Shown here: piece after piece, positions 1-64,000 of the stretch
How the letters are laid out: every line of letters begins with the position of its first letter
Position numbering within the stretch: position 1 is the stretch's first letter
Translations under genes and position numbers: made by a program
Source: Aureibaculum luteum
GTDB lineage: Bacteria; Bacteroidota; Bacteroidia; Flavobacteriales; Flavobacteriaceae
Assembly (NCBI RefSeq): GCF_003449015.1
Contig: NZ_QRGD01000001.1
Location: forward strand, 372,001-436,000
Direction: 5' to 3'
DNA: 64,000 nucleotides
Notes under the pieces: generated by a model
Databases searched by the model: none
Told to the model about the DNA's origin: nothing
Seen by the model: only the letters and a program-made list of their open reading frames with translations

Positions 1-1
1 A

Positions 2-571
2 ATTTGGTTATTTGGTTTAGGAAAAATTATTAATACCGAAACAATTACAGACTGGAGTAATGAACTAGGTATAGCCGAATCTAATCAATCACTTGTAATA
101 ATAGTAATGATTGTTCTATTATTAACTGTCGGTGTAATCAAAAATTTGGGTTCTACATTGGGTGAGGAAATTGGATGGCGTGGTTTTTTAATATTCGAAT
201 TGAGAAAAGTAATGTCTTTTAAATCACTAGCCATTGTAAGTGGAATAATTTGGGCAATTTGGCATTTCCCTATAATCAATTTGATGTATGGAAGTGGTGA
301 ATACCTTTTTTTACATATAAGTGCTTTTACTATAATGATAATTGGAATATCGGTAATATTGGCCTATTACACTTTCAAATCCAATAGTTTGTGGCCAGCA
401 GCTATCTATCACTCTATTCACAATATTTATATTCAAAAAATATGCACTCCTTTAACCATTTCTAATGATAAAACTTCCTTCTGGATTGATGAATATGGCC
501 TCATGATTCCTATTGTAACGACAATTTTTGCTATATACTTTTGGAGAAAAGCTAGTAAAGAGAATTTATAA
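2..571 (+). CDS. CPBP family intramembrane glutamic protease (5' end cut by window)
   Basis: The reading frame is open from base 2, so the true start lies left of the window; the stop is TAA at 569-571. The visible part has several hydrophobic helices and the three CPBP/Abi motifs: EEIGWRGFL (the EExxxR motif), WAIWHFP (second His motif) and HSIHN near the C-terminus (HxxxN). This family contains integral membrane glutamic proteases, such as CAAX-processing enzymes and bacteriocin self-immunity proteins. The substrate cannot be told from sequence. A downstream ATG at 107 exists but lies inside the family's membrane region, so it is unlikely to be the start. Confidence 0.85.
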   Translation: MWLFGLGKIINTETITDWSNELGIAESNQSLVIIVMIVLLLTVGVIKNLGSTLGEEIGWRGFLIFELRKVMSFKSLAIVSGIIWAIWHFPIINLMYGSGEYLFLHISAFTIMIIGISVILAYYTFKSNSLWPAAIYHSIHNIYIQKICTPLTISNDKTSFWIDEYGLMIPIVTTIFAIYFWRKASKENL

Positions 572-725
572 AATTTGAACCATTTATTTGAAGAATGTAT
601 AACTTGTGGTATTAATGAATATAAAGATATTGAGCAAACGATTTTTACAATGGTATTAGAAATAATATCGTATTAGTAATGTAATAATATTACTGTCGTC
701 TATACTCTAAATATCAAACTTAAAA
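572..725. other. Intergenic stretch, no supported gene
   Basis: AT-rich spacer after the CPBP gene. A short stop-bounded plus-strand frame runs to the TAG near 676, but it has no credible start and no recognisable motif, so I do not call it a gene. Confidence 0.5.
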
Positions 726-893
726 ATGAACTTATTATTCAAATCTATACAAGGAAAAAAAGAAATTTTAAGTCTATATGACGAAAAATTGAAAAAATTA
801 AATATTGTTGTAAAATTACAAGGTCGTTGGTACCAATCTAATTACGATTATTGCAGCCAATCTATAGAGGGAAAATCACCCATTTTGAGCTAA
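726..893 (+). pseudogene. Possible remnant of an alpha/beta-hydrolase N-terminus (55 codons)
   Basis: A short frame from ATG 726 to TAA 891-893. Its first 25 residues (FKSIQGKKEILSLYDEKLK and onward) resemble the opening helix of a group of small alpha/beta hydrolases. The rest does not continue into the strand-turn region or the GxSxG nucleophile elbow. I read it as a decayed fragment; it could instead be an unrelated small ORF. The similarity is from memory of the family, not from a search. Confidence 0.3.
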
Positions 894-917
894 GAAATAA
901 AATAATTTTTGAAGTAT

Positions 918-951
918 AAAAAAAGGATAAGCCTATTAAGTCTTATCCTTT
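918..951 (-). terminator. Rho-independent terminator of the micro-ORF array
   Basis: Perfect 10-bp inverted repeat AAAGGATAAG (922-931) / CTTATCCTTT (942-951) with a 10-nt loop. Read on the minus strand, the stem is followed by a run of U (seven A on the plus strand, 918-924, partly within the stem). Its position just after the last micro-ORF suggests that the array is transcribed leftward. Confidence 0.7.
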
Positions 952-986
952 ATCCGATTGATAGAATAGTTTTCATATTAATTAAG

Positions 987-1097
987 TTAATAACTATTTT
1001 GTCTATAATTTGACCAAAATGTTCTTTTTCCAATTTTTGATGGAAAAAACGGTATAATTTCCCATCTTTCTGATGATGTTTTAAGTATAGTGTTCAT
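987..1097 (-). CDS. Micro-ORF D of tandem array (36 aa), unknown
   Basis: ATG at 1097-1095, stop TAA at 987-989. The peptide starts MNTILKTSSERWEIIPFF and ends FWSNYRQNSY. Its aromatic, Arg-containing C-terminus loosely resembles the IWNTxRRY ending of the three upstream repeats. It is the last unit before the terminator and starts 122 bp after the start of micro-ORF C, close to the 118-bp period of the others. No function is recognised and no homologue family is known to me. It could be a diverged member of the same peptide family. Confidence 0.4.
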   Translation of the reverse strand: MNTILKTSSERWEIIPFFPSKIGKRTFWSNYRQNSY

Positions 1098-1135
1098 AAT
1101 TTAAAGTTTTAAGAGATTATTGTTTTTTTTTTAAT

Positions 1136-1219
1136 CTAACTGTATCGTCTATTAGTATTCCAAATAATACTTGATGCATTTCCTAAAGATAATTTCACTC
1201 TGTTTTTTAATGTTCTCAT
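1136..1219 (-). CDS. Micro-ORF C of tandem array (27 aa), unknown peptide family
   Basis: ATG at 1219-1217, stop TAG at 1136-1138. The peptide begins MRTLKNRVKLSLGNASS and ends IIWNTNRRYS. It is co-linear without gaps with micro-ORFs A and B. Shared positions are MRT-(I/L)-KN, KL-x-LG-(N/T)-ASS, IWN and RRY. Several differences between copies are synonymous, including Asn, Ser and Arg codons and the stop itself (TAA versus TAG), which argues for selection on the peptide. The start is preceded by an A-rich stretch like that of the other copies. It is basic, with no signal peptide and no membrane helix. Confidence 0.55.
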   Translation of the reverse strand: MRTLKNRVKLSLGNASSIIWNTNRRYS

Positions 1220-1253
1220 AATTTTTGTTTTTTTAATTATTAATTGTTTTATT

Positions 1254-1337
1254 CTAGTTGTATCTTCTATTGTCATTCCAAATACGACTTGATGCGGTTC
1301 CTAATGTTAATTTCAATTTGTTTTTTAATGTTCTCAT
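1254..1337 (-). CDS. Micro-ORF B of tandem array (27 aa), unknown peptide family
   Basis: ATG at 1337-1335, stop TAG at 1254-1256. The peptide begins MRTLKNKLKLTLGTASS and ends RIWNDNRRYN. It is exactly the same length as copies A and C, starts exactly 118 bp from each neighbour, and shares the A-rich leader before the ATG. Variable positions (K/Q/R, T/A/S, N/T, D/T) are scattered while the aromatic and Arg positions of the C-terminus are fixed. Function unknown. Confidence 0.55.
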   Translation of the reverse strand: MRTLKNKLKLTLGTASSRIWNDNRRYN

Positions 1338-1371
1338 TTTATTTGTTTTTATAATTAATAATTCTTGTTAT

Positions 1372-1455
1372 TTAGTTGTATCGTCTTTTTGTATTCCAAA
1401 TACAACTAGATGCGTTTCCTAAAGCTAATTTTACTTGATTTTTAATAGTTCTCAT
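1372..1455 (-). CDS. Micro-ORF A of tandem array (27 aa), unknown peptide family
   Basis: ATG at 1455-1453, stop TAA at 1372-1374. The peptide begins MRTIKNQVKLALGNASS and ends CIWNTKRRYN. It carries the only Cys among the three repeats. Its N-terminus (MRxxxNQV) is also shared with the longer micro-ORF E upstream. No processing enzyme, transporter or immunity gene is next to it; the upstream gene on the same strand is an MDR oxidoreductase. Function unknown. Confidence 0.55.
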   Translation of the reverse strand: MRTIKNQVKLALGNASSCIWNTKRRYN

Positions 1456-1502
1456 TTTATTTATTTTTTAATTAATGAAGGTCTACCCCTATAAATGGCT
1501 GA

Positions 1503-1631
1503 TTAGTTGATAAACAACTTTGAATAAAAAAAACTTGGTTCTGTCCAACGAATTTTTCTACTATCTTTTATAGTTAAATAGTAAACTATACTTCTAGATT
1601 CAGATGGCACTTGATTGATGAAATTTCTCAT
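1503..1631 (-). CDS. Micro-ORF E of tandem array (42 aa), unknown
   Basis: ATG at 1631-1629, stop TAA at 1503-1505. The peptide starts MRNFINQVPSESRSIVYYL and ends in a basic, aromatic tail (KIRWTEPSFFYSKLFIN). The opening MR-x-x-x-NQV matches micro-ORF A, so it may be the longest and most diverged member, or a leader of the array. It begins 53 bp after the end of the MDR oxidoreductase gene. Function unknown; being real depends mainly on its relation to the repeated copies. Confidence 0.4.
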   Translation of the reverse strand: MRNFINQVPSESRSIVYYLTIKDSRKIRWTEPSFFYSKLFIN

Positions 1632-1683
1632 GATTGATGTTTTTAGATTTTATGTATTGTTTGTACTTAAATAATAATTGTTT

Positions 1684-2664
1684 TTATTTTTTTTTGATAC
1701 TTAAGACTACATTTCCTGTTTTATGTCCAGTTTCAATATATCGGTGAGCATCGGCAACTTGTTCCAATGAATAGTGTCTATCGATTACGGACCTCAATTG
1801 TCCGTTCTCCATAAGTTCCTTGATTTCTATTAAAAAAGTTCGAATTGTTTCAATAGGAAGTGTTCCTGTTGCCGAAAACAAAGCCTTTTTACTCCCGAAA
1901 ATAGCCGTTTTCACCATCTGAAAAAGTAGTGACATACTGAGTACAGGCGAAATAAAAGCTCCGTTTTTCGTCAATGAATTTTTACACTTTGCAAACGTAC
2001 TTTTTCCCACAGTATCATAAATAATATCATAAGTTTTGCCGTTGTTAGTAAAATCTTCATGGGTGTAATCAATTACGTTATCGGCTCCGAGGGACTTTAC
2101 CAATTCTAAATTTCGAGTACTACAGACGGCTGTAATTTCAGCTCCAAAATGTTTAGCAATCTGTACCGCTGCTGTACCTAAACTCCCAGAGGCACCATTG
2201 ATCAAAATACGTTGACCGACTTTGATCTTTGCCAATTTCTTAAGAAAATTCATCGATGTTATATGTCCGTCTCCGACAACTGCGGCTTCTTCATACGATA
2301 TATTTTCAGGTTTTAAGGCAATTATCCCTTCCTCTTCAATACAAACATACTCTGCATGGGTTCCGAAATGGAAAAGTGATTCCCCAAAAACGGAATCTCC
2401 GATTTTGAACAATTGCACTTTTTCTCCAATAGCTTCTATTTTACCTGAAAAACCAGTTCCTGCAATTGCATTCTTCGGCTTTGTAAGTCCCATAAATAAT
2501 CTTCCTATGAGAGGATACCCAGTTCGCATCATAGTCCCCGCGGTGGTAATAGTTGCGGCGTAAATTTTTATAAGAACTTCGTTGTCCTTTGGAACAGGTT
2601 TTTCAACATTCCTTAGTTGAAGTACATCTGGTGATCCGTATTTTGTAGTTATTATTGCTTTCAT
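1684..2664 (-). CDS. MDR-superfamily NAD(P)-dependent alcohol dehydrogenase / quinone oxidoreductase-like
   Basis: 326 residues, normal length for the zinc-independent branch of medium-chain dehydrogenases. It has the GroES-like N-terminal fold (KPVPKDNEVLIKI), and a Rossmann dinucleotide site near residue 155 (INGASGSLGTAAVQIAK), typical of NADPH-binding quinone oxidoreductase relatives. It lacks the Cys cluster of structural-zinc alcohol dehydrogenases. Likely a cytosolic NADPH-dependent reductase of quinones, enones or aldehydes; the substrate is unknown. A TAnnTTTG-like promoter element lies 21-28 bp before the ATG. The micro-ORF array follows on the same strand. Confidence 0.85.
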   Translation of the reverse strand: MKAIITTKYGSPDVLQLRNVEKPVPKDNEVLIKIYAATITTAGTMMRTGYPLIGRLFMGLTKPKNAIAGTGFSGKIEAIGEKVQLFKIGDSVFGESLFHFGTHAEYVCIEEEGIIALKPENISYEEAAVVGDGHITSMNFLKKLAKIKVGQRILINGASGSLGTAAVQIAKHFGAEITAVCSTRNLELVKSLGADNVIDYTHEDFTNNGKTYDIIYDTVGKSTFAKCKNSLTKNGAFISPVLSMSLLFQMVKTAIFGSKKALFSATGTLPIETIRTFLIEIKELMENGQLRSVIDRHYSLEQVADAHRYIETGHKTGNVVLSIKKK

Positions 2665-2684
2665 ATTTTAGTTTTTATTTAAGG

Positions 2685-2692
2685 CAAATGTA
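2685..2692 (-). promoter_or_regulatory. Bacteroidetes-type -7 element (TACATTTG)
   Basis: Minus-strand TACATTTG matches TAnnTTTG and leaves a roughly 15-nt leader before the oxidoreductase ATG at 2664. No clear TTG -33 element is seen at the expected distance, so this is only moderately supported. Confidence 0.4.
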
Positions 2693-2750
2693 AGTGTAGG
2701 GTATAAGCCAGTCGTTCGGGTTTGAAAATCAGAACTAATTTGAAGAATCC

Positions 2751-3809
2751 TTAATTTTCATAAAAATCCCAGTTATGAGCTTTTCTTTTGCGTATTATTT
2801 TCACAATGCGGCTATAAAAGACTTCTGATAAGTTCCAGTTGTATCCGTCAAAATTGGTAGTATTGGTAAATTGAACTACAACTACGTCAATGTCTTTGTG
2901 GTATTTTGCAATACTCTGATAACCCACAACCAGTCCTGTATGTTCGTACTCATAGATAGACGAATATATTTCTTGTTCACCCGCTTTAAACACAGAACCG
3001 TCGTTTAAAGCTCGGATGAATATACCTACATCTTCTGCGGTAGCCACCATACCTTGATCTTCAAACTTAAAATCTTCATCAAATCCAACATAATAACCAC
3101 TCATCATGTCGTCAATATTTACATCATTCACTGATCCAAAAGTGTTTTTTAATCCGAGTGGCATTAATATTTCTTCTTTGATGTATTGAAAATGATCATA
3201 ACCCATTATCTTTTTAATAAGTTCACGAAGTAATAAATAATTGGTGTTTGAATACCCATAATCAGTATCTGGTGCAAAACTTGCTGGCATATCAAATGCG
3301 TAGGCAAGAGCTTCCTGGTGATTTGTGGAAGGTTTGTCCCAGAACTTAGGATGGTCAACGTAATTGGGTATGCCACTGCGGTGCTGAACCATCATTCTTA
3401 ACGTGATTTTATCTGCATGTTCAATTTTACCAACCATTTCAGGAAAATGATGGGCAAGGGTTTCATCTAAAGATATTTTTTTACCATGTACTAACTTGGT
3501 AATCGACACCGCAACATAAAGCTTACTGATACTAGCAATCTTAAATAATGATTTTGGGTTCGCAGGTATTTTGTACTCTCTGCTTTTTAATCCTGAAGCA
3601 TAGAATGCGGGTGCCTTACCAGCTTCATCAATATATACAATCATGCCGTCAAATCCGTATTCAATAGCAGTATTCATTTGTTCTTGAACAGTATCAGGTA
3701 GTGGTGTAACCCATGCTTTAACAATGGTCCAAGGTACAAACCATAAAGAGCCAATGCTTAGAGCAATAAATAGTATTCTTAATATATTTTTTGTTTGTCT
3801 TTTCTTCAT
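2751..3809 (-). CDS. Serine hydrolase, class C beta-lactamase / DD-peptidase fold
   Basis: 352 residues. An N-terminal signal anchor (about residues 9-30) puts the domain outside the cytoplasmic membrane. Catalytic motifs of the penicillin-binding/class C family are present: S93-I-S-K96 (SxxK nucleophile and base), Y186-S-N188 (YxN) and H290-T-G292 (the KTG-equivalent). The C-terminus is shorter than in true beta-lactamases. Likely a cell-envelope hydrolase acting on peptides, esters or D-amino-acid substrates. It is not evidence of antibiotic resistance by itself. Transcribed with or near the acyltransferase upstream (98-bp gap). Confidence 0.85.
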   Translation of the reverse strand: MKKRQTKNILRILFIALSIGSLWFVPWTIVKAWVTPLPDTVQEQMNTAIEYGFDGMIVYIDEAGKAPAFYASGLKSREYKIPANPKSLFKIASISKLYVAVSITKLVHGKKISLDETLAHHFPEMVGKIEHADKITLRMMVQHRSGIPNYVDHPKFWDKPSTNHQEALAYAFDMPASFAPDTDYGYSNTNYLLLRELIKKIMGYDHFQYIKEEILMPLGLKNTFGSVNDVNIDDMMSGYYVGFDEDFKFEDQGMVATAEDVGIFIRALNDGSVFKAGEQEIYSSIYEYEHTGLVVGYQSIAKYHKDIDVVVVQFTNTTNFDGYNWNLSEVFYSRIVKIIRKRKAHNWDFYEN

Positions 3810-3907
3810 GATTTCATATTTATTTTGAACGTTTGTTTATCTTTCTTTTATCAGTATCAGATGAGTCTTCTATAGCAAAATCTAATGGACTTTTTATATT
3901 CAACAAA

Positions 3908-5008
3908 TCAATTTTTTTGTATTCTATTATCCTCCAATTTTTGCCTTTCTCTTTTGTTGAATTTCCATTTCAAACCGAATAATGGTTTTAAGAAACCAAT
4001 TCTTCTAATGATAAATTCATAAATGACGTAACACGCCAAACCAGTAAAAGCTACTATGGTTATAAATTTTAAGAGAATGGGTATTTTCAATGGTAATATG
4101 AGCATAGCACCAGCATACAATACAAACATGTGAATTATATACACCGGATATGCTGCTTGGCTTAAATAGCTTAGTGTTTTATTGGGTTTGTTCAAGTATT
4201 TATATCCAAAACCAAATACTCCAAAAATCCAGAAATTAGATTCTATTGCCATAAGATACCCAGGTGCTTCAGTAGCAAAGAGTACGAATCTGATACCATA
4301 CAGACTGATAGCTAAACCAGTATAAAGCCATCTCCATTTCAAAACAGTTTGCCAGAATGTTTTACCACTATACACAAAAAGGAAACCAAAAAAGAAGGCA
4401 AGAAACCCATTAAAAAAGCCATGCCAAGTCTGGGCATACATTGCGAACTGTTGAGGTTTTATTAATAAAACCTCAATAACAAAAAACAGGGATATCAATA
4501 AAGGTCCACTGGGATGGCTCATTACAGCCGATAAAAATCTTTTGAATTTACCGTTTTTATGCTTTTTCAGATAGTAATAAAGCGGTAAAAGTAAGAGTAC
4601 ATACACAAAAATATTACCTAGAAACCATAAATGACCTTGATGGGGGTAATAGCCTAGTGTCATATTATAGTATTTCTGAAAAATAAACATGTGCAATGGT
4701 GCAATGGCCAAAATACCAAAGGTAAAAGGCAACAAAATTCGTTTTGTCCGTTCCAAAAGTAATTGCTTCCAGTTACGTTTACGCATGGCGAAATAGAGCC
4801 CCATTCCTGATACGTAAAACAAAAGTGGAATTCTCCATACGTTGAGCATGGTCATAGGTGTCCATAATGCCTCTATAGCTTCATTACTCTTTATAAATCC
4901 AATAAATAGGGCCCAAGGTTGAAAAATGATGGCTATATGATAGATAAGTAATAAACCAATAGCAATTACCCGTAACCAATCGATATCATGTCTTCTTTCT
5001 GATGTCAT
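3908..5008 (-). CDS. Acyltransferase family 3 membrane protein
   Basis: 366 residues, about ten predicted hydrophobic helices. The N-terminus DIDWLRVIAIGLLLIYH carries the family's DxxR/H signature (the first-helix region of Acyl_transf_3, as in OpgC-like enzymes), and HLWFLGNIFVYVLLLLPLYY matches the conserved second motif. These enzymes transfer acetyl, succinyl or other acyl groups to sugars or glycans at the membrane. The acceptor is unknown. The basic C-terminal tail is cytoplasmic in family members. Confidence 0.8.
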   Translation of the reverse strand: MTSERRHDIDWLRVIAIGLLLIYHIAIIFQPWALFIGFIKSNEAIEALWTPMTMLNVWRIPLLFYVSGMGLYFAMRKRNWKQLLLERTKRILLPFTFGILAIAPLHMFIFQKYYNMTLGYYPHQGHLWFLGNIFVYVLLLLPLYYYLKKHKNGKFKRFLSAVMSHPSGPLLISLFFVIEVLLIKPQQFAMYAQTWHGFFNGFLAFFFGFLFVYSGKTFWQTVLKWRWLYTGLAISLYGIRFVLFATEAPGYLMAIESNFWIFGVFGFGYKYLNKPNKTLSYLSQAAYPVYIIHMFVLYAGAMLILPLKIPILLKFITIVAFTGLACYVIYEFIIRRIGFLKPLFGLKWKFNKRERQKLEDNRIQKN

Positions 5009-5084
5009 TATAGTTTTTTTAATTAATTAGTGTCTGTTCTTAGTATCAGTGTCTGAGTTAGAATGTATCTTGTTGGTCTTTAAT

Positions 5085-5660
5085 TTATTCTAGCATCATA
5101 GCAATTACTGGACGCGTTTTTTCAATTTCTGTCAAATCAATCTGTAAGCCAAGTGGACCTAATTGCTGTTGAAGCATTTCATAGAAGGGTTTTACTTCCG
5201 TAAAAGGCCCCATAACACTTTCTCTTGGTGTTGCACCAAAGTTGTTTTTTGAAGTCTTATCAGCTTTGGCATCAATAAGTAGTTGAACTATTTCAACCCT
5301 ACAAAAGAATGCAGCGACATGCAAAGCTGAAGCCCCATCATTATTTTTAATATTCAAATCTGCTTTAGCTTCCATTAATATTTTTACCATATTGATTTTT
5401 CCAAAAGTTGCAGCTGAAATTAAAGGTGTTGCCCCACTCATTTGATCTTTCATATTGATGTTGGTACCTGCTGCTATATGTTGTTTAACAATTGAGAGGT
5501 CACCGGACATTATAGCCGTTTGAATGTCAGTTTTTGGTTGCTCTACTTTGGTTTCAGATTTTAAATTATTTTCCGACCTAGTGTCAGTGCTTTTTGTTGA
5601 TTTTGTGCATGCATTGGTTATTAATAGGATAATGAATGGAATGATAATTAATGTTTTCAT
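5085..5660 (-). CDS. Ankyrin-repeat lipoprotein
   Basis: About 191 residues from the ATG at 5658-5660. I chose this start because it begins a lipoprotein signal, MKTLIIIPFIILLITNAC, with Cys18 as the lipidated residue; an upstream ATG at 5684 and the longest frame to 5729 would put charged residues before it. Three ankyrin-type repeats follow (TAIMSGDLSIVKQHIAAG, then ATPLISAATFGKINMV, then ASALHVAAFFCRVEIVQLL), giving a binding scaffold rather than an enzyme. Probably anchored in the inner or outer membrane, facing the periplasm. Partner unknown. Divergent from the AraC-TPR gene at 5936. Confidence 0.8.
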   Translation of the reverse strand: MKTLIIIPFIILLITNACTKSTKSTDTRSENNLKSETKVEQPKTDIQTAIMSGDLSIVKQHIAAGTNINMKDQMSGATPLISAATFGKINMVKILMEAKADLNIKNNDGASALHVAAFFCRVEIVQLLIDAKADKTSKNNFGATPRESVMGPFTEVKPFYEMLQQQLGPLGLQIDLTEIEKTRPVIAMMLE

Positions 5661-5885
5661 TGAATTAATTTTAAAAGTTTTCATGATTTTGATTTTTAAG
5701 ATTATAATTATTAATTTTTGTTGACACAAAGATGCAATGAAAGGAAAGGCGGTACTTATAAGCTATGTTACTTAATATGTAAAGTTTGAGAAAACAATAA
5801 AAATTATGATGCAGAAGTATAAATTATGACGCAAATTTTAATTATTGAAAAAATATGCAAAGGCATATTGTGTATGTAATTGTAT

Positions 5886-5893
5886 TAATTTTG
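5886..5893 (+). promoter_or_regulatory. Candidate -7 element (TAATTTTG) of the AraC-TPR gene
   Basis: TAATTTTG matches TAnnTTTG and lies 42 bp before the ATG at 5936. The nearest upstream TTG (5868-5870) gives a 15-bp spacer, shorter than usual, so the assignment is tentative. Confidence 0.35.
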
Positions 5894-5935
5894 CTAATTT
5901 AGGCACAGCAAAAAAAGTATGTCAAACGGACCAAA

Positions 5936-7978
5936 ATGGAATTAGATTTTATTGATCAAATAGAATTTATTGTTTTAGAGAATCTTTCTAATGAACAATT
6001 TGGTGTTTCTGAATTGGCAGAAATTATGAACATGAGTCGTTCTAACTTGCTCAGAAAAATTAAGAAGAATACCAAACTCTCAGCAAGTCAATTCATCCGT
6101 CAGGTGCGTTTAAAAAAGAGTATGGAAATGCTCAAGGAACCCTCATTAAATATTTCTGAGATTTCTTTTCAGGTTGGCTTTGGTAGTACTTCCTATTTTA
6201 TTAAGTGCTTTCGAGAATTTTATGGGTATCCTCCTGGTGATGTAGGAAAAAGAACATTAGTAGATGAAAATGTAGCTATTAAAACTAGTCCTTTTAAAAA
6301 ATACAAGTGGCACATGTTAATAGCGGTGTCTCTGATAGTAATCGTTGTTTCAGTCTTGCTACTCAATAAAAAAAGTATAGATATTACTAAAATTGAGCTT
6401 GAAAAATCTATTGCGGTATTGCCTTTCAAAAATGAAAGTAACGATTCTTTAAACCTATATTTTGTAAATGGGCTTATGGAATCTGCTTTGAACAACCTAC
6501 AGAAGATTGGAGACTTACGTGTTATCAGCAGAACCTCTGTAGAGAAGTATAGAAATGCTAATAAAGGAATTCCAGAAATAGCAAAAGAGCTCAATGTTAA
6601 TTACTTAGTAGAGGGTAGTGGTCAACGCATTGGAGATCAAGTTTTGCTCAATATCAAATTGATTGAAGCTTCAAGTGATAGACCTATTTGGGTTGAACAA
6701 TATAGTCGTGAAATTGAAGATGTATTTACACTACAGAATGAAGTAGCAAAGAAAATAGCAGCTGCTATTGAGGCCATTGTGACACCTGACGAATTAAAAC
6801 AAATTGAGAAATTACCTACTGAAAATTTATTGGCCTATGATTATTACCTCCAAGGGCTTGAAATTTATAATACAAGACCCAAGGAAGGTTGGATAAAGGC
6901 CATTCCGTTATTTGAGAAAGCCATCGAGCAGGATTCTCAATTTGCGTTGGCCTATGCCAATATTGCTTTTTCCTATTACTATATCGACATATTTCAAAAG
7001 GAAAAACAATATACTGAACAAATTAATTCTAATGCAGACAAGGCGTTATTATATGATGCCAAATCTGCCGAAAGTCTTATCGCTAAGGCCTTATATTACA
7101 TGCATATAAAGGAATATAGATTAGCAGTACCTCACCTTGAGAAAGCACTAGAATATAATCCTAATTCATCTTCAGTGGTTAATTTGCTTTCTCATTTATA
7201 CGCCAATTACATACCCAATACTGCAAAATATCTTACATATGCTTTAAAAGGAATACGGCTCGATATTGCCACTAATGATTCAATTATACAAAGTTTTACC
7301 TATTTACATCTAAGTAATGCATTTATTCAAAATGGTTTCATCAAGGAAGCAAACACTTATATTGATAAGTCTTTAGGGTATAATCCAGACAATTATTATG
7401 TTCCCTATATAAAAGCGTTTATCTTGTATGCTAAGAATAAAGATATTGAACAAACTAAAGCATCTTTAATAGATGTGTTGCAAAAGGATTCTACAAGGTT
7501 AGATATATTACAAGAAGTAGCAAAGTTGCATTATTATCAAGAGGATTATGATACTGCTTTTTTATATTATGAAAAATTTGTTGAAACTAGAAAAAAACAT
7601 GGTATAGATATCTATCCTCAAGAAGATGTCAAGATTGCTTTGGTCTATAAAAAGAAGGGTTTGGATACGGAAGCTGCAGAACTTTTCAATTCATATGTCA
7701 GATATTGTGAAAAGGACCAATCCATATACAAAAGTGCTAGTATGGCGGTAAAGTACGCGTATGAAGGTAAAAACGATAAGGCGATAGAGCAACTCAAAGT
7801 TTTCGCAACACAAGATAATTTCCAGTATTGGTTATTGCTATTCATGGAAATAGACCCGCTCATTACACCATTGAAAAGTCATCCAGAGTTTGACGAGGTT
7901 ATCAAAAAAATTAGTGACGGGTTTTGGGAAAATCATACTCAACTCAAAAAGTCGCTAGAGGCAAAAGGATTGATTTAA
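5936..7978 (+). CDS. Membrane-anchored AraC-HTH / TolB-like / TPR signalling protein
   Basis: 680 residues. Order of modules: AraC-type helix-turn-helix (about 5-105, with SISEISFQVGFGSTSYFIKCF-like second HTH), one transmembrane helix (126-143), a TolB/FlgO-like domain starting at IAVLPFKNESND (159 onward, to about 280), then a chain of TPR repeats to the C-terminus. The DNA-binding part is therefore cytoplasmic and the TolB/TPR part is periplasmic if the helix spans the membrane once N-in. This is a one-component transmembrane regulator design. Target genes unknown; the convergent gene at 8013-10370 is built from the same modules in another order. Confidence 0.8.
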   Translation: MELDFIDQIEFIVLENLSNEQFGVSELAEIMNMSRSNLLRKIKKNTKLSASQFIRQVRLKKSMEMLKEPSLNISEISFQVGFGSTSYFIKCFREFYGYPPGDVGKRTLVDENVAIKTSPFKKYKWHMLIAVSLIVIVVSVLLLNKKSIDITKIELEKSIAVLPFKNESNDSLNLYFVNGLMESALNNLQKIGDLRVISRTSVEKYRNANKGIPEIAKELNVNYLVEGSGQRIGDQVLLNIKLIEASSDRPIWVEQYSREIEDVFTLQNEVAKKIAAAIEAIVTPDELKQIEKLPTENLLAYDYYLQGLEIYNTRPKEGWIKAIPLFEKAIEQDSQFALAYANIAFSYYYIDIFQKEKQYTEQINSNADKALLYDAKSAESLIAKALYYMHIKEYRLAVPHLEKALEYNPNSSSVVNLLSHLYANYIPNTAKYLTYALKGIRLDIATNDSIIQSFTYLHLSNAFIQNGFIKEANTYIDKSLGYNPDNYYVPYIKAFILYAKNKDIEQTKASLIDVLQKDSTRLDILQEVAKLHYYQEDYDTAFLYYEKFVETRKKHGIDIYPQEDVKIALVYKKKGLDTEAAELFNSYVRYCEKDQSIYKSASMAVKYAYEGKNDKAIEQLKVFATQDNFQYWLLLFMEIDPLITPLKSHPEFDEVIKKISDGFWENHTQLKKSLEAKGLI

Positions 7979-8012
7979 TTACACAACTAGTCCTATTTAC
8001 ACTCAAGAAACG

Positions 8013-10370
8013 CTAATCAATTGTGATTACTTCTTTCCAATAGGCTCTTGGAGTAATGCCTGTTGTCTTTTTGAAATAGGTATTAAAAACGGTTTTGGAG
8101 TTAAAACCGCTATCGTATGCCAATGCAAGAATAGTCAAGTGTCGTTGTGAAGGATCAGCCACTTTTGATTTGAAAATTTCCAAACGATATGAATTTACAA
8201 ATTCCGAAAAGTTCATGGTAAAACCTTCATTGAGTAATTGAGACATATGATTCGGAGGAAGCTCAAGCATCTCCGCCATGTCTCTAAGGGTCAGCTCAGG
8301 GTTAAGATAAGGTTTTTCTGCTAACATCAATTGCTCTAATTGTTCATGATATACTTTTAAATCCTTTTTATCTAGTAGAGATTTTTTATATTTTCTTTTA
8401 GGTTTCTTAAAGGCAGTTCCGTCTCCCAATACCTGTTGCATCAACTCTTGAAAACGTGGATTCGAACGAAGTGGTTTTAATATGGGTTCTGTGTAGAGCA
8501 ATAATATTCTAGGCAACCTATATTCTATGCCTTTCTCAATCAACGCGATGACCTCCTTTTGATTGCCGTTCATTGTATGACAGAGTATTAAAAAGAATAT
8601 GGCACTTCCCATAGAATCCGTTTGAATGGCAGCTTGTAGTTTAGTCATACCCTCTTCCGCTTTGACCGAATCGCCTAATGCTATATGGGCCATTGTAGTG
8701 CCTCCCAATTTTGTTAAATTCTCTTCTCCCAACTGGGGTAGGTTCTGAAAGTAGTCTAATCCTTCCTTATAACGGCCTTCCAACACCGATATGCTTCCTA
8801 AATATAGCGGAGGAAAAGGTAGATCGGGTTTTAAACCTAATGCTTTTTCAAAGAATGGTATCGCCTTTTCATATTCTTCCATGAGGTAAAACAGAAAACC
8901 TTTATAATGAATGTTCATTGCAGATATAGGATCCAACTCTAAAGCTTTGTCTATATAATTTAGGGCGGCCTTTAATTTCCCTTCGAGCGTAAGTGTATTT
9001 GAAAAAGTCAGATAAATTTTATCTGAAGGCCTCATTTCCAGTGCATTATTGAGATGACGATATGCTCCCTCCAAATCCCAATTTTGCCAACAGCTTATCC
9101 AAGCAAGGTTGAGTTGTGATTCAGGTAAATTTTCATCTAATTCGAGGGCTTTGTCTAAAAAAGGTTTGCCCTTTTCAAAAGCTTCACGGGCAGGCAATAA
9201 TCCCATAGTTCCCAAAAACGCATAACCTTGGTTGATATCTAGATAGGGCAAAGCAAAACTTGGTTCCTCTTTGGTAACCTCCTGAAAAATCGAGATGGCT
9301 TTTTCTGTTTCGGGTAGTGTCAATTTCATCAAATGATACCTACCTTTTAAGTACTTTTTATATACATCGACAGGTACGTTCAAAGCGTCTATAAGCTGGT
9401 TGTCAATATCAAAATGTCCTATATGTTCACGTAACTTGTCGGCAATGAGGAGGCTTATTTCATCTTGAACCGCAAAAATATCGGCTACTGGACGGTCAAA
9501 GGTTTCCGACCAAAAATGAACATCATCAACTACATCAATTAACTGTGCAGTTATTCTCATTTTTTTTCCAGACAGGCGAATGCTCCCTTCTAAAATAGTG
9601 GAAACATCCAATTCTTCACCGATTTTTGAAATCGGGATATTCTTATTTTTAAAATAGAAAGAGGAAGTCCTAGAGGTTACTTTTAAACCTTTGATCTTGG
9701 CGAGAGCGTTGATAATTTCTTCAGTCATACCATCTGAAAAATACTCATTATCTATATCATTACTCATATTGACAAATGGCAATACAGCAATGGTTTTGGC
9801 TTCTTTCATCGAAACTCCTTTGAGTTCTGATCGTTCAGGTATTTTTATTCCTTTATCAGTGACAGCAAATACTTCAATGGGTTTTGTTATGTTTTTTAGT
9901 TCAAAAAAACCAAGGGACTTCGTAGAAATCTGAGGTTGATTTTTAAGTTCATCGTTTAACTTTCCCGATAAGAGAATTGAACCTGCAACTCCCAAACTTT
10001 CAATTCGCGAGGCTAGGTTTACACCGTCGCCATAAACTTCGGTTCCATCAAAAACAATGTCCCCTAAATGTATTCCTATACGTAAGGGTAGTGGTTTTTC
10101 TTTTCGCAAAGCCTTCTGAATGGCTATGGAACACTCAACGGCTTCCACTCCGCTCGAAAATGTACTTAAAGTTCCATCCCCATAATATTGAACAATTTCC
10201 CCATTGTATTCTTCATGATTTTTTTTAAAAATTGTACGATGACGATTTCTCATGCTAATTGCTGCCGCTTCATCTTTTTGCATCAAAGCGGTATAACCAA
10301 CAATGTCAGTAAACATAATAGCAGCGATATGACGATTTTTTTTAGTAGGCATGTGATACGTTTGGGCCAT
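8013..10370 (-). CDS. Class III nucleotide cyclase / TolB-like / TPR / AraC-HTH protein
   Basis: 785 residues. The N-terminal cyclase domain (about 12-170) keeps both metal Asp residues (FTDIVGYT, D22; YYGDG, D65) and the transition-state pair N118 and R122 in VNLASRIES, so it looks catalytically competent. A TolB/FlgO-like domain follows (IAVLPFVNMSND from about 194), then TPR repeats, and an AraC-type HTH at the C-terminus (about 680-782). There is no transmembrane helix. Predicted to be a cytosolic protein joining cyclic-nucleotide synthesis and DNA binding; whether it makes cAMP or cGMP cannot be told. An alternative start is Met7. Convergent with the 680-residue protein. Confidence 0.85.
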   Translation of the reverse strand: MAQTYHMPTKKNRHIAAIMFTDIVGYTALMQKDEAAAISMRNRHRTIFKKNHEEYNGEIVQYYGDGTLSTFSSGVEAVECSIAIQKALRKEKPLPLRIGIHLGDIVFDGTEVYGDGVNLASRIESLGVAGSILLSGKLNDELKNQPQISTKSLGFFELKNITKPIEVFAVTDKGIKIPERSELKGVSMKEAKTIAVLPFVNMSNDIDNEYFSDGMTEEIINALAKIKGLKVTSRTSSFYFKNKNIPISKIGEELDVSTILEGSIRLSGKKMRITAQLIDVVDDVHFWSETFDRPVADIFAVQDEISLLIADKLREHIGHFDIDNQLIDALNVPVDVYKKYLKGRYHLMKLTLPETEKAISIFQEVTKEEPSFALPYLDINQGYAFLGTMGLLPAREAFEKGKPFLDKALELDENLPESQLNLAWISCWQNWDLEGAYRHLNNALEMRPSDKIYLTFSNTLTLEGKLKAALNYIDKALELDPISAMNIHYKGFLFYLMEEYEKAIPFFEKALGLKPDLPFPPLYLGSISVLEGRYKEGLDYFQNLPQLGEENLTKLGGTTMAHIALGDSVKAEEGMTKLQAAIQTDSMGSAIFFLILCHTMNGNQKEVIALIEKGIEYRLPRILLLYTEPILKPLRSNPRFQELMQQVLGDGTAFKKPKRKYKKSLLDKKDLKVYHEQLEQLMLAEKPYLNPELTLRDMAEMLELPPNHMSQLLNEGFTMNFSEFVNSYRLEIFKSKVADPSQRHLTILALAYDSGFNSKTVFNTYFKKTTGITPRAYWKEVITID

Positions 10371-10653
10371 GTATTGAGATTAAACACAATTATGCCCTAG
10401 TGAAATTTTTGTCATTTTTAAAAATACAATAATTATTCATTTTAAACTCTGAACTAAAAAAATATTTCGACTAGTCATTTCTCTTTGAATTCTTTCCTCG
10501 AATCAGAGATTGTCAATATTTACATCCTGTTTACAAGTCTAGATCAACAATACTTCTGCATTTTTGTCTTAAACTGATGAAACAGCCAGTTGTTGTATAA
10601 ATTGTCTATCTTACCATTCAGATGTATTTGAAATGCACTAAAACTAAAATCAA
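10371..10653. other. Intergenic region, nothing recognised
   Basis: AT-rich region between divergent genes. No ORF with a motif and no clear hairpin terminator or promoter match was found. Confidence 0.5.
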
Positions 10654-11217
10654 ATGAATCGATTAACTAAAATTATTGAACGGAACATATCAGGAAAAAA
10701 AGTTTTGATACTTTTTATTCTGACCAATGTGGTTTATGCTTTTATGCTGACGGTTACAATTCCAAAAACAATGGAATTCTCAAATGGAATGAATTTGTTG
10801 GATATGATGCCTAAGGGATATGATTTAAATTACGTAAGCGAGTTATTTAATGCTCTTGGTGAAAATGGACGTGATACCTATCTAACCAGTCAAATTCCCA
10901 TTGATATGATTTATCCAATTCTTTTTGGACTTTCTTATTATTTGATTCTAGGATATTTTCTAAAAAAACTCAATAGACTCTATACACCATATTCATATTT
11001 ATGCCTTTTACCGATAATTGCAGGAGCTTCGGATTACTTCGAAAATTTCGGAATAATTACAATGTTGGTTGGCTATCCAGACTTGACAAAGGTTTCTGTA
11101 GGTATAACAAATACATTTACAATTGTAAAAAGTATATCAACAAGTCTATTTTTCATTGTATTAATAATTGTTTTGATATCACTTGGAATATCAGTTATAA
11201 AAAGAAAAAAACAATAA
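10654..11217 (+). CDS. Hypothetical integral membrane protein
   Basis: 187 residues with about four hydrophobic helices: near residues 18-35, 90-106, 117-137 and 157-181. The long loop between helix 1 and 2 (about 40-85) is hydrophilic and contains GYDLNYVSELFNALGENGR. The tail is basic (KRKKQ), predicting a cytoplasmic C-terminus. I do not recognise the family. It stands alone, with no co-directional neighbour, so context gives no function. Confidence 0.7.
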   Translation: MNRLTKIIERNISGKKVLILFILTNVVYAFMLTVTIPKTMEFSNGMNLLDMMPKGYDLNYVSELFNALGENGRDTYLTSQIPIDMIYPILFGLSYYLILGYFLKKLNRLYTPYSYLCLLPIIAGASDYFENFGIITMLVGYPDLTKVSVGITNTFTIVKSISTSLFFIVLIIVLISLGISVIKRKKQ

Positions 11218-11593
11218 GGTTTTTATATCCTTAAATCCTGAACCTAGTAAGTTTCACATTTTGAAGGAACTAATTCACTTAAGAAAAAAGCCTAATTCAT
11301 ATAATCATTTCAAAATTTAAATTAGTTTTCAGCTAATGGACCATTTATTGAAATAGAATAACGCTTCCTTCAGTCGAGTTATTTCCAGTTCAACAATTCT
11401 CCAATAAACATCATTAATTTTGATTTATAAGGAAATCAAATTAATTCAATTTGTAGTTAATTAGTTATAATTGTATTATATTTAGACTGAGATTGAAGTT
11501 AATTGAAAACAATCTAGTATAATATAAAAGGTCGTTATTCGACTACCAAATATCATTTCAGTTTACAAAACACTGTAAAAAAGATACTTACAA

Positions 11594-11612
11594 GACAGGT
11601 TTGAATCCTGTC
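11594..11612 (+). other. tRNA T-arm-like fragment
   Basis: GACAGGTTTGAATCCTGTC forms a 5-bp stem around a TTTGAAT loop of T-arm form (GACAG / CTGTC), followed by CGAGA. No D-arm or anticodon arm precedes it. It resembles the 3' part of a tRNA left as an attachment-site scar, but a chance hairpin cannot be excluded. Confidence 0.35.
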
Positions 11613-11724
11613 GAGAATAAATAAAATCTTACAATAAATATTAGAATTACTTCTTATTAATTTAATTAAGAACTAGTTGTTTCGATTTGATGATAATATG
11701 AATTTGAGTTTAAAAATAGCAAAT

Positions 11725-11746
11725 TGTTGTACCTATGTTGTACCTA
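11725..11746 (+). repeat. Tandem 11-bp direct repeat (TGTTGTACCTA x2)
   Basis: Two adjacent perfect copies, 11725-11735 and 11736-11746, directly before the terminator hairpin of the tRNA-Leu gene. Short repeats of this kind can be recombinase binding sites; no integrase gene is present in the window. Confidence 0.6.
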
Positions 11747-11752
11747 AACAAA

Positions 11753-11779
11753 AAAAGCCCCTCAAATTGAGGGGCTTTT
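11753..11779. terminator. Strong terminator hairpin downstream of tRNA-Leu
   Basis: Near-perfect palindrome AAAAGCCCCTCAA / TTGAGGGGCTTTT with flanking A and T runs. It lies 27 bp after the 3' end of the minus-strand tRNA-Leu and would also stop plus-strand transcription. Confidence 0.8.
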
Positions 11780-11805
11780 GACTGCATAATTTTGCAGTCT
11801 CTAAG

Positions 11806-11887
11806 TACAGGCGGAGAGACTCGAACTCTCACACCTTGCGGCACCAGATCCTAAGTCTGGCGTGTCTACCAATTCCACCACGCCTGC
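11806..11887 (-). tRNA. tRNA-Leu (anticodon UAG)
   Basis: 82 nt on the minus strand. The acceptor stem GCAGGCG pairs with CGCCTGT (first pair a G-U wobble); discriminator A, no encoded CCA. The anticodon stem CCAGA/TCTGG encloses loop CTTAGGA, giving UAG. The long variable arm (TGCCGCAAGGTG region) and T-arm GAGAG TTCGAGT CTCTC are those of class II tRNA-Leu. It is followed by a strong hairpin terminator at 11753-11779. Confidence 0.95.
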
Positions 11888-11921
11888 ATTTTTAATATTT
11901 TAACAACATTTATTAGGTTAA

Positions 11922-11961
11922 ATCCTAAGTCTAGCGTGTCTACCAATTCCACCACGCCTGC
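11922..11961 (-). pseudogene. 5' half-copy of tRNA-Leu
   Basis: A 40-nt stretch repeating the acceptor 5' strand, D-arm and anticodon arm start of the adjacent tRNA-Leu, with one difference in the anticodon stem (CTAGACTTAGGAT versus CCAGACTTAGGAT). It stops at the anticodon loop, so it cannot make a tRNA. It lies upstream of the full gene on the same strand, 34 bp away, as expected for an incomplete tandem duplication or a recombination scar. Confidence 0.8.
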
Positions 11962-12064
11962 ATAATTCTAAAATTTTATACAAATACACATATAAAATTT
12001 GTTAATTGGGGTGCAAATATAATCAATCTTTATAAAAAGCCATACGGTTCATTTATATTTTTAT

Positions 12065-12072
12065 TACTTTTG
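12065..12072 (+). promoter_or_regulatory. -7 promoter element (TACTTTTG) of the dipeptidase gene
   Basis: TACTTTTG matches TAnnTTTG and lies 24 bp before the ATG at 12097. A start at the TTG within this element (12070) would put the promoter inside the gene, so the element also supports the ATG start. Confidence 0.5.
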
Positions 12073-12096
12073 AGTATATTAATCATTAATCTAAAC

Positions 12097-13485
12097 ATGG
12101 ACAACTTAAAACCTTACGTACAACAACATAAAGAACGTTTTATAAATGAACTCATTGAGATTTTAAAAATACCCTCAATTAGTGCAGATTCTGCTTTTAG
12201 TCAAGATGTTATAGACACCTCTGAAGCTGTTAAAACGGCTTTAGAAAATGCAGGTTGTGATCATGTAGAAATATGCGAAACACCAGGCTACCCAATAGTT
12301 TATGGCGAAAAAATAATTGATAAAAATTTACCTACTGTTTTAGTTTATGGTCATTATGATGTGCAGCCACCAGATCCGTTAAATTTATGGAACTCACCTC
12401 CTTTTGAACCTGTTATTAAAAAAACAGAAATTCATCCTGAAGGTGCCATTTTTGCGAGAGGATCTTGTGATGATAAAGGTCAAATGTATATGCACGTTAA
12501 GGCATTGGAATACATGACGGAAAATAATAATTTGCCTTGTAATGTAAAGTTCATGATTGAAGGTGAAGAAGAAGTTGGCTCTGAAAGTTTAGCATGGTTT
12601 GTTAAGCAAAATCAAGAAAAACTTGCTAATGATGTGATCTTAATTTCAGATACTGGCATGATCAGTAATACGCAACCATCTATTACCACAGGCTTACGCG
12701 GTTTAAGTTATGTTGAAGTCGAAGTTACAGGCCCAAATAGAGATTTACACTCAGGTCTGTATGGTGGTGCCGTAGCTAATCCTATTAATGTGTTAGCGAA
12801 AATGATTGCTTCATTACACGATGAAAACAATCATATTACCATACCTGGGTTTTATGACAACGTTGAAGAGCTATCGGCTACTGAACGTGCTGAAATGGCT
12901 AAAGCTCCTTTTTCATTAGAAGATTATAAAAATGCAATAGATATTGATGCTGTTTATGGCGAAAAAGGATATACCACAAATGAAAGAAACTCGATTAGAC
13001 CCACTTTAGATGTTAATGGTATTTGGGGAGGCTATACTGGTGAAGGTGCAAAAACAGTTATTGCCAGTAAGGCTTTTGCAAAAATTTCTATGCGTTTAGT
13101 ACCGCATCAAGATTGGGTTGAAATTACTGAATTATTCAAAAAACATTTTGAAAGTATTGCCCCAAAAGGCGTACGTGTAGTAGTTAAACCTCATCATGGT
13201 GGACAAGGATATGTTACACCAATAGATAATATTGGCTATAAAGCAGCTGCAAAAGCTTATGAAGACAGTTTCGGTGTAACTCCAATACCACAACGTAGTG
13301 GTGGTAGCATACCTATTGTAGCTTTATTTGAGCAAGAGTTAAAAAGTAAAACTATTTTAATGGGCTTCGGTTTAGATAGCGACGCTATTCATTCACCTAA
13401 TGAACATTTCGGAATATTTAATTATTTAAAAGGCATTGAAACAATTCCTTTATTTTATAAATATTTTACAGAATTAAGTTCTTAG
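12097..13485 (+). CDS. M20 family dipeptidase
   Basis: 462 residues from ATG 12097, chosen over an upstream TTG at 12070 that overlaps the promoter. M20/ArgE/DapE motifs: GHYDVQPP (H86 metal ligand, D88), GSCDDKGQM (D125-D126), EGEEEVGS (155-162, catalytic Glu and metal Glu), the dimerisation lid domain in the middle (LHSGLYGGAVANP), and the last metal His in SDAIHSPNE near the C-terminus. All metal ligands are present. Cytosolic di-zinc peptidase cleaving dipeptides, close to the Xaa-His/CNDP-type dipeptidases. A single-gene unit with a terminator behind it. Confidence 0.9.
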   Translation: MDNLKPYVQQHKERFINELIEILKIPSISADSAFSQDVIDTSEAVKTALENAGCDHVEICETPGYPIVYGEKIIDKNLPTVLVYGHYDVQPPDPLNLWNSPPFEPVIKKTEIHPEGAIFARGSCDDKGQMYMHVKALEYMTENNNLPCNVKFMIEGEEEVGSESLAWFVKQNQEKLANDVILISDTGMISNTQPSITTGLRGLSYVEVEVTGPNRDLHSGLYGGAVANPINVLAKMIASLHDENNHITIPGFYDNVEELSATERAEMAKAPFSLEDYKNAIDIDAVYGEKGYTTNERNSIRPTLDVNGIWGGYTGEGAKTVIASKAFAKISMRLVPHQDWVEITELFKKHFESIAPKGVRVVVKPHHGGQGYVTPIDNIGYKAAAKAYEDSFGVTPIPQRSGGSIPIVALFEQELKSKTILMGFGLDSDAIHSPNEHFGIFNYLKGIETIPLFYKYFTELSS

Positions 13486-13544
13486 TTGTAATCATCACTA
13501 AAACGAAGACATACCACGAGGCATATTGCAGATTACCTCTTCAT

Positions 13545-13585
13545 AAAAAATCATTTCACAGCCACCGGCTCTGAAATGATTTTTT
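13545..13585. terminator. Bidirectional rho-independent terminator
   Basis: Stem AAAAAATCATTTCA / TGAAATGATTTTTT (14 bp), continued after one C-C mismatch by AGCC/GGCT around an ACC loop, with A and T runs at both sides. It separates the dipeptidase gene from the convergent small gene at 13614. Confidence 0.85.
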
Positions 13586-13613
13586 ATTTTTCGAGTATTT
13601 CAATTTTTTAAAC

Positions 13614-13817
13614 CTAGTGATTCACAGAAAGTACTGACCATGATTCTGGACATACATTATTCATATTCACATATTGATTAAAATCTAATGGCCAAGCATT
13701 AGACTCACTTTTACTATTTTTACTAGAAATCATGCGTTTATATTGCTTAGCAATATGTGCATTGAATTTACTTTTTTTTGTTTTCATTTCTAATGTTGTT
13801 GTTGTTGTTGTCATCAT
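13614..13817 (-). CDS. Hypothetical small protein (67 aa)
   Basis: Starts with a poly-Thr stretch (ATG codons at 13817 and 13814, then TTTTTT encoded by a GTT-like simple repeat), or alternatively at Met11 (MKTKKSKFNAHIAKQYK). The middle is basic and Ser/Lys-rich; the C-terminus is NNVCPESWSVLSVNH. No signal peptide, no membrane segment, no recognised domain. It is bounded by a shared terminator on its downstream side, which gives some support for transcription. Confidence 0.45.
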   Translation of the reverse strand: MMTTTTTTLEMKTKKSKFNAHIAKQYKRMISSKNSKSESNAWPLDFNQYVNMNNVCPESWSVLSVNH

Positions 13818-13941
13818 TTATAGTTTTTATAGTTTATTATAGAACAACTTATTCTAACAAATTCCTACCATGACCTACTAACGTTTTAAAATAAAATAAC
13901 TTTTAAACTTTAACATTTAATTCACTCACTGTTAAACAACA

Positions 13942-15087
13942 ATGAGGATTTCAAAATCGTTTTACTATTATATCCCCTTAATTATGATAAAAAACTTCTT
14001 TTGGATGTGCTCTGGTGCTGATCCTGATTTATTAAATGAAAGTCCCAAATCGGAACAAATAAAATATGCTGGCATTGGTGGTACTATATTTTTCACTGCT
14101 GTTATGGCCTTTATTGCAAGTTCATACGCTTTATTTACGGTTTTTGACAATGCCTATATGGCAATCTCATTTGGTTTAGTTTGGGGATTACTTATTTTTA
14201 ACCTAGACCGTTTTATTGTTTCTACAATTAAAAAGCGTAACAATGCCTGGCAAGAATTATTACAAGCATCGCCGAGGATTGTTCTAGCCATAATTATAGC
14301 CATTGTTATTTCTAAACCACTTGAGATGAAAATATTTGAAAAAGAAATAAACCAAGTGTTATTGGAACAAAAAAATGAACTTACACTGCAAAATAAGAAT
14401 CAAATAGCAAATCAATTTACTCCAGAAATTGAGAGAATTCAGTCCGAAATAAAGGCTATAAAAATTAAAGTTGACACTAAAGAAAAAGAAGTTAATGATT
14501 TATATACGACTTACATTTCTGAAGCAGAAGGAACTTCAGGTACAAAGAAACTTGGTAAAGGACCTGTTTATAAAGAAAAAAGAGAGAAGCATGATGCTTT
14601 ACTAAATGATCTGCAACAACTAAAAAAAGAGAGCTCTACAAGTATCTCTGAAAAGGAGGCATCTATAGCACTTTTAAGAAATAAACAAGAGCAACAAATT
14701 ACTCGAGACCAACCTATTATTGATGGATTTTACGGGTTAATGGCTAGGATTAATGCTTTAGACGAATTGGCATGGTTGCCTTCATTTTTTATTTTCTTAT
14801 TGTTTGTAGCTATTGAAACTGCACCTGTCTTAGCAAAAATTATGGCAACAAAAGGTGCTTATGATTTAAGATATGAAGAGCAAGAAGATGCCTTGAAAGT
14901 TTGGGTTGAACAACAAAAGAATCAAAGAGCTGCTTTATTATCTACAGACGTTGCTTTAAATGAAAAGGTGTATTATGATGTTGCTAAAGATGAAGAAATT
15001 TACAACTACAAAAAGCAAAAAGCTAAAGACTTATTAAAATTACAGTCGGATAAATTCTATAAAAAACAAAGTGAAATTATTGGATAA
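13942..15087 (+). CDS. DUF4407 domain-containing membrane protein
   Basis: 381 residues. The start may be Met15 (13984), since family members begin close to the FFWMCSGADPDLL motif. Helices near residues 50-70, 75-95 and 115-130, then a long charged coiled coil (about 145-265) and a further helix (SFFIFLLFVAIETAPVLAKI, near 290). The LDRFIVS motif after helix 2 is characteristic of DUF4407. Family members are membrane proteins of unknown function in Bacteroidota. The next gene, a GNAT enzyme, follows within 40 bp and may be co-transcribed. Confidence 0.85.
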   Translation: MRISKSFYYYIPLIMIKNFFWMCSGADPDLLNESPKSEQIKYAGIGGTIFFTAVMAFIASSYALFTVFDNAYMAISFGLVWGLLIFNLDRFIVSTIKKRNNAWQELLQASPRIVLAIIIAIVISKPLEMKIFEKEINQVLLEQKNELTLQNKNQIANQFTPEIERIQSEIKAIKIKVDTKEKEVNDLYTTYISEAEGTSGTKKLGKGPVYKEKREKHDALLNDLQQLKKESSTSISEKEASIALLRNKQEQQITRDQPIIDGFYGLMARINALDELAWLPSFFIFLLFVAIETAPVLAKIMATKGAYDLRYEEQEDALKVWVEQQKNQRAALLSTDVALNEKVYYDVAKDEEIYNYKKQKAKDLLKLQSDKFYKKQSEIIG

Positions 15088-15123
15088 TTTTTAATGCTTA
15101 TTTTTGATAAACAATTTATCATA

Positions 15124-15654
15124 ATGAGATTACTATCCACCTCTAGACTTGAATTAGACTTTGCTACTAAGAAAGATGCTGCATTTTTATTTGAATTGAT
15201 GAATGACCCTGCGTATCTAAAAAATATTGGAGATCGGAATATAAAAACAATTACTGATGCTGAAAATTTTATAGCTGATAAATATATTAAGAGTTATAAA
15301 GACAATGGTTATGGTTATTATATTATCAAATTAAAAGAAAATCTAAAACCAATTGGAATATGCGGAATAGTAAATAGAGAAGAAATGAGTTTCTTTGATA
15401 TTGGATATGCTGTCTTACCTGAACATAGAAATAAAGGGTTTGCATATGAAGCAACCAAAGCATTGTATGATTTTGCCCAGAGTACTTTAAAAATTAATGA
15501 AATTGCTGCTATAACTGATCCTGAAAATCATGAATCAATAGCATTGATTAAGAAGCTGGGAATGAAATACAAAAAAAAGATACAGTTACCGAATGATGAC
15601 ATTGAATGTCATTTATACTCAAATAAAAACAAGAATAAAAAACTACATTCATAA
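15124..15654 (+). CDS. GNAT N-acetyltransferase, RimJ/RimL-like
   Basis: 176 residues from the ATG at 15124 (MRLLSTSRLELDF), chosen because this RLxLR-like opening is the usual N-terminus of the family; an upstream ATG at 15094 adds ten residues. The fold follows Acetyltransf_3: PIGICGIVNREEMSFFDIGY strand pair, then the acetyl-CoA site ILP-EHRNKGFAYEA (Q/RxxGxG/A form) and a C-terminal NHESIALIKKLGMKY. Transfers an acetyl group to an amine; the substrate is unknown. Read with DUF4407 upstream. Confidence 0.8.
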   Translation: MRLLSTSRLELDFATKKDAAFLFELMNDPAYLKNIGDRNIKTITDAENFIADKYIKSYKDNGYGYYIIKLKENLKPIGICGIVNREEMSFFDIGYAVLPEHRNKGFAYEATKALYDFAQSTLKINEIAAITDPENHESIALIKKLGMKYKKKIQLPNDDIECHLYSNKNKNKKLHS

Positions 15655-15694
15655 AAAGAGTGAATGCGTTCTACAATTTAAAAATACTTTGAAA

Positions 15695-15982
15695 TTATTT
15701 TGTTTTTTCTGATTTCAGAGAAAGTTTCTCTGAATGGTGATGATGTTCTTTTTTAATGTCACTTAAAACATTTTTAGCAAAGTCATAATCTACTTTTCTA
15801 AACCGATCTCTAGCGTAAGCATTGTGTCCGCTTCTTATAGATTTTGTTTCCTTAAGGACTAAACCATCGTCGTAAGGATTAAACCCTACAACTGTGTACA
15901 TTTCATTTTCCTTAAGATTTCCTAATTTGTACCATCTGCGTCTAGCATCGACGCAAACTACCATTTCACCAATTTTAAACAT
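15695..15982 (-). CDS. Small conserved protein, tandem paralogue 1 (95 aa)
   Basis: The core (residues 1-75) begins MFKIGEMVVCVDARRRWYKLG and continues through MYTVVGFNPYDDGLVL to DRFRKVDYDF. It looks like a single small beta-barrel (SH3/KOW-like spacing of hydrophobic residues), followed by a His/Lys-rich tail (HHHH then KSEKTK). No catalytic motif. It is strongly similar to the neighbour at 16055. Proteins of this type occur in flavobacterial genomes and phages as far as I recall, with no assigned function. Confidence 0.65.
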   Translation of the reverse strand: MFKIGEMVVCVDARRRWYKLGNLKENEMYTVVGFNPYDDGLVLKETKSIRSGHNAYARDRFRKVDYDFAKNVLSDIKKEHHHHSEKLSLKSEKTK

Positions 15983-16054
15983 ATTATTATTTAATTTTCC
16001 CGTGGTGAATATAGGAATATTATTTTAAGTCTAAAAGTTAATTAATGTTAAATA

Positions 16055-16366
16055 TTAGTTTAATAATGAAAGTGCGAATATTTGAGGTTGTAATTCACGC
16101 TCTACTTCTGGTTGTGGAATTGGTTGTTGTTCAGCTTGCATTTCTTTTAAAATACTAGTTGCAAAATTATAATCTACTTTTCTAAATCTATTTGCTGCAA
16201 ATGCATTACATCCACTTCTTGGACTTTTAATTTCATCAAGTATCAAACCACCATCATAAGGATTAAAACCAGTTACAGTATACATTTCATTTTTCTGTAA
16301 GCCACCAAGTCTATACCATCTTCTCTTTGCATTTACACAAACTACTATTTCTCCTACTTTAAACAT
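16055..16366 (-). CDS. Small conserved protein, tandem paralogue 2 (103 aa)
   Basis: Start taken at the second ATG (16364-16366, MFKVGEIVVCVNAKRRWYRLG), which aligns exactly with the start of its paralogue; the upstream ATG at 16375 adds three residues. The core is nearly co-linear with the 15695 protein (same WYxLG, MYTVxGFNPYDxGL, RFRKVDYxFA), but the tail is Gln/Pro/Glu-rich and unrelated. A recent tandem duplication with tail divergence. Function unknown. Confidence 0.65.
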   Translation of the reverse strand: MFKVGEIVVCVNAKRRWYRLGGLQKNEMYTVTGFNPYDGGLILDEIKSPRSGCNAFAANRFRKVDYNFATSILKEMQAEQQPIPQPEVERELQPQIFALSLLN

Positions 16367-16375
16367 AATTTCCAA

Positions 16376-16701
16376 TTTTATTTATTAATTGCTTTCGTAT
16401 TTAAAACAATTTCCAATTAAAAACTCCCCTTAGTTATTTACTTTTTTTTTAATATTTTATCTAAGTAGCTATAAATCAAGTAAAAAAATTGCCACTTCTT
16501 TTTGTATAAACGAGTAATTATTTCGATTATTTTATAAACGTACTAAATGAATCTAAAGGAAATCTCAAGATTCTTTACTTTTCCAGTATAATTTTCTATT
16601 TTTTTCCCAATACATAAGAAGGTCTCTTCTATAACTTGGTGTACGTAAACATTGTTAAAAAAAAGCTAAAATTCACCATTTTAGTACAACCTGTATTCTA
16701 T
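16376..16701. other. Intergenic region, nothing recognised
   Basis: About 325 AT-rich bases between the paralogue pair and the hydroxyproline cluster, with an oligo-T run near 16442-16450. No ORF, hairpin or promoter element could be supported. Confidence 0.5.
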
Positions 16702-17958
16702 TTAAAATTTTCGGTCGGGATTAAATGGTGTTAGATCTATTGAAGATTTCCTATCCGTAATAATTTCAGAAATCAATTTTCCAGTAGCAGGCCCAAGGCT
16801 CCACCCCATCATTGCATGTCCAGAACCTATGGTTAAATTTTCAAATTTGGAAGTTCTTCCAATATAAGGTAAGCCATCAGGTGAAACAGGACGTAACCCA
16901 CATTGTGCATTGTCTATATTATATTGTGGAATCTTTAAACCCTCATAATACTGTTCTGATGCATTTGCAATAGCATCAACTCGTTTCTTATTAATTGTAT
17001 GATTAAGACCAGACATTTCCATTGTGCCTGCAAATCGAGTAAAGTCCTTCATTGGAGTTACCGCCACTTTTTTCTCCATTAAAATTGCAGGATAATTGAT
17101 TCCTGTCTCTTCTTCCATATTAATTCTATAGCCCTTACCTCCTTCCATTGGAAGTTTTAAATGCATTTTTTTTGCTATAAGACCACTCCAAGAACCCGTA
17201 GCCAAAATTATTTCATCTGCCTTATAGCTATTATTTGCCGTTATTACCTCCGTTATATTTTTATTCTTAATCGCAAAATCAACAACCTTTTCATTTTTAA
17301 GGAATACAACACCCTTTTTGTCTAAAAAGATTTTCATACTACTCATTATTTCATTTGGACTGGTATGAAAATCACATAAGTAATGGATAGCTCCTTTTAC
17401 CTCTAAACTTACTTTCGGTTCTATAGCTTTTAATTCTTTCGCATTTAAGACCGTAGATTCTAGATTCATACCCTCTGCTACTCTAGCAATTTTTGACTCT
17501 GCTTCACCTGCCTTATCTGTTTTGTAAAGCATGAGCAATCCTTTTTTTTCTAATTGAAATTGCCCCAAATCATTTGAAGTATAAATCTCTTCGTATAAAT
17601 CTCTACTCAGAAGGTTTATATCTTTAATCACTGGCATGGCCCGTTCAACTTTATATTGAGTTGCAGATTTTTTAAAATACCAAGTCCATTTTAAAAAATC
17701 TAGATCTAACCGAGGCTTCATATAAAATGGACTCGTACTATTAAACATATATTTAATACCCTTAGAAATCATTCCAGGTGCCGCCAATGAAATAATATGA
17801 CTAGGCGTAAGGTAACCAGCATTAACATAAGAAGCACCTCCAGCGAGGCCATCCATATTAGTTTGATCAATAACCGTAACCCTGCAACCTTCTTTCTGCA
17901 AGAAATAGGCGGTACTTAATCCAATTATACCACCACCGATGATTATACAATTCTTCAC
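16702..17958 (-). CDS. FAD-dependent D-amino acid dehydrogenase (D-hydroxyproline dehydrogenase)
   Basis: 418 residues with a DAO-family Rossmann motif at the N-terminus (IIIGGGIIGLSTAY, GxGxxG at 8-13) and the C-terminal FAD/substrate motif GLRPVSPDGLPYIGR then GSGHAMMGWSLGPATGK. This matches the DadA type. Next to a hydroxyproline epimerase the likely reaction is oxidation of cis-4-hydroxy-D-proline to delta-1-pyrroline-4-hydroxy-2-carboxylate, with electrons passed to the respiratory chain. 14 bp after the epimerase stop in transcription order, so same operon. A general D-amino acid role is the alternative. Confidence 0.85.
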   Translation of the reverse strand: MKNCIIIGGGIIGLSTAYFLQKEGCRVTVIDQTNMDGLAGGASYVNAGYLTPSHIISLAAPGMISKGIKYMFNSTSPFYMKPRLDLDFLKWTWYFKKSATQYKVERAMPVIKDINLLSRDLYEEIYTSNDLGQFQLEKKGLLMLYKTDKAGEAESKIARVAEGMNLESTVLNAKELKAIEPKVSLEVKGAIHYLCDFHTSPNEIMSSMKIFLDKKGVVFLKNEKVVDFAIKNKNITEVITANNSYKADEIILATGSWSGLIAKKMHLKLPMEGGKGYRINMEEETGINYPAILMEKKVAVTPMKDFTRFAGTMEMSGLNHTINKKRVDAIANASEQYYEGLKIPQYNIDNAQCGLRPVSPDGLPYIGRTSKFENLTIGSGHAMMGWSLGPATGKLISEIITDRKSSIDLTPFNPDRKF

Positions 17959-17972
17959 TTTCTATTAGTAGT

Positions 17973-18983
17973 TTAAATTACTTGAAACCCAAACGCATAA
18001 GGATCATCCTCATCAATATTAATGGTATTATACCCATAAATTCTTGCCCAACCTTGGATACTTGGCACTATTGCCTTAATACCATTAGCTAAGTTAGTTT
18101 CTTTTACAATACGTCCAATAAATTTACTTCCGATAAAACTTTCATGAACAAATTTTTCTCCAATTTTTAACTTACCCTTTGCATATAATTGTGCCATCCT
18201 TGCAGATGTTCCAGTACCACAAGGACTTCTATCAATGGCCTTATTACCATAAAAAACAGCATTCCTACCAGAAGACAATTGGTCTATTGGGTTGCCCGTC
18301 CATAACATATGTGTTACATCTCTAATGGTATCATTTTCTGGATGAATAAACATATTGGAATATTTCTGATTAATTCTTTCTCTTACAACTTGTGAAAATT
18401 GAATAATTTTACTTGCTGTAAAATCGTGCACGCCAGAAAAGTTTTTTTGTGAATCTACAATGGCGTAATAATTACCGCCATAAGCTACATCAAAAGTGAT
18501 TTCGCCTAATTCGGGACAATCAATCTTTAAATTTTCAGCTGCTAAATAACTTTTCACATTATTTAATTTCACCCAATCTACTTTATTATTGGTTTGTTGA
18601 TATTCAATTTCAATCAAACCTTCTGGAGCTTCCATTCTTATTTTTCCAGAATTTTTTGGTTTTACTAACCCCTCCTCAATAGCAATGGTTATTGTTCCAA
18701 TAGTACCATGTCCACACATTGGCAAGCAACCAGAAGTTTCAATAAAAAGAATGGCAAAATCATTTTCAGGATTATGGGGCGGAAACAAAATGCTTCCACT
18801 CATCATGTCATGTCCGCGAGGTTCAAACATTAAGCCTTTTCTAATCCAATCATATTCTTTTAGAAAATGCTGGCGTTTTTCACTCATATTGCTACCCTTT
18901 AAAGTTGGACCACCTTCGGTAATTACCCGAACAGGATTACCACAAGTATGAGCATCAATGCATTTGAATATATACTTACTCAT
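17973..18983 (-). CDS. 4-hydroxyproline 2-epimerase (proline racemase family)
   Basis: 336 residues, standard for the family. Both catalytic cysteines are kept: C90 in PMCGHGTIGT and C255 in SPCGTGTSA. The pair of Cys indicates a two-base racemase/epimerase and excludes the trans-3-hydroxyproline dehydratase branch, which has Thr at the second... first site. Converts trans-4-hydroxy-L-proline to cis-4-hydroxy-D-proline, the first step of the pathway. Its start overlaps the stop region of the DUF885 gene by 8 bp, which suggests translational coupling. Confidence 0.9.
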   Translation of the reverse strand: MSKYIFKCIDAHTCGNPVRVITEGGPTLKGSNMSEKRQHFLKEYDWIRKGLMFEPRGHDMMSGSILFPPHNPENDFAILFIETSGCLPMCGHGTIGTITIAIEEGLVKPKNSGKIRMEAPEGLIEIEYQQTNNKVDWVKLNNVKSYLAAENLKIDCPELGEITFDVAYGGNYYAIVDSQKNFSGVHDFTASKIIQFSQVVRERINQKYSNMFIHPENDTIRDVTHMLWTGNPIDQLSSGRNAVFYGNKAIDRSPCGTGTSARMAQLYAKGKLKIGEKFVHESFIGSKFIGRIVKETNLANGIKAIVPSIQGWARIYGYNTINIDEDDPYAFGFQVI

Positions 18984-20709
18984 TTTTTACGCTATTAATG
19001 TAATCAAGGATTCTAGTCTCAAGAATTGGCAAAGTAACTGTACCTTCTTCTAAAACTATTTCATGAAATTCGCGAATATCAAATTTAATACCTAATTCTT
19101 TTTCTGCCTTTGTACGCAATTCTCTAATTTTTAATTCCCCTATTTTATAGGACAAAGCTTGGCCTGGCCAAGAAATATATCGGTCTGTTTCTGTATTTAT
19201 TTCATGTAATGATAACGCTGTATTTGAAGACATAAAATCGACTACTTGCTCTCTAGTCCAACCTTTAGCATGTATTCCGGTGTCAACTACCAATCGGCAG
19301 GCTCGCCACATTTCATAAGTCAATTGCCCAAATTTTTCATAAGGGGTTGTGTACATACTCATTTCTTCAGCTAAAAATTCACAATACAGGCCCCAACCTT
19401 CACCATATGCAGATAGGTACATATTTTTTCTGAATTCGGGAATACTATCACCTAATTCATTATTTAAACTTATTTGTAAATGATGTCCTGGTACAGCCTC
19501 ATGAACAGTTAACGAAGGTAACGTATATAAGGTTCTACTTTTTAAATCGTAGGTATTAACCCAGTAATAACCAGGTTCTGTACTGTTTTTCGTTGTACCA
19601 ATATATCTTCCTGCTGTATATTTAGGAGCAATAGCATCTGGGACAGGAGCAACGCCATATGGTTTTCGAGGTAAGGTTTTAAAGAATTTTGGTAATTGAG
19701 CATCTACACGTTTTGCCATATCTCTTGCAATCATCAATAATTCGTTGGGAGTTTTAGCATAAAACTGTTCATCGGTTCTTAAAAATTTTAAAAAGTCGGC
19801 AAAACTTCCTTTAAAGTTTAAATCAGTTATTATTTTTTCCATTTCAGCCTTTATCTTCGCTACTTCCTTTAAACCAATTTGATGAATATCATCAGCCGTA
19901 TATTGTGTACTGGTGGTATAAAAATTAATTCTGTTTTGATAAAACGCTTTCCCATTTGGTATTTCAGAAATACCAATACTTTTTCGGGCATTCGGAAAAT
20001 ATTCTACTTCAAAAAAGTTCTTTATTCTTTTAAACTGAGGCACAACAATCAACTCTATTAACGCCTTAGCTTGTTCAATGACTGAGTCTTTTTGAAAATT
20101 AGTTAAGGTAGAGGGTAAATCTTTAAAGGGAGAATAGAAAAAATTATCTACTGGATTATCGGTAATATGCGTATTATAAGTTGACTCATATCCTTTAAAA
20201 ATAACTTTAGGTTGCGTTATACCTTTCACTAATGCTAATTGCAATAAATCTAAATGTTGATCTACAAAAACCGGCAAAGCAGTTAATTTATTTAAATACT
20301 TCTTTACATCATCGTAGTTGTTCAGGTGATGAACCATATAGGGCAGATCAACATGAAACCCTGAATCAGAAAGCAATGGATTAAGATATTGCTCAAAACT
20401 ATTATAATCGATCGTTTCTTGCAGTGTGAATTTTAATAACGTTAAGGATATTTTTTCTGTATCAGATAGATCGTTTTCGTTAATTTCATTCAATAAATCT
20501 AATTGCTCTTTCGCATAATTAGCTTCTTTCTGATAGAATTCTTTTGTTGAAAGTCCTAATGGAAATTCTTTATCATCATAACCTTTGTGCTCTTGGTAAG
20601 TTTCAATAATTTCATTCAACACCACTGAAGCATTTTTTATTTGCTGTTTTTCATTACAAGCAGATGAAAATGCCAAAATCAATAATAATGATACTATATA
20701 ATTCTTCAT
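18976..20709 (-). CDS. DUF885 lipoprotein, putative metallopeptidase
   Basis: 577 residues from the ATG at 20707-20709, chosen because it starts a lipoprotein signal (MKNYIVSLLLILAFSSAC, Cys18); an ATG 48 nt upstream would bury it. The DUF885 domain fills the rest. It contains the HEAVPGHHLQ motif, a zinc-binding HExxxH variant typical of this family, plus GEGWGLYCEFLAEEM as the likely third-ligand region. Predicted to be membrane-attached and periplasmic. Within a hydroxyproline operon it may release proline or hydroxyproline from peptides; this is inferred from context only. Confidence 0.75.
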   Translation of the reverse strand: MKNYIVSLLLILAFSSACNEKQQIKNASVVLNEIIETYQEHKGYDDKEFPLGLSTKEFYQKEANYAKEQLDLLNEINENDLSDTEKISLTLLKFTLQETIDYNSFEQYLNPLLSDSGFHVDLPYMVHHLNNYDDVKKYLNKLTALPVFVDQHLDLLQLALVKGITQPKVIFKGYESTYNTHITDNPVDNFFYSPFKDLPSTLTNFQKDSVIEQAKALIELIVVPQFKRIKNFFEVEYFPNARKSIGISEIPNGKAFYQNRINFYTTSTQYTADDIHQIGLKEVAKIKAEMEKIITDLNFKGSFADFLKFLRTDEQFYAKTPNELLMIARDMAKRVDAQLPKFFKTLPRKPYGVAPVPDAIAPKYTAGRYIGTTKNSTEPGYYWVNTYDLKSRTLYTLPSLTVHEAVPGHHLQISLNNELGDSIPEFRKNMYLSAYGEGWGLYCEFLAEEMSMYTTPYEKFGQLTYEMWRACRLVVDTGIHAKGWTREQVVDFMSSNTALSLHEINTETDRYISWPGQALSYKIGELKIRELRTKAEKELGIKFDIREFHEIVLEEGTVTLPILETRILDYINSVKNE

Positions 20710-20910
20710 GTTGAATTTATTTTTATAATCTAAACTATTATACTTCCTTATAACCATTTAGAATATATTTATTTCCAATACTTTATATCACTTTGATGGA
20801 GCTTTTCAATATTTTTCCATCTTATTATTTCAAAGACATTACCCAAGGGGAAATTTCATTAAAAGTAAAATCGCCTCGATATCTTACACTTTTTTTAGAC
20901 ACTTTGTGAA

Positions 20911-22488
20911 TTAAGGTATTATTATTTTACCATTAACCTCTCTTACAATATGCAACGGATTACTATCCTTTAACTCTTTTGGTAATAATTCTTGAGGCCA
21001 ATCTTGAAAGCTAAATGGACGCACCCAACGTTGTATGGAATGAACTCCAACTGCTGTAAACCTACTATCGGTTGATGCTGGATAAGGACCACCATGTTGC
21101 ATTGACGGACAAACCTCAACACCTGTTGGCACACCATTAAATATAATTCTACCAACTCTATTTTGCAAAGCATCTATTACGTCAGAATAGTTAATTAATT
21201 CTTCATTATCTGAAATAACAGTCCCAGTCAATTGTCCTTCTAATTTTGAAATTATAGTTTCTAATTGTACTGCATCTTCGCATTGTACTACCATAGAAAA
21301 TGGACCAAATATTTCTTGGTGTAAGGTTGTGTTCTCTAAAAATGTATTGCCTTGGACTGTAGTAATTGCTTGTCTAGCATAATTAGGTTTTACTTCTCTA
21401 TCGAAATCTGCTGTTACTTTTAATCCAACTTGCGATAATGCTCTTTCTTTATTCTTTTCATAGGCTCCAACAATATTTGGATGCAACATCACAGACGGAT
21501 CAATTTTTACAATTTCTTGTGATAAGCAATTAATAAATTTAGTTAATACTTCACTTTTAATTCCTAATATCAAGCCTGGATTGGTACAAAACTGACCAGT
21601 ACCCAAAGTAACAGAACCAGCATAAGTTTTGGCTATAGCGTCTGCCCTATTTTTTAAAGCTTCTGGCAAGATTATAACTGGATTTACACTACCCATTTCT
21701 GCAAAAACTGGAATTGGCTCTTTACGTTTTGATGCAATATCTAATAGAGCTCTACCACCTATAATACTACCTGTAAACCCAACTGCTTTTACACCAGAGT
21801 GTTTAACCAATTGTCTACCTACTTCAATACCACTACTATTTAAATTTGAAAAAACGCCATTTGGCATACCTGTTTTCTCAGCTGCTTTTAGTACTGCAGA
21901 AGCAACCATTTCACCCGTACCTGCATGCATAGGATGCGATTTTACGATAACCGGACAACCGGCAGCTAATGCCGCCGCAGTATCACCACCCGCCGTAGAA
22001 AATGCAAATGCAAAATTACTAGCACCAAAAACAACCACTGGCCCTAAAGGAATCTTCATTTTTCTAAGGTCAGATTTAGGCATTGGTTCTCTATTTGGCT
22101 GAGCCATGTCAATAGTCGCTTCAACCCAAGAGCCTTCTTTTAGTAACGCAGCGAAATCTCGTAATTGCCCAACTGTTCTACCACGCTCTCCTTTTGCTCT
22201 CCCTTCTGGCAAGCCTGTTTCAGAACAATAAGTTTGTATCAATTCATCATCTAAAGTCAAAATTTCATCTGCAATGGCATTTAAAAAATCGGCTTTTTTT
22301 GCACCTGATACTTTTCTATATTGCTTAAAAGCATTGGTTGCTAAATTAACCGCTGCATGAATTTCTTCTGAAGTTGCTTCCGTGAAAGTGGAATTATTTT
22401 CCGTATTCAATACCGGGTTAAATGTTTTATATGTTTTTAAGCCTTTGGCTGATAATGTATTGCCAATGTAATTTTTTCCTGAAATCAT
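20911..22488 (-). CDS. Alpha-ketoglutaric semialdehyde dehydrogenase (NADP+-type ALDH)
   Basis: 525 residues. ALDH catalytic residues: E264 in FAEMGSVNP and nucleophile C301 in GTGQFCTNPG, with the cofactor-loop FTGSIIGGRAL before them. The length and the ATSEEIHAAVNLA opening fit the type III KGSADH group found in hydroxyproline clusters. Oxidises 2,5-dioxopentanoate (alpha-ketoglutarate semialdehyde) to 2-oxoglutarate, the last step of the route, feeding the TCA cycle. Precedes the DUF885 gene on the same strand. Confidence 0.9.
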   Translation of the reverse strand: MISGKNYIGNTLSAKGLKTYKTFNPVLNTENNSTFTEATSEEIHAAVNLATNAFKQYRKVSGAKKADFLNAIADEILTLDDELIQTYCSETGLPEGRAKGERGRTVGQLRDFAALLKEGSWVEATIDMAQPNREPMPKSDLRKMKIPLGPVVVFGASNFAFAFSTAGGDTAAALAAGCPVIVKSHPMHAGTGEMVASAVLKAAEKTGMPNGVFSNLNSSGIEVGRQLVKHSGVKAVGFTGSIIGGRALLDIASKRKEPIPVFAEMGSVNPVIILPEALKNRADAIAKTYAGSVTLGTGQFCTNPGLILGIKSEVLTKFINCLSQEIVKIDPSVMLHPNIVGAYEKNKERALSQVGLKVTADFDREVKPNYARQAITTVQGNTFLENTTLHQEIFGPFSMVVQCEDAVQLETIISKLEGQLTGTVISDNEELINYSDVIDALQNRVGRIIFNGVPTGVEVCPSMQHGGPYPASTDSRFTAVGVHSIQRWVRPFSFQDWPQELLPKELKDSNPLHIVREVNGKIIIP

Positions 22489-22576
22489 TTTGAATTTATT
22501 CTTTTTAAATATGTTTCTAAATCAACCAGTTTAAGAACAATTTTTGTTGAAACCGGATTTTTTTTAATAAATGTTT

Positions 22577-22750
22577 CTATCTAATTGGACATGGCTCAAA
22601 ATCACCTCCACAATTGGGACAAACATGCATTAATATTTGCTCTTCACAATAATTGCAAAAGGGCATTCAAAAGTGTGTATTGTAGCTTTATCAATATCAA
22701 ATACCAATGATGTATTGCAATTATTACATGTTGGTCTTATTTTAAATATT
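22577..22750 (-). pseudogene. Frameshifted DUF1272 zinc-ribbon remnant
   Basis: On the minus strand one frame reads RPTCNNCNTSLVFDIDK then TIHTFECPF, and another frame picks up with FCNYCEEQILMHVCPNCGG then PIR and a TAG at 22577-22579. Together they rebuild the DUF1272 pattern (RPxCxxCxxxL, FECxFCxxC, CPNCGGxF). The shift is explained by one missing T in a T run (A run on plus strand, 22657-22660). No ATG is seen before the RPTC segment, which abuts the stop of the upstream gene. Either a decayed gene or a single-base sequence error. Confidence 0.7.
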
Positions 22751-22751
22751 A

Positions 22752-23666
22752 CTACAAATTTTTATAGTCAGGCAAAGTGGGTCTCGTTTTTAAACTATTC
22801 TCTATAACACCAATAACCTGTTTACGTTCTTCTCCAAATAATGGCAATCTCGGTTCACGCACATATTCAGTACCTATGCCCGTATAAACTTCTGCCAGTT
22901 TAATATTTTGGACTAATTTAGGGTTAATATCCAACTCTAACAAAGGCATAAACCATCTATAAATTTCAAGAGCTTCTTTAATTCTTCCTGCTTTTTGTAA
23001 TTCGTATATAGCTACTGTTTCTGCCGGAAAAGCACAAACCAAACCTGCCACCCACCCATCTGCTCCTAGTAATAAACTCTCTAAAGCTACTGTATCAACA
23101 CCTGTCATAATCTTTAATCGATCTCCAAAACGATTTTTAATACGAGTTACATTTGTAGTATCACGTGTTGATTCTTTTACAGCCTCAATATTTTCACATT
23201 TTAACAACTCATCGAACATAGTATGCGTTACTTCAATCTTATAATCAACAGGGTTGTTGTATATCATAATGGGTAATGAAGTATTATTGGCTACTGCTTT
23301 AAAATACTCAACGGTCTCTTTGTCACCAGATTTATATCTCATTGGCGGTAACATCATCAACCCACTTGCTCCTGCTTTTTCTGCATTTTGTGCGGCTTCG
23401 ATTGCGGTTTTTGTTGATTGCTCTGCAATGTTCATCAATACAGGCACTTTATCCTTTACCATATCAACTGTAGCTTCTGTTAACACTTGCTTTTCAGCAT
23501 AAGACAAGGTACTGGCTTCTCCTAAGGTACCTCCTAAAACTATTCCATGTACGCCAGCATCTAATTGTGCTTTAATGTTGGTTTCAAACATTATTAAATC
23601 CAAATTATCATCTTTGGTGAACTTAGTAGTAACTGCAGGCATTATACCCTCCCATATAAATTTCAT
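22752..23666 (-). CDS. DapA/NAL-family lyase, probable pyrroline-4-hydroxy-2-carboxylate deaminase
   Basis: 304 residues, (beta/alpha)8 dihydrodipicolinate synthase family. The GGTLGE motif (45-50), Tyr136 (MIYNNP) and Schiff-base Lys164 (EAVKEST) are all present. In a hydroxyproline cluster this family member deaminates delta-1-pyrroline-4-hydroxy-2-carboxylate to alpha-ketoglutarate semialdehyde. By sequence alone dihydrodipicolinate synthase or N-acetylneuraminate lyase are alternatives; the neighbours decide. It is the first gene of the operon, divergent from the AraC regulator. Confidence 0.85.
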   Translation of the reverse strand: MKFIWEGIMPAVTTKFTKDDNLDLIMFETNIKAQLDAGVHGIVLGGTLGEASTLSYAEKQVLTEATVDMVKDKVPVLMNIAEQSTKTAIEAAQNAEKAGASGLMMLPPMRYKSGDKETVEYFKAVANNTSLPIMIYNNPVDYKIEVTHTMFDELLKCENIEAVKESTRDTTNVTRIKNRFGDRLKIMTGVDTVALESLLLGADGWVAGLVCAFPAETVAIYELQKAGRIKEALEIYRWFMPLLELDINPKLVQNIKLAEVYTGIGTEYVREPRLPLFGEERKQVIGVIENSLKTRPTLPDYKNL

Positions 23667-23776
23667 ATTCTATTGTTTTATATAATAGATGTAAAATTAT
23701 AATCATTCTATAAATTTTTCTAACACCGTTTTATCCACTATTAATACTATATTATCCTTTTTTACATAAATTGTTA

Positions 23777-23784
23777 TATTTTTG
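23777..23784 (+). promoter_or_regulatory. Candidate -7 element (TATTTTTG) of the AraC gene
   Basis: TATTTTTG matches TAnnTTTG, 17 bp before the regulator ATG, in the 135-bp divergent region shared with the hydroxyproline operon. No convincing TTG -33 box was found. Confidence 0.4.
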
Positions 23785-23801
23785 AATATTTTACCAAACA
23801 A

Positions 23802-24644
23802 ATGAAAGTATTTCCATTCAAAATTCCAAAACCAGAAAATAACGCTTTAGTCTATCAAGAAGATATTAGTGTTTCGTTTTATGACAAATTACATCAACAT
23901 GAGGAAATACAAATTAGCTTTATAGTTGAAGGGGAAGGTACTTTAGTTGTTGGTGATTCCATAAATTATTATAAACCCAATGATGTGTTGATTATCGGTA
24001 GCAATCTGCCACACATTTTTAAAAGCGATACCTCTATAGTAAAAAATTCGAAAATGTTCAGTCTGTTTTTTACCAAAATATCATTCGGAAATCATTTTTT
24101 TGAGCTTGAAGAAATGAGGGCTTTACAACCTTTTTTTAAAAGAGCTACTCACGGTTTTAAAATGGTTACACAACAAAAGGTGACCAAAAATTTGTTCTTA
24201 AAACTAAGTAAGACTAACAAACTTAACAGATTTATTATTTTAGTATAACTATTAAAAATAGCATCTACCTGCCGCTATAAAAGCCTTTCTTCCTTTATAA
24301 ACGAAAAACAATATTCTGATAATGAAGGACATAGAATGCGAAACGTTTTTGAATTTACAATGACACATTTTAATAGAGAAGTTACTTTAGAAAAAGTAGC
24401 AACAATTGCAAATATGACCAAAAATGCTTTTTGCAAATATTTTAAAAAACGAACTAATAAAACATATTTTCAGTTCTTATCAGAATTAAGAATAGAACAT
24501 GCCAGTAAATTACTGTTATCTGAAACTAATTATAGCATTTCTGAAATAGCATTTGAATCGGGATTTAAAAATATTTCAAATTTTAACAGACAATTTAAAA
24601 CTATAAAAAATTGTAGTCCATCGAAGTATAAAGATTATATGTAA
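23802..24644 (+). pseudogene. AraC-family regulator interrupted by an in-frame stop
   Basis: The frame runs 281 codons with a single internal TAA at 24246-24248. The first part (148 codons) is an AraC cupin sensor (FVEGEGTLVVGDS, DVLIIGSNLPHIFK). The part after the stop continues in the same frame through LLKIASTCRYKSLSS and ends in two HTH motifs (VTLEKVATIANMTKNAFCKYF and YSISEIAFESGFKNISNF). No frameshift is needed. The stop sits where family members have an acidic or polar residue before LLK, so a GAA to TAA change is likely. Divergent from the hydroxyproline operon and so its presumed regulator. An internal ATG at 24336 could give a separate DNA-binding fragment. Confidence 0.85.
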
Positions 24645-24738
24645 TGGATTATTAACTTTTCTAAAATCTTAAAACACACCGGTAAGCCACTATATAGTGA
24701 AATTCTCTTCTTAATGAAATATTTTATTCGCAAATTAA

Positions 24739-24769
24739 TTTGCATATTACAATTTTTACTCTACATTTG
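24739..24769 (+). promoter_or_regulatory. Promoter of the BlaI/BlaR1-like operon
   Basis: TTTG (24739-24742), 19-bp spacer, TACATTTG (24762-24769): a full match to the Bacteroidetes -33/-7 promoter form. The -7 element lies inside the palindrome 24759-24774, so a bound repressor would block it. Confidence 0.75.
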
Positions 24770-24774
24770 TAGAG
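24759..24774 (+). promoter_or_regulatory. BlaI-type operator 1 (CTCTACATTTGTAGAG)
   Basis: Perfect 7-bp dyad CTCTACA / TGTAGAG. The TACA...TGTA core is that of BlaI/MecI operators. Placed on the -7 element of the promoter of the adjacent BlaI-like gene, implying autorepression. Confidence 0.75.
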
Positions 24775-24780
24775 TTAATT

Positions 24781-24794
24781 CTAAACATGTAGAG
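24781..24794 (+). promoter_or_regulatory. BlaI-type operator 2 (CTAAACATGTAGAG)
   Basis: Imperfect second copy (right half TGTAGAG identical, left half 5 of 7). It lies between the predicted transcription start and the ATG at 24797, as in classic two-operator BlaI control regions. Confidence 0.6.
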
Positions 24795-24796
24795 CA

Positions 24797-25162
24797 ATGG
24801 CCTTATCAAAAACTGAAGAACAACTAATGCAATACCTCTGGAAGCTAGAAAAAGCTTTTATGAAAGATTTGTTAGCTATATACCCAGAACCTAAACCAGC
24901 AACTACAACTATTGCAACATTGTTAAAGCGAATGATCGGTAAAGGTTTTGTAGCGTACAAATTGTACGGAAATGCAAGAGAGTATTACCCATTAGTTAAA
25001 AAGAAAGATTACTTCGCTAAACATGTAAACGGATTGATTAAAACATTTTTTAACGATTCCGCATCACAATTTGCTTCATTTTTCACGGAAGAAACGAATT
25101 TGACCAAAGAAGAATTAGAAGACTTAAAAAAACTGATTGACAAACAAATAAAAGAAAAATAA
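24797..25162 (+). CDS. BlaI/MecI/CopY family transcriptional repressor
   Basis: 121 residues. The N-terminal winged helix is typical (LSKTEEQLMQYLWKLEKAFMKDLL, then PATTTIATLLKRMIGKGFV), with a C-terminal dimerisation helix region ending in EELEDLKKLIDKQIKEK. Represses its own operon through the dyads at 24759 and 24781. The repressor is inactivated by proteolysis triggered by the BlaR1-like partner in characterised systems. Its stop is one base before the ATG of that partner. The effector in this organism is unknown; a beta-lactamase gene is not adjacent. Confidence 0.9.
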   Translation: MALSKTEEQLMQYLWKLEKAFMKDLLAIYPEPKPATTTIATLLKRMIGKGFVAYKLYGNAREYYPLVKKKDYFAKHVNGLIKTFFNDSASQFASFFTEETNLTKEELEDLKKLIDKQIKEK

Positions 25163-25163
25163 T

Positions 25164-27566
25164 ATGTTAGACTACTTATTAAAATCAGGAGTTTGTTTGG
25201 CTGCATTTTATCTGTTTTACAAACTATTATTAGAAAAAGAACCTATCCATATTTTTAAAAGAATTTATTTATTGGGTGGATTACTATTGGCGTTTGCTAT
25301 ACCATTAATCACGTTTACAACAACTGTAGAAGTTGCCCCTGTTGTATTGTCTCCAATTACATATTCGGAAATTACTTTTGAACCTGCGTTAATAGAAGAA
25401 ACAGAAGCTGAAGCAAAAAACTATTGGCCCCTTATTTTATGGACTGTTTATGGATTTGGTGCGGTACTGTTTGGATTAAAATTTCTTTTCAATCTATTTC
25501 AAATTGGTAGTAAAATAAGAAGAAATCCAAATCAAAAAGCTAAGGGGTTAACACATGTTTTATTGCAACATTTAATCACTCCACATACATTTTTCTCCTA
25601 TATCTTCTTAAACAAGCAACAATATGAAGAACACAAAATTCCACAAGAGGTATTTTGGCATGAGGAAACCCACGCCAAGCAAAAGCATAGTTTTGATGTT
25701 GTTTTAATGGAAATTTTACAAGTACTTTTTTGGTTTAACCCACTACTTTATTTTATAAAAAAGGACATCAAACTAAACCATGAATTTTTGGCAGACAAAG
25801 CCGTACTTAACAAAGGTGTTTCGTTGACTACTTACCAAGAAATTCTATTAGCATTTTCAATTAGCTCAACTGAACCAGTACTAGCCAATGCGTTAAATTA
25901 TTCATCTATCAAAAAAAGATTTACTATTATGAAAACAAGAACCTCAAAAAAAGCAGTTTGGATCAAAAGCCTGATTTTACTACCATTAATCGCAATGTTA
26001 ATATATGGGTTTAGTGAGAAAGTAGAGATTGAAAAATTTATTGAACCGTTAGTTGCATCAGAGAACCTAAGTACTAATAAAAATGACATCAGGATTTATA
26101 TCAATGAGAAAAAAGAAGTGACTATCAATAATATACCAATTGCTTTTAATGCTGTTTCTAAAGAATTAATAAAAATATTGAAAGAAAATTCTACCAATAA
26201 ACCTAAGCTTTTTATTGAAATTGAGGGACATCTAAGAAACGCTTTTCTAGATGAATTGGAAAAAGAAATATCAAAGACCAGTTTTTCTATTTATGAAATT
26301 AAGGCAACTTCGTTAACTCTTAATGAAAAAGAAAAAAATGATTTTTTTAAAGGTACTGCATTCACAACGGATAGTATAGTTGTTAATTTAAAAGATGACA
26401 AGCAAATTATAGGAATTTCAATACAGGGAAAAGAACAACAAAACAAAGCTAATCCACAAGAAATAGCGGAATACAATAAAACTGCTAAGCATTATAACAA
26501 CATGTCAAAAAATGATATGGTTGTAAAACTAATGGATGTACAACGGCTTCAATTTATCTTTAATAAGATGACCGTAAAACAAAAAAATAATGCAGAACCT
26601 TTTCCTAATTTTCCACCGCCACCACCGCCAGTAATAAATAGCCAAGAAGAAATCATTGAGGTGCCAATGAAGAACCCACTACCGCCACCAATTCCTGAAG
26701 ACTCTACTCCTGAAGAAAAGGAAAAAAGACTAAAAGCAATTCAAAAATATGCTAAAGAAAATCCTGATAAAGTAACTAAACGAAAAAGCAAAAGTGGGGA
26801 AACCATCGAAATTGTTGAAATGCCAATTAATGAAGTGCAAGACGCCCTCGAAAATTATATTATTAAGAATAACAAATACGAAAAGACGAGAAACGAAGAG
26901 CCTCATTATAAGGACAGATCATTATCTGAACAAAAAGAATTGGACAATTCATTTTCTGAATTAAATAATTTGTATAATAGTCTTCCAAGAGAAAATCAAC
27001 AAAAAACAAAAAGACCTATTTACCCTTTAATGCCATATATTAAAATAATGAAAGATGGTAAAAAGTATTATAAAAAAGAAAGCGAATTAACTAAAGAGGA
27101 CTGGGCCTTATTACCACCTCCACCTCCACCACCAGTAATGAGTCAAGATATGATTAATACAGGCTCAAAAGAATTGCAAAAAGCAAATAAGAAATTATTG
27201 GAAGAAGCTAAATCTTATGGTTTAGCGGTAAGAAACCAAAAAGGAACAGCGAAAAACAACAATGAAATCAATGTGAAGTATAAAAAGACAATGGAACTCT
27301 ATAAAGTTTATAGAGAGTTGGCCATAGCAGAAGGATTTTTACCCGCTCCTCCACCTCCACCACCAACACCACCAAACGCAACTGACCATATGATTGCTAT
27401 GGCAAAAAAAGGAGCCTTATTCTATTATGATGATAAAAAAATAACATCAGATAAGGCAATAGAACTTACAAAAGAGAATAAAAGTTTACATATCCAAGTA
27501 CTCAGTGAAGGTTCAAGCAAGCCTATTGTAAAATTATCTAAAAAGCCAATTACTGTGGAAAAATAA
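25164..27566 (+). CDS. BlaR1-like M56 family metallopeptidase with proline-rich C-terminus
   Basis: 800 residues. N-terminal membrane part (helices near 1-16, 28-48 and 88-112), then the zinc protease motif HEETH (166-170) with MEILQVLFWFNP behind it, and one more helix near 267-283. The remainder (about 290-800) is long, hydrophilic and contains three poly-Pro blocks (NFPPPPPPV, LPPPPPPPVM, APPPPPPTPP) separated by charged helices; no penicillin-binding SxxK domain is evident. So the sensor is not the standard beta-lactam sensor. It is co-transcribed with the BlaI-like repressor and ended by a hairpin terminator. Confidence 0.85.
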   Translation: MLDYLLKSGVCLAAFYLFYKLLLEKEPIHIFKRIYLLGGLLLAFAIPLITFTTTVEVAPVVLSPITYSEITFEPALIEETEAEAKNYWPLILWTVYGFGAVLFGLKFLFNLFQIGSKIRRNPNQKAKGLTHVLLQHLITPHTFFSYIFLNKQQYEEHKIPQEVFWHEETHAKQKHSFDVVLMEILQVLFWFNPLLYFIKKDIKLNHEFLADKAVLNKGVSLTTYQEILLAFSISSTEPVLANALNYSSIKKRFTIMKTRTSKKAVWIKSLILLPLIAMLIYGFSEKVEIEKFIEPLVASENLSTNKNDIRIYINEKKEVTINNIPIAFNAVSKELIKILKENSTNKPKLFIEIEGHLRNAFLDELEKEISKTSFSIYEIKATSLTLNEKEKNDFFKGTAFTTDSIVVNLKDDKQIIGISIQGKEQQNKANPQEIAEYNKTAKHYNNMSKNDMVVKLMDVQRLQFIFNKMTVKQKNNAEPFPNFPPPPPPVINSQEEIIEVPMKNPLPPPIPEDSTPEEKEKRLKAIQKYAKENPDKVTKRKSKSGETIEIVEMPINEVQDALENYIIKNNKYEKTRNEEPHYKDRSLSEQKELDNSFSELNNLYNSLPRENQQKTKRPIYPLMPYIKIMKDGKKYYKKESELTKEDWALLPPPPPPPVMSQDMINTGSKELQKANKKLLEEAKSYGLAVRNQKGTAKNNNEINVKYKKTMELYKVYRELAIAEGFLPAPPPPPPTPPNATDHMIAMAKKGALFYYDDKKITSDKAIELTKENKSLHIQVLSEGSSKPIVKLSKKPITVEK

Positions 27567-27602
27567 AACCTTATTAAAAGACACTACTTCTTTATACAAA
27601 TT

Positions 27603-27635
27603 AAAAAAGGGTAAAACTATGTTTTACCCTTTTTT
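27603..27635. terminator. Bidirectional terminator after the M56 gene
   Basis: AAAAAAGGGTAAAAC / GTTTTACCCTTTTTT with a TAT loop, 15 bp, flanked by A and T runs. It serves both the M56 gene and the convergent PhnA gene at 27660. Confidence 0.9.
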
Positions 27636-27659
27636 AATTCACTCGAAGTGAGTTTAGCA

Positions 27660-28238
27660 CTATAACTTCTTTACGTATTTTGTGATAATCACAATTTGTT
27701 GCCCGTCCACTTTTCCTTCTATATATTCAGCATTTTCGTGATCTAAAGAGACACGTCTCACTGCCGTACCTTGTTTGGCTACCATACTAGAGCCCTTCAC
27801 TTTTAAATCTTTTATCAATACTACAGAATCACCTGCTTCTAAAATAACACCGTTAACATCTCTATGAACAATAGCATTTGCTTTGTCTAAATGCTCGCCA
27901 GACGCTCTTGCAAAAGCCATGGCTTCATCATCCAAATACATCATGTCTAACAAGTCTTGCGGCCAACCTTCGGCACGCAATCTTTGTAACATCCTCCAAG
28001 AGAGAATTTGTACCGGTTGGTGCTCACTCCACATACTATCATTTAAACATCTCCAATGGTTAGAGTCCATTTTATCTTCATCTTCTATTTGCTCTAAGCA
28101 CGTACCACAAACCAATACCGCTTCATCAACGGTTTCGTTTAAGGCTGGAGGTAATTTATAAATACTTAAGTTATCTGTGGCTTTACACATTTCGCAAGTT
28201 GAATTGCTTCTTTCTTCTAAGGCTGTTTGTACGCTCAT
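27660..28238 (-). CDS. PhnA/YjdM-family zinc-ribbon protein
   Basis: 192 residues. Zinc ribbon at the N-terminus (CEMCKATDNLS, then CGTCLEQ) and a PhnA domain at the C-terminus (DVNGVILEAGDSVVLIKDLKVKGSS, then GTAVRRV). The region between has a WRMLQRLRAEGWPQDLLDMMYLD segment seen in the longer members. Despite the name, a role in phosphonate use is doubtful in most hosts; exact function unknown. Single gene, 185 bp from the next. Confidence 0.85.
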   Translation of the reverse strand: MSVQTALEERSNSTCEMCKATDNLSIYKLPPALNETVDEAVLVCGTCLEQIEDEDKMDSNHWRCLNDSMWSEHQPVQILSWRMLQRLRAEGWPQDLLDMMYLDDEAMAFARASGEHLDKANAIVHRDVNGVILEAGDSVVLIKDLKVKGSSMVAKQGTAVRRVSLDHENAEYIEGKVDGQQIVIITKYVKKL

Positions 28239-28292
28239 TTTTTATTTTTGGATGTTGCAATATTAGGATTAAATTATTTGGTTTGCAAGTCC

Positions 28293-28312
28293 GACACCCC
28301 TAAAGTGGTGTC
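28293..28312. repeat. Small hairpin (GACACC / GGTGTC) in intergenic region
   Basis: A 6-bp perfect stem with an 8-nt loop and no T run on either strand. It sits in the gap 28239-28423, which has no ORF. It may be a REP-like repetitive sequence; no second copy is seen in the window. Confidence 0.4.
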
Positions 28313-28423
28313 AAGGTGCCAATCTTTTTAATTATCTTAAAGTCAACATAAATAATTCTAAAGTCAACCGAAAAATTAGATTTTTTTTTACAGTCCTCTC
28401 CGATCTTGCGACTTTCAGCTTTC

Positions 28424-28774
28424 TTAGAGCTTATCTCGTAATTTTCTCGGCATGCCAGCCACCACTAAATCATACGAATGATCAATAAGTTCATGCAATA
28501 ATGATTCGGGTAATCTACTATCAAAAATAATGGTATTCCAATGTTTTTTACTCATATGATAACCAGGAATTATAATTCCATCATATTCTTCACGAAGTTC
28601 CATAGCTCGTTCAGGGTCACATTTCAAATTTACTGCGGCAGGTTTACGATTCAATCCTGTTAAGGCGAACATTTTTCCCAGCACTTTAAAAACAAGCGTA
28701 GATTCGTCAAAAGGAAATGCTTCTGTCACCCCTTTTTTACTTAAACAATAATCACGAAAGTCTTCTATGTTCAT
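28424..28774 (-). CDS. MmcQ/YjbR family DNA-binding protein
   Basis: 116 residues, the normal size. Pattern: MNIEDFRDYCLSKKGVTEAFPF, then STLVFKVLGKMFAL, then NLKCDPERAMELREEY and a C-terminal HLLHELI...SYDLV region: a double-wing (CyaY-like) fold. Family members are small DNA-binding or housekeeping proteins with no well-defined partner. Overlaps the upstream GNAT gene by 4 bp (ATGA-type), so co-translated. Confidence 0.9.
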   Translation of the reverse strand: MNIEDFRDYCLSKKGVTEAFPFDESTLVFKVLGKMFALTGLNRKPAAVNLKCDPERAMELREEYDGIIIPGYHMSKKHWNTIIFDSRLPESLLHELIDHSYDLVVAGMPRKLRDKL

Positions 28775-29172
28775 TCCCTAATTTTTTCCATTACTTTTTC
28801 CGGATATTTTAATTCTGTAAAGCCATATTGCTGATATAAACCATGAGCATCAGACGTTTTTAACATCCAAACCGTGCAACTTTGCAATTCCGGTTCATCG
28901 AACACACGTTGCATCAAAAGTTTTGAATACCCTTTACCTCTAAAATTAGGTAAGATAAACACATCCATAACATAGGCAAACACCGTATAGTCTGTACAAA
29001 TTCTAGCAAAACCAATTTGTTCACCTTCTAAATAGACACCAAAACAAAGACAGTTATCTATTGTTTTTTGAACCTCTTGAAGTGTTCTACCTTTTGCCCA
29101 ATACGCTTGGGTTATAAAATTGTAAATGGTATTAACATCCAACAAACTTTTATCAGTGGAAATTTTAATCAT
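28771..29172 (-). CDS. GNAT N-acetyltransferase
   Basis: 133 residues. Acetyl-CoA site VFILPNFRGKGYSKLLMQRV (R/QxxGxG/A form) and C-terminal SDAHGLYQQYGFTEL, the usual ending of small GNAT enzymes. Substrate unknown. Overlaps both neighbours by 4 bp, so it is part of a tight four-gene unit 30275-28424. Confidence 0.9.
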   Translation of the reverse strand: MIKISTDKSLLDVNTIYNFITQAYWAKGRTLQEVQKTIDNCLCFGVYLEGEQIGFARICTDYTVFAYVMDVFILPNFRGKGYSKLLMQRVFDEPELQSCTVWMLKTSDAHGLYQQYGFTELKYPEKVMEKIRE

Positions 29173-29525
29173 TTTTCTTTACCTATTTTACCCAAATGCG
29201 TGTTATTAAAACTGTCTTCATATTTAAGACCATAACCCAATATTCTATCAAAGGACGAATGACCAAAAAATACGAGACCCACCATTTGTAATGTTTCATT
29301 TTGAAAGTAAATTCCCAGAAAATAACTAAGTATCATTATCCCTTTATGATGTAAAATATTATAAGCATAGGCCCCAATTTTGGAATTAACTGCATAAGCT
29401 ACAAAACTAACATCTGGAAGAAAAAACAAGACCAAATACCACCACCAATCAAAATCTAAGAACGAAAATAAGTATATAGAAAGGGCAAACATTGCAATTT
29501 CTTCTAGCTTTAAAACATTCTTCAT
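29169..29525 (-). CDS. DUF4260 family membrane protein
   Basis: 118 residues with three hydrophobic helices. Family motifs DFDWWWYLVLFFLPDVSFVAY and NILHHKG, then GHSSFDRILGYGLKY with the C-terminal TxLGxIG. Function unknown in the literature known to me. Translated with the GNAT gene (4-bp overlap). Confidence 0.85.
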   Translation of the reverse strand: MKNVLKLEEIAMFALSIYLFSFLDFDWWWYLVLFFLPDVSFVAYAVNSKIGAYAYNILHHKGIMILSYFLGIYFQNETLQMVGLVFFGHSSFDRILGYGLKYEDSFNNTHLGKIGKEK

Positions 29526-29537
29526 CTTTATTAATTT

Positions 29538-30275
29538 TTAATTTAAGACTTCATACAATATAGGCTTACTAGGTGTTGCATTATTCTCAAAAGGAGCAAT
29601 TTGAAGATTTAAAAAATACTTTCCGTCTTTTATCTTATTGGAGACAAAAATCATCTCTGTAATTGTAGCTGAGAGTCTCTTTTTACCTTTTGTATTCCAA
29701 AATGCATTATGAGCCAACAATTCTCCTCCATCTTTCTCTTTATCAATAGAAGGTAAGTCAATCAATAAATGTTCAATGCCTTTATCTTTTAAAAGCAACA
29801 CAGCTTCTTCCAATAAATATGGCGGATTGGTTTTAGAGTAGTTTTTATTAAGTTTATCAGTCATGTTAGGCATGGTTCGTATAATAATAGCTTCACGCTT
29901 TTTATTACCGAGAACAAACTGCATTTGTTTTTTTGATATCACAAAGTCCCCATTTATTTTTTCTGGAGCTACAGTAACTACTTCTGCCAAAAAGAAAAAT
30001 TGTTTTAAAGTTTTGTTTATAGATATAAACTCATGTGTAATATGCCCTATACATTCGGTATGTGTACCATGTGCATGTGGCATAAAAAGAATGGAATTAA
30101 AATTAGTAGAATGCTTTTTTCTTACACTTCTAAGTTTTTTTAGCCTAGGGCTTTTTTGGTCCCAAGCAAGTACACCCACATTATCTCGTGTTAATGGTAA
30201 GGGTATTGAAATATCTAATGGTTCTGACAAATTTATTTTTAATTTTTGTGAACCGTATTGAATGGTTGTTAGCAT
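29538..30275 (-). CDS. Cyclase-family (kynurenine-formamidase-like) hydrolase
   Basis: 245 residues. The family motif appears as HAHGTHTECIGHI (67-79), with Glu74 where most members have Asp, so the metal site deviates slightly. A later LLIDLPSIDKEKDGGELLAHNAFW region matches the second metal-site segment. Members hydrolyse N-formylkynurenine, isatin or other cyclic amides; the substrate here is unclear because no tryptophan-degradation gene is adjacent. First gene of the 30275-28424 unit. Confidence 0.8.
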   Translation of the reverse strand: MLTTIQYGSQKLKINLSEPLDISIPLPLTRDNVGVLAWDQKSPRLKKLRSVRKKHSTNFNSILFMPHAHGTHTECIGHITHEFISINKTLKQFFFLAEVVTVAPEKINGDFVISKKQMQFVLGNKKREAIIIRTMPNMTDKLNKNYSKTNPPYLLEEAVLLLKDKGIEHLLIDLPSIDKEKDGGELLAHNAFWNTKGKKRLSATITEMIFVSNKIKDGKYFLNLQIAPFENNATPSKPILYEVLN

Positions 30276-30289
30276 ATATATTTTGCGTC

Positions 30290-30310
30290 ATGCTGAACTT
30301 GTTTCAGCAT
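30290..30310. repeat. REP-like palindrome, left of GIY-YIG gene
   Basis: ATGCTGAA, five-base loop, TTCAGCAT. The form GTCATGCTGAACTTGTTTCAG is a common intergenic palindrome in Flavobacteriia as I recall it. Confidence 0.7.
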
Positions 30311-30315
30311 CTAGT

Positions 30316-30597
30316 TTAGTCTATTAATAAATCTTTTAATTTCAGATTGGTTTCTTTTATTAGTTTCCATTTCCATTCTTTATGCCAGTTTTTTAACTGT
30401 TTTTCTCGAGCAATTGCTTGGTTAATATCTGAAAACTTTTCAAAATACACAAGATATTTAATATTATATTTATTGGTGAATTTTGAACCTATTCCTTCCG
30501 CATGTTCATTGACCCTTTTTAACAAATTTGAAGTTACCCCAATATATAACATAGTCCTAGTTTTATTCGTTAATATATAAATGTAACTTTCTTTCAT
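30316..30597 (-). CDS. GIY-YIG nuclease superfamily protein (93 aa)
   Basis: Start taken at 30595-30597 (MKESYIYILTNKTRTMLYIG), because an upstream ATG at 30666 would make the protein begin inside the flanking palindrome. The GIY-YIG elements are visible: YIY at 5-7, YIG at 18-20, the conserved Arg in LLKRVNEH and the metal-binding Glu in IAREKQLKNW. A single catalytic domain with no DNA-binding extension. Such one-domain genes are multi-copy in Bacteroidota and often sit between palindromes. Role (repair, mobility) unknown. Confidence 0.85.
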   Translation of the reverse strand: MKESYIYILTNKTRTMLYIGVTSNLLKRVNEHAEGIGSKFTNKYNIKYLVYFEKFSDINQAIAREKQLKNWHKEWKWKLIKETNLKLKDLLID

Positions 30598-30608
30598 TTC
30601 ATTCAATA

Positions 30609-30655
30609 CTCTGAAACGATACTGAAATAAATTCAGCACATGGTTCAGAGTGACG
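30609..30655. repeat. Nested REP-like palindromes, right of GIY-YIG gene
   Basis: Outer arms CTCTGAA (30609-30615) and TTCAGAG (30644-30650); inner arms CTGAA (30622-30626) and TTCAG (30632-30636); then TGACG. It may be a cruciform-forming element related to the left palindrome. Confidence 0.65.
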
Positions 30656-30666
30656 TATATCTTCAA

Positions 30667-31794
30667 CTAATTCACCAAAAACAGATCACTAGCAATTCCA
30701 TCAGCCAAAAATCTACCTTTTTTAGTGGTTTTTAATTTTTGGTCTGTGGTAAGCTCCAACAGCTCTTTTTGAATAAATTTGTCGGCATTTTCCATGAGTT
30801 TTTCTTTAAAATTAACACCGAATTTATTTTCTACTTGTTCTAAATCTACTCCCCAAATGGTACGCAAACCTATCATCACAGTTTCATTAAAAACATCTTT
30901 CTGAGACAATGTTTCTGTTTCATTTGGAACAATATTTTCACGTAAAGCTTTATTATATTTTATATTATTTGACACATTCCAACTTCTTTGTTTTCCGTTA
31001 AAGGAATGAGCTGAAGGTCCAAATCCCAAATACGATTTACCTAACCAATAGGACGTGTTATGTTTTGAAAAATAATTAGGCTTACCAAAATTAGAAACCT
31101 CATAATTTATAAATCCATGTTTTTCTGTAGCTGCCACCAAAATATTAAAATGTTCTAACGCCAGTTCTTCTGATACATCAGGGTATTTACCGTTTCGGAT
31201 AAAACTTGCCAATGCAGTTTTAGGCTCAACCGTTAAGGCATAACTAGAAATATGATTGATACCAAAATCAAAAACGGTTTGTAAATTTTCTTTCCAACGT
31301 TCTTTTGACATATTTGGAATTCCGTAAATTAAATCGACCGTAATATTATCAAAATGACGTGTGGCTTCTTCTAAACATTTTTTTGCTTGTTCTGAATTAT
31401 GAGAACGATTCATAATTTTCAAATCTTCCTCAAAAAAAGATTGAATTCCTATACTTAATCTGTTGACTGGAGAAACGGCAAGCTCTTTAATCTTTTCATT
31501 TGTCAGATCATCTGGATTAGCCTCTAACGTAATTTCTGGATTATCAATAACAGTATAATTTTCATAAACCGTATCTATTAAATATTGTAATTCTACAGTA
31601 CTTAAGAGAGATGGCGTTCCTCCACCAAAATAAATAGTTTCAACCTCTTCATTAAGTTCTTTTTTACGCAATACGAGTTCCTTAGCCAATGCTTGAATCA
31701 TTTCTTCTTTTCGCTGTAATGAAGTTGAAAAATGAAAATCACAATAGTGACAAGCTTGTTTGCAAAATGGTATGTGAATGTAGATGGAAGACAT
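30667..31794 (-). CDS. hemW: Radical SAM heme chaperone HemW
   Basis: 375 residues. Radical SAM cluster motif PFCKQACHYCDF (C11, C15, C18), the GGGTPSLL SAM-binding glycine motif, and the C-terminal HemN-type domain (ETVMIGLRTIWGVDLEQV). HemW lacks the extra Cys of the oxygen-independent coproporphyrinogen oxidase HemN (here CDFHF, not CxxCxC with a fourth Cys), which fits a heme chaperone rather than HemN. Cytoplasmic. Its stop directly abuts the right palindrome of the GIY-YIG cassette. Confidence 0.9.
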   Translation of the reverse strand: MSSIYIHIPFCKQACHYCDFHFSTSLQRKEEMIQALAKELVLRKKELNEEVETIYFGGGTPSLLSTVELQYLIDTVYENYTVIDNPEITLEANPDDLTNEKIKELAVSPVNRLSIGIQSFFEEDLKIMNRSHNSEQAKKCLEEATRHFDNITVDLIYGIPNMSKERWKENLQTVFDFGINHISSYALTVEPKTALASFIRNGKYPDVSEELALEHFNILVAATEKHGFINYEVSNFGKPNYFSKHNTSYWLGKSYLGFGPSAHSFNGKQRSWNVSNNIKYNKALRENIVPNETETLSQKDVFNETVMIGLRTIWGVDLEQVENKFGVNFKEKLMENADKFIQKELLELTTDQKLKTTKKGRFLADGIASDLFLVN

Positions 31795-32043
31795 ATATTA
31801 AGTAATAGTATTTATTAAAAATATTCAGTAGCAGTTAATTGGCTCCAAATTTACTTATGTTAAATTTTCTTTTTAACACGAGTTTTCTTTTAAAAATAAG
31901 GAAAAAGAAATACCCAAAATATCCAAATAAAAAAGCTAAAATTAGCCAAATTCATTTATTTCTTTTTTTCTTAAATCCTAAATTTTTAAATTCATTAACA
32001 TGGAGTAACACAAAAATAATATTTGAAAAATAAATAATATTCA
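31795..32043. other. Intergenic region hemW-ruvC
   Basis: 249 AT-rich bases. A plus-strand frame of 64 codons is present but is Lys/Leu/Phe/Asn-rich and low in complexity, with no motif. Only the candidate hemW -7 element is supported. Confidence 0.5.
31846..31853 (-). promoter_or_regulatory. Candidate -7 element (TAAATTTG) of hemW
   Basis: Minus-strand TAAATTTG matches TAnnTTTG and lies 51 bp before the hemW ATG. No TTG at the usual distance, so weak. Confidence 0.3.
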
Positions 32044-32595
32044 TTAACCAATTTTCTTCGGGTTATTCTTCACAAAAGCTCCCCATCCCGAATAATTTTT
32101 ACCAACCTCTATTCTACCTTCGTTATAAAAATGACAAACAGCAGCTGCCAAACCATCGGTAGAATCTAAATTCTTAGGTAATTCTTTTAGTCCCAATGTA
32201 CTTTGCAGCATCTTAGCAACTTGCTCTTTACTGGCATTACCACTACCTGTAATTGCCATTTTAATTTTTTTAGGAGAGTATTCCGTAATAGGAATATCTC
32301 GCGAAAGACCTGCTGCCATAGCTACGCCCTGAGCACGCCCCAACTTTAACATACTTTGCACATTTTTACCAAAAAATGGAGCCTCAATAGCTATTTCATC
32401 TGGATGATAACTGTCAATCAATTCAATAGTACGCTCAAAAATAAGTTTGAGCTTTACATAATGGTTGTCGTATTTTTTGAGCTGTAACTCATTCAATTGC
32501 ATAAAGTGCATCTTTTTATTGACCACTTTAATCAACCCAAAACCCATAATTGTGGTTCCGGGATCAATACCTAATATGATTTTTTCTGTATCCAA
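32044..32595 (-). CDS. ruvC: Crossover junction endodeoxyribonuclease RuvC
   Basis: 183 residues, normal length. Holliday-junction resolvase catalytic acids: D11 (GIDPGTT), E71 (IAIEAPFFGKN), D144 and D147 (LDSTDGLAAAVCHF). A KLGRAQG segment follows E71 as in RuvC. It cuts Holliday junctions during recombination with the RuvAB helicase. 54 bp downstream of the EEP gene on the same strand, but probably with its own transcription. Confidence 0.95.
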   Translation of the reverse strand: MDTEKIILGIDPGTTIMGFGLIKVVNKKMHFMQLNELQLKKYDNHYVKLKLIFERTIELIDSYHPDEIAIEAPFFGKNVQSMLKLGRAQGVAMAAGLSRDIPITEYSPKKIKMAITGSGNASKEQVAKMLQSTLGLKELPKNLDSTDGLAAAVCHFYNEGRIEVGKNYSGWGAFVKNNPKKIG

Positions 32596-32649
32596 ATTTT
32601 ATATTTCGCTATACCCACAAAACTAATCATTTCTACTTTGTCAGGTTCT

Positions 32650-33570
32650 TTATTCTTTAAGTTCAAATGTAGTGACAACAAACCCATGATCTGAAGGATA
32701 ATTGATCTGTTTTCCATTAAGGGAAAATGGTTCATTTAAAAAAGCCATATATGATATTGATTTTATGGCTTTAAGTTTTGGACTTTTATAAAAGATATAA
32801 TCTATTCTATGTTCATCTTTTATTGCTTTGGAATCCCAAGTAATTCCAGGATGAGTTATAGGATTTGTATTTACTTCTCTGTAAGAATCTATCAATTCCA
32901 ATTCTTCTAATACTTTCGTTGAATACCATGGCACAACTAAATTCTCATGTATTTCTTGAGTATCTTCTCCCCAATCCAAATGAGATACAGAATTCATATC
33001 TCCACCAAAAATCATTGGGATAGAATCCGTTTGTAATGCATATTTTTTAATAGTAGGGAGTACTTTTTGAATCATTTTATATTTAGTTTCTGTTCGCTCC
33101 CATTCTAATAATTCTTCTACTGTTTTACCCATTTTCTCCGGCTCATCATTCCACGGTAAATAATGAAACCAATTTGAAAATAAATTAATTTTTTGCCCCT
33201 TAATAAGAATGGCTCGACCTCCCAGATAAAAAGGAAATTTTGTATCAATTCTTTCTTCAAAAGGAAATTTAGAAAAGATAGATAAGTTAACACTTTTATC
33301 ATCCAAAGCAGTACCTTCTTGAGCAATCAAATGAAAATTATACCCTAAAGAATCAGCAATCATTTTACCAGAACCATAAGTTTCTACCATTAAAATAACA
33401 TCAGGGTTTATTTCTTTAATAATCTTAACGGCATTTTCAGGACCATTTTCTATATCATTGGCACCATGCAAAATATTCCATGCCATTACTTTAAAAACAA
33501 TGGGGCTTTCTTGAGTATTTGCAACAAAAGAAAATAACATTACGAAACTAATTAATAGATTTTTTTTCAT
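32650..33570 (-). CDS. Endonuclease/exonuclease/phosphatase (EEP) family protein, secreted
   Basis: 306 residues from ATG 33568-33570, chosen because it opens with a signal peptide (MKKNLLISFVMLFSFVANTQ); a longer frame to 33714 would overlap the upstream gene by 137 bp. EEP motifs: MAWNILHG, DVILMVET (metal Glu), GGDMNS and SDHGFV (catalytic Asp-His). Members act on phosphodiester or phosphate monoester bonds of nucleic acids, inositol phosphates or sphingolipids. Being secreted and within a mannosidase operon, a glycan- or lipid-linked phosphate is a plausible substrate; that is inference. 7 bp after the metallophosphoesterase stop. Confidence 0.8.
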   Translation of the reverse strand: MKKNLLISFVMLFSFVANTQESPIVFKVMAWNILHGANDIENGPENAVKIIKEINPDVILMVETYGSGKMIADSLGYNFHLIAQEGTALDDKSVNLSIFSKFPFEERIDTKFPFYLGGRAILIKGQKINLFSNWFHYLPWNDEPEKMGKTVEELLEWERTETKYKMIQKVLPTIKKYALQTDSIPMIFGGDMNSVSHLDWGEDTQEIHENLVVPWYSTKVLEELELIDSYREVNTNPITHPGITWDSKAIKDEHRIDYIFYKSPKLKAIKSISYMAFLNEPFSLNGKQINYPSDHGFVVTTFELKE

Positions 33571-33577
33571 AGATGGT

Positions 33578-34513
33578 TTAATAAGGGTGAGGGTAATATG
33601 TATTTTCAAGTGTACCATCATCAAACAAATCGATAATAGCATATCCTGGTGGGGTTTCTCTATACCAGTATTTCTGTGCAGAATGTTCATCTCCTTCTTC
33701 CCACCAAGCACCACTTACCGCACCAGTAACAAAATAATTTACATTATTATAAACTGCAGCATCTAGCAAATGAATGTGACCACTAAAACAATTTATTTTT
33801 TTGTCTTTATGCTTATATAAAAGTTTGGTTATTTCTTCATAATCTTTATGGTTACCATTTTTAAAAACACCACTCGCACTCAAAATAGGGCAATGAGACA
33901 TTATTACAATTGAAGAGCCTGGTGGTAATTTCTCTAAATCTTCAGCTAACCAATTGCGTTGTGCTTCACCTAAAGCAATGGTCTTATCATTCATGCTATC
34001 TAATATGATAAAATGCCAACCTTCTTTATCAAAACTATAATAAGTAGCTGGCATCTCTAATTGTTGTACTACATATTCTTTACCATACATAGGATCAGTT
34101 TTTTCTGGAGCCGCCCACCACATATCATGATTTCCTAAACAACAATACATTTCATATTCAGAAAACTTACTTCTTAGGTCTTTCCAAATATTCCATTGTT
34201 CATGAACTCTATCTCTTGCTATGTTTTTATAATTTGCGGCATAAATAACATCTCCTCCATTAAGAAAAAAATCAACATTATGTTTCTTTATATCGGCTAA
34301 ACATTTTTCAAAGCGATTTGGAGCGTCGTGTTCTGGTCTTATATGAATATCCGTTATATGGGCAACCCTTAATACGTTATTCTTTTTACTATCGCCGTCC
34401 TTTAGAGTCGTTGCAGAAACTAAAGGTGAAATTGTTAATGCACCAGCAACCAAACCCATTTTTTTCAACGCACTCCGTCTATTCGAATTAAAATCTGTAT
34501 CTGTTTTACCCAA
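33578..34513 (-). CDS. Calcineurin-like metallophosphoesterase, Tat-exported
   Basis: 311 residues. Twin-arginine signal NRRSALKKMGLVAGAL at about 11-26. Full metallophosphoesterase set: HITDIHIRPEHD (DxH), GGDVIYA, GNHDMWW, MSHCPI and SGHIHLLD, so two metals should bind. Exported enzyme acting on phosphomonoesters or diesters. It lies between a MFS transporter and an EEP hydrolase, so the locus has two secreted phosphoesterases near mannosidases. Confidence 0.85.
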   Translation of the reverse strand: MGKTDTDFNSNRRSALKKMGLVAGALTISPLVSATTLKDGDSKKNNVLRVAHITDIHIRPEHDAPNRFEKCLADIKKHNVDFFLNGGDVIYAANYKNIARDRVHEQWNIWKDLRSKFSEYEMYCCLGNHDMWWAAPEKTDPMYGKEYVVQQLEMPATYYSFDKEGWHFIILDSMNDKTIALGEAQRNWLAEDLEKLPPGSSIVIMSHCPILSASGVFKNGNHKDYEEITKLLYKHKDKKINCFSGHIHLLDAAVYNNVNYFVTGAVSGAWWEEGDEHSAQKYWYRETPPGYAIIDLFDDGTLENTYYPHPY

Positions 34514-34554
34514 TTTTTCAGTTTTATTAAGCTATAAATTTAAGAAAAAAAGAA

Positions 34555-35718
34555 TTATAGGTTCTCTATTTTTTTTGGTGCCATCATTGGTATAAAAAGA
34601 ATAAACACAAAACATAGAATTAGGACAATAATACTAGGAACAACACCGAGTTGTGAACTTACAAATCCCATTATTGGAGGAATTACCGCACCACCAACAA
34701 TCGCCATAATTAATAATCCAGAAATTTCACTAGACCTTGTTGGCAGATAATTAATGGCTATTGAAAAAATTAAAGGAAATAAATTACCAGCACCTAAACC
34801 TATAATAAAAATGCCAACATAAGCTACCATTTCGGTTGGTGAAAATAGAATTAACAAAACACCTCCTATTGCCAATATCGTCGTACTAATTAGAAAAAAT
34901 ATGGGCTTTAAAAACTGTAGTAAAATAGCACCTAAAAACCTACTGATCATTAAGGCCGTAAAGTATACACTAATTCCATAAGAGGCAGTTTCGAGAGTTG
35001 TCCCGTGCAATTTCATCATAAACCCTTGAATATTAGAGTTTACACCAACATCTGCACCAACTATTAAAAATATAGCTATAACCAAAGCAAGAATAAACTT
35101 ATTTTTAAGCAACCCCATACATGATGTAAAAGTTGCAGGAGTTTCTGATTTTATAGTTTCCTCAATTTTTGTTGCAGACAACCATAAAATGGAAAGTATA
35201 GAGACCACTCCATAAACCGCAAATACAAATTTCCAATTTCCATAATGAAGTGCAAAAAAAGTAGCGATAATGGGTCCTAATAAAGAGGTTATGGCTTTAA
35301 TAAATTGAGAGAGACTTAAAAAACTTGATAATTTTTCTGTAGGCACTACTTCTTGTAATAATGGATTTGCAGAAACTTGCACAATCGTATTACCAATACC
35401 CATAAAAACAAAAGCTATTAAAACCATTATAAATGAGTAACTTATAAATGGTAGTAACAAGCCAAATAAAGTCACCATAATACCGATGTTCATCATCTTT
35501 TTCTTGCCAATCTTATCTTGAAAAACACCTACAGGAATAGAAAACACAAAAAACCATATAAAAACCATTGAGGGTAAAAACTGAGCCGTTGCATCTGATA
35601 GTTCAAAATCTTTTTGCACATAACCCGTAGAAACACCAACAATGTCAACAAAGCCCATTACTATAAATGTTAAGAATACGGGCATCATTTTACTGATACT
35701 ATTTTTTTTTGAATTCAT
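34555..35718 (-). CDS. MFS transporter, sugar-type
   Basis: 387 residues with 12 hydrophobic helices. MFS motif A is visible after helix 2 (GVFQDKIGKKKMMNIGI). Residues around 100-125 (GIGNTIVQVSANPLLQEVV) match the sugar:H+ symporter branch that includes FucP/NagP-type permeases. Probably imports mannose or another monosaccharide released by the operon's hydrolases. Stop lies 41 bp before the phosphoesterase; the start is 8 bp after the ROK kinase stop. Confidence 0.8.
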   Translation of the reverse strand: MNSKKNSISKMMPVFLTFIVMGFVDIVGVSTGYVQKDFELSDATAQFLPSMVFIWFFVFSIPVGVFQDKIGKKKMMNIGIMVTLFGLLLPFISYSFIMVLIAFVFMGIGNTIVQVSANPLLQEVVPTEKLSSFLSLSQFIKAITSLLGPIIATFFALHYGNWKFVFAVYGVVSILSILWLSATKIEETIKSETPATFTSCMGLLKNKFILALVIAIFLIVGADVGVNSNIQGFMMKLHGTTLETASYGISVYFTALMISRFLGAILLQFLKPIFFLISTTILAIGGVLLILFSPTEMVAYVGIFIIGLGAGNLFPLIFSIAINYLPTRSSEISGLLIMAIVGGAVIPPIMGFVSSQLGVVPSIIVLILCFVFILFIPMMAPKKIENL

Positions 35719-35726
35719 CTTTTATA

Positions 35727-36656
35727 TTAAAGATTTGGTAAATCATTTTTTACACTATTCCAGAAATTGGAGTCAAATAGTTTTGCACTTCCAATAATGG
35801 CAGCATCTTCCATTAATTGTGATATTTCAAAACCTGTTTTTAGTCCTGCTTCTTTTATTTTTTTTTCTAAAACAGGTAAGAAAAATTTAGAAGCATTAGA
35901 AATATTTCCACCAAGAACAATTAGCCCAGGTTGAAACTTTTTAATAAAAGGTATCATAAACTCTGCCATATTCGAACCAAATTCTGTAAAAACTTGTTTA
36001 GAATGTTCATCGTTTGCTTCTGCAATTTCTTTAACACCATTAACTCTTTTTGATGTTATTTTCTGATACCTATCAATACACCATCGCGTTGAAAAATAAT
36101 CATCACCAATACCCTCTTTACAAGGCTTATCCCACAAACAACCATCTACAGGAACCTCTTCAGACACTACTATAGGCACACCATTCTTTATAAATGCAGA
36201 GCCAAAACCTGTACCTAAAGTAACTGCTATAATTTTATTAAAACCTCTTGCCTTACCAATTGCTGAAACACCAACACCAAAAGAAGTTGCATCGTTTAAA
36301 AAACGCATAGCAGTATCAGTTGCATTAATGTACTTCACTAATTCTTTTGATACTGAAACATTATATAAACTGTCATACTTATCATTATCTCCAGAAAACA
36401 TGGCAATTCCCTCTTTGTAGTTAAAAGGTCCCGGTATGGCAACGCCAATATTTACATTACCAATACCCCCAACACTTTCAATCGTTTTATTAATTGCTTC
36501 TGACCATTTTTTAAAGATTTCTTCTTTACTAGCTTTATTATCTAACTTAACACAATGGATAGTATTTGGAATTATTTTAAGTTCCTTTAAATTAACTGCG
36601 GCACTTGAAATGTGGCTTCCACCTACATCAACACCAATGGCAATTGAATCATTCAT
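35727..36656 (-). CDS. ROK-family sugar kinase (candidate mannokinase)
   Basis: 309 residues. ATP/phosphate motif DVGGSHISSA near the start, sugar-site GVAIPGPFN, the DATSFGVGV region with the catalytic Asp in FLNDATS, and TLGTGFGSAFI (adenosine motif). The CxCG-x-xGC zinc motif of many ROK kinases is absent; a single DGCLWDKPCKEG segment takes its place. With a mannose-6-phosphate isomerase in the same operon, phosphorylation of mannose to mannose-6-phosphate is the best guess. Other sugars or a regulatory ROK role remain possible, but no HTH is present. Confidence 0.8.
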   Translation of the reverse strand: MNDSIAIGVDVGGSHISSAAVNLKELKIIPNTIHCVKLDNKASKEEIFKKWSEAINKTIESVGGIGNVNIGVAIPGPFNYKEGIAMFSGDNDKYDSLYNVSVSKELVKYINATDTAMRFLNDATSFGVGVSAIGKARGFNKIIAVTLGTGFGSAFIKNGVPIVVSEEVPVDGCLWDKPCKEGIGDDYFSTRWCIDRYQKITSKRVNGVKEIAEANDEHSKQVFTEFGSNMAEFMIPFIKKFQPGLIVLGGNISNASKFFLPVLEKKIKEAGLKTGFEISQLMEDAAIIGSAKLFDSNFWNSVKNDLPNL

Positions 36657-36665
36657 AATAATAAT

Positions 36666-37415
36666 TTAAGATTTGGTATTAAATTCTCTTTTGATATCTA
36701 TATCATAGGTAAAATAATCTGTATGATAGTAGACTATATTATATTCTACTGGTCGTACTCCAGTATCTAACACTATTCTTTCTCTTTGTAATAAGGCAAC
36801 ATCTTTTCCTAAATCTAGCATTGCCGCAATCTTGTAATCCGCTTTGATTGCCCTTAATTTTTCCTTAGATAAGGCTACAATCACATCGTGTTTTTCCTCT
36901 AGCAATTCATACAATGGTCTCATAAAATTTTCATCTCCTTTTATGCCCACTCTCGGATGAAAATAAGAAACTGAGTATAAATATTTTGCATTTTTTGAAC
37001 CCCTTATTTTTTCTAATTTCCAAACTTTCTTTTTGGCATCAATTGATAATGCCTTACAAACATCTTCTTCTGGAGTTATCAATGATATATTAACAAGATA
37101 ATTTACCACTTCAATGCCCTGGTTTTTCATTTCTTTGGTAAAAGAAATCCAATTATCCAATCGCATTAATATTCTTTTGGTTGTTACCTTTGAACCCACT
37201 CCTTTTTTACGCTCAATTAACCCTTCATTTACCAATCTATTAAGTGCATGTCTTATAGTGTTTCTAGACACTCCCAACTTTTTTGCCAAGCTAACTTCTT
37301 TAGGTAAAAATGAATCTCCATTTTTATACTCCTCTTTAGTAATAAGCTCTCTTAAATAAACTTCAATCTGTGCATGAAGTGGAACAGGGCTGTCTAAATC
37401 TAATTTAAAATCCAT
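36666..37415 (-). CDS. GntR family transcriptional regulator (HutC/UTRA type)
   Basis: 249 residues. N-terminal winged HTH (PLHAQIEVYLRELI, LPKEVSLAKKLGVSRNTIRHAL, LIERKKGVGSKV), and a C-terminal UTRA effector domain (RPLYELLEEKHDVIVALSKEKLRA). UTRA domains bind small sugars or sugar phosphates. Gene order puts it inside the mannosidase/isomerase/ROK operon, so it probably regulates that operon, with the candidate dyad at 46180-46203 as target. Confidence 0.85.
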   Translation of the reverse strand: MDFKLDLDSPVPLHAQIEVYLRELITKEEYKNGDSFLPKEVSLAKKLGVSRNTIRHALNRLVNEGLIERKKGVGSKVTTKRILMRLDNWISFTKEMKNQGIEVVNYLVNISLITPEEDVCKALSIDAKKKVWKLEKIRGSKNAKYLYSVSYFHPRVGIKGDENFMRPLYELLEEKHDVIVALSKEKLRAIKADYKIAAMLDLGKDVALLQRERIVLDTGVRPVEYNIVYYHTDYFTYDIDIKREFNTKS

Positions 37416-37419
37416 CTTG

Positions 37420-38709
37420 TTACTTATTTTTTTTTGCCCAATCTTCGAACATTAAAATACTTTTATATAGCACACCTGCAGAGCCTCTAAACGTACCAGA
37501 GCCTTCTGGTTTATTATCTACAGTATACCATTCATAAAAGCCTTTATTTTTAACTACTCTATCTGTCATCGGCAACAATTGTTCATAAGCTTCTTTGACA
37601 AAACCATAATTAATCAATTGCTGAATCATACGGGCTCCAAACCAAGTCCAATCTCCTCCATTTTGATAGCTGTATTCTGGATTCATAATCTTATTTGCAA
37701 ATAACCCTTCTGGATAAGGAGGATAAAGTGTAAGCCCAATGGAGGGGGCTCCGGCTTTTTTTACTCTCGAAATCATTTCCGCTAATGACAATTGTATTTC
37801 TTTTTTTGTCAATAAACCAGCTACAATCGCTATCGCAGTTCCTCCAAAATAAAATATTTCATTCTCGTTAAAATCTTCAGGAAATGGCGAGCCTTTCAAA
37901 TAAATATGAGGAATAAATTTTTGTGCTTTATCATCCCAAAGGTATTTTCTACAATTACTAGCCAATTTTTCACGTATGGGGAACCATTTAGTTTGGGTTT
38001 CTGGTAAAATTTCAGTCATATTATCAATAGCAATTATAAGCATAGCATTGTCATAAATATCTATAGCTTGATGCGTATTGTTATCTAAATCAACTCCCCA
38101 ACCGTGCTCTGGCTGTACATCTCCCCAATCTGCAGTGGTTGCTCCCCAAATTAAACCATATTTATCAGAAAATCGATGATCTAATAGGAATTGCATTGCC
38201 CATTTCATACGTTCCGCTACCGTTTTATAACCTACTTTTTCATTGAAAATGGATGTGTCTCCTGTTTTTTTAACATATTTGTATACCGTTTGAATTAAAG
38301 AAGTTTCTTGATCTGTTTCAACGGTATTTTTATGACCTGCGTAACGGGGCTCAAGTTCAAAATAACTAAAATCTGTTGCTTCTTTACTTACCTTCTCTAC
38401 AGGTGTAAATCCATCTAAAATGTTTCCATCATCACCTTGCATTCTAAAGAAGACAAGCAAATTTTCTTTCAATTCAGAAGCAGGATATACGTCTGCAGAA
38501 AGCTCAATGAAGGTGTTATAATCTCTTATCCAAACTTCGCCATATCCATCACCAGCGTTAAAACCCGTTTTCACTATTTCAAGAGCTTTATCTTTTACGT
38601 ATTTAAACTCTTTATTTGTTTCTATTTTATCAACTAACTCATTATTTTCTTTTTGAACAGAACACCCTAGCATTAGAAACAACAGACCTGAACTTAATAA
38701 CTTATACAT
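37420..38709 (-). CDS. Six-hairpin glycosidase-like lipoprotein
   Basis: 429 residues. Lipoprotein signal MYKLLSSGLLFLMLGC (Cys16). The body is alpha-helical and Trp-rich, with VWIRDYNTFIELSADVYP, GLIWGATTADWGDVQPEHGW and NGGDWTWFGARMIQQL, patterns of (alpha/alpha)6-barrel glycosidases (GH15/GH63/GH125-like). WIRD recalls the catalytic-barrel segment of GH125 exo-alpha-mannosidases but the match is weak. Likely surface or periplasmic hydrolase working with GH92 enzymes. Family not settled. Confidence 0.6.
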   Translation of the reverse strand: MYKLLSSGLLFLMLGCSVQKENNELVDKIETNKEFKYVKDKALEIVKTGFNAGDGYGEVWIRDYNTFIELSADVYPASELKENLLVFFRMQGDDGNILDGFTPVEKVSKEATDFSYFELEPRYAGHKNTVETDQETSLIQTVYKYVKKTGDTSIFNEKVGYKTVAERMKWAMQFLLDHRFSDKYGLIWGATTADWGDVQPEHGWGVDLDNNTHQAIDIYDNAMLIIAIDNMTEILPETQTKWFPIREKLASNCRKYLWDDKAQKFIPHIYLKGSPFPEDFNENEIFYFGGTAIAIVAGLLTKKEIQLSLAEMISRVKKAGAPSIGLTLYPPYPEGLFANKIMNPEYSYQNGGDWTWFGARMIQQLINYGFVKEAYEQLLPMTDRVVKNKGFYEWYTVDNKPEGSGTFRGSAGVLYKSILMFEDWAKKNK

Positions 38710-38721
38710 AATAATTAATTT

Positions 38722-41124
38722 TTAATTTTCATTAGACATTGATGGTGGCATTTTTTCAATGCCCCATTCTTGATTTGGTTTTGATCCCAACGTAAATGTT
38801 AGCTTACCACCTTCCATAAGTTTATTACGATACATCCAATTGTTTAGTACTGGTTCTCCATTCCATAAAACTGATTGGACATAAATATTTTCTGAAGATT
38901 GATTTACAGTTTCTATTTCTAATTCTTCTCCTTTGTAATAAGTTGAATCCAGCTTAATGGTAATTTTATCGAATAAAGGACTTCCAAATTGAAAAGATGG
39001 ATTTGCAGAAGTATGTCCTTGCACATCAAATAATCCCATAGAAGCCATAACATACCATGCTCCCAATTGCCCTTGATCTTCATCTTGCCCCACACCATAT
39101 CCTCGTAATGGCTCTGTTCCATAAAACTCATTGCAAATGGTACGTGCCCATTTTTGAGTCAGCCAAGGTTTTCCCGAATAATTAAACAACCAGGCATCGT
39201 GCAAACAAGGTTGGTTACCATGATTATATAATTTTTCTAATCCCGAAAAACTATTTATGTCTTCTGAATTACCCCCAAACATCGTTTTTTGAGCATCATT
39301 GAACATGGTCTCTAAACGTTCATTAAAAAGAGCTTTTCCTATTAGTTTAATTAAATTCTCTGGGTCATGCGGCACATACCAAGTGTATTGATAAGCATTT
39401 CCTTCCTGAAAACCATCCCATGGCTTCATAGGATCAAAGTCTTTAATAAAAGAGCCGTCTTCTAATTTCGGTCTCATAAATTTTGTTTCTGGATCAAAGA
39501 GGTTTATATAATACCCCGCTTGTTGCATGAGTTTATTATAGCTAGAAGTATCGTTCATCCCTTTTGCCATTTGCGCTACGGCATAGGAGCTAAAACTATA
39601 CTCCAACGTATGAGAAGCACCAAAATTGAATACCCAACCATTTGAGATCGTAGTATCCTTGTAGGGAACGTAATGTTCTTTCACAAAATAAGCAAGGTCA
39701 TATTTTCCATTACCCAAATTACGCCCATGATATTCCAATTCATTTTTTAATGCAGCTTCATATCCAGTTTTTAGATCAAAATCACGAATACCAACATTAT
39801 AAGCTGATGCTAATAATAAACCTTGAAAATTAGTCTGTACCCCATTAGTAAAAACACCTGCGGCCGCACCATCATGTAGCCATCCTCTATCTTTATAAAA
39901 ATCGACACCTGTTTGCACGTAATCACTAAAATAATCAGGATAAGCTAATGCCCATACTTGACTTAAATTCCAAAAGCCTCCCCAAATTCCATCGGTATTG
40001 TAATGATTATATTTAGGTTTCCCATTTTCGTCTAAAGGTGTTTTTCCTATTTTTCCATCTATTTCTGGAAAATCTCCATTCACATCATTCGATAATCCTC
40101 TACCTAATAAGGCATGATAAAGCCCTGTATAAAATTTAATTCTATCTTCCTTTTTACCTCCTTCTACTACAATATTATTTAGTTTTTGATTCCAGATTTC
40201 TTTAGACTCTTTATGAACTTCGTCAAAACTTTTCCCTGTGGATTCCGTTTTTAAATTTAATCGAGCATTGGCTATAGAGGTATAACTTAATCCTGTTTGA
40301 ATTTCTAACAACTCGTTCTTTTCCATAGAAAAAGTGAGATATAATCCGTTATTAATACCTTCTGTTTTTAGCTGACCTTCTTTTTGAGTTGCATCAATAA
40401 AACTTCCATATTTTGTTGGGTTTTTATTGAACTTAGCAACAAAATACATTTTTACTCTTTTCTCTGGATCACAAAATTTTACATACTCTGGATACGTTTC
40501 AATAAAGCCTTCAACCTGATTCTCATTTACTATTTGAGCAAACGTATTGGTAACATCACCACTTTCTCCTTGCTTGTGCCCTAAATCAATTACAACATGA
40601 GCTTCTTCTGTTTTTGGATATGTAAAGCGTTGGTACCCCACCCGTTCTGTTGAAGCTAATTCTGCCTTAACCGCATAATCTTCTAAAAACACACTGTAAT
40701 AACCTGCCTCTGCATGTTCGGTAGTTTTATTAAAACGCGAACGATACCCTACATCTGGATTTTCTAAAGTACCTGGAACCGTTTTTAAATGTCCAACTGT
40801 TGGCATAAAAACTAATCCTCCAATTTGAAATTCATGAAAATGTCCAAATCCTTCAATAGAAGTATGCCTATCGTCATAGCCTGTTGGCCCCCATCCTCCT
40901 GCACTATTAAATCCATTAGTACTTGGAGCTAATTTAGCCAACCCAAAAGGGCGTGCGGCTGGGGTGTAAAAAAACCACCGACCATGTACCGATCCTATTT
41001 GAGGGTCTACATATTGCGTTAATTCTACTAGAGATTTTTCTTTAACTTTTTTAGTCTCATGGTCATTACATGCTACTAAATGAATACAAAAGAAAATAAA
41101 TACTATAATTTTTAAGTGCTTCAT
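38722..41124 (-). CDS. GH92 exo-alpha-mannosidase, lipoprotein
   Basis: 800 residues from ATG 41122-41124, which opens the lipoprotein signal MKHLKIIVFIFFCIHLVAC; an ATG 36 nt earlier overlaps the upstream gene. GH92 features: QYVDPQIGS start, TYPKTEEAHVVIDLGH in the beta-sandwich, EGNAYQYTWYVPHD (general acid Glu) and GQDEDQGQLGAWYVMASMGLF at the end. Calcium-dependent enzymes of this family remove terminal alpha-1,2/1,3/1,4/1,6-mannose; linkage not predictable here. Probably tethered to the cell envelope. Starts 7 bp after the other GH92 gene's stop. Confidence 0.9.
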   Translation of the reverse strand: MKHLKIIVFIFFCIHLVACNDHETKKVKEKSLVELTQYVDPQIGSVHGRWFFYTPAARPFGLAKLAPSTNGFNSAGGWGPTGYDDRHTSIEGFGHFHEFQIGGLVFMPTVGHLKTVPGTLENPDVGYRSRFNKTTEHAEAGYYSVFLEDYAVKAELASTERVGYQRFTYPKTEEAHVVIDLGHKQGESGDVTNTFAQIVNENQVEGFIETYPEYVKFCDPEKRVKMYFVAKFNKNPTKYGSFIDATQKEGQLKTEGINNGLYLTFSMEKNELLEIQTGLSYTSIANARLNLKTESTGKSFDEVHKESKEIWNQKLNNIVVEGGKKEDRIKFYTGLYHALLGRGLSNDVNGDFPEIDGKIGKTPLDENGKPKYNHYNTDGIWGGFWNLSQVWALAYPDYFSDYVQTGVDFYKDRGWLHDGAAAGVFTNGVQTNFQGLLLASAYNVGIRDFDLKTGYEAALKNELEYHGRNLGNGKYDLAYFVKEHYVPYKDTTISNGWVFNFGASHTLEYSFSSYAVAQMAKGMNDTSSYNKLMQQAGYYINLFDPETKFMRPKLEDGSFIKDFDPMKPWDGFQEGNAYQYTWYVPHDPENLIKLIGKALFNERLETMFNDAQKTMFGGNSEDINSFSGLEKLYNHGNQPCLHDAWLFNYSGKPWLTQKWARTICNEFYGTEPLRGYGVGQDEDQGQLGAWYVMASMGLFDVQGHTSANPSFQFGSPLFDKITIKLDSTYYKGEELEIETVNQSSENIYVQSVLWNGEPVLNNWMYRNKLMEGGKLTFTLGSKPNQEWGIEKMPPSMSNEN

Positions 41125-41131
41125 TTTGTGT

Positions 41132-44100
41132 TTATTTTGGATTAAGAGGCATCTTTTCAACTCCCCATTTTTTATTTGGAACAGATCCCATTTGCAATTC
41201 TAATTTTCCACCTTTTAACAATTCAGTTGCTGGAAACCAAAAAGTTTTGAGTTCTTTTCCGTTTAAAGTGGCACTTTGAATATATTTATTGTTGAAGGAA
41301 TTATTTTTAGCTTCAATAATAAAGGACTTCCCCCTATTGTATTGGTTCCCTAAATCTATTTCAATTTTCTTAAACAGTGGACTTCCTATCTCATAGATAG
41401 GCTCTGACCTTGTACCTCCATCGGTTTGAAACAAGCCTATAGACGACATCATAAACCAAGCACTCATTTGTCCTTGATCCTCATCACCCAAATACGCATT
41501 AGACACTCCATAGCCATAAAATCGAGCCATAATATCGCGATTCCACTTTTGAGTTAGCCATGGTTTTTTAACCCAATTAAACAAAAAGGAAAAATGCATA
41601 GATTGTTGATTGCCTTGAATCACTGGAAAATCCCAGTACAATTCATTGGGTGCATTATAACGCCAATTACTACTCAAAGTGAACCCATCATCCAACCGTT
41701 TTACAAATGTATCTTCTCCTATTATTTTTGCTAATTCAGGAACATCTTGTGGTACAAAAAAGGTTAATTGCCATGCATTACCTTCAGCAAATTGATGGTT
41801 TCCACCTGTTTTAATGGGGTCAAAATCTTTATACCAATTACCATCAGAATCTTTCAACCGTGCAAATCCAATTTCTGGATCAATAGCATTCTTCCACCAA
41901 TATGCTCTATCAATAAACTCGTTATATTCTTTCGTTTTACCCAAGGACTTTGCGAATTGCGAAACGGTAAAATCATCAAAGGAATACTCTAAAGTATTTG
42001 AAAAACGCCCCTTATTATAGGGCACATATTTATGTTTTAAATAAGTTTCTAAATCTCTATTTCCAGCATAGCCATTGCCGACTTGCTCCCCTTTTGTCGT
42101 TTGCATTTTATATACCGCATCAAAGGCTTTTTCAGCATCAAAATCTCTAATCCCCATTTGGTAAGCACCCACAATTAATGGAATTTCATGTTCGGCAACC
42201 ATAACAGGAATATACTCCATACCCGCCGGCCCTTTTGCCAACCACCCACTGGCATCATACATTGCCAATTGTGATTTTACCCATTTTGATGACCACTCTG
42301 GAATTACTAAATTCCAAAATTGATTTAAATTCCAAAAGGTATTCCAAAACGCATCACACCCTAAAGCAACATCATTAGGGTCTTTAAATTTTTTAATATT
42401 TTCTTCCGCATCAACCCAGCTTCCATCAACATCACTAAAGGTATTTCTACTAACCAATGCACGATACATATTGGAATAAAATCTGGTTTTTTCTAACTCA
42501 TTATTAGTTGTAATCAGAACTCTTTTGAATAACTTATTCCAAGTTTTTTCTTGATTTTCTCTAACTTTTTCAAAGCTCCAACCGAAAGGTTCTGTAATTT
42601 CTTGATCTAAGTTTAATCCGGCATTTTCTATACTCACATATGAAATACCGGTTCTAGTTTGTACCACTTGGTGCTCTGCAGTATCAAACTCCACAAAACA
42701 TACAATATCTTCCGGATTTATAACCGTTAGTTCTGTTTTATTTGATATAAGAGCATCCTCTTTTCCTTTTTTAGCACCATCAACCCAAATTCCAAAATTC
42801 TTTATGGGCTGATCAAATTCCATCACAAAATGAACGGTATATTCTTGAGCAATATCATCCCATTCCATTTTTTTATCACCATCTTCAACCATTTGGCTTC
42901 GATAGTATTGTTCACCCCAAATACCTGATGATTTTTGTTTACTATATCCTACTATTTTATGATCGTTTATTTTTTTAAAATAAGCTTCTTCTATACTATA
43001 TCCGTATTCTGAAGGTATTTGTAAATCTACCAATATTCTAGAGTTGGGAACATCATTCGGATAGGTATATCTCTGAAAACTAGCTCTTGTTGTAGCGGTT
43101 AATTCTGCTTTTATTTTATAATCGCTTAAAAAAACCGAGTAGTACCCCAACGGTGCTTCTTCGGTACTTTTATCAAAACGAGAGCGATATCCATTATCCG
43201 GATCTCCTTGACTACCAACATGTGTCACTAAGGGTCCATTGGTTGGAAATGTACCCAATCCGGCCATAGTCCATTCGTGAATATGACTAAAAACACCTAC
43301 GCTTTCAAAAGTGGGTTGATAGCCAGATTGCCACCCTTCATTTTGATTGTCAGGACTAATTTTAACCATTCCAAAAGGCATCCACGGTCCTGGAGCAATC
43401 ATCCATCTAGAATGACCAGTACCAATTTTAGTATCCACATAATCAACGAGTCTATTCTGTTTTTTAGGACTTCTTTCAACGATACCTGTCTCAATAATGT
43501 TTCCATCTACTTTAATAGAATAATTGCTCTTTACTCGTTTAGCAACCGACTTCATTGGAACTTCATAAATTAATCTTCCATGTTCAAGTATTTGCGTAAA
43601 AATAACTTTACCATCTAACTGCACTTCAATTTTTGGAGTTCCCTGAAGATGTTGTATCTCTAACAACAAAGGTTGAATTACTTCTCCTTTTTCATTTAGT
43701 TCATAATTGGCAACATTTACACTTCTAACAAAAGCTTTTTCAGGTGTTAATAACATCACACTGGTTGGGCCTTCGAATCTTACTTGATCAAAAACCATCC
43801 AACTTCCTTCTAATGTTGTAAATTGAATATGATTACCTCCACTCTTGATTAAGTTAGCATCAATAGGAATTACCAATTTTTGTTCTTTTGTATTTGTAAT
43901 TTCTCCTTTTAAAGCCGCCGTATTTCTACCTTTATCTAATCTAATTTTCCAAGATTTACCATTGACTGTAATTTTAAAATAGGGTGGTGTTTCTGGATTA
44001 CAATCTAACACGTCAATAATCAATTCGTAATTACCTTTCTTCGGTTTCTCTTTAATTCCAAATAAAACATTAATTTCATGTGGACGGATTCCAGCCAAAC

Positions 44101-44362
44101 CTGAAGTACCTCCCCAGTAATCAATTGCCCCTGGAAGTACAAAAGGAAAATCTTCTTTTTCATTAGAATAACCAACCACATAAAATCGATCTTCCCACCC
44201 AAAATCTTTTTCTAAAAATTTATTGTATTCACCATTAGCTAAAGCGAATTCAGCACCACTATTATCTGACTTACCTATTTGCCATATTGTTGACACTTGA
44301 GCAGAACAGCTGACAAAAGCCATTACACTTAAAATTAACAATTTTATTTTTAAACCTTTCAT
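41132..44362 (-). CDS. GH92 alpha-mannosidase with N-terminal accessory domains
   Basis: 1076 residues, about 300 more than the neighbour. Signal peptide with possible Cys19. Residues about 25-200 (IWQIGKSDNSGAEF, then GNYELIIDVLDCNPETPPYFKI, then FDQVRFEGP) resemble the jelly-roll domain III of PL4 rhamnogalacturonan lyases, probably a carbohydrate-binding module. An Ig-like linker follows, then the GH92 body from about 305 (VDYVDTKIGTGHSRW) with EGNAWQLTFFVPQD as the general-acid motif and GDEDQGQMSAWFMMSSIGLFQ at the end. Exo-alpha-mannosidase on glycans held by the N-terminal module. Confidence 0.85.
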   Translation of the reverse strand: MKGLKIKLLILSVMAFVSCSAQVSTIWQIGKSDNSGAEFALANGEYNKFLEKDFGWEDRFYVVGYSNEKEDFPFVLPGAIDYWGGTSGLAGIRPHEINVLFGIKEKPKKGNYELIIDVLDCNPETPPYFKITVNGKSWKIRLDKGRNTAALKGEITNTKEQKLVIPIDANLIKSGGNHIQFTTLEGSWMVFDQVRFEGPTSVMLLTPEKAFVRSVNVANYELNEKGEVIQPLLLEIQHLQGTPKIEVQLDGKVIFTQILEHGRLIYEVPMKSVAKRVKSNYSIKVDGNIIETGIVERSPKKQNRLVDYVDTKIGTGHSRWMIAPGPWMPFGMVKISPDNQNEGWQSGYQPTFESVGVFSHIHEWTMAGLGTFPTNGPLVTHVGSQGDPDNGYRSRFDKSTEEAPLGYYSVFLSDYKIKAELTATTRASFQRYTYPNDVPNSRILVDLQIPSEYGYSIEEAYFKKINDHKIVGYSKQKSSGIWGEQYYRSQMVEDGDKKMEWDDIAQEYTVHFVMEFDQPIKNFGIWVDGAKKGKEDALISNKTELTVINPEDIVCFVEFDTAEHQVVQTRTGISYVSIENAGLNLDQEITEPFGWSFEKVRENQEKTWNKLFKRVLITTNNELEKTRFYSNMYRALVSRNTFSDVDGSWVDAEENIKKFKDPNDVALGCDAFWNTFWNLNQFWNLVIPEWSSKWVKSQLAMYDASGWLAKGPAGMEYIPVMVAEHEIPLIVGAYQMGIRDFDAEKAFDAVYKMQTTKGEQVGNGYAGNRDLETYLKHKYVPYNKGRFSNTLEYSFDDFTVSQFAKSLGKTKEYNEFIDRAYWWKNAIDPEIGFARLKDSDGNWYKDFDPIKTGGNHQFAEGNAWQLTFFVPQDVPELAKIIGEDTFVKRLDDGFTLSSNWRYNAPNELYWDFPVIQGNQQSMHFSFLFNWVKKPWLTQKWNRDIMARFYGYGVSNAYLGDEDQGQMSAWFMMSSIGLFQTDGGTRSEPIYEIGSPLFKKIEIDLGNQYNRGKSFIIEAKNNSFNNKYIQSATLNGKELKTFWFPATELLKGGKLELQMGSVPNKKWGVEKMPLNPK

Positions 44363-44373
44363 TTTATTCTAGT

Positions 44374-46140
44374 TTAACAAGCTTCGTCTTTTACAAATGA
44401 TACTATAACCTTTGCCTTTAGCCCACCTTTATTAACCAACTTATAACTATTTGCAGCAGCAGATACTACAAATGTTTCGGCATAATGAAATGTTTGACAT
44501 TTATCCGCTAACTCTAGTTCAATTGAAGTACCCTCAACAAGCATTAATACATGACATTGATTAAGTGTTTCGATGGTGACTTCGGTATCAAATTCATACC
44601 TGCAGATGTCATAAAAATGATCAGAATGTGTTGGTAAATGTATTTTCTTCCAATCTTGTCCTGACGATGCCACATAAGGTTTAGAAATTAAAGTTTCTTG
44701 AACAACCTTTCCTTTTCTATTAAAATTTAAATTGTCAAATGCCCGATTAATATTTAAGGGTCTTGGATTCCCTTCTAAATCTAATCGTTGCCAATCATAC
44801 ATTTTAAAGGTGAATATATATGGAGTAGCACTAATCTCTAAAATCATATTATTAATTCCAGAACAGTGAATGGTACCGTTTGGAATTAAAAATAAATCGT
44901 GCTTTTTTGCCGGTATTCTTTGAACATACTTTTCTACATCCAAAATTTCCTTTGTTTCACAACTGTGCTCAAGTGCTTTTTTAAACAATTTTGGCTTAAT
45001 ATCCTCTTGAAATCCTAAATAAACATCAGCATCTTCTTCTGCATCAAGAATATAATAAGTCTCATCTTGTGTGAAATTTTCACCAAATTCTTTTTTAATA
45101 TAATGTGGTTTTGGATGGCATTGTACCGAGAGGTTACCTCCATCGAATGTATCGAGAAAATCAAAACGAATTGGAAACTCATCTTGAAACCTTTTTGCTG
45201 CTTTTCCTAAAACATTCTTTTGTTCATGGAACATTAACATATCAAAGGAAACTTCTAAGAGTTTTCCATCACTTTCAAATAACAAACCATTTTCAGGAAC
45301 AATCATTTCAAAAGACCAAGCGTAATTAGGTACATTTTGATTTAAGTCTTTAAACCGATCTTTTATCCATTGCCCACCCCAAACACCAGGCTCAAACCAA
45401 GGTCTTACCCGAAAATAAGTTTTAGACATCTTCGTTAGTTGTTGTCGTAATAAAGCACCAGTCATCCAAGTAGGATGTTTAGGCCTTTGTTGATCAACAA
45501 TAAGGTCAATTTTTGACAATAATCGCTTCTTTTCTTTATTCAACACTACCCAATCTACAAAATAGAAATGCTTATACATCTGTTTTGTATTTTTAGCTGA
45601 ATTCATCCCCAAATTAGTAATTTCATTTGCCCTCATTCTGAATTGGAGTTCGTTCTTAGGTAATTCAAAATATACTAAGTACCCATTCAGATTGTATTGA
45701 CCAGCACCAGTTCCGTAGATAATTGTAATGTCTGTATTTTTTTCTACTTTAATAGTTGAAACTTTTGCTTCATCAAAATAGTCATGTAATTCAATAGCTG
45801 CTCTATATCCAAAAATAGGATCTTCACCTCCTAAATAAGGCCTTACCATTTGTTCTATTTCATCTTCAGGTTTTAAGCAATCTTGCATGTTATACATCGT
45901 AACACTCAATCCTTTATTTCTCAATATTTGCACAAAAGAGATGGAAACCTCCTCCCAATCTACACCAACATAGCCATCAAGGATAACTATCTTTTCTTTA
46001 CAAATTTCATTTACTAATGTTTCATACCCTTCACCAATAAACCCATCCTTTATATGTACAGACGGATAAATATCATAAACATTTTTATTATGGCTTGGTT
46101 TTTCTAAGGGCAGTAAAAATTGATTTGTTTTTCGTTTCAT
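44374..46140 (-). CDS. manA: Class I mannose-6-phosphate isomerase (long form)
   Basis: 588 residues, longer than the 300-400 of usual type I enzymes. The C-terminal half has the zinc ligands SVQCHPKPHY, the following Glu (DETYYILDAEE) and GTIHCSG. The first 220 residues form an extra domain beginning near KEKIVILDGYVGVDWEEVS with no clear P-loop; it may be a nucleotide-kinase-like remnant. Converts mannose-6-phosphate to fructose-6-phosphate. First gene of the mannosidase operon, so it ties released mannose to glycolysis through the ROK kinase. Confidence 0.85.
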   Translation of the reverse strand: MKRKTNQFLLPLEKPSHNKNVYDIYPSVHIKDGFIGEGYETLVNEICKEKIVILDGYVGVDWEEVSISFVQILRNKGLSVTMYNMQDCLKPEDEIEQMVRPYLGGEDPIFGYRAAIELHDYFDEAKVSTIKVEKNTDITIIYGTGAGQYNLNGYLVYFELPKNELQFRMRANEITNLGMNSAKNTKQMYKHFYFVDWVVLNKEKKRLLSKIDLIVDQQRPKHPTWMTGALLRQQLTKMSKTYFRVRPWFEPGVWGGQWIKDRFKDLNQNVPNYAWSFEMIVPENGLLFESDGKLLEVSFDMLMFHEQKNVLGKAAKRFQDEFPIRFDFLDTFDGGNLSVQCHPKPHYIKKEFGENFTQDETYYILDAEEDADVYLGFQEDIKPKLFKKALEHSCETKEILDVEKYVQRIPAKKHDLFLIPNGTIHCSGINNMILEISATPYIFTFKMYDWQRLDLEGNPRPLNINRAFDNLNFNRKGKVVQETLISKPYVASSGQDWKKIHLPTHSDHFYDICRYEFDTEVTIETLNQCHVLMLVEGTSIELELADKCQTFHYAETFVVSAAANSYKLVNKGGLKAKVIVSFVKDEAC

Positions 46141-46179
46141 TTAATTGTTCTAAAGAGTACTAAAGTAAACATAATTTTC

Positions 46180-46203
46180 ATATGTTCAAACATATGAACA
46201 TAT
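46180..46203 (-). promoter_or_regulatory. Dyad ATATGTTCA-N6-TGAACATAT, candidate GntR operator
   Basis: 9-bp arms around a 6-bp centre. The minus-strand -7-like sequence TATGTTTG (46187-46194) lies inside it. It stands 40 bp before the ManA start. Position suggests repressor control of the manA-GH92 operon; assignment to the GntR is an inference from the operon content. Confidence 0.5.
46187..46194 (-). promoter_or_regulatory. Candidate -7 element (TATGTTTG) of the manA operon
   Basis: Minus-strand TATGTTTG fits TAnnTTTG. It lies inside the dyad. A -33 TTG is not evident at the expected spacing. Confidence 0.4.
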
Positions 46204-46220
46204 ATTTATTAAAATATTTT

Positions 46221-46250
46221 TTGCCAGAACATTAAAAAAACCTACCTTTG
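46221..46250 (+). promoter_or_regulatory. Promoter of the LacI gene and plus-strand operon
   Basis: TTG (46221-46223), 19-bp spacer, TACCTTTG (46243-46250): a full match to the Bacteroidetes promoter form. The operator-like dyad 46260-46275 begins ten bases after it, near the predicted transcription start. Confidence 0.7.
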
Positions 46251-46259
46251 AATAACTTA

Positions 46260-46275
46260 ACTAAACCGGTGTAGT
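46260..46275 (+). promoter_or_regulatory. LacI-type operator, site 1 (ACTAAACCGGTGTAGT)
   Basis: Near-perfect dyad around the central CG typical of LacI-family operators, with one mismatch. It overlaps the expected start of transcription of the lacI gene, implying autoregulation. An almost identical perfect site occurs at 47313. Confidence 0.7.
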
Positions 46276-46288
46276 TATTTTGAAGAAA

Positions 46289-47299
46289 ATGTACTTAAAA
46301 GATATTGCCAGCGACTTAAACCTCTCCAAGACTGCTGTTTCTCTTGTGCTTAACAACAGAGGTAACGAAAATAAAATAAGTCAAAAAACTCAAAAAAGAA
46401 TTATTGATTATGCTAAAAAGCATAATTATAAACCGAATCAACTTGCCCGTGGATTAAGCCGAGGGAAAAGCGAAACTATCGGGTTAATTATACCTAATAT
46501 TTCGGATATATTTTACGCTAAAATAGCAAGTCATATCGAGAAAAAAGCCAAGCTGTATGGATATACAGTAGTCTATAGTAGCTCTAATGAAAATCCGGAA
46601 ATTGAAAGTGAGTTAATTAGATCGATGTTAAACCGTCAAGTAGATGGATTGATAATTGCCTCGACACAACAAAATCAGGCCGATATTCAGATTTTGAAAG
46701 ACTTAAATTTCCCGTTTGTATTAATTGATAGACACTACCCCAATATTGAAACTAATTTTGTTATTGTTGATAATTTTGGTGGAACTAAAGATATAACTCA
46801 GCATTTAATAAAAAATGGAAGAAAAAAAATTGGATTTATTACAATTAAATCTAATTTAGATGCTATAGAGCAAAGATTATTGGGTTACCAAGATGCTATT
46901 AAAGCAAATAATTTAGAAATTAAAAGTGAGAATATTAAGCAATTAGATGTTGTTGATTATCAAAAAGAAATGAAACAAGCAATTAGTGATTTGGTAAAGC
47001 CATCAGTTAATGTAGATGCCATTGTATTTTCTACTCATTATTTAACAGCATCTGGATTGAGAGAACTAAAATTATTAAAGTTTAAAGTACCTCAGCAGAT
47101 TGCTCTTGTCAGTTTTGATGAACTAGGAGCATTCGATTTGGTTGAACCGCCAATTACAACTAGTAAGCAACCAGTGCTCGATATTGGAAATCTTGCTGTT
47201 GAAATTTTGGTAAATGACATTGAAAATAAAAATTTAAAGATTGAAAATAAAAATGTATTGAAAACCAAACTCTTAATTCGTAAATCTTGCGGAATATAA
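46289..47299 (+). CDS. LacI family transcriptional regulator
   Basis: 336 residues from ATG 46289; a TTG at 46280 would add KKM. N-terminal LacI HTH (YLKDIASDLNLSKTAVSLVLNN, then KTQKRIIDYAKKHNYKPNQLARGLS) and a periplasmic-binding-protein-like effector domain (ETIGLIIPNISDIFYAKI). The effector is probably a mannose-derived sugar or sugar acid. Operators of the same form flank the gene (46260 and 47313), so it likely represses itself and the plus-strand operon that follows. Confidence 0.9.
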   Translation: MYLKDIASDLNLSKTAVSLVLNNRGNENKISQKTQKRIIDYAKKHNYKPNQLARGLSRGKSETIGLIIPNISDIFYAKIASHIEKKAKLYGYTVVYSSSNENPEIESELIRSMLNRQVDGLIIASTQQNQADIQILKDLNFPFVLIDRHYPNIETNFVIVDNFGGTKDITQHLIKNGRKKIGFITIKSNLDAIEQRLLGYQDAIKANNLEIKSENIKQLDVVDYQKEMKQAISDLVKPSVNVDAIVFSTHYLTASGLRELKLLKFKVPQQIALVSFDELGAFDLVEPPITTSKQPVLDIGNLAVEILVNDIENKNLKIENKNVLKTKLLIRKSCGI

Positions 47300-47312
47300 A
47301 ATTTATCATTTA

Positions 47313-47328
47313 ACTAAACCGGTTTAGT
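47313..47328 (+). promoter_or_regulatory. LacI-type operator, site 2 (ACTAAACCGGTTTAGT)
   Basis: Perfect 16-bp palindrome between the LacI stop and the GH38 start, 20 bp before that ATG. It matches site 1 in 15 of 16 positions. No -33/-7 promoter is visible beside it, so it may act by blocking read-through or by DNA looping with site 1. Confidence 0.75.
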
Positions 47329-47348
47329 AAAGCTAAAAATAACATAGT

Positions 47349-50300
47349 ATGAAACAACAGAATAATTATCCAGCGATTAAAATAATAATTACTATTACTT
47401 TATCTTTCTTTTTATTCACCAATGCTTATGCAGATTTAGGTGAACCTATCCCCAAAAAGCCTTCAAGTATTACTTTTCATGAAGGTAACGGAAATGGGCA
47501 TATACAAGAACTAAATACTAACTACAACTTATATAAAATTATTAAAAATGACATAGAAGGTTATAAAAAAATGCTTTCAGGATCAGAATTCTATTTATAT
47601 CCTTCAATACGAGAAGATATAAATGTGTCTATGATTGCCCGTGCCACCACAGGGAAAATGGGATTTGAGTTTCTTACAGGAGAAGTACCTAAAAATTATA
47701 CCTCAGACAATGTAACTTTCTTAATGTTAAGTGATATTGATCTAACATTGAAGGAGTCCTTCGACATTTATATAAATGATAAACACTTATTGACATTCAA
47801 CTCCAATGAAGATGGCACACTTACAGTTACTGACAATCCAGGAAATGGTAATGCCGAATATGGTTTAATGAAAAGAGATGGCAATGGTGATGGGGTAGGT
47901 ATATTCCGCCTAACCGTTCCTACCTCATCAATCAAAAAAGGAAAAAGTGCTAAGGTTAAGATTGTTGGTCATAAAAAAAACTCAAACTGTTGGCTCATGA
48001 TTTTTAAAGCAACAGATGTGGTTGAACGAATCAAAAAATCAGTTTTTAATGAAGCTGCCTTTGTTCTTAAGGAAAAAAACGGAACTCTTTATATTGATGC
48101 CCCAACACATTTCTCAGGCAAAAAGGTCCATGTTATTAGCGATGGTAATAAAAGTAAGATAAAGGCTTTCAAAGCACAAGGAGAATTATCAAAAGTATCT
48201 TTCGCTATAAATCCACCAAAAAACAGCTTCTCTATTATTTATGATGGTAACATCATAGATTTAAAATTTGATAAAGATGATGGCACAATCTCAAATACAG
48301 ATATTGAAGGAAAATATCTCTACCACAACATCGCAAATTACAATAATGGTTGGTTTGCTTCATTGACCAAATTATACAAGCCCGAGTTTTTTGAAACTTA
48401 TAATGATTTTTTTGATAAGAAATATGAAAAAGGGTTGGTTTCCATAATGAATTCAAGTCATCAGGATATTGCTTGGGTAGATCGTCCTGAAGTATGTATT
48501 ATCTTAAGAGATACATTATTAATAAAACCCATATTAAAAGATGCCTTTACAAGAGATGATTATGGGTTTGATATAGAAGATGGACTTATGTTACGTGAAT
48601 ACATAGAAAGACATCCTGAATCAGTAGAACGTCTGACTACATTACTAAATAAAAAACTTATTTCAGTTGGAGCAACCTATAACTGCCCCTATGAAGATAT
48701 GTATGATGCCGAAGACCAAGTGCGTCAATTATACTTGGGTAAAAAATGGGTAAAAAAGACTTTTGGAGGGTATGACTCTAAAGTTTATTGGAATGTAGAT
48801 GTACCAGGAAAATCTTTACAAACACCGCAAATACTTAAAAAAGCAGGTGTAGATTATATGATTATCAGTAGACACGCCAAGGGTATGTTTCATTGGAAAA
48901 GCCCTGATGGAAGTTCCGTATTTACCTATTCACCTGGCCACTATGGAAATGATCTACTTTATCTTTCAAGAGACCTTAACAATAAAATGAAATACGGGGC
49001 AGAACAAATTTTATATTGGGAAAATAATTTTGAAGGTGGTGAAATTCACACCCCCTTACTATCAAGTCAAGATATGCTTCCAGCCATTGATTACTCAGAA
49101 TTTATAGAGACTTGGAACACCTTCGATTCATTGAAAGATGATAAAGGGGTAGAAAAAAGTGTTTATCTACCTAAAATGGAGCTTATGACAGTTGATGAGT
49201 TTATGCCCTTGGCTGAGAAAAATGCAACCAAAATAGACACTATCATGGGAGAACGTCCCAATGTTTGGGTTTATATTCATGGTCCGGGTCATCATGATGC
49301 TCTTACCGCAAGTAGAGAAGCTTCAAAATTACTACCTGCTGCAGAAAAATTTCTTTCAATAGCTAATATTTTGGACCCAAAAAAGATGCAATACCCTTAT
49401 GACGAGTTTGATGAAGCCTGGCAATCTAAGATCTATCCTGACCACGGTTGGGGAGGACATGATGGTGATATTACTGATAACTTATTTAAAGAAAATTTAG
49501 TAAAATCGAGAGTTATGGGTCAAAATCTTTTAGATAAAGGGATAGACTATATTTCAAGTAGAATTAAGAAGAATGAAAAAATTGGCATCCCGATAGTGCT
49601 CTTTAATAGTCTTTCATGGAAAAGAACCGACCCTGTAACAACATCTGTTCAATTCGCTAAGGGAGATATGACAAATGTAAGTGTACGTACTTCCAATAAA
49701 AAGAAAATTTCTACACAAACTAGTAATAAAGTGTATTATGATGATGGAAGTTTAAAAAGTGCGGATATTACTTTTATCGCCGAAAATATCCCTTCTATTG
49801 GCTATACAACGTACTATATCACCAATGATAAAAAGACCTCTTCAATAAAGCCTAAAAACACGAGTACTTCTTCCTATGAAAACCCTTTTTACAAAATAGA
49901 TTTTGGAAAAGGTGGTATAAATCAAGTTTATGATAAGGAATTTAATAAAGAACTTTTTGTGACTGATAACTTCAAAGTGGGAGATGTTTTCACCATGCAA
50001 TCTGTGGGTAATGGTGCAGGAGAATTTGGCGATATTCAGCAACCGAGTATGGAAAATTTTGACAAAGTGAGTCAGCACAATCCGGAATGGAAAATTTTGG
50101 AAGATGGCCCTGTTTACACAAAATATAGATTAGAACAACAAATCTTACATTCCATAGTGAGACAAGATGTTACCTTATACCATAATTTGAAGCGAATTTA
50201 TTTTGATACGAGTCTACGAAATTGGTCAGGAGAATTATACCGCGAGTTTAGAACGGCATTCCCCATTAATATGAACAACGCTGAAATTGCCCATGAAGTT

Positions 50301-50963
50301 CCTTTTGGAAGTGTTAGAGTGGGCAAGGATGAAATAAAATCAGCTGGCGAACGCTATACGCCATTAGGTAAAGACGTTCATCCTCGAGCAATTATAGATT
50401 GGATTTCATCTACAGATGATGATATCTCAATTACATTGAGTTCTTCAGTTGCAGCAGCTGATTGGATAGATCCAACCGAAAATAGTGCTGGAAAAGCCGT
50501 TTTACAGAACCTATTGTTGGCCAGTAGAACATCATGCCATTGGGAAGGGAACGAATACTCACAAGCAGGCAATCATGATTTTCATAATGTCTTAACATCA
50601 AATAAGGCAGGAAGTATTCAAGGTCAAAAAATTGCCAAACAAAAAAATGAACCCTTGTACGTGGTCGTACATCCAAATACTTCCAAAAAATCGTTTTTGC
50701 CCGAATCATTGAGCTTCTTCTCTATAGATACCGACAATGTTATGATAACAACCATTAAAAAGGCGGAAGATTCTGAAGAAACAATTGCTCGTATGTACAA
50801 TGTAAAGGGTGGCAATGAAAAGGTGAACGTTTCATCTTATTTCGACATCAATTTCTACAAACACACTAATATTATTGAGGAGAATCCTACACCTATAGCT
50901 CCTGAATTAAAAATAGGTAAATATGCCATTGAAACCTTTAGTTTAAATATTAATGACTTTTAA
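47349..50963 (+). CDS. GH38 family alpha-mannosidase, secreted
   Basis: 1204 residues. Signal peptide (IKIIITITLSFFLFTNAYA, cleavage near residue 29). An N-terminal non-catalytic region of about 350 residues precedes the GH38 domain. Zinc/nucleophile motifs: SSHQDIAWVDRPE with H371 and D373 (metal ligands), WNVDVPGKS with nucleophile D484, and HGPGHHDALTASREA for the later metal His. The C-terminal half is the beta-sandwich (IPIVLFNSLSWKRTDPV). Retaining alpha-mannosidase, periplasmic or exported. First structural gene after LacI. Confidence 0.85.
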   Translation: MKQQNNYPAIKIIITITLSFFLFTNAYADLGEPIPKKPSSITFHEGNGNGHIQELNTNYNLYKIIKNDIEGYKKMLSGSEFYLYPSIREDINVSMIARATTGKMGFEFLTGEVPKNYTSDNVTFLMLSDIDLTLKESFDIYINDKHLLTFNSNEDGTLTVTDNPGNGNAEYGLMKRDGNGDGVGIFRLTVPTSSIKKGKSAKVKIVGHKKNSNCWLMIFKATDVVERIKKSVFNEAAFVLKEKNGTLYIDAPTHFSGKKVHVISDGNKSKIKAFKAQGELSKVSFAINPPKNSFSIIYDGNIIDLKFDKDDGTISNTDIEGKYLYHNIANYNNGWFASLTKLYKPEFFETYNDFFDKKYEKGLVSIMNSSHQDIAWVDRPEVCIILRDTLLIKPILKDAFTRDDYGFDIEDGLMLREYIERHPESVERLTTLLNKKLISVGATYNCPYEDMYDAEDQVRQLYLGKKWVKKTFGGYDSKVYWNVDVPGKSLQTPQILKKAGVDYMIISRHAKGMFHWKSPDGSSVFTYSPGHYGNDLLYLSRDLNNKMKYGAEQILYWENNFEGGEIHTPLLSSQDMLPAIDYSEFIETWNTFDSLKDDKGVEKSVYLPKMELMTVDEFMPLAEKNATKIDTIMGERPNVWVYIHGPGHHDALTASREASKLLPAAEKFLSIANILDPKKMQYPYDEFDEAWQSKIYPDHGWGGHDGDITDNLFKENLVKSRVMGQNLLDKGIDYISSRIKKNEKIGIPIVLFNSLSWKRTDPVTTSVQFAKGDMTNVSVRTSNKKKISTQTSNKVYYDDGSLKSADITFIAENIPSIGYTTYYITNDKKTSSIKPKNTSTSSYENPFYKIDFGKGGINQVYDKEFNKELFVTDNFKVGDVFTMQSVGNGAGEFGDIQQPSMENFDKVSQHNPEWKILEDGPVYTKYRLEQQILHSIVRQDVTLYHNLKRIYFDTSLRNWSGELYREFRTAFPINMNNAEIAHEVPFGSVRVGKDEIKSAGERYTPLGKDVHPRAIIDWISSTDDDISITLSSSVAAADWIDPTENSAGKAVLQNLLLASRTSCHWEGNEYSQAGNHDFHNVLTSNKAGSIQGQKIAKQKNEPLYVVVHPNTSKKSFLPESLSFFSIDTDNVMITTIKKAEDSEETIARMYNVKGGNEKVNVSSYFDINFYKHTNIIEENPTPIAPELKIGKYAIETFSLNINDF

Positions 50964-50966
50964 ATT

Positions 50967-52310
50967 ATGAAGAAGAGAATCTTTTTTTACACATTTGTTG
51001 CAGCTCTAGGGGGCTTGTTATTTGGATATGATACTGCAGTAATAAATGGGGCTCTTCCATTTTTTACGGATTATTTTCAATTAACAAACTCCATGCAAGG
51101 ATGGGCTGTAAGTTCGGCATTAATAGGTTGTATCGTTGGAGCTTTTTTTATTGGTCGCTTAGGTGATAAATATGGAAGAAGAAGTATGCTAAGGGTTATG
51201 GCTTTATTCTTTCTAATTTCGGCAATTGGATCAGGTTTAGCAGATAGTTTGTCAATATTTGTTGTCTATAGATTTTTAGGAGGTATTGCTATTGGTGGTG
51301 CATCGGTACTTTCACCAATGTACATTACTGAAATTGCACCACCAAAATATAGAGGAAGGCTTACAATTACATTTCAACTTTCAATAGTTTTAGGGATTTT
51401 AGTAGCATTTTACGCAGATTATTTATTGTTAGATATAGGTGAAAATAACTGGCGTTGGATGTTTGCTTCCGAAGCGATACCAGCATTTTTGTTTTTCGGG
51501 TTACTATTTTTTGTTGGTAGAAGCCCACGTTGGTTAATTGCAAAAGGAAAATTGGCAGAGGCAAGAGAAGTTATTATTAGTGTAAATAATGTTGCTGATG
51601 TAGAAAGTACTTTTACAGAAATAAAAGAATCTATTAATACGGATAAAGTTGAAAGCGGTAAAATATTACTTCAAAAACCCTATTTTAAATTGGTAATTAT
51701 TGGAATTCTTATTGGGATGTTCAACCAATTTACAGGAATTAATATTGTAATGTATTATGCTACAGATATTTTTAGAACTGCAGGTTTCTCTACGGAATCA
51801 GCTATTGGTCAAACTGTTTTAATTGGGATTACAAACTTAGTATTTACCTTAATTGCAATGCAATTAATAGATAAAATAGGACGAAAAATCTTACTACTTA
51901 TTGGCTCTATTGGAATGGCATTATTTTTAGGAATCTTTTCATTTTTCTTCTTAACTGGAACTATGAATTTTGTCCTAGTAATTTGTTTAATCGGTTTTGT
52001 TGCATTTTTCGCAGCTTCTCAAGGTGCTGTAATTTGGGTGTTATTTTCTGAGATGTTTCCAAATAATATTAGATCAAGAGGTGTTGCAATAGGTACATTT
52101 TCACATTGGTTTTTTAACGGGTTAACATCGTTTTTGTTTCCAATTGTAGCGGGTGCCTTTACAAATGGAATGGGAACAGGTTACATTTTTGCATTTTATG
52201 CTGTAGCAACATTAACAAGTTATTTCTTTTATAAAAAATATCTAATTGAAACGAAAGGAAAATCATTAGAACAGATAGAAAAAGAATTGTTTAAAAATGA
52301 AACTAAATAA
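50967..52310 (+). CDS. MFS sugar porter (SP family)
   Basis: 447 residues, 12 helices. Sugar-porter signatures: GGLLFGYDTAVINGALPF, GRLGDKYGRRSM (motif A), GRSPRWLIAKG (the PESPRxL-like motif), QFTGINIVMYYA and the C-terminal ETKGKSLEQIE. Imports a monosaccharide by proton symport, presumably mannose from the neighbouring mannosidases. Starts 3 bp after the GH38 stop, so same transcript. A different MFS family from the one on the minus strand. Confidence 0.9.
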   Translation: MKKRIFFYTFVAALGGLLFGYDTAVINGALPFFTDYFQLTNSMQGWAVSSALIGCIVGAFFIGRLGDKYGRRSMLRVMALFFLISAIGSGLADSLSIFVVYRFLGGIAIGGASVLSPMYITEIAPPKYRGRLTITFQLSIVLGILVAFYADYLLLDIGENNWRWMFASEAIPAFLFFGLLFFVGRSPRWLIAKGKLAEAREVIISVNNVADVESTFTEIKESINTDKVESGKILLQKPYFKLVIIGILIGMFNQFTGINIVMYYATDIFRTAGFSTESAIGQTVLIGITNLVFTLIAMQLIDKIGRKILLLIGSIGMALFLGIFSFFFLTGTMNFVLVICLIGFVAFFAASQGAVIWVLFSEMFPNNIRSRGVAIGTFSHWFFNGLTSFLFPIVAGAFTNGMGTGYIFAFYAVATLTSYFFYKKYLIETKGKSLEQIEKELFKNETK

Positions 52311-52319
52311 TTTCACACA

Positions 52320-52727
52320 ATGAGTTTAATAGAATCTTATTCAGTAAAAGAAGCTGGTTTTAATCCCTTTTTAATTAGAGAAGGGTGGCAGATTGCTCAA
52401 CTCAACTTTTTTGAAGAACAGCATATAAATAATATAAATAAAATGGAAGTTCATCATGATACAGATGAGGTTTTTATTTTATTGAAAGGAAAAGCAGTTT
52501 TAATTTCAGGTGCAATTAAAGATAATGTTATAAAATTTTCAGCAGATATAGTGAAACCTTATGTTGTGTATAATGTGCCTAAAAATGTATGGCATAATAT
52601 AGCCATGGAAGAAGGATGTAAATTACTAATTGTAGAAAAATCTGGTACACATGTTAATGATGTTGAGTATATGCCATTAAATATTGCACAGATAAATGAT
52701 TTAAAAATTGAAGCTAAAAAATATTAA
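52320..52727 (+). CDS. Small cupin-domain protein
   Basis: 135 residues, one cupin barrel: VHHDTDEVFILLKGKAVLISG (first motif with His-His and Glu) and PKNVWHNIAMEEGCKLLIVEK (second motif His). It could be an isomerase or epimerase acting on a sugar acid or aldose, or a binding protein. It lies between the sugar porter and the RraA-like gene, so a role in mutarotation or isomerisation of the imported sugar is possible. Function not established. Confidence 0.75.
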   Translation: MSLIESYSVKEAGFNPFLIREGWQIAQLNFFEEQHINNINKMEVHHDTDEVFILLKGKAVLISGAIKDNVIKFSADIVKPYVVYNVPKNVWHNIAMEEGCKLLIVEKSGTHVNDVEYMPLNIAQINDLKIEAKKY

Positions 52728-52737
52728 AAGAGAAATT

Positions 52738-53430
52738 ATGGGATTGTGGAATAACGATAAGGAATTATTTGAAATTGCCAAAAAAGAATTGTTTACGGCT
52801 TTAGTGGGCGATGTACTTGATAAAATGGGATACTTACATCAGTTTCTTTCCCCAAATATAAAACCGTTAAGAAAAGACATGGTTATTATTGGGCGAGCTA
52901 TGACAGTACTTGAAGCTGATGTTTTTTCAGAATCAGCTAAACAAACCAATAATCCAATAATGACAAAACCATTCGGAATTATGTTTGAAGCTCTAGATAG
53001 TTTAAAGGAAAACGAAGTCTACATATGCTCCGGATCATCTCCTAGATATGCCTTATGGGGTGGATTAATGAGCACAAGAGCTCTAAAGTTAAAATCTTCA
53101 GGAGCTGTGGTTGACGGATATTCAAGAGACTCAAATGAAATAGAAAAACTAAATTTTCCAACTTTTTCATTAGGCACCTATGCACAAGATCAAGGACCTA
53201 GAGGTAAAGTAATTGATTATAGAATACCTATAGAATTTAATGGGGTTCACATAAATCCGGGAGATATTGTATATGGAGATAGAGATGGTGTGTTGATTAT
53301 TCCAAAAGATGCAGAAATTGAAGCGTTTGAAGGTGCTATTGAAAAGGCAAGAGGTGAAAAATTAGTACAAAAAGCTTTAGAGGCGGGAATGAGTACCGTA
53401 GAGGCATTTAAAAAATTTGGAATTATGTAA
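52738..53430 (+). CDS. RraA-family protein with aldolase motif
   Basis: 230 residues from ATG 52738, chosen because the frame upstream overlaps the cupin gene; the first residues then are MGLWNNDKELFEIAK. RraA fold signatures: GDVLDKMGY, GGLMSTRALKLKSSG and GDIVYGDRDGVLIIP. It carries the full G-X20-R-D-X2-E motif (second Gly of LWGG, then GYSRDSNE), which in this family marks metal-dependent aldolases (HMG/CHA aldolase), absent in the RNase E regulator RraA. A 2-keto acid aldolase or decarboxylase is therefore expected. Confidence 0.8.
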   Translation: MGLWNNDKELFEIAKKELFTALVGDVLDKMGYLHQFLSPNIKPLRKDMVIIGRAMTVLEADVFSESAKQTNNPIMTKPFGIMFEALDSLKENEVYICSGSSPRYALWGGLMSTRALKLKSSGAVVDGYSRDSNEIEKLNFPTFSLGTYAQDQGPRGKVIDYRIPIEFNGVHINPGDIVYGDRDGVLIIPKDAEIEAFEGAIEKARGEKLVQKALEAGMSTVEAFKKFGIM

Positions 53431-53450
53431 TTTCTTAAAACACCAATAAT

Positions 53451-54248
53451 ATGGACGGAATAAATTTAAAAGGAAAAAAAGCATTAGTAACAGGTGGCTC
53501 ACAAGGCATTGGGGCTCAAATTTGTAGAGAATTAGCTTCACATGGTGCAGATGTTTTTATCAATTATTTTACAAATAAAGAAAAAGCTGAAATTTTAGCC
53601 TCTGAATTAAGAGAAACTTTTAACGTAAACGTATGTATCGGTGTTGCAAATGTCTCAAAACCGAATGAAGTTGAGGCAATGTTCCAACTTATGGATAAAA
53701 AATTAAATGGCATCGATATTTTAATTAACAATGCTGGTTCAGAAAGCAATAGCCATATTTTAGATTTAGATGTTGATGAATGGGATCGTGTAAATAATAT
53801 CAATTTAAAAGGACCTTTTTTATGTGCACAACAAGCCGGTAGAAGAATGGAAAAATCAGGTGGTGGTGTCATTATAAATATTTCTTCCATTCATGATACT
53901 GTCCCAAGGAAAGGTTTAACGCATTATTGTACTGCTAAAGGAGGCTTAAAAATGTTTACAAAATGTTTGGCGTTGGAACTTGCTGAAAGTAATATTAGAG
54001 TGATTTCTGTAGCTCCAGGAGCCATTGAAACAGAAATGAATCGTAAAGAAATTGCAAATTTTGGTGTAGATAAATTTCAAGGTTGGATACCTCAAGGAAG
54101 AATTGGAAATGTAAAAGATGTATCTCCAACCATTGCGTTTTTATGTTCGGATATGGCAAGTTATATGACTGGAATTGATATATATATTGATGGAGGTTAT
54201 ATGCAATCAACCATACCTTATGATCCTCGTCCTCCTAGAAAAATTTAA
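53451..54248 (+). CDS. SDR-family dehydrogenase, candidate aldose dehydrogenase
   Basis: 265 residues. Classical SDR: TGGSQGIGAQIC (NAD(P) site), NNAGSES, catalytic Ser in NISSIHD and Y-x3-K in HYCTAKGG. The overall size and C-terminal DGGYMQ... segment fit the glucose 1-dehydrogenase / gluconate 5-dehydrogenase group. In this operon an aldose 1-dehydrogenase making mannono-lactone is the best fit, since a lactonase gene follows directly. The substrate is inferred from context. Confidence 0.75.
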   Translation: MDGINLKGKKALVTGGSQGIGAQICRELASHGADVFINYFTNKEKAEILASELRETFNVNVCIGVANVSKPNEVEAMFQLMDKKLNGIDILINNAGSESNSHILDLDVDEWDRVNNINLKGPFLCAQQAGRRMEKSGGGVIINISSIHDTVPRKGLTHYCTAKGGLKMFTKCLALELAESNIRVISVAPGAIETEMNRKEIANFGVDKFQGWIPQGRIGNVKDVSPTIAFLCSDMASYMTGIDIYIDGGYMQSTIPYDPRPPRKI

Positions 54249-54277
54249 GTTTTGATATAAAATTAGAGAACCATAAA

Positions 54278-55324
54278 ATGATAATATCGACTTTTTTCAT
54301 CGGCAGTTATACACAAATGCTAACCCCCGAAATAAACGGTTTTGGAGATGGTATATCCACAATCCAACTCAATAATATTACGGGTGAATTAAGTGTTCTT
54401 CATACGATGAAGACGATTAATCCAAGTTATTTAGTAATCAGTGAGGATGGTAAATTTTTATATTGTAATACAGAGGTTGGTCTAGATAAAATGCCAAAAG
54501 TTCAGGCATATCAAATCAATGATGACTTTTCATTAGAATTTTTGAATGAACAACTCATTTCAGGAGGGTATCCTTGTCATATTGAAAAATTGGATAATAA
54601 TATTTTCGTAGCCTGTTATGAAACAGGAAACATACTTCAATTTCCTTTAGACTCAATTGGAAAACTTTTAAAATGTACCAATAATTATCAACACACAGGG
54701 GTAAGTATTAATAAAGAACGTCAGGAAAGTACTCATGCACATCAGGTCGCTATTCATCCGAATAAAAAAGAAGTTTATGTTTGTGATTTAGGTATTGATA
54801 GCATTAAAGCCTATCATTTTAATGGGACTAAACTTATAGCTGAACCAAACTATGATACTAAAGTTTCTATGGGAGGTGGTCCTAGACACATGGTATTTAA
54901 TAAAAATGGAACTTTAGCATATGTTTTAAATGAATTATCTGGCGAAGTTTCAGTCCTGAAATTTATTGAAAATGAATTTCAGCAGATTAGTACATATAGT
55001 TCTATACCACCTAATTTTAAAGGTATTCCAAGTGCTTCCGCCATAAGAATTCATCCAAATCAAACTTTTTTATATACTGCTAACAGAACCTTAGACGCCA
55101 TAACCGTTTTTAAAATAAACAATGAAAAATTAGAAGTAGTTGAATATAAATATACCGAAGGAAATGAATTAAGAGAATTTAATATTTCTCCCAATGGAAA
55201 ATGGTTAATTGCCTGTCATCAAAACTCTCATGACACAGTTGTATATAAAGTACAAAATGATGGGAAATTAATCGAAAAAAATAGAACAAAAGCAATAAAA
55301 ACACCAGTTTGTGTTGTTTTTTGA
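54278..55324 (+). CDS. Lactonase, 7-bladed beta-propeller (YbhE type)
   Basis: 348 residues. Lactonase-family repeats are visible: FIGSYTQ start, PSYLVISEDGKFLYC, HAHQVAIHPNKKEVYVCDLG, GGGPRHMVFNKNGTLAYVLNE and PNQTFLYTANR. No signal peptide, so cytoplasmic. Family members hydrolyse 6-phosphogluconolactone and sugar-acid lactones. Its place between an aldose dehydrogenase and mannonate dehydratase points to mannono-lactone hydrolysis. Confidence 0.85.
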   Translation: MIISTFFIGSYTQMLTPEINGFGDGISTIQLNNITGELSVLHTMKTINPSYLVISEDGKFLYCNTEVGLDKMPKVQAYQINDDFSLEFLNEQLISGGYPCHIEKLDNNIFVACYETGNILQFPLDSIGKLLKCTNNYQHTGVSINKERQESTHAHQVAIHPNKKEVYVCDLGIDSIKAYHFNGTKLIAEPNYDTKVSMGGGPRHMVFNKNGTLAYVLNELSGEVSVLKFIENEFQQISTYSSIPPNFKGIPSASAIRIHPNQTFLYTANRTLDAITVFKINNEKLEVVEYKYTEGNELREFNISPNGKWLIACHQNSHDTVVYKVQNDGKLIEKNRTKAIKTPVCVVF

Positions 55325-55371
55325 AACAGTTGACGTGTTGCAATAAAATTAATTAAAACATATTTAAAAAG

Positions 55372-56439
55372 ATGAAATTAGGATTCGGTTTATATAAACA
55401 CATGCTAAATACCCAGCACTATAATTTTGCCAAACAATGTGGAGCCACACATCTCGTAATTCATATGGTAGACTATTTTGGCCACAACAAGGATAATGCA
55501 GACCAGCCTATTGGAGGTAAGGATGGTTGGGGAAAGGCAGGTAGTCCTTGTGATATCTGGTCATTCGAAGATCTTATGTCCATTAAAAAAGAAATCAATG
55601 ATCACGGGTTACAGTTAGAGGCTATTGAGAATTTTGACCCTGCCCATTGGCATGATATCTTATTGGATGGCCCAAAAAAAGAGCTTCAAATGGAAAACTT
55701 GAAGCAACTTATCCGCAATGTGGGTAAAGCAGGAATACCCATTTTTGGTTATAATTTTTCATTAGCAGGGGTTGCGGCAAGAAACCAAGGGCCTTACGCT
55801 CGGGGAAAGGCCGTTTCTGTAGGTATGGATGGTGGAGATGATACACCCATTCCCAATGGTATGGTTTGGAATATGATTTATGACGAAAACGCCCCAGAAG
55901 GTACTTTGCCAAAAATCGACCATGATGAACTGTGGAATCGCCTACAGTATTTTCTGAATGAGATCCTACCGGTTGCCGAGGAAGCAGGTGTGAAAATGGC
56001 AGCCCACCCAGATGATCCACCAATGCCCTATGTTCGCAACACACCAAGATTGGTTTATCAACCTGATATGTACCAGAAATTGATAGATATGACACCTAGT
56101 CCATCAAATAATTTGGAGTTCTGTTTAGGTTCCATTGCCGAAATGACCGAGGGCGATGTTTATGAGGCAACGAATACGTATAGTAAACAGGGTAAGATTG
56201 GTTATATCCATTTTAGAAATATCATAGGGAAGGTACCCAATTACAAGGAGGTATTTGTGGATGATGGTGATATTGACATGTTCAAAATCTTAAAAATCCT
56301 TAAGAAAAACAATTTTGACGGCGTATTGATCCCTGATCACACACCGCAAATGACCTGTGATGCCCCATGGTATGCCGGAATGGCTTATGCTATGGGATAT
56401 ATGAAAGCCGCCATTTCTCTAGTTAATAATAAAAAATAA
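55372..56439 (+). CDS. uxuA: Mannonate dehydratase
   Basis: 355 residues. UxuA-type TIM barrel: MKLGFGLYKHMLNTQHYNF start, KMAAHPDDPPMPY with metal His, NNLEFCLGSIAEM (Cys metal ligand) and GKIGYIHFRNI then VLIPDHTPQM near the end. It converts D-mannonate to 2-keto-3-deoxy-D-gluconate and water in an Fe/Mn-dependent way. The key gene for the proposed oxidative mannose route. Somewhat shorter than E. coli UxuA (394) but with all metal-site segments. Confidence 0.9.
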   Translation: MKLGFGLYKHMLNTQHYNFAKQCGATHLVIHMVDYFGHNKDNADQPIGGKDGWGKAGSPCDIWSFEDLMSIKKEINDHGLQLEAIENFDPAHWHDILLDGPKKELQMENLKQLIRNVGKAGIPIFGYNFSLAGVAARNQGPYARGKAVSVGMDGGDDTPIPNGMVWNMIYDENAPEGTLPKIDHDELWNRLQYFLNEILPVAEEAGVKMAAHPDDPPMPYVRNTPRLVYQPDMYQKLIDMTPSPSNNLEFCLGSIAEMTEGDVYEATNTYSKQGKIGYIHFRNIIGKVPNYKEVFVDDGDIDMFKILKILKKNNFDGVLIPDHTPQMTCDAPWYAGMAYAMGYMKAAISLVNNKK

Positions 56440-56448
56440 ACAACACTT

Positions 56449-59400
56449 ATGCATACTAATTTAGTCAAAATCGCTCTTTTATGTATTTTTTCGCTTAATC
56501 CAAAATTTGCACAAAAAAATGAAATTAATGAGGAAATAGTTACTGTTTATTCAACCTCCCTTGTAAAGCGAAACAACGGAAATCCGGTCCAGGTAGGTAT
56601 TATTGAGATAACCGATGAGACTATTAAATCCATAAACATGGAACTACAATTTCCAGATAGAATTGAAAAATATCAATTTAAAGAACTAGATAAAAATCAG
56701 CATATTATTTCTTTTGAGTTTCCTGTTCTAAAAAAGCCTGTTAAGGTTAAGGTAAAAATAGCACAAAACGGATCTATAATCATGGAAAACACAATACAAT
56801 TTCTGCCACCAAAAACATGGAAAATTTACGATGTACAAGTTTCACACCATGATTTAGGCTACGCTGATTATTACCAACTTATGCGGCGTGATGTTCGTGA
56901 AATGGGTATTGAAAATGCCATGGAATATTCCAGAAAAACAGATGGGTGGCCTAAGAATAGTCAGTTTCATTGGACGATTGAAACAAGCGAGCCAATGATT
57001 CAATATCTATCCGAACAATCAGAAGAGGTTTTAACAGAGTTGCTAGAACGAGTTAATAAAGGTCAAATTGCAATTGGCGGTGTACACAATTCTGTTTCTA
57101 CAGAACATCTTGGATATGAAGCTATGGCACGATTGTTTTACACTCCAAACCGTTATGTTAGCGATTGGTTTACTACCAAACCATCCAAAACAGCTCTAAT
57201 TACCGATGTTGTAGGGTTTACAAGGTCGCTTGCTATGTACAGCAAAGAGGCTGATATTCCATACTTTATGTTTGGACGTAATTCTACGGTAAAGTCTTTT
57301 GATAAAGCTGAAGATGCTGCAGCATTTTACTGGCAATCTCCCGATAAAGATTCTAAAATGACACTTAGTAAAGTTTGGCATTATTACTCACCTGACCGAT
57401 TGATAAAATATGATACACGAGAAATTGCAGGACTTACTAGACGTTACGAAGCACACAAAAACTATCCATACTCTTGCATCCTTGCAGAAGATAGTTATGA
57501 TTTTGGGATGCCAGATTTTAAAAATGTAGAAGCCATAAAAAAGTGGAACGCAGAGTATGCTAATCCCACAGTGGTATCTAGTACTTTTGACATGTATTTT
57601 GAGGATTTAAGTCGTCAACAAAACAAAGAATCCTTTCAAATTTTTGATCAAGATGTTCCGAATGCTTGGGCAGATGAAGATTTAACTGATGCCGAATATG
57701 CAGCAAAAGCAAAAAGATTAAACGCAAGTTTACCAACTACTGAAAAGTGGGCAACATTTGCTTCTGCTTCTGCTCCAAAAGCCTTTCCTTGGATAGATAT
57801 TTACCAAGCCTACCACAGCTTATTAATGTGGGGCGAACATACTAACGGAGCACATTCTGAAGGCCCTGTTTTTTCACCACCATCATTAGACGACCAAACA
57901 GCAGCCAATATAACCTATTATGAACTAGAGCAGGAAATGCATCGTGATTTGGTTAGAGAAAGTAAGTTATTTCAAGACAAAGTAATAAAAGCTACTGAAA
58001 CCCTATTTACTAAGCAAATAACTACAAAAAGTAAAAACACCTTAGTGATTAATAATCCGCTTGTGCGTAAACGTTCCGATTATGTATATTTTGAGATACC
58101 TAAAAATAAAGGCGTTCGAAAAATTATTGATAACACAACAGGTAAAGAGGTTGAATTTCAAATTGATGAAAATAATTTAGCATTCTTTTATGCTCAAGAA
58201 GTTCCGTCTCTAGGTTATAAAACCTTTACACTTCATTTAGATAACTCAAAAGCATCAGCAAATTTTAAAACGGAAACTTCCCCTAAAATTGAAAATGATT
58301 TTTACATCATAACATTTGATGCTAAATCGGGGGGTATTAAAAGTCTATATGATAAGAAGTTAAAACGTGAACTTATAGACCAAAATGCCAACTTTAAATT
58401 AAATGAATATTACTATGAGCGTTTTGAGAGTACCAATTATCAAGAAGGCTCCAAAAAGTATCAAGGTAAAAGTGCAACATTCAAAGTACAACGTGGTGCA
58501 TTTGCCGACATTATTATTTCCAAAGTTGAAGCTGAAGGTTCTAAAGATATTGTACAAAAAGTAACCATTTATAAAAACAGTAATCAAATAGATTTTGAAG
58601 TTAGTTTTGATAAGGATTCCTCTGGCAGAACTTTGGATGATTATAGAAACTATTCGCCAAAAGGTAAAGAAGGTTTGTTTTACTGCTTACCATTCAATGT
58701 TCCAAACTTCACAATCAAACACGAGCTTGCAGGTGGAATAATGGAACCTATTGAAGACCAAATGGAAGGGTCATCAACCGATTATTATTCCATTCAAAAT
58801 TTTTCTGACATTTCTAATAACGATTGGGGCATAACACTAGCGGTAAAGGATGTCGATTTAGTGGAGTATGGAAAACCTCGACCTGCCTATTGGAGTAAAG
58901 GTGATGATTATGAAAACATCATGAAAAAAGCTAAACATAGTCACTTCTACCTTTATTTACTTAATAATATGTTTTTTACCAATGTGAGACAATCACAACC
59001 TGGTCCGAAAAATTTCAAATGGTCTGTAAGAAGTCATACTGGAAATTGGAGAGAAGGTAAAGCGTATAATTTTGGACGTGATTTTGCTAATCCGCTAACT
59101 TCATTTATATCCGTTGGAAAAAAAGAAGGTGTATTGCCTTCAAAATCCAATTCTTTTATTGAATTAGATTCTGAAAGTATATTATGTTCAACAATTAAAC
59201 CGGCTGAATCTAATGGAGAGGGGTACATTATGCGTTTTGTAGAGGTCAGTGGCAAAGAACAAATTGTGACTGTTAAGGCTCATTTTATAAAACAAATTGA
59301 AAAAGCTAATTTAACAAATTTAGTAGAGGTTGATCGTAACTACCCACTTCAATTACTTGGGGATAATAGTTTCAAATTTATAATCCCAGCATTTGGATTA

Positions 59401-60852
59401 CGTACCATTCGTGTCGTCCCTGTTAAAAGTCAACTACCCGAAATCGTTAAGTTCATAGGAAGCTCACTATCAGATAGCAAAATAAATCTTACTTGGAATC
59501 TATCTTCATCAAAAAATAACGACATCTCTTATTATAAAGTCTTCAGAAGTAAAACCCCGAATTTCACAACTTCATTAAGAACGTTTGTGGACAATACCGA
59601 TAAGCCTAATTTTATTGACGAACCTGTTCTGAATATTAGAGGTTGGCAAAACAATAAATTAGAACCTGAGACTTCTTATTATTACAAAGTTGAGGCAATA
59701 GGTAAAAACAATAGAGCTGGTAAAGTATCTTCTGAAATACGGGTACAAACGAAAAAAACAGAAGAAGTTAACGAAAAACCTAAAAAAGTGCTCGGTTTGG
59801 TTTCTACTTTGATAAGTGAAATAACAAACAATAATTATATAGGACTATACTTTTATACAAACATTGAAAAAGACATTAATAAGTATAACGTTTACAGAAG
59901 CACAGAAAAAGATTTTGTTCCTAATAAGACAAATATACTTGCGGAAATGGATGTAACGAAAACCTTCGAACATGTTACGCCTCATGGTTTTGCAAAAGCA
60001 ACCCGCCAACTAAAAGAATACAACCGCCTTTTATTTGTTGATGAAGATATTCAGCCATTTACAACCTATTACTATAAAGTAGTCGCAGTAGATGATGCAG
60101 GACAAATTGGTGATTTCTCAAGAGAAGTGCACACTACTACAGGAATTGCCAATTTAATACTTGTAGGAGCATCCGGATTTAGAGAAAGTAGAGAGGTTTC
60201 ATTTGAGAACCCAAATAATAATGATTGGGAAATAAGGTATACTAAAGATGGTAGCCTACCAACAACTAATTCCACGCTTTATACAGGGCCATTTGAAATA
60301 AATCAAGATGTAATGATTACAGGTTCATTATTCGAAATAGGAACTGATATAGGAGGAGGAACCGTTCATCGTGGTTTTCAAAAAGTAAAAAATTTCGAAG
60401 TGAGCTATGTTACAAAATATGACGAAAAATGGAAAAGTTCTGGAGATGTTGCACTAATTGACAACTACAGAGGAGATCTTACATTGGGTAATAATTGGCA
60501 AGGCTTTGAAGTAAATGATATGGACGTTACTATAGATTTAAAAAAAGCAACAGATGTGCAATCTGTAGCAGTATCTTGTTTGCAAAATTTTGGGACATGG
60601 GTATTTTTCCCTAATTATATAGAAGTATTTACCTCTGAAGACGGTGAAAATTTCAAATCGGAAGGACGCATAGAAACTATAAAAGAATGGCAGCGTTTAG
60701 TATCTAAACAAGCCGATTTAACGGTTTCATTCCCTATAACAAATTGCAGGTATGTTAGAGTTTTTGCTCAGAATATTGGATATATCCCGGAGTGGCATAA
60801 CTTTTCTGGAGCCAAAGCATGGTTATTTGTAGATGAAATAATAATAAAATAA
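56449..60852 (+). CDS. Large multi-domain GH38-like exported mannosidase
   Basis: 1467 residues. Short signal peptide (ends near FAQ, residue 22). GH38 catalytic region: SHHDLGYADYY with H133 and D135 as metal ligands, and ITDVVGFTRS with D253 at the nucleophile position; GEHTNGAHSEGP gives the later His. After the beta-sandwich come two fibronectin-III domains (from about 1000 and 1120, ending in YYYKV segments), a chitobiase-C/Fn3-like module (EIRYTKDGSLPTTNSTLY, about 1265) and a discoidin-like (F5/8C) domain at the C-terminus. No T9SS sorting tail is evident. Confidence 0.8.
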   Translation: MHTNLVKIALLCIFSLNPKFAQKNEINEEIVTVYSTSLVKRNNGNPVQVGIIEITDETIKSINMELQFPDRIEKYQFKELDKNQHIISFEFPVLKKPVKVKVKIAQNGSIIMENTIQFLPPKTWKIYDVQVSHHDLGYADYYQLMRRDVREMGIENAMEYSRKTDGWPKNSQFHWTIETSEPMIQYLSEQSEEVLTELLERVNKGQIAIGGVHNSVSTEHLGYEAMARLFYTPNRYVSDWFTTKPSKTALITDVVGFTRSLAMYSKEADIPYFMFGRNSTVKSFDKAEDAAAFYWQSPDKDSKMTLSKVWHYYSPDRLIKYDTREIAGLTRRYEAHKNYPYSCILAEDSYDFGMPDFKNVEAIKKWNAEYANPTVVSSTFDMYFEDLSRQQNKESFQIFDQDVPNAWADEDLTDAEYAAKAKRLNASLPTTEKWATFASASAPKAFPWIDIYQAYHSLLMWGEHTNGAHSEGPVFSPPSLDDQTAANITYYELEQEMHRDLVRESKLFQDKVIKATETLFTKQITTKSKNTLVINNPLVRKRSDYVYFEIPKNKGVRKIIDNTTGKEVEFQIDENNLAFFYAQEVPSLGYKTFTLHLDNSKASANFKTETSPKIENDFYIITFDAKSGGIKSLYDKKLKRELIDQNANFKLNEYYYERFESTNYQEGSKKYQGKSATFKVQRGAFADIIISKVEAEGSKDIVQKVTIYKNSNQIDFEVSFDKDSSGRTLDDYRNYSPKGKEGLFYCLPFNVPNFTIKHELAGGIMEPIEDQMEGSSTDYYSIQNFSDISNNDWGITLAVKDVDLVEYGKPRPAYWSKGDDYENIMKKAKHSHFYLYLLNNMFFTNVRQSQPGPKNFKWSVRSHTGNWREGKAYNFGRDFANPLTSFISVGKKEGVLPSKSNSFIELDSESILCSTIKPAESNGEGYIMRFVEVSGKEQIVTVKAHFIKQIEKANLTNLVEVDRNYPLQLLGDNSFKFIIPAFGLRTIRVVPVKSQLPEIVKFIGSSLSDSKINLTWNLSSSKNNDISYYKVFRSKTPNFTTSLRTFVDNTDKPNFIDEPVLNIRGWQNNKLEPETSYYYKVEAIGKNNRAGKVSSEIRVQTKKTEEVNEKPKKVLGLVSTLISEITNNNYIGLYFYTNIEKDINKYNVYRSTEKDFVPNKTNILAEMDVTKTFEHVTPHGFAKATRQLKEYNRLLFVDEDIQPFTTYYYKVVAVDDAGQIGDFSREVHTTTGIANLILVGASGFRESREVSFENPNNNDWEIRYTKDGSLPTTNSTLYTGPFEINQDVMITGSLFEIGTDIGGGTVHRGFQKVKNFEVSYVTKYDEKWKSSGDVALIDNYRGDLTLGNNWQGFEVNDMDVTIDLKKATDVQSVAVSCLQNFGTWVFFPNYIEVFTSEDGENFKSEGRIETIKEWQRLVSKQADLTVSFPITNCRYVRVFAQNIGYIPEWHNFSGAKAWLFVDEIIIK

Positions 60853-60864
60853 AGAATTTATAAA

Positions 60865-63096
60865 ATGAATAATATGAAAGTTACAACAGTTCTTACAAAC
60901 AAAGTAAAACATAATTCAAAATCGTTTCTCAACAACACATTGATTCTTGGTTTGTTTTTGTTAGCAATAAATCAAATATCTGCACAAAAAGAAATCACTC
61001 CCGCCGACCCTGAGTTTTATGCTATGGATAGGGAGCATATTGCTTTCGAAGACGAACATGTCATCTTAATAAATTATAGAGGTTCTGTCTCTCCAAGACA
61101 ATATAGTGTAACCCAATTTACCAATGTACAGTTTTTACCCATTAGTAGCAGTCGTTATGAATTCAATTTAAACTTTTTTGATAAAAATACACAACGTTTA
61201 ATCGAAGATGATGTGCCTACTAAGTGGAAATCTTGGATAGACGATAGTGGTAGTTACGACCCACTGGGTTCAAACTTCCGGCCTAATTCACCATCTATAA
61301 TGGTAACACAAGATGAAAAGTGGCAACCAAACCAATACCATAGAACGGCTACCTTTCATAAAGAATATAATAAAAAATGGGCAAGTTTTGCTGCTGATAG
61401 TTGGACTAACGTTTCCTATGAAGATGATGAAGTTTTTATAAAACTAAAACTTACCAACAGAAACTCCAAAAACATGGAGATGACAATTATTCCAAATCAG
61501 GTAGCTGACCAATTGACTCGCCATTTTAAAGAAGGGAATACAAAGTCAAAAACTATTGATGCCTTTACTATTGGAAGTGAAATGGCTCATGCCCGTGTTT
61601 CTTCTTCCATACAAAAAACAAGTGATCAAGGTTTTGAAATAAGCATTGCTCCTGGAAAAACAGAAACGTACTATTTTGCTGTTAAATTTTTCGAACCAGA
61701 TAATGGAACTCCTGAAATTTCTCAGTCAGATATTAAAGAACGTATGGAACGTGCTGATAAAAAAACACGTGAAATGTTAGCTTGGGCATACAATAAGCTT
61801 CCAAAATTCAAGAGTATGAACAAAGACCTTGAAAAGTATTATTACCGTTGTATTTTATCTGTATTAATGAGTCGTTATGAAAACCCTAACTATATATCAG
61901 ATATATTTTGGGCCGTAGGTACATGGCCTTACACTATTAGTTGGGATACATCATATTCCTCTGATTTAATTGCTATGCTTGAACCAGAGAGTTTGAAAGC
62001 TGCTATTTTAACCGATTTTGAGCAAGTACAATTAAAAAGAACTTATGTAGGTTGGAACGGAGCACATTGGGATATTCTATACATTCAAGAACCTTTTGCA
62101 CTTCAAATAATGATTGAAGCCTACATTAGACATACTGGTGACTATTCTATTTTTGATGAAAAAGCTGCTGGTGTTACTGTTTGGGAATGGATGCAACGCT
62201 GGGTAGACGAGCTGCAAGATAACTATACCAACGAAATAGGCCTAATTGACGTAGGCTACAATACCGAAAAAATTATTGAAATCCGAACCGATGGCTACAA
62301 TCATGCGGTGCCAATTACGAATACTTTAACAATTGACTTATTATACACTATGTCAGATTGGGCAAAAAAACGCAATGAAAAAAAGATTCAGAAAACTTAT
62401 TTTAATGATGCTGAAAAACTAAAATCATTGGTTAATAAATATATGTGGAATGAGGAACTAGGTTGGTTCGATAATTATTATCCTGACGGAACACGAGGCA
62501 CTATTTGGACGTTTCATTTGTTCGATTTACTGGGGACTGATTTTCTTCCTGACCACCAATTATATCGTTTGGTAAGCCACTTACAAGAAGGTGAGTTTTT
62601 GGGAAAATATGGCGTTTATTCTATTGCTCGTAGAGATAAAGTGCATTGGGATTTAATTGACTCTGACTGGGGAGGTGGCGGACAATATGCCGGTATGCCT
62701 GGGCGTATTTCACGTAACTTGTACCAAAAAGGTTTTGCTGGTAAAGGTTGGGATGTACTAAAACGTAATATTAGATATGTAGACCATTTCCCATATCTGC
62801 CACAAAATCCAAGAATAGACATTCCTGAACAAGACCGTTCGTCAATGCCTTTAGAAATTTCGGCTGGTGCTGGAATGGAAGCTATTGTTTTTGGAACTTT
62901 TGGAGTTAAAATAGAACAAGACAAATTAACTATTAAACCATTTAATCACGAAGACATTGGTGAGGCGACACTAACTAATATCACATGGAAGGGCAGAACA
63001 TTCGGGATTCAATTGACCCGTAAAACATTCTCCGTGTATGAAGGAGAAAAGTTGATGGCTACCGAATTTTATGGGGAAGAAGTGATTGTTCAATAA
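60865..63096 (+). CDS. Six-hairpin (alpha/alpha)6 glycosidase-like protein, secreted
   Basis: 743 residues; signal peptide ends near SAQK (about residue 41, or shorter if the ATG at 60874 starts it). The first 290 residues form a beta-rich domain. The catalytic-type barrel follows: YISDIFWAVGTWPYTISWDTSYSSDLIA, GWNGAHWDILYIQEPFALQ, GLIDVGYNTEKI, ETRTDG-like IRTDGYNHAVP and DSDWGGGGQYAG. These Trp/Asp-rich loops match MGH1/GH63-like enzymes. Substrate unknown, probably an alpha-linked sugar on the same glycan as the mannosidases. Family not settled. Confidence 0.6.
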   Translation: MNNMKVTTVLTNKVKHNSKSFLNNTLILGLFLLAINQISAQKEITPADPEFYAMDREHIAFEDEHVILINYRGSVSPRQYSVTQFTNVQFLPISSSRYEFNLNFFDKNTQRLIEDDVPTKWKSWIDDSGSYDPLGSNFRPNSPSIMVTQDEKWQPNQYHRTATFHKEYNKKWASFAADSWTNVSYEDDEVFIKLKLTNRNSKNMEMTIIPNQVADQLTRHFKEGNTKSKTIDAFTIGSEMAHARVSSSIQKTSDQGFEISIAPGKTETYYFAVKFFEPDNGTPEISQSDIKERMERADKKTREMLAWAYNKLPKFKSMNKDLEKYYYRCILSVLMSRYENPNYISDIFWAVGTWPYTISWDTSYSSDLIAMLEPESLKAAILTDFEQVQLKRTYVGWNGAHWDILYIQEPFALQIMIEAYIRHTGDYSIFDEKAAGVTVWEWMQRWVDELQDNYTNEIGLIDVGYNTEKIIEIRTDGYNHAVPITNTLTIDLLYTMSDWAKKRNEKKIQKTYFNDAEKLKSLVNKYMWNEELGWFDNYYPDGTRGTIWTFHLFDLLGTDFLPDHQLYRLVSHLQEGEFLGKYGVYSIARRDKVHWDLIDSDWGGGGQYAGMPGRISRNLYQKGFAGKGWDVLKRNIRYVDHFPYLPQNPRIDIPEQDRSSMPLEISAGAGMEAIVFGTFGVKIEQDKLTIKPFNHEDIGEATLTNITWKGRTFGIQLTRKTFSVYEGEKLMATEFYGEEVIVQ

Positions 63097-63139
63097 ACAA
63101 TTCAAGTACAGAAATTATAAATTATCAAAAATCAATACG

Positions 63140-64000
63140 ATGAAAACCAAACATTTACCAATACTGTTATTGTTATTTATTTTGACGACTATGGTACAGG
63201 CCCAAGAAAATTATTTGGCGGGTTATGAACAAAAAATCAGTGGAACCGATTTTACGTATCACTCCCCTTTTTCCTATAGGGAAAATTGTCTTTTGACCAG
63301 AGCTCGGGCCGATGTACCTCCTATTACTTGGAAAACAGAAGCTGTACCCAATGATTATTCAAAAAAAACCGTATCGTTCATATGGTTGTATGGTATTGGT
63401 GCGAAGACGCCTTCCAATAAATTTGATCTTTATGTAAATAAGGAAAAAGTATTGACATTTTCTTCTCCCAACAAGAATGAGGAAGTACGGACCTTATCGG
63501 GTAAAGACGGGGCTCAACTGGTATTTAACCGCTCAATGGTAGATACGAACCGTGATGAAATGGGTACTGCGGTCTTAACTATTTCCAGGAACTATTTCAC
63601 GCCAGGAAATGCTGTTGAATTAATGGTTGATGGTGTGGATAATCACAGCAATGATTGGTTTATGACCTTTGACAAGGTGCTGAGTGAAGACATCAAATCG
63701 AAACAGCTAAAAACGGTGACTAAAAAAGAGGGTTCGTTGTACCATACGGTCCGGTTTGAAATCGTGCATTTGAAAGCACCTACCAAGGCAAGAATAACCA
63801 CTTCGGATCTTACACAGAAATTTGATATCAAAACGGGATTTAATGAAATTGATTTACTTATTCCTGCAGTAACAACTCCAACAAAGGTTGACGCGGAACT
63901 TCGTATGGGCAAAGTGAGGAAGCAAGTTGGTTTTAGGGTTGAACCTGTTAAGGAATGGACCATTCATTTAGTGCAGCATAGCCACACCGACATCGGCTAT
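63140..64000 (+). CDS. GH38-like secreted protein (3' end cut by window)
   Basis: Starts at ATG 63140 and is open for 287 codons to the right edge. Signal peptide MKTKHLPILLLLFILTTMVQAQ. The first 280 residues are a beta-rich region like the N-terminal part of the GH38 protein at 47349 (KFDLYVNKEKVLTF is similar to its SFDIYINDKHLLTF). The last visible residues are VQHSHTDIGY, the start of the GH38 metal motif (HxD). So a third GH38 member of the locus. The base composition looks less AT-rich than its neighbours. Confidence 0.8.
   Translation, partial: MKTKHLPILLLLFILTTMVQAQENYLAGYEQKISGTDFTYHSPFSYRENCLLTRARADVPPITWKTEAVPNDYSKKTVSFIWLYGIGAKTPSNKFDLYVNKEKVLTFSSPNKNEEVRTLSGKDGAQLVFNRSMVDTNRDEMGTAVLTISRNYFTPGNAVELMVDGVDNHSNDWFMTFDKVLSEDIKSKQLKTVTKKEGSLYHTVRFEIVHLKAPTKARITTSDLTQKFDIKTGFNEIDLLIPAVTTPTKVDAELRMGKVRKQVGFRVEPVKEWTIHLVQHSHTDIGY

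Follow-up and report, generated by a model that had tools for sequence, protein, structure and literature searches.

Tandem arrays of basic micropeptide genes in Flavobacteriaceae as a candidate output of ECF sigma and PadR/PspC regulation

The PSM-alpha operon of staphylococci encodes tandem leaderless peptides of 20 to 30 residues, which are amphipathic surfactants that are exported. On the regulatory side, the HAAS-PadR pair has been described as an alternative to two-component signaling, and the available portions of that account of HAAS-PadR and PspC-ToastRack systems describe sensor and regulator and name no micropeptide target (Ravi et al. 2024, PMC11237479). In F. psychrophilum, genes with SM6 ECF promoters include parts of the T9SS, and micropeptide arrays do not appear among them in the excerpted text of that study (PMC9723704). 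Here we describe tandem arrays of micropeptide genes that share some features with these systems. Such arrays were undescribed in the open PMC literature that we found, and five motif strings of the family were absent from the main text of open PMC papers.

A micro-ORF array and its peptide family

The window (the whole stretch of 64,000 nucleotides of Aureibaculum luteum DNA that was analyzed) carries on the minus strand, at 918-1631, five open frames of 42, 27, 27, 27, and 36 codons, in that order, followed by a hairpin, as read from the ORF listing and translations. The 27-residue peptides, which we call A type, are encoded on the minus strand at 1372-1455 (copy 1, ...CIWNTKRRYN; ORF list, translation, and an E value of 4e-17 against an A profile that contains this copy), 1254-1337 (copy 2, ...RIWNDNRRYN; ORF list, translation, and A profile), and 1136-1219 (copy 3, ...IIWNTNRRYS; translation and A profile). 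For copy 3, an upstream ATG at 1276 would extend the ORF to 46 aa. The original prediction placed these ORFs at an exact 118-bp period, and the repeat finder and TRF confirmed it: three units of leader plus ORF occupy 1126-1479 (minus strand), with copies at 1126-1243, 1244-1361, and 1362-1479 (100, 82, and 76% in the repeat finder) and a TRF score of 440. The predicted terminator corresponds to a hairpin followed by a T run at 918-951 (minus strand; -11.9 kcal/mol), a likely terminator although it was missing from the output of a simple terminator scan.

The outer two ORFs are of a different kind. The last in the array, at 987-1097 (minus strand; ORF list, translation, and profile comparison), had been read as loosely similar to the 27-mers; instead, it belongs to a second peptide type, C, since a profile of the 36-mers matched the C profile with an hhalign probability of 98.5%. 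The first, at 1503-1631 (minus strand), encodes a divergent 42-aa C-type peptide that sits in the C-type alignment, with a C terminus unlike the usual ending; its E value of 8e-17 against the C profile in its own genome is not independent, because that profile contains the 42-mer. An early assignment of the 36-mers to a 44-aa B type (WKGTKRYAH) was withdrawn after the profile comparisons.

Peptides of the A type follow the pattern MRTLNxNQ...KS..WNSKRRYR, are mostly 27 to 29 aa long, and end in W-N-x-K-R-R-Y-R. Those of the C type (MK....TPTES.....FSNF..SKRVRW.E.R.Y) have 36 to 39 aa and end in ...SKR-x-x-W-x-x-x-R-x-Y. Elsewhere, there are further types: the 44-aa B type, which ends in WKGTKRYAH and is placed after A copies, and a 33-aa D type. 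Arrays hold one to five tandem copies (types A and C). The A and C profiles reach only 7% in hhalign, too little to establish a shared ancestry of the two types.

The suggested search for homologues in relatives found them widely within the family. A-type genes were found by profile in 104 of 299 family genomes at an E value of ≤0.01 per genome, which allows about 3 chance genomes in 299, and C-type genes were found in 37 of 299 at an E value of ≤0.001 with a profile that fails to detect the divergent 36-mers of the genus to which the window belongs; both counts include the window's own genome. Treating the two surveys as one 299-genome draw, 137 genomes carry either type (4 carry both), yet there is no Pfam or NCBIfam model for the window peptides: none of the five had a match to either database at an E value of ≤1, in line with the prediction that no described family is known. 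Among near relatives, 7 of 60 genomes have homologues, own genome included. A phylum-level search matched 5 of 395 genomes, own included, all from the same family (the share of the 395 that lies outside the family was not listed). A tblastn search of phages and plasmids with one 28-aa family peptide gave no match at an E value of ≤1, such short queries having little power.

The same genome has two more loci. On contig C47, a second array has five copies, of which four are identical and the fifth is interrupted by a 16-nt palindrome, and it closes with a 36-aa ORF; on contig C40, a single 23-aa relative lies convergent with a DUF2807 ToastRack gene. The palindrome (TCCCGAA..TTCGGGA) was seen inside micro-ORF copies in two genomes (L009:5586-5601; L012:1794 and 1852; one copy imperfect). 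It ends the micro-ORF frame soon past the start and resembles a very small repeat of mobile or slippage origin; its perfect form is absent from the window.

Comparison of codon changes between copies, which the original prediction had proposed as a check, argues against neutrality. The dN/dS ratio was 0.201 for the A type (47 loci; 95% bootstrap interval, 0.166 to 0.250) and 0.165 for the C type (23 loci; 0.127 to 0.200), loci sharing an identical ORF having been dropped. Two genome collections have species in common (L013/L127 and L014/L134), and the calculation was repeated with the common loci dropped. For the three window copies, the pooled value was 0.255 in an analysis that excluded L020, pairs of unequal length, and identical pairs, and the synonymous excess per pair had binomial P values of 0.007, 0.034, and 0.13. 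The alignments thus indicate a coding family under purifying selection, as had been supposed. The window array is not a product of chance, since homologous peptides recur in many genomes and its copies show this synonymous excess. Tandem copies are not clearly homogenized: for 66 of 138 A copies, the nearest copy within the array was at least as similar as any copy at another locus.

These ratios also bear on whether the repeats could be regulatory RNAs in which the ORFs are incidental. The units are short, intergenic, and furnished with terminator-like hairpins, and many small RNAs are reported in the accessible part of the F. psychrophilum study (PMC9723704). However, a dN/dS of about 0.2 is not what such a reading predicts, the mean folding z score of 32 A units, taken as every sixth one from a set of 189, was +0.25, that is, no excess of structure, and Rfam covariance models gave no match at an E value of ≤1 in window positions 850 to 1750. 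We regard an RNA function as highly improbable. The leaders point to translation as well: A occurs at -3 in 95%, at -12 in 95%, and at -13 in 87% of 166 A-type leaders, so the A-rich leaders noted in the original prediction fit the normal Bacteroidetes initiation signal, positions of this kind being reported, in the portion of the work available, to tune initiation in F. johnsoniae (PMC6847099).

All peptide types are basic, with a mean net charge of about +6, and types A, B, and C have no strongly hydrophobic segment; the highest 15-residue hydropathy mean among 155 A peptides was 0.53, and among 62 C peptides it was 0.01. The sets used for dN/dS, charge, folding, and copy comparison were chosen by a regular expression that fixes residues 1 to 3 and the W, N, and R residues, so these positions are conserved by construction. 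AlphaFold2 models of the 36-mer (mean pLDDT of 69 for the best and 51 to 54 for the other four) gave a C-terminal helix too weak to use.

Short, cationic, tandem peptides with a variable middle, as the A peptides are, could be bacteriocins, signals, or RiPP precursors that are secreted and whose gene copies serve dose or variety, as the original prediction had suggested in part. A gene for a CAAX-type (Rce1-like) protease lies beyond the terminator, and this protease family sometimes occurs near bacteriocins. Against export, the peptides have no hydrophobic segment resembling a signal peptide; no maturation or export gene was recognized by eye in the 25 largest neighbor clusters among the promoter stretches listed; and residues 4, 7, and 8 near the N terminus of A peptides, which the regular expression does not fix, are conserved too. 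The suggestion of export gained no supporting evidence, and we consider it unlikely.

Promoter and dyad sites of the arrays

A GTAAC-N15-CGTC element was present within 160 nt upstream of 38 of 41 arrays identified purely through peptide homology, a subset of all arrays found (42 loci were taken and L238 was dropped). In a control, the same element occurred in 26 of 1,558 windows drawn from these loci, among them the windows with the arrays' own promoters. The three arrays without it in 160 nt are the window array, a 23-aa variant (L235), and L012, whose promoter sits further up, above copies broken by the palindrome.

The reverse search, with ATAGTACTGTAACA-N15-CGTCTA, returned at least 118 stretches. 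Among the matches listed, four end too soon, and of the 114 with room downstream, 110 lead to micro-ORFs (105 by a loose regular expression and 5 by eye: L080, L160, L172, L174, and L184), leaving four without them (L095, L096, L124, and L152). In L096, L124, and L152, a 151- to 188-aa protein with a hydrophobic N-terminal segment takes the place of the micro-ORFs at about the same promoter spacing. The distance from CGTCTA to ATG among the matches listed had a median of 38 nt and a range of 27 to 288 nt. Small ORFs this close behind a promoter might be uORFs or attenuation leaders regulating a downstream gene, and some loci do share neighbors, the largest cluster comprising 35 of the 118 stretches listed; these are mostly divergent upstream genes. 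No same-strand downstream gene is dominant, however, the commonest (ExbD-like by eye) being first in only 13 of the 118 listed, and both the window array and, by eye, the C47 array end in terminator-like hairpins. A leader function is the least probable of the readings considered.

The element recurs at an ECF sigma gene. In the window's own genome, two GTAACA-N15-CGTCTA-like sites, each with one mismatch, lie upstream of this gene, and GTAACA-N15-CGTC was found within 200 nt upstream of its orthologues in 24 of 24 genomes (L250 to L273). The operon continues with a putative anti-sigma factor (139 to 163 aa) and DUF4252-like proteins in the eight loci listed; in the own genome, DUF4252 was assigned by Pfam and the 145-aa putative anti-sigma factor had no Pfam match. 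The ECF sigma gene is therefore predicted to be autoregulated, and because of this autoregulation we infer that, among several ECF factors, it is the one that acts on the arrays. With the element at 38 of 41 arrays and all 24 sigma genes, though not at the window array, the arrays look like members of an ECF-sigma regulon. The ECF/anti-sigma/DUF4252 operon points to a defined regulon of this kind.

A dyad, AGTACTAT-N7-ATAGTACT, accompanies the array in 13 of 14 genomes, and the promoter -35 abuts it. Its left half, which the reverse search had not asked for, is conserved in 116 stretches among the matches listed, with TA at -13/-12 in 100%. A strict dyad regular expression matched at only 23 of 41 arrays, and G021 has ECF-type arrays without a dyad. 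Two GTTAA-like boxes precede the dyad at the array stretches among the matches listed. Two TGTTAA-like boxes about 11 bp apart were also seen before the dyad at many DUF4870-PadR-PspC loci (L217 to L228, L230, and L274 to L292), as at many arrays; they perhaps mark an additional factor or an UP element. A repressor-like dyad ahead of short ORFs in tandem would also fit type I toxin-like or membrane-active suicide peptides under tight repression, but the peptides lack a transmembrane-like segment and do not have the hydrophobicity of type I toxins, so we judge this very unlikely.

In the own genome, the same dyad lies upstream of a DUF4870-PadR-PspC operon. Among 16 dyad stretches that were picked by hand since their sites looked alike or were candidates, the dyad precedes a DUF4870-like gene in 13, of which 12 also show PadR and 4 show PspC; the other three (L229, L231, and L232) are not padR operons. 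Domains were checked by Pfam in L227 only, where the operon encodes DUF4870, PadR, and HAAS+PspC+LiaI-LiaF-TM+ToastRack domains; in the remaining stretches, genes for DUF4870, PadR, and PspC were assigned by sequence likeness. When PadR was located by an independent protein search, the dyad was found upstream in 14 of 19 further genomes, array bearing or not (a count without a shuffled control), and no good dyad preceded PadR in the other 5. In all 14, a primary-sigma TATATTTG, and not the ECF element, follows the padR-operon dyad by 10 to 12 nt. In G197, G213, and G247, the only two dyad sites are those at the array and the padR operon. PadR is the likely binder of the dyad, because the same dyad precedes the HAAS-PadR-PspC-ToastRack operon. 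The arrays, apart from the window array and those of G021, thus look like part of a HAAS-PadR-PspC regulon with which they share a candidate operator.

Neither pattern is specific on its own, and the evidence lies in where the sites fall. Allowing one mismatch, GTAACA-N15-CGTCTA matched 24 times in the own genome versus 15 times in the control, with many matches within genes. The dyad pattern matched 67 times over 14 genomes versus 36 times for the reversed control, and 5 versus 10 times in the own genome.

The window array as an exception

Both the dyad and the family promoter are absent at the window array; GTAACA-N15-CGTCTA was not found within two mismatches on the array's strand of the window. 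The sole minus-strand match to the primary-sigma -7 element TANNTTTG between 980 and 4000 lies at 2685-2692, upstream of a zinc-type oxidoreductase gene (1684-2664, minus strand; Pfam PF13602) that is 52 bp upstream of the array on the same strand. This oxidoreductase gene had no match at an E value of ≤1e-60 in 7 of 8 genus genomes searched, out of 16 seen among the near relatives, and a match with 47% identity in one. The window array itself is 78.5% identical to the G016 array over 442 bp, through the terminator region. Because it is without the family promoter and sits in an accessory segment, the window array is probably a displaced copy, and it may ride on the tail of the oxidoreductase transcript or be silent. 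The idea of a small-peptide operon under selection for the peptide holds for the coding family and its purifying selection; that the window array forms an operon with a promoter of its own is not supported, since the family promoter is absent there.

The window array, as distinct from the family, could also be decaying and nonfunctional. The missing family promoter, the odd C terminus of the 42-aa ORF, and the accessory neighborhood all speak for decay, whereas none of the five frames is interrupted and changes among the copies show a synonymous excess, which perhaps predates the move. Decay is a substantial possibility, short of an even chance.

By Pfam, the genes of window positions 1 to 3809 encode the CAAX-type protease, the oxidoreductase, and a beta-lactamase-family protein. 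An isolated 55-aa ORF without a Pfam match lies at 726-893 (plus strand); we take it to resemble the N terminus of an alpha/beta hydrolase, perhaps as a gene remnant. A two-mismatch match considered as its promoter was dropped, because chance alone would give about 3 of them in the window. Farther along, 37420-63096 holds a run of large ORFs, several over 700 aa, presumably alpha-mannosidase and related glycan use genes with a LacI-type regulator.

Proposed role and comparison with described systems

The explanation that we favor, and hold to be reasonably probable, is that the arrays are the output of an ECF plus PadR/PspC switch, that their leaderless basic peptides act inside the cell, and that the window array is a displaced member; the exported-toxin, RNA, and leader-peptide readings fit worse. 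Under this explanation, envelope stress would free the ECF sigma factor, and HAAS/PspC would take PadR off the dyad. The array would then be transcribed and each ORF translated independently from its A-rich Bacteroidetes start, a step that the leader sequences support. Tandem copies would raise the dose, and the peptides, as putative stress-induced cationic intracellular peptides, would use the conserved aromatic/arginine motif at their C terminus to act on a partner that they share. Tentatively, and as something possible rather than probable, we suggest the anionic face of the inner membrane or the PspC/ToastRack sensor as the most likely partner, the peptide being a protectant or a feedback ligand. 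A more speculative proposal, which we think rather unlikely as it stands, is that the arrays form a dedicated peptide arm of the Flavobacteriaceae envelope stress response, with dose-adjustable arrays, interchangeable peptide types in one promoter slot, and a C-terminal W...R..Y motif that would bind the HAAS/PspC/ToastRack sensor or PadR itself inside the cell and so close a peptide feedback loop.

In form, the nearest analogue is PSM-alpha of staphylococci, both systems consisting of tandem leaderless short peptides. They differ in chemistry, peptides of the window's family being polar as well as basic, and in that no exporter was recognized. The likeness to the Rfp small RNAs and SM6 ECF promoters of F. 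psychrophilum lies, as far as the available text of that study goes, in short transcripts (PMC9723704). The autoregulated operon of ECF sigma, putative anti-sigma, and DUF4252 genes has GTAACA-N15-CGTC upstream, as the arrays do; it differs in that the arrays encode peptides and not envelope proteins. With the HAAS-PadR and PspC-ToastRack systems, in the portions of their description at hand (PMC11237479), the common feature is the array dyad, which also precedes an operon with these domains (L227). As a candidate output of HAAS-PadR-PspC stress systems, the arrays make the question of what these systems switch on testable. The regulators are of known kinds; what is apparently new in this comparison is the family of peptides, together with the tandem arrays that would set their dose.
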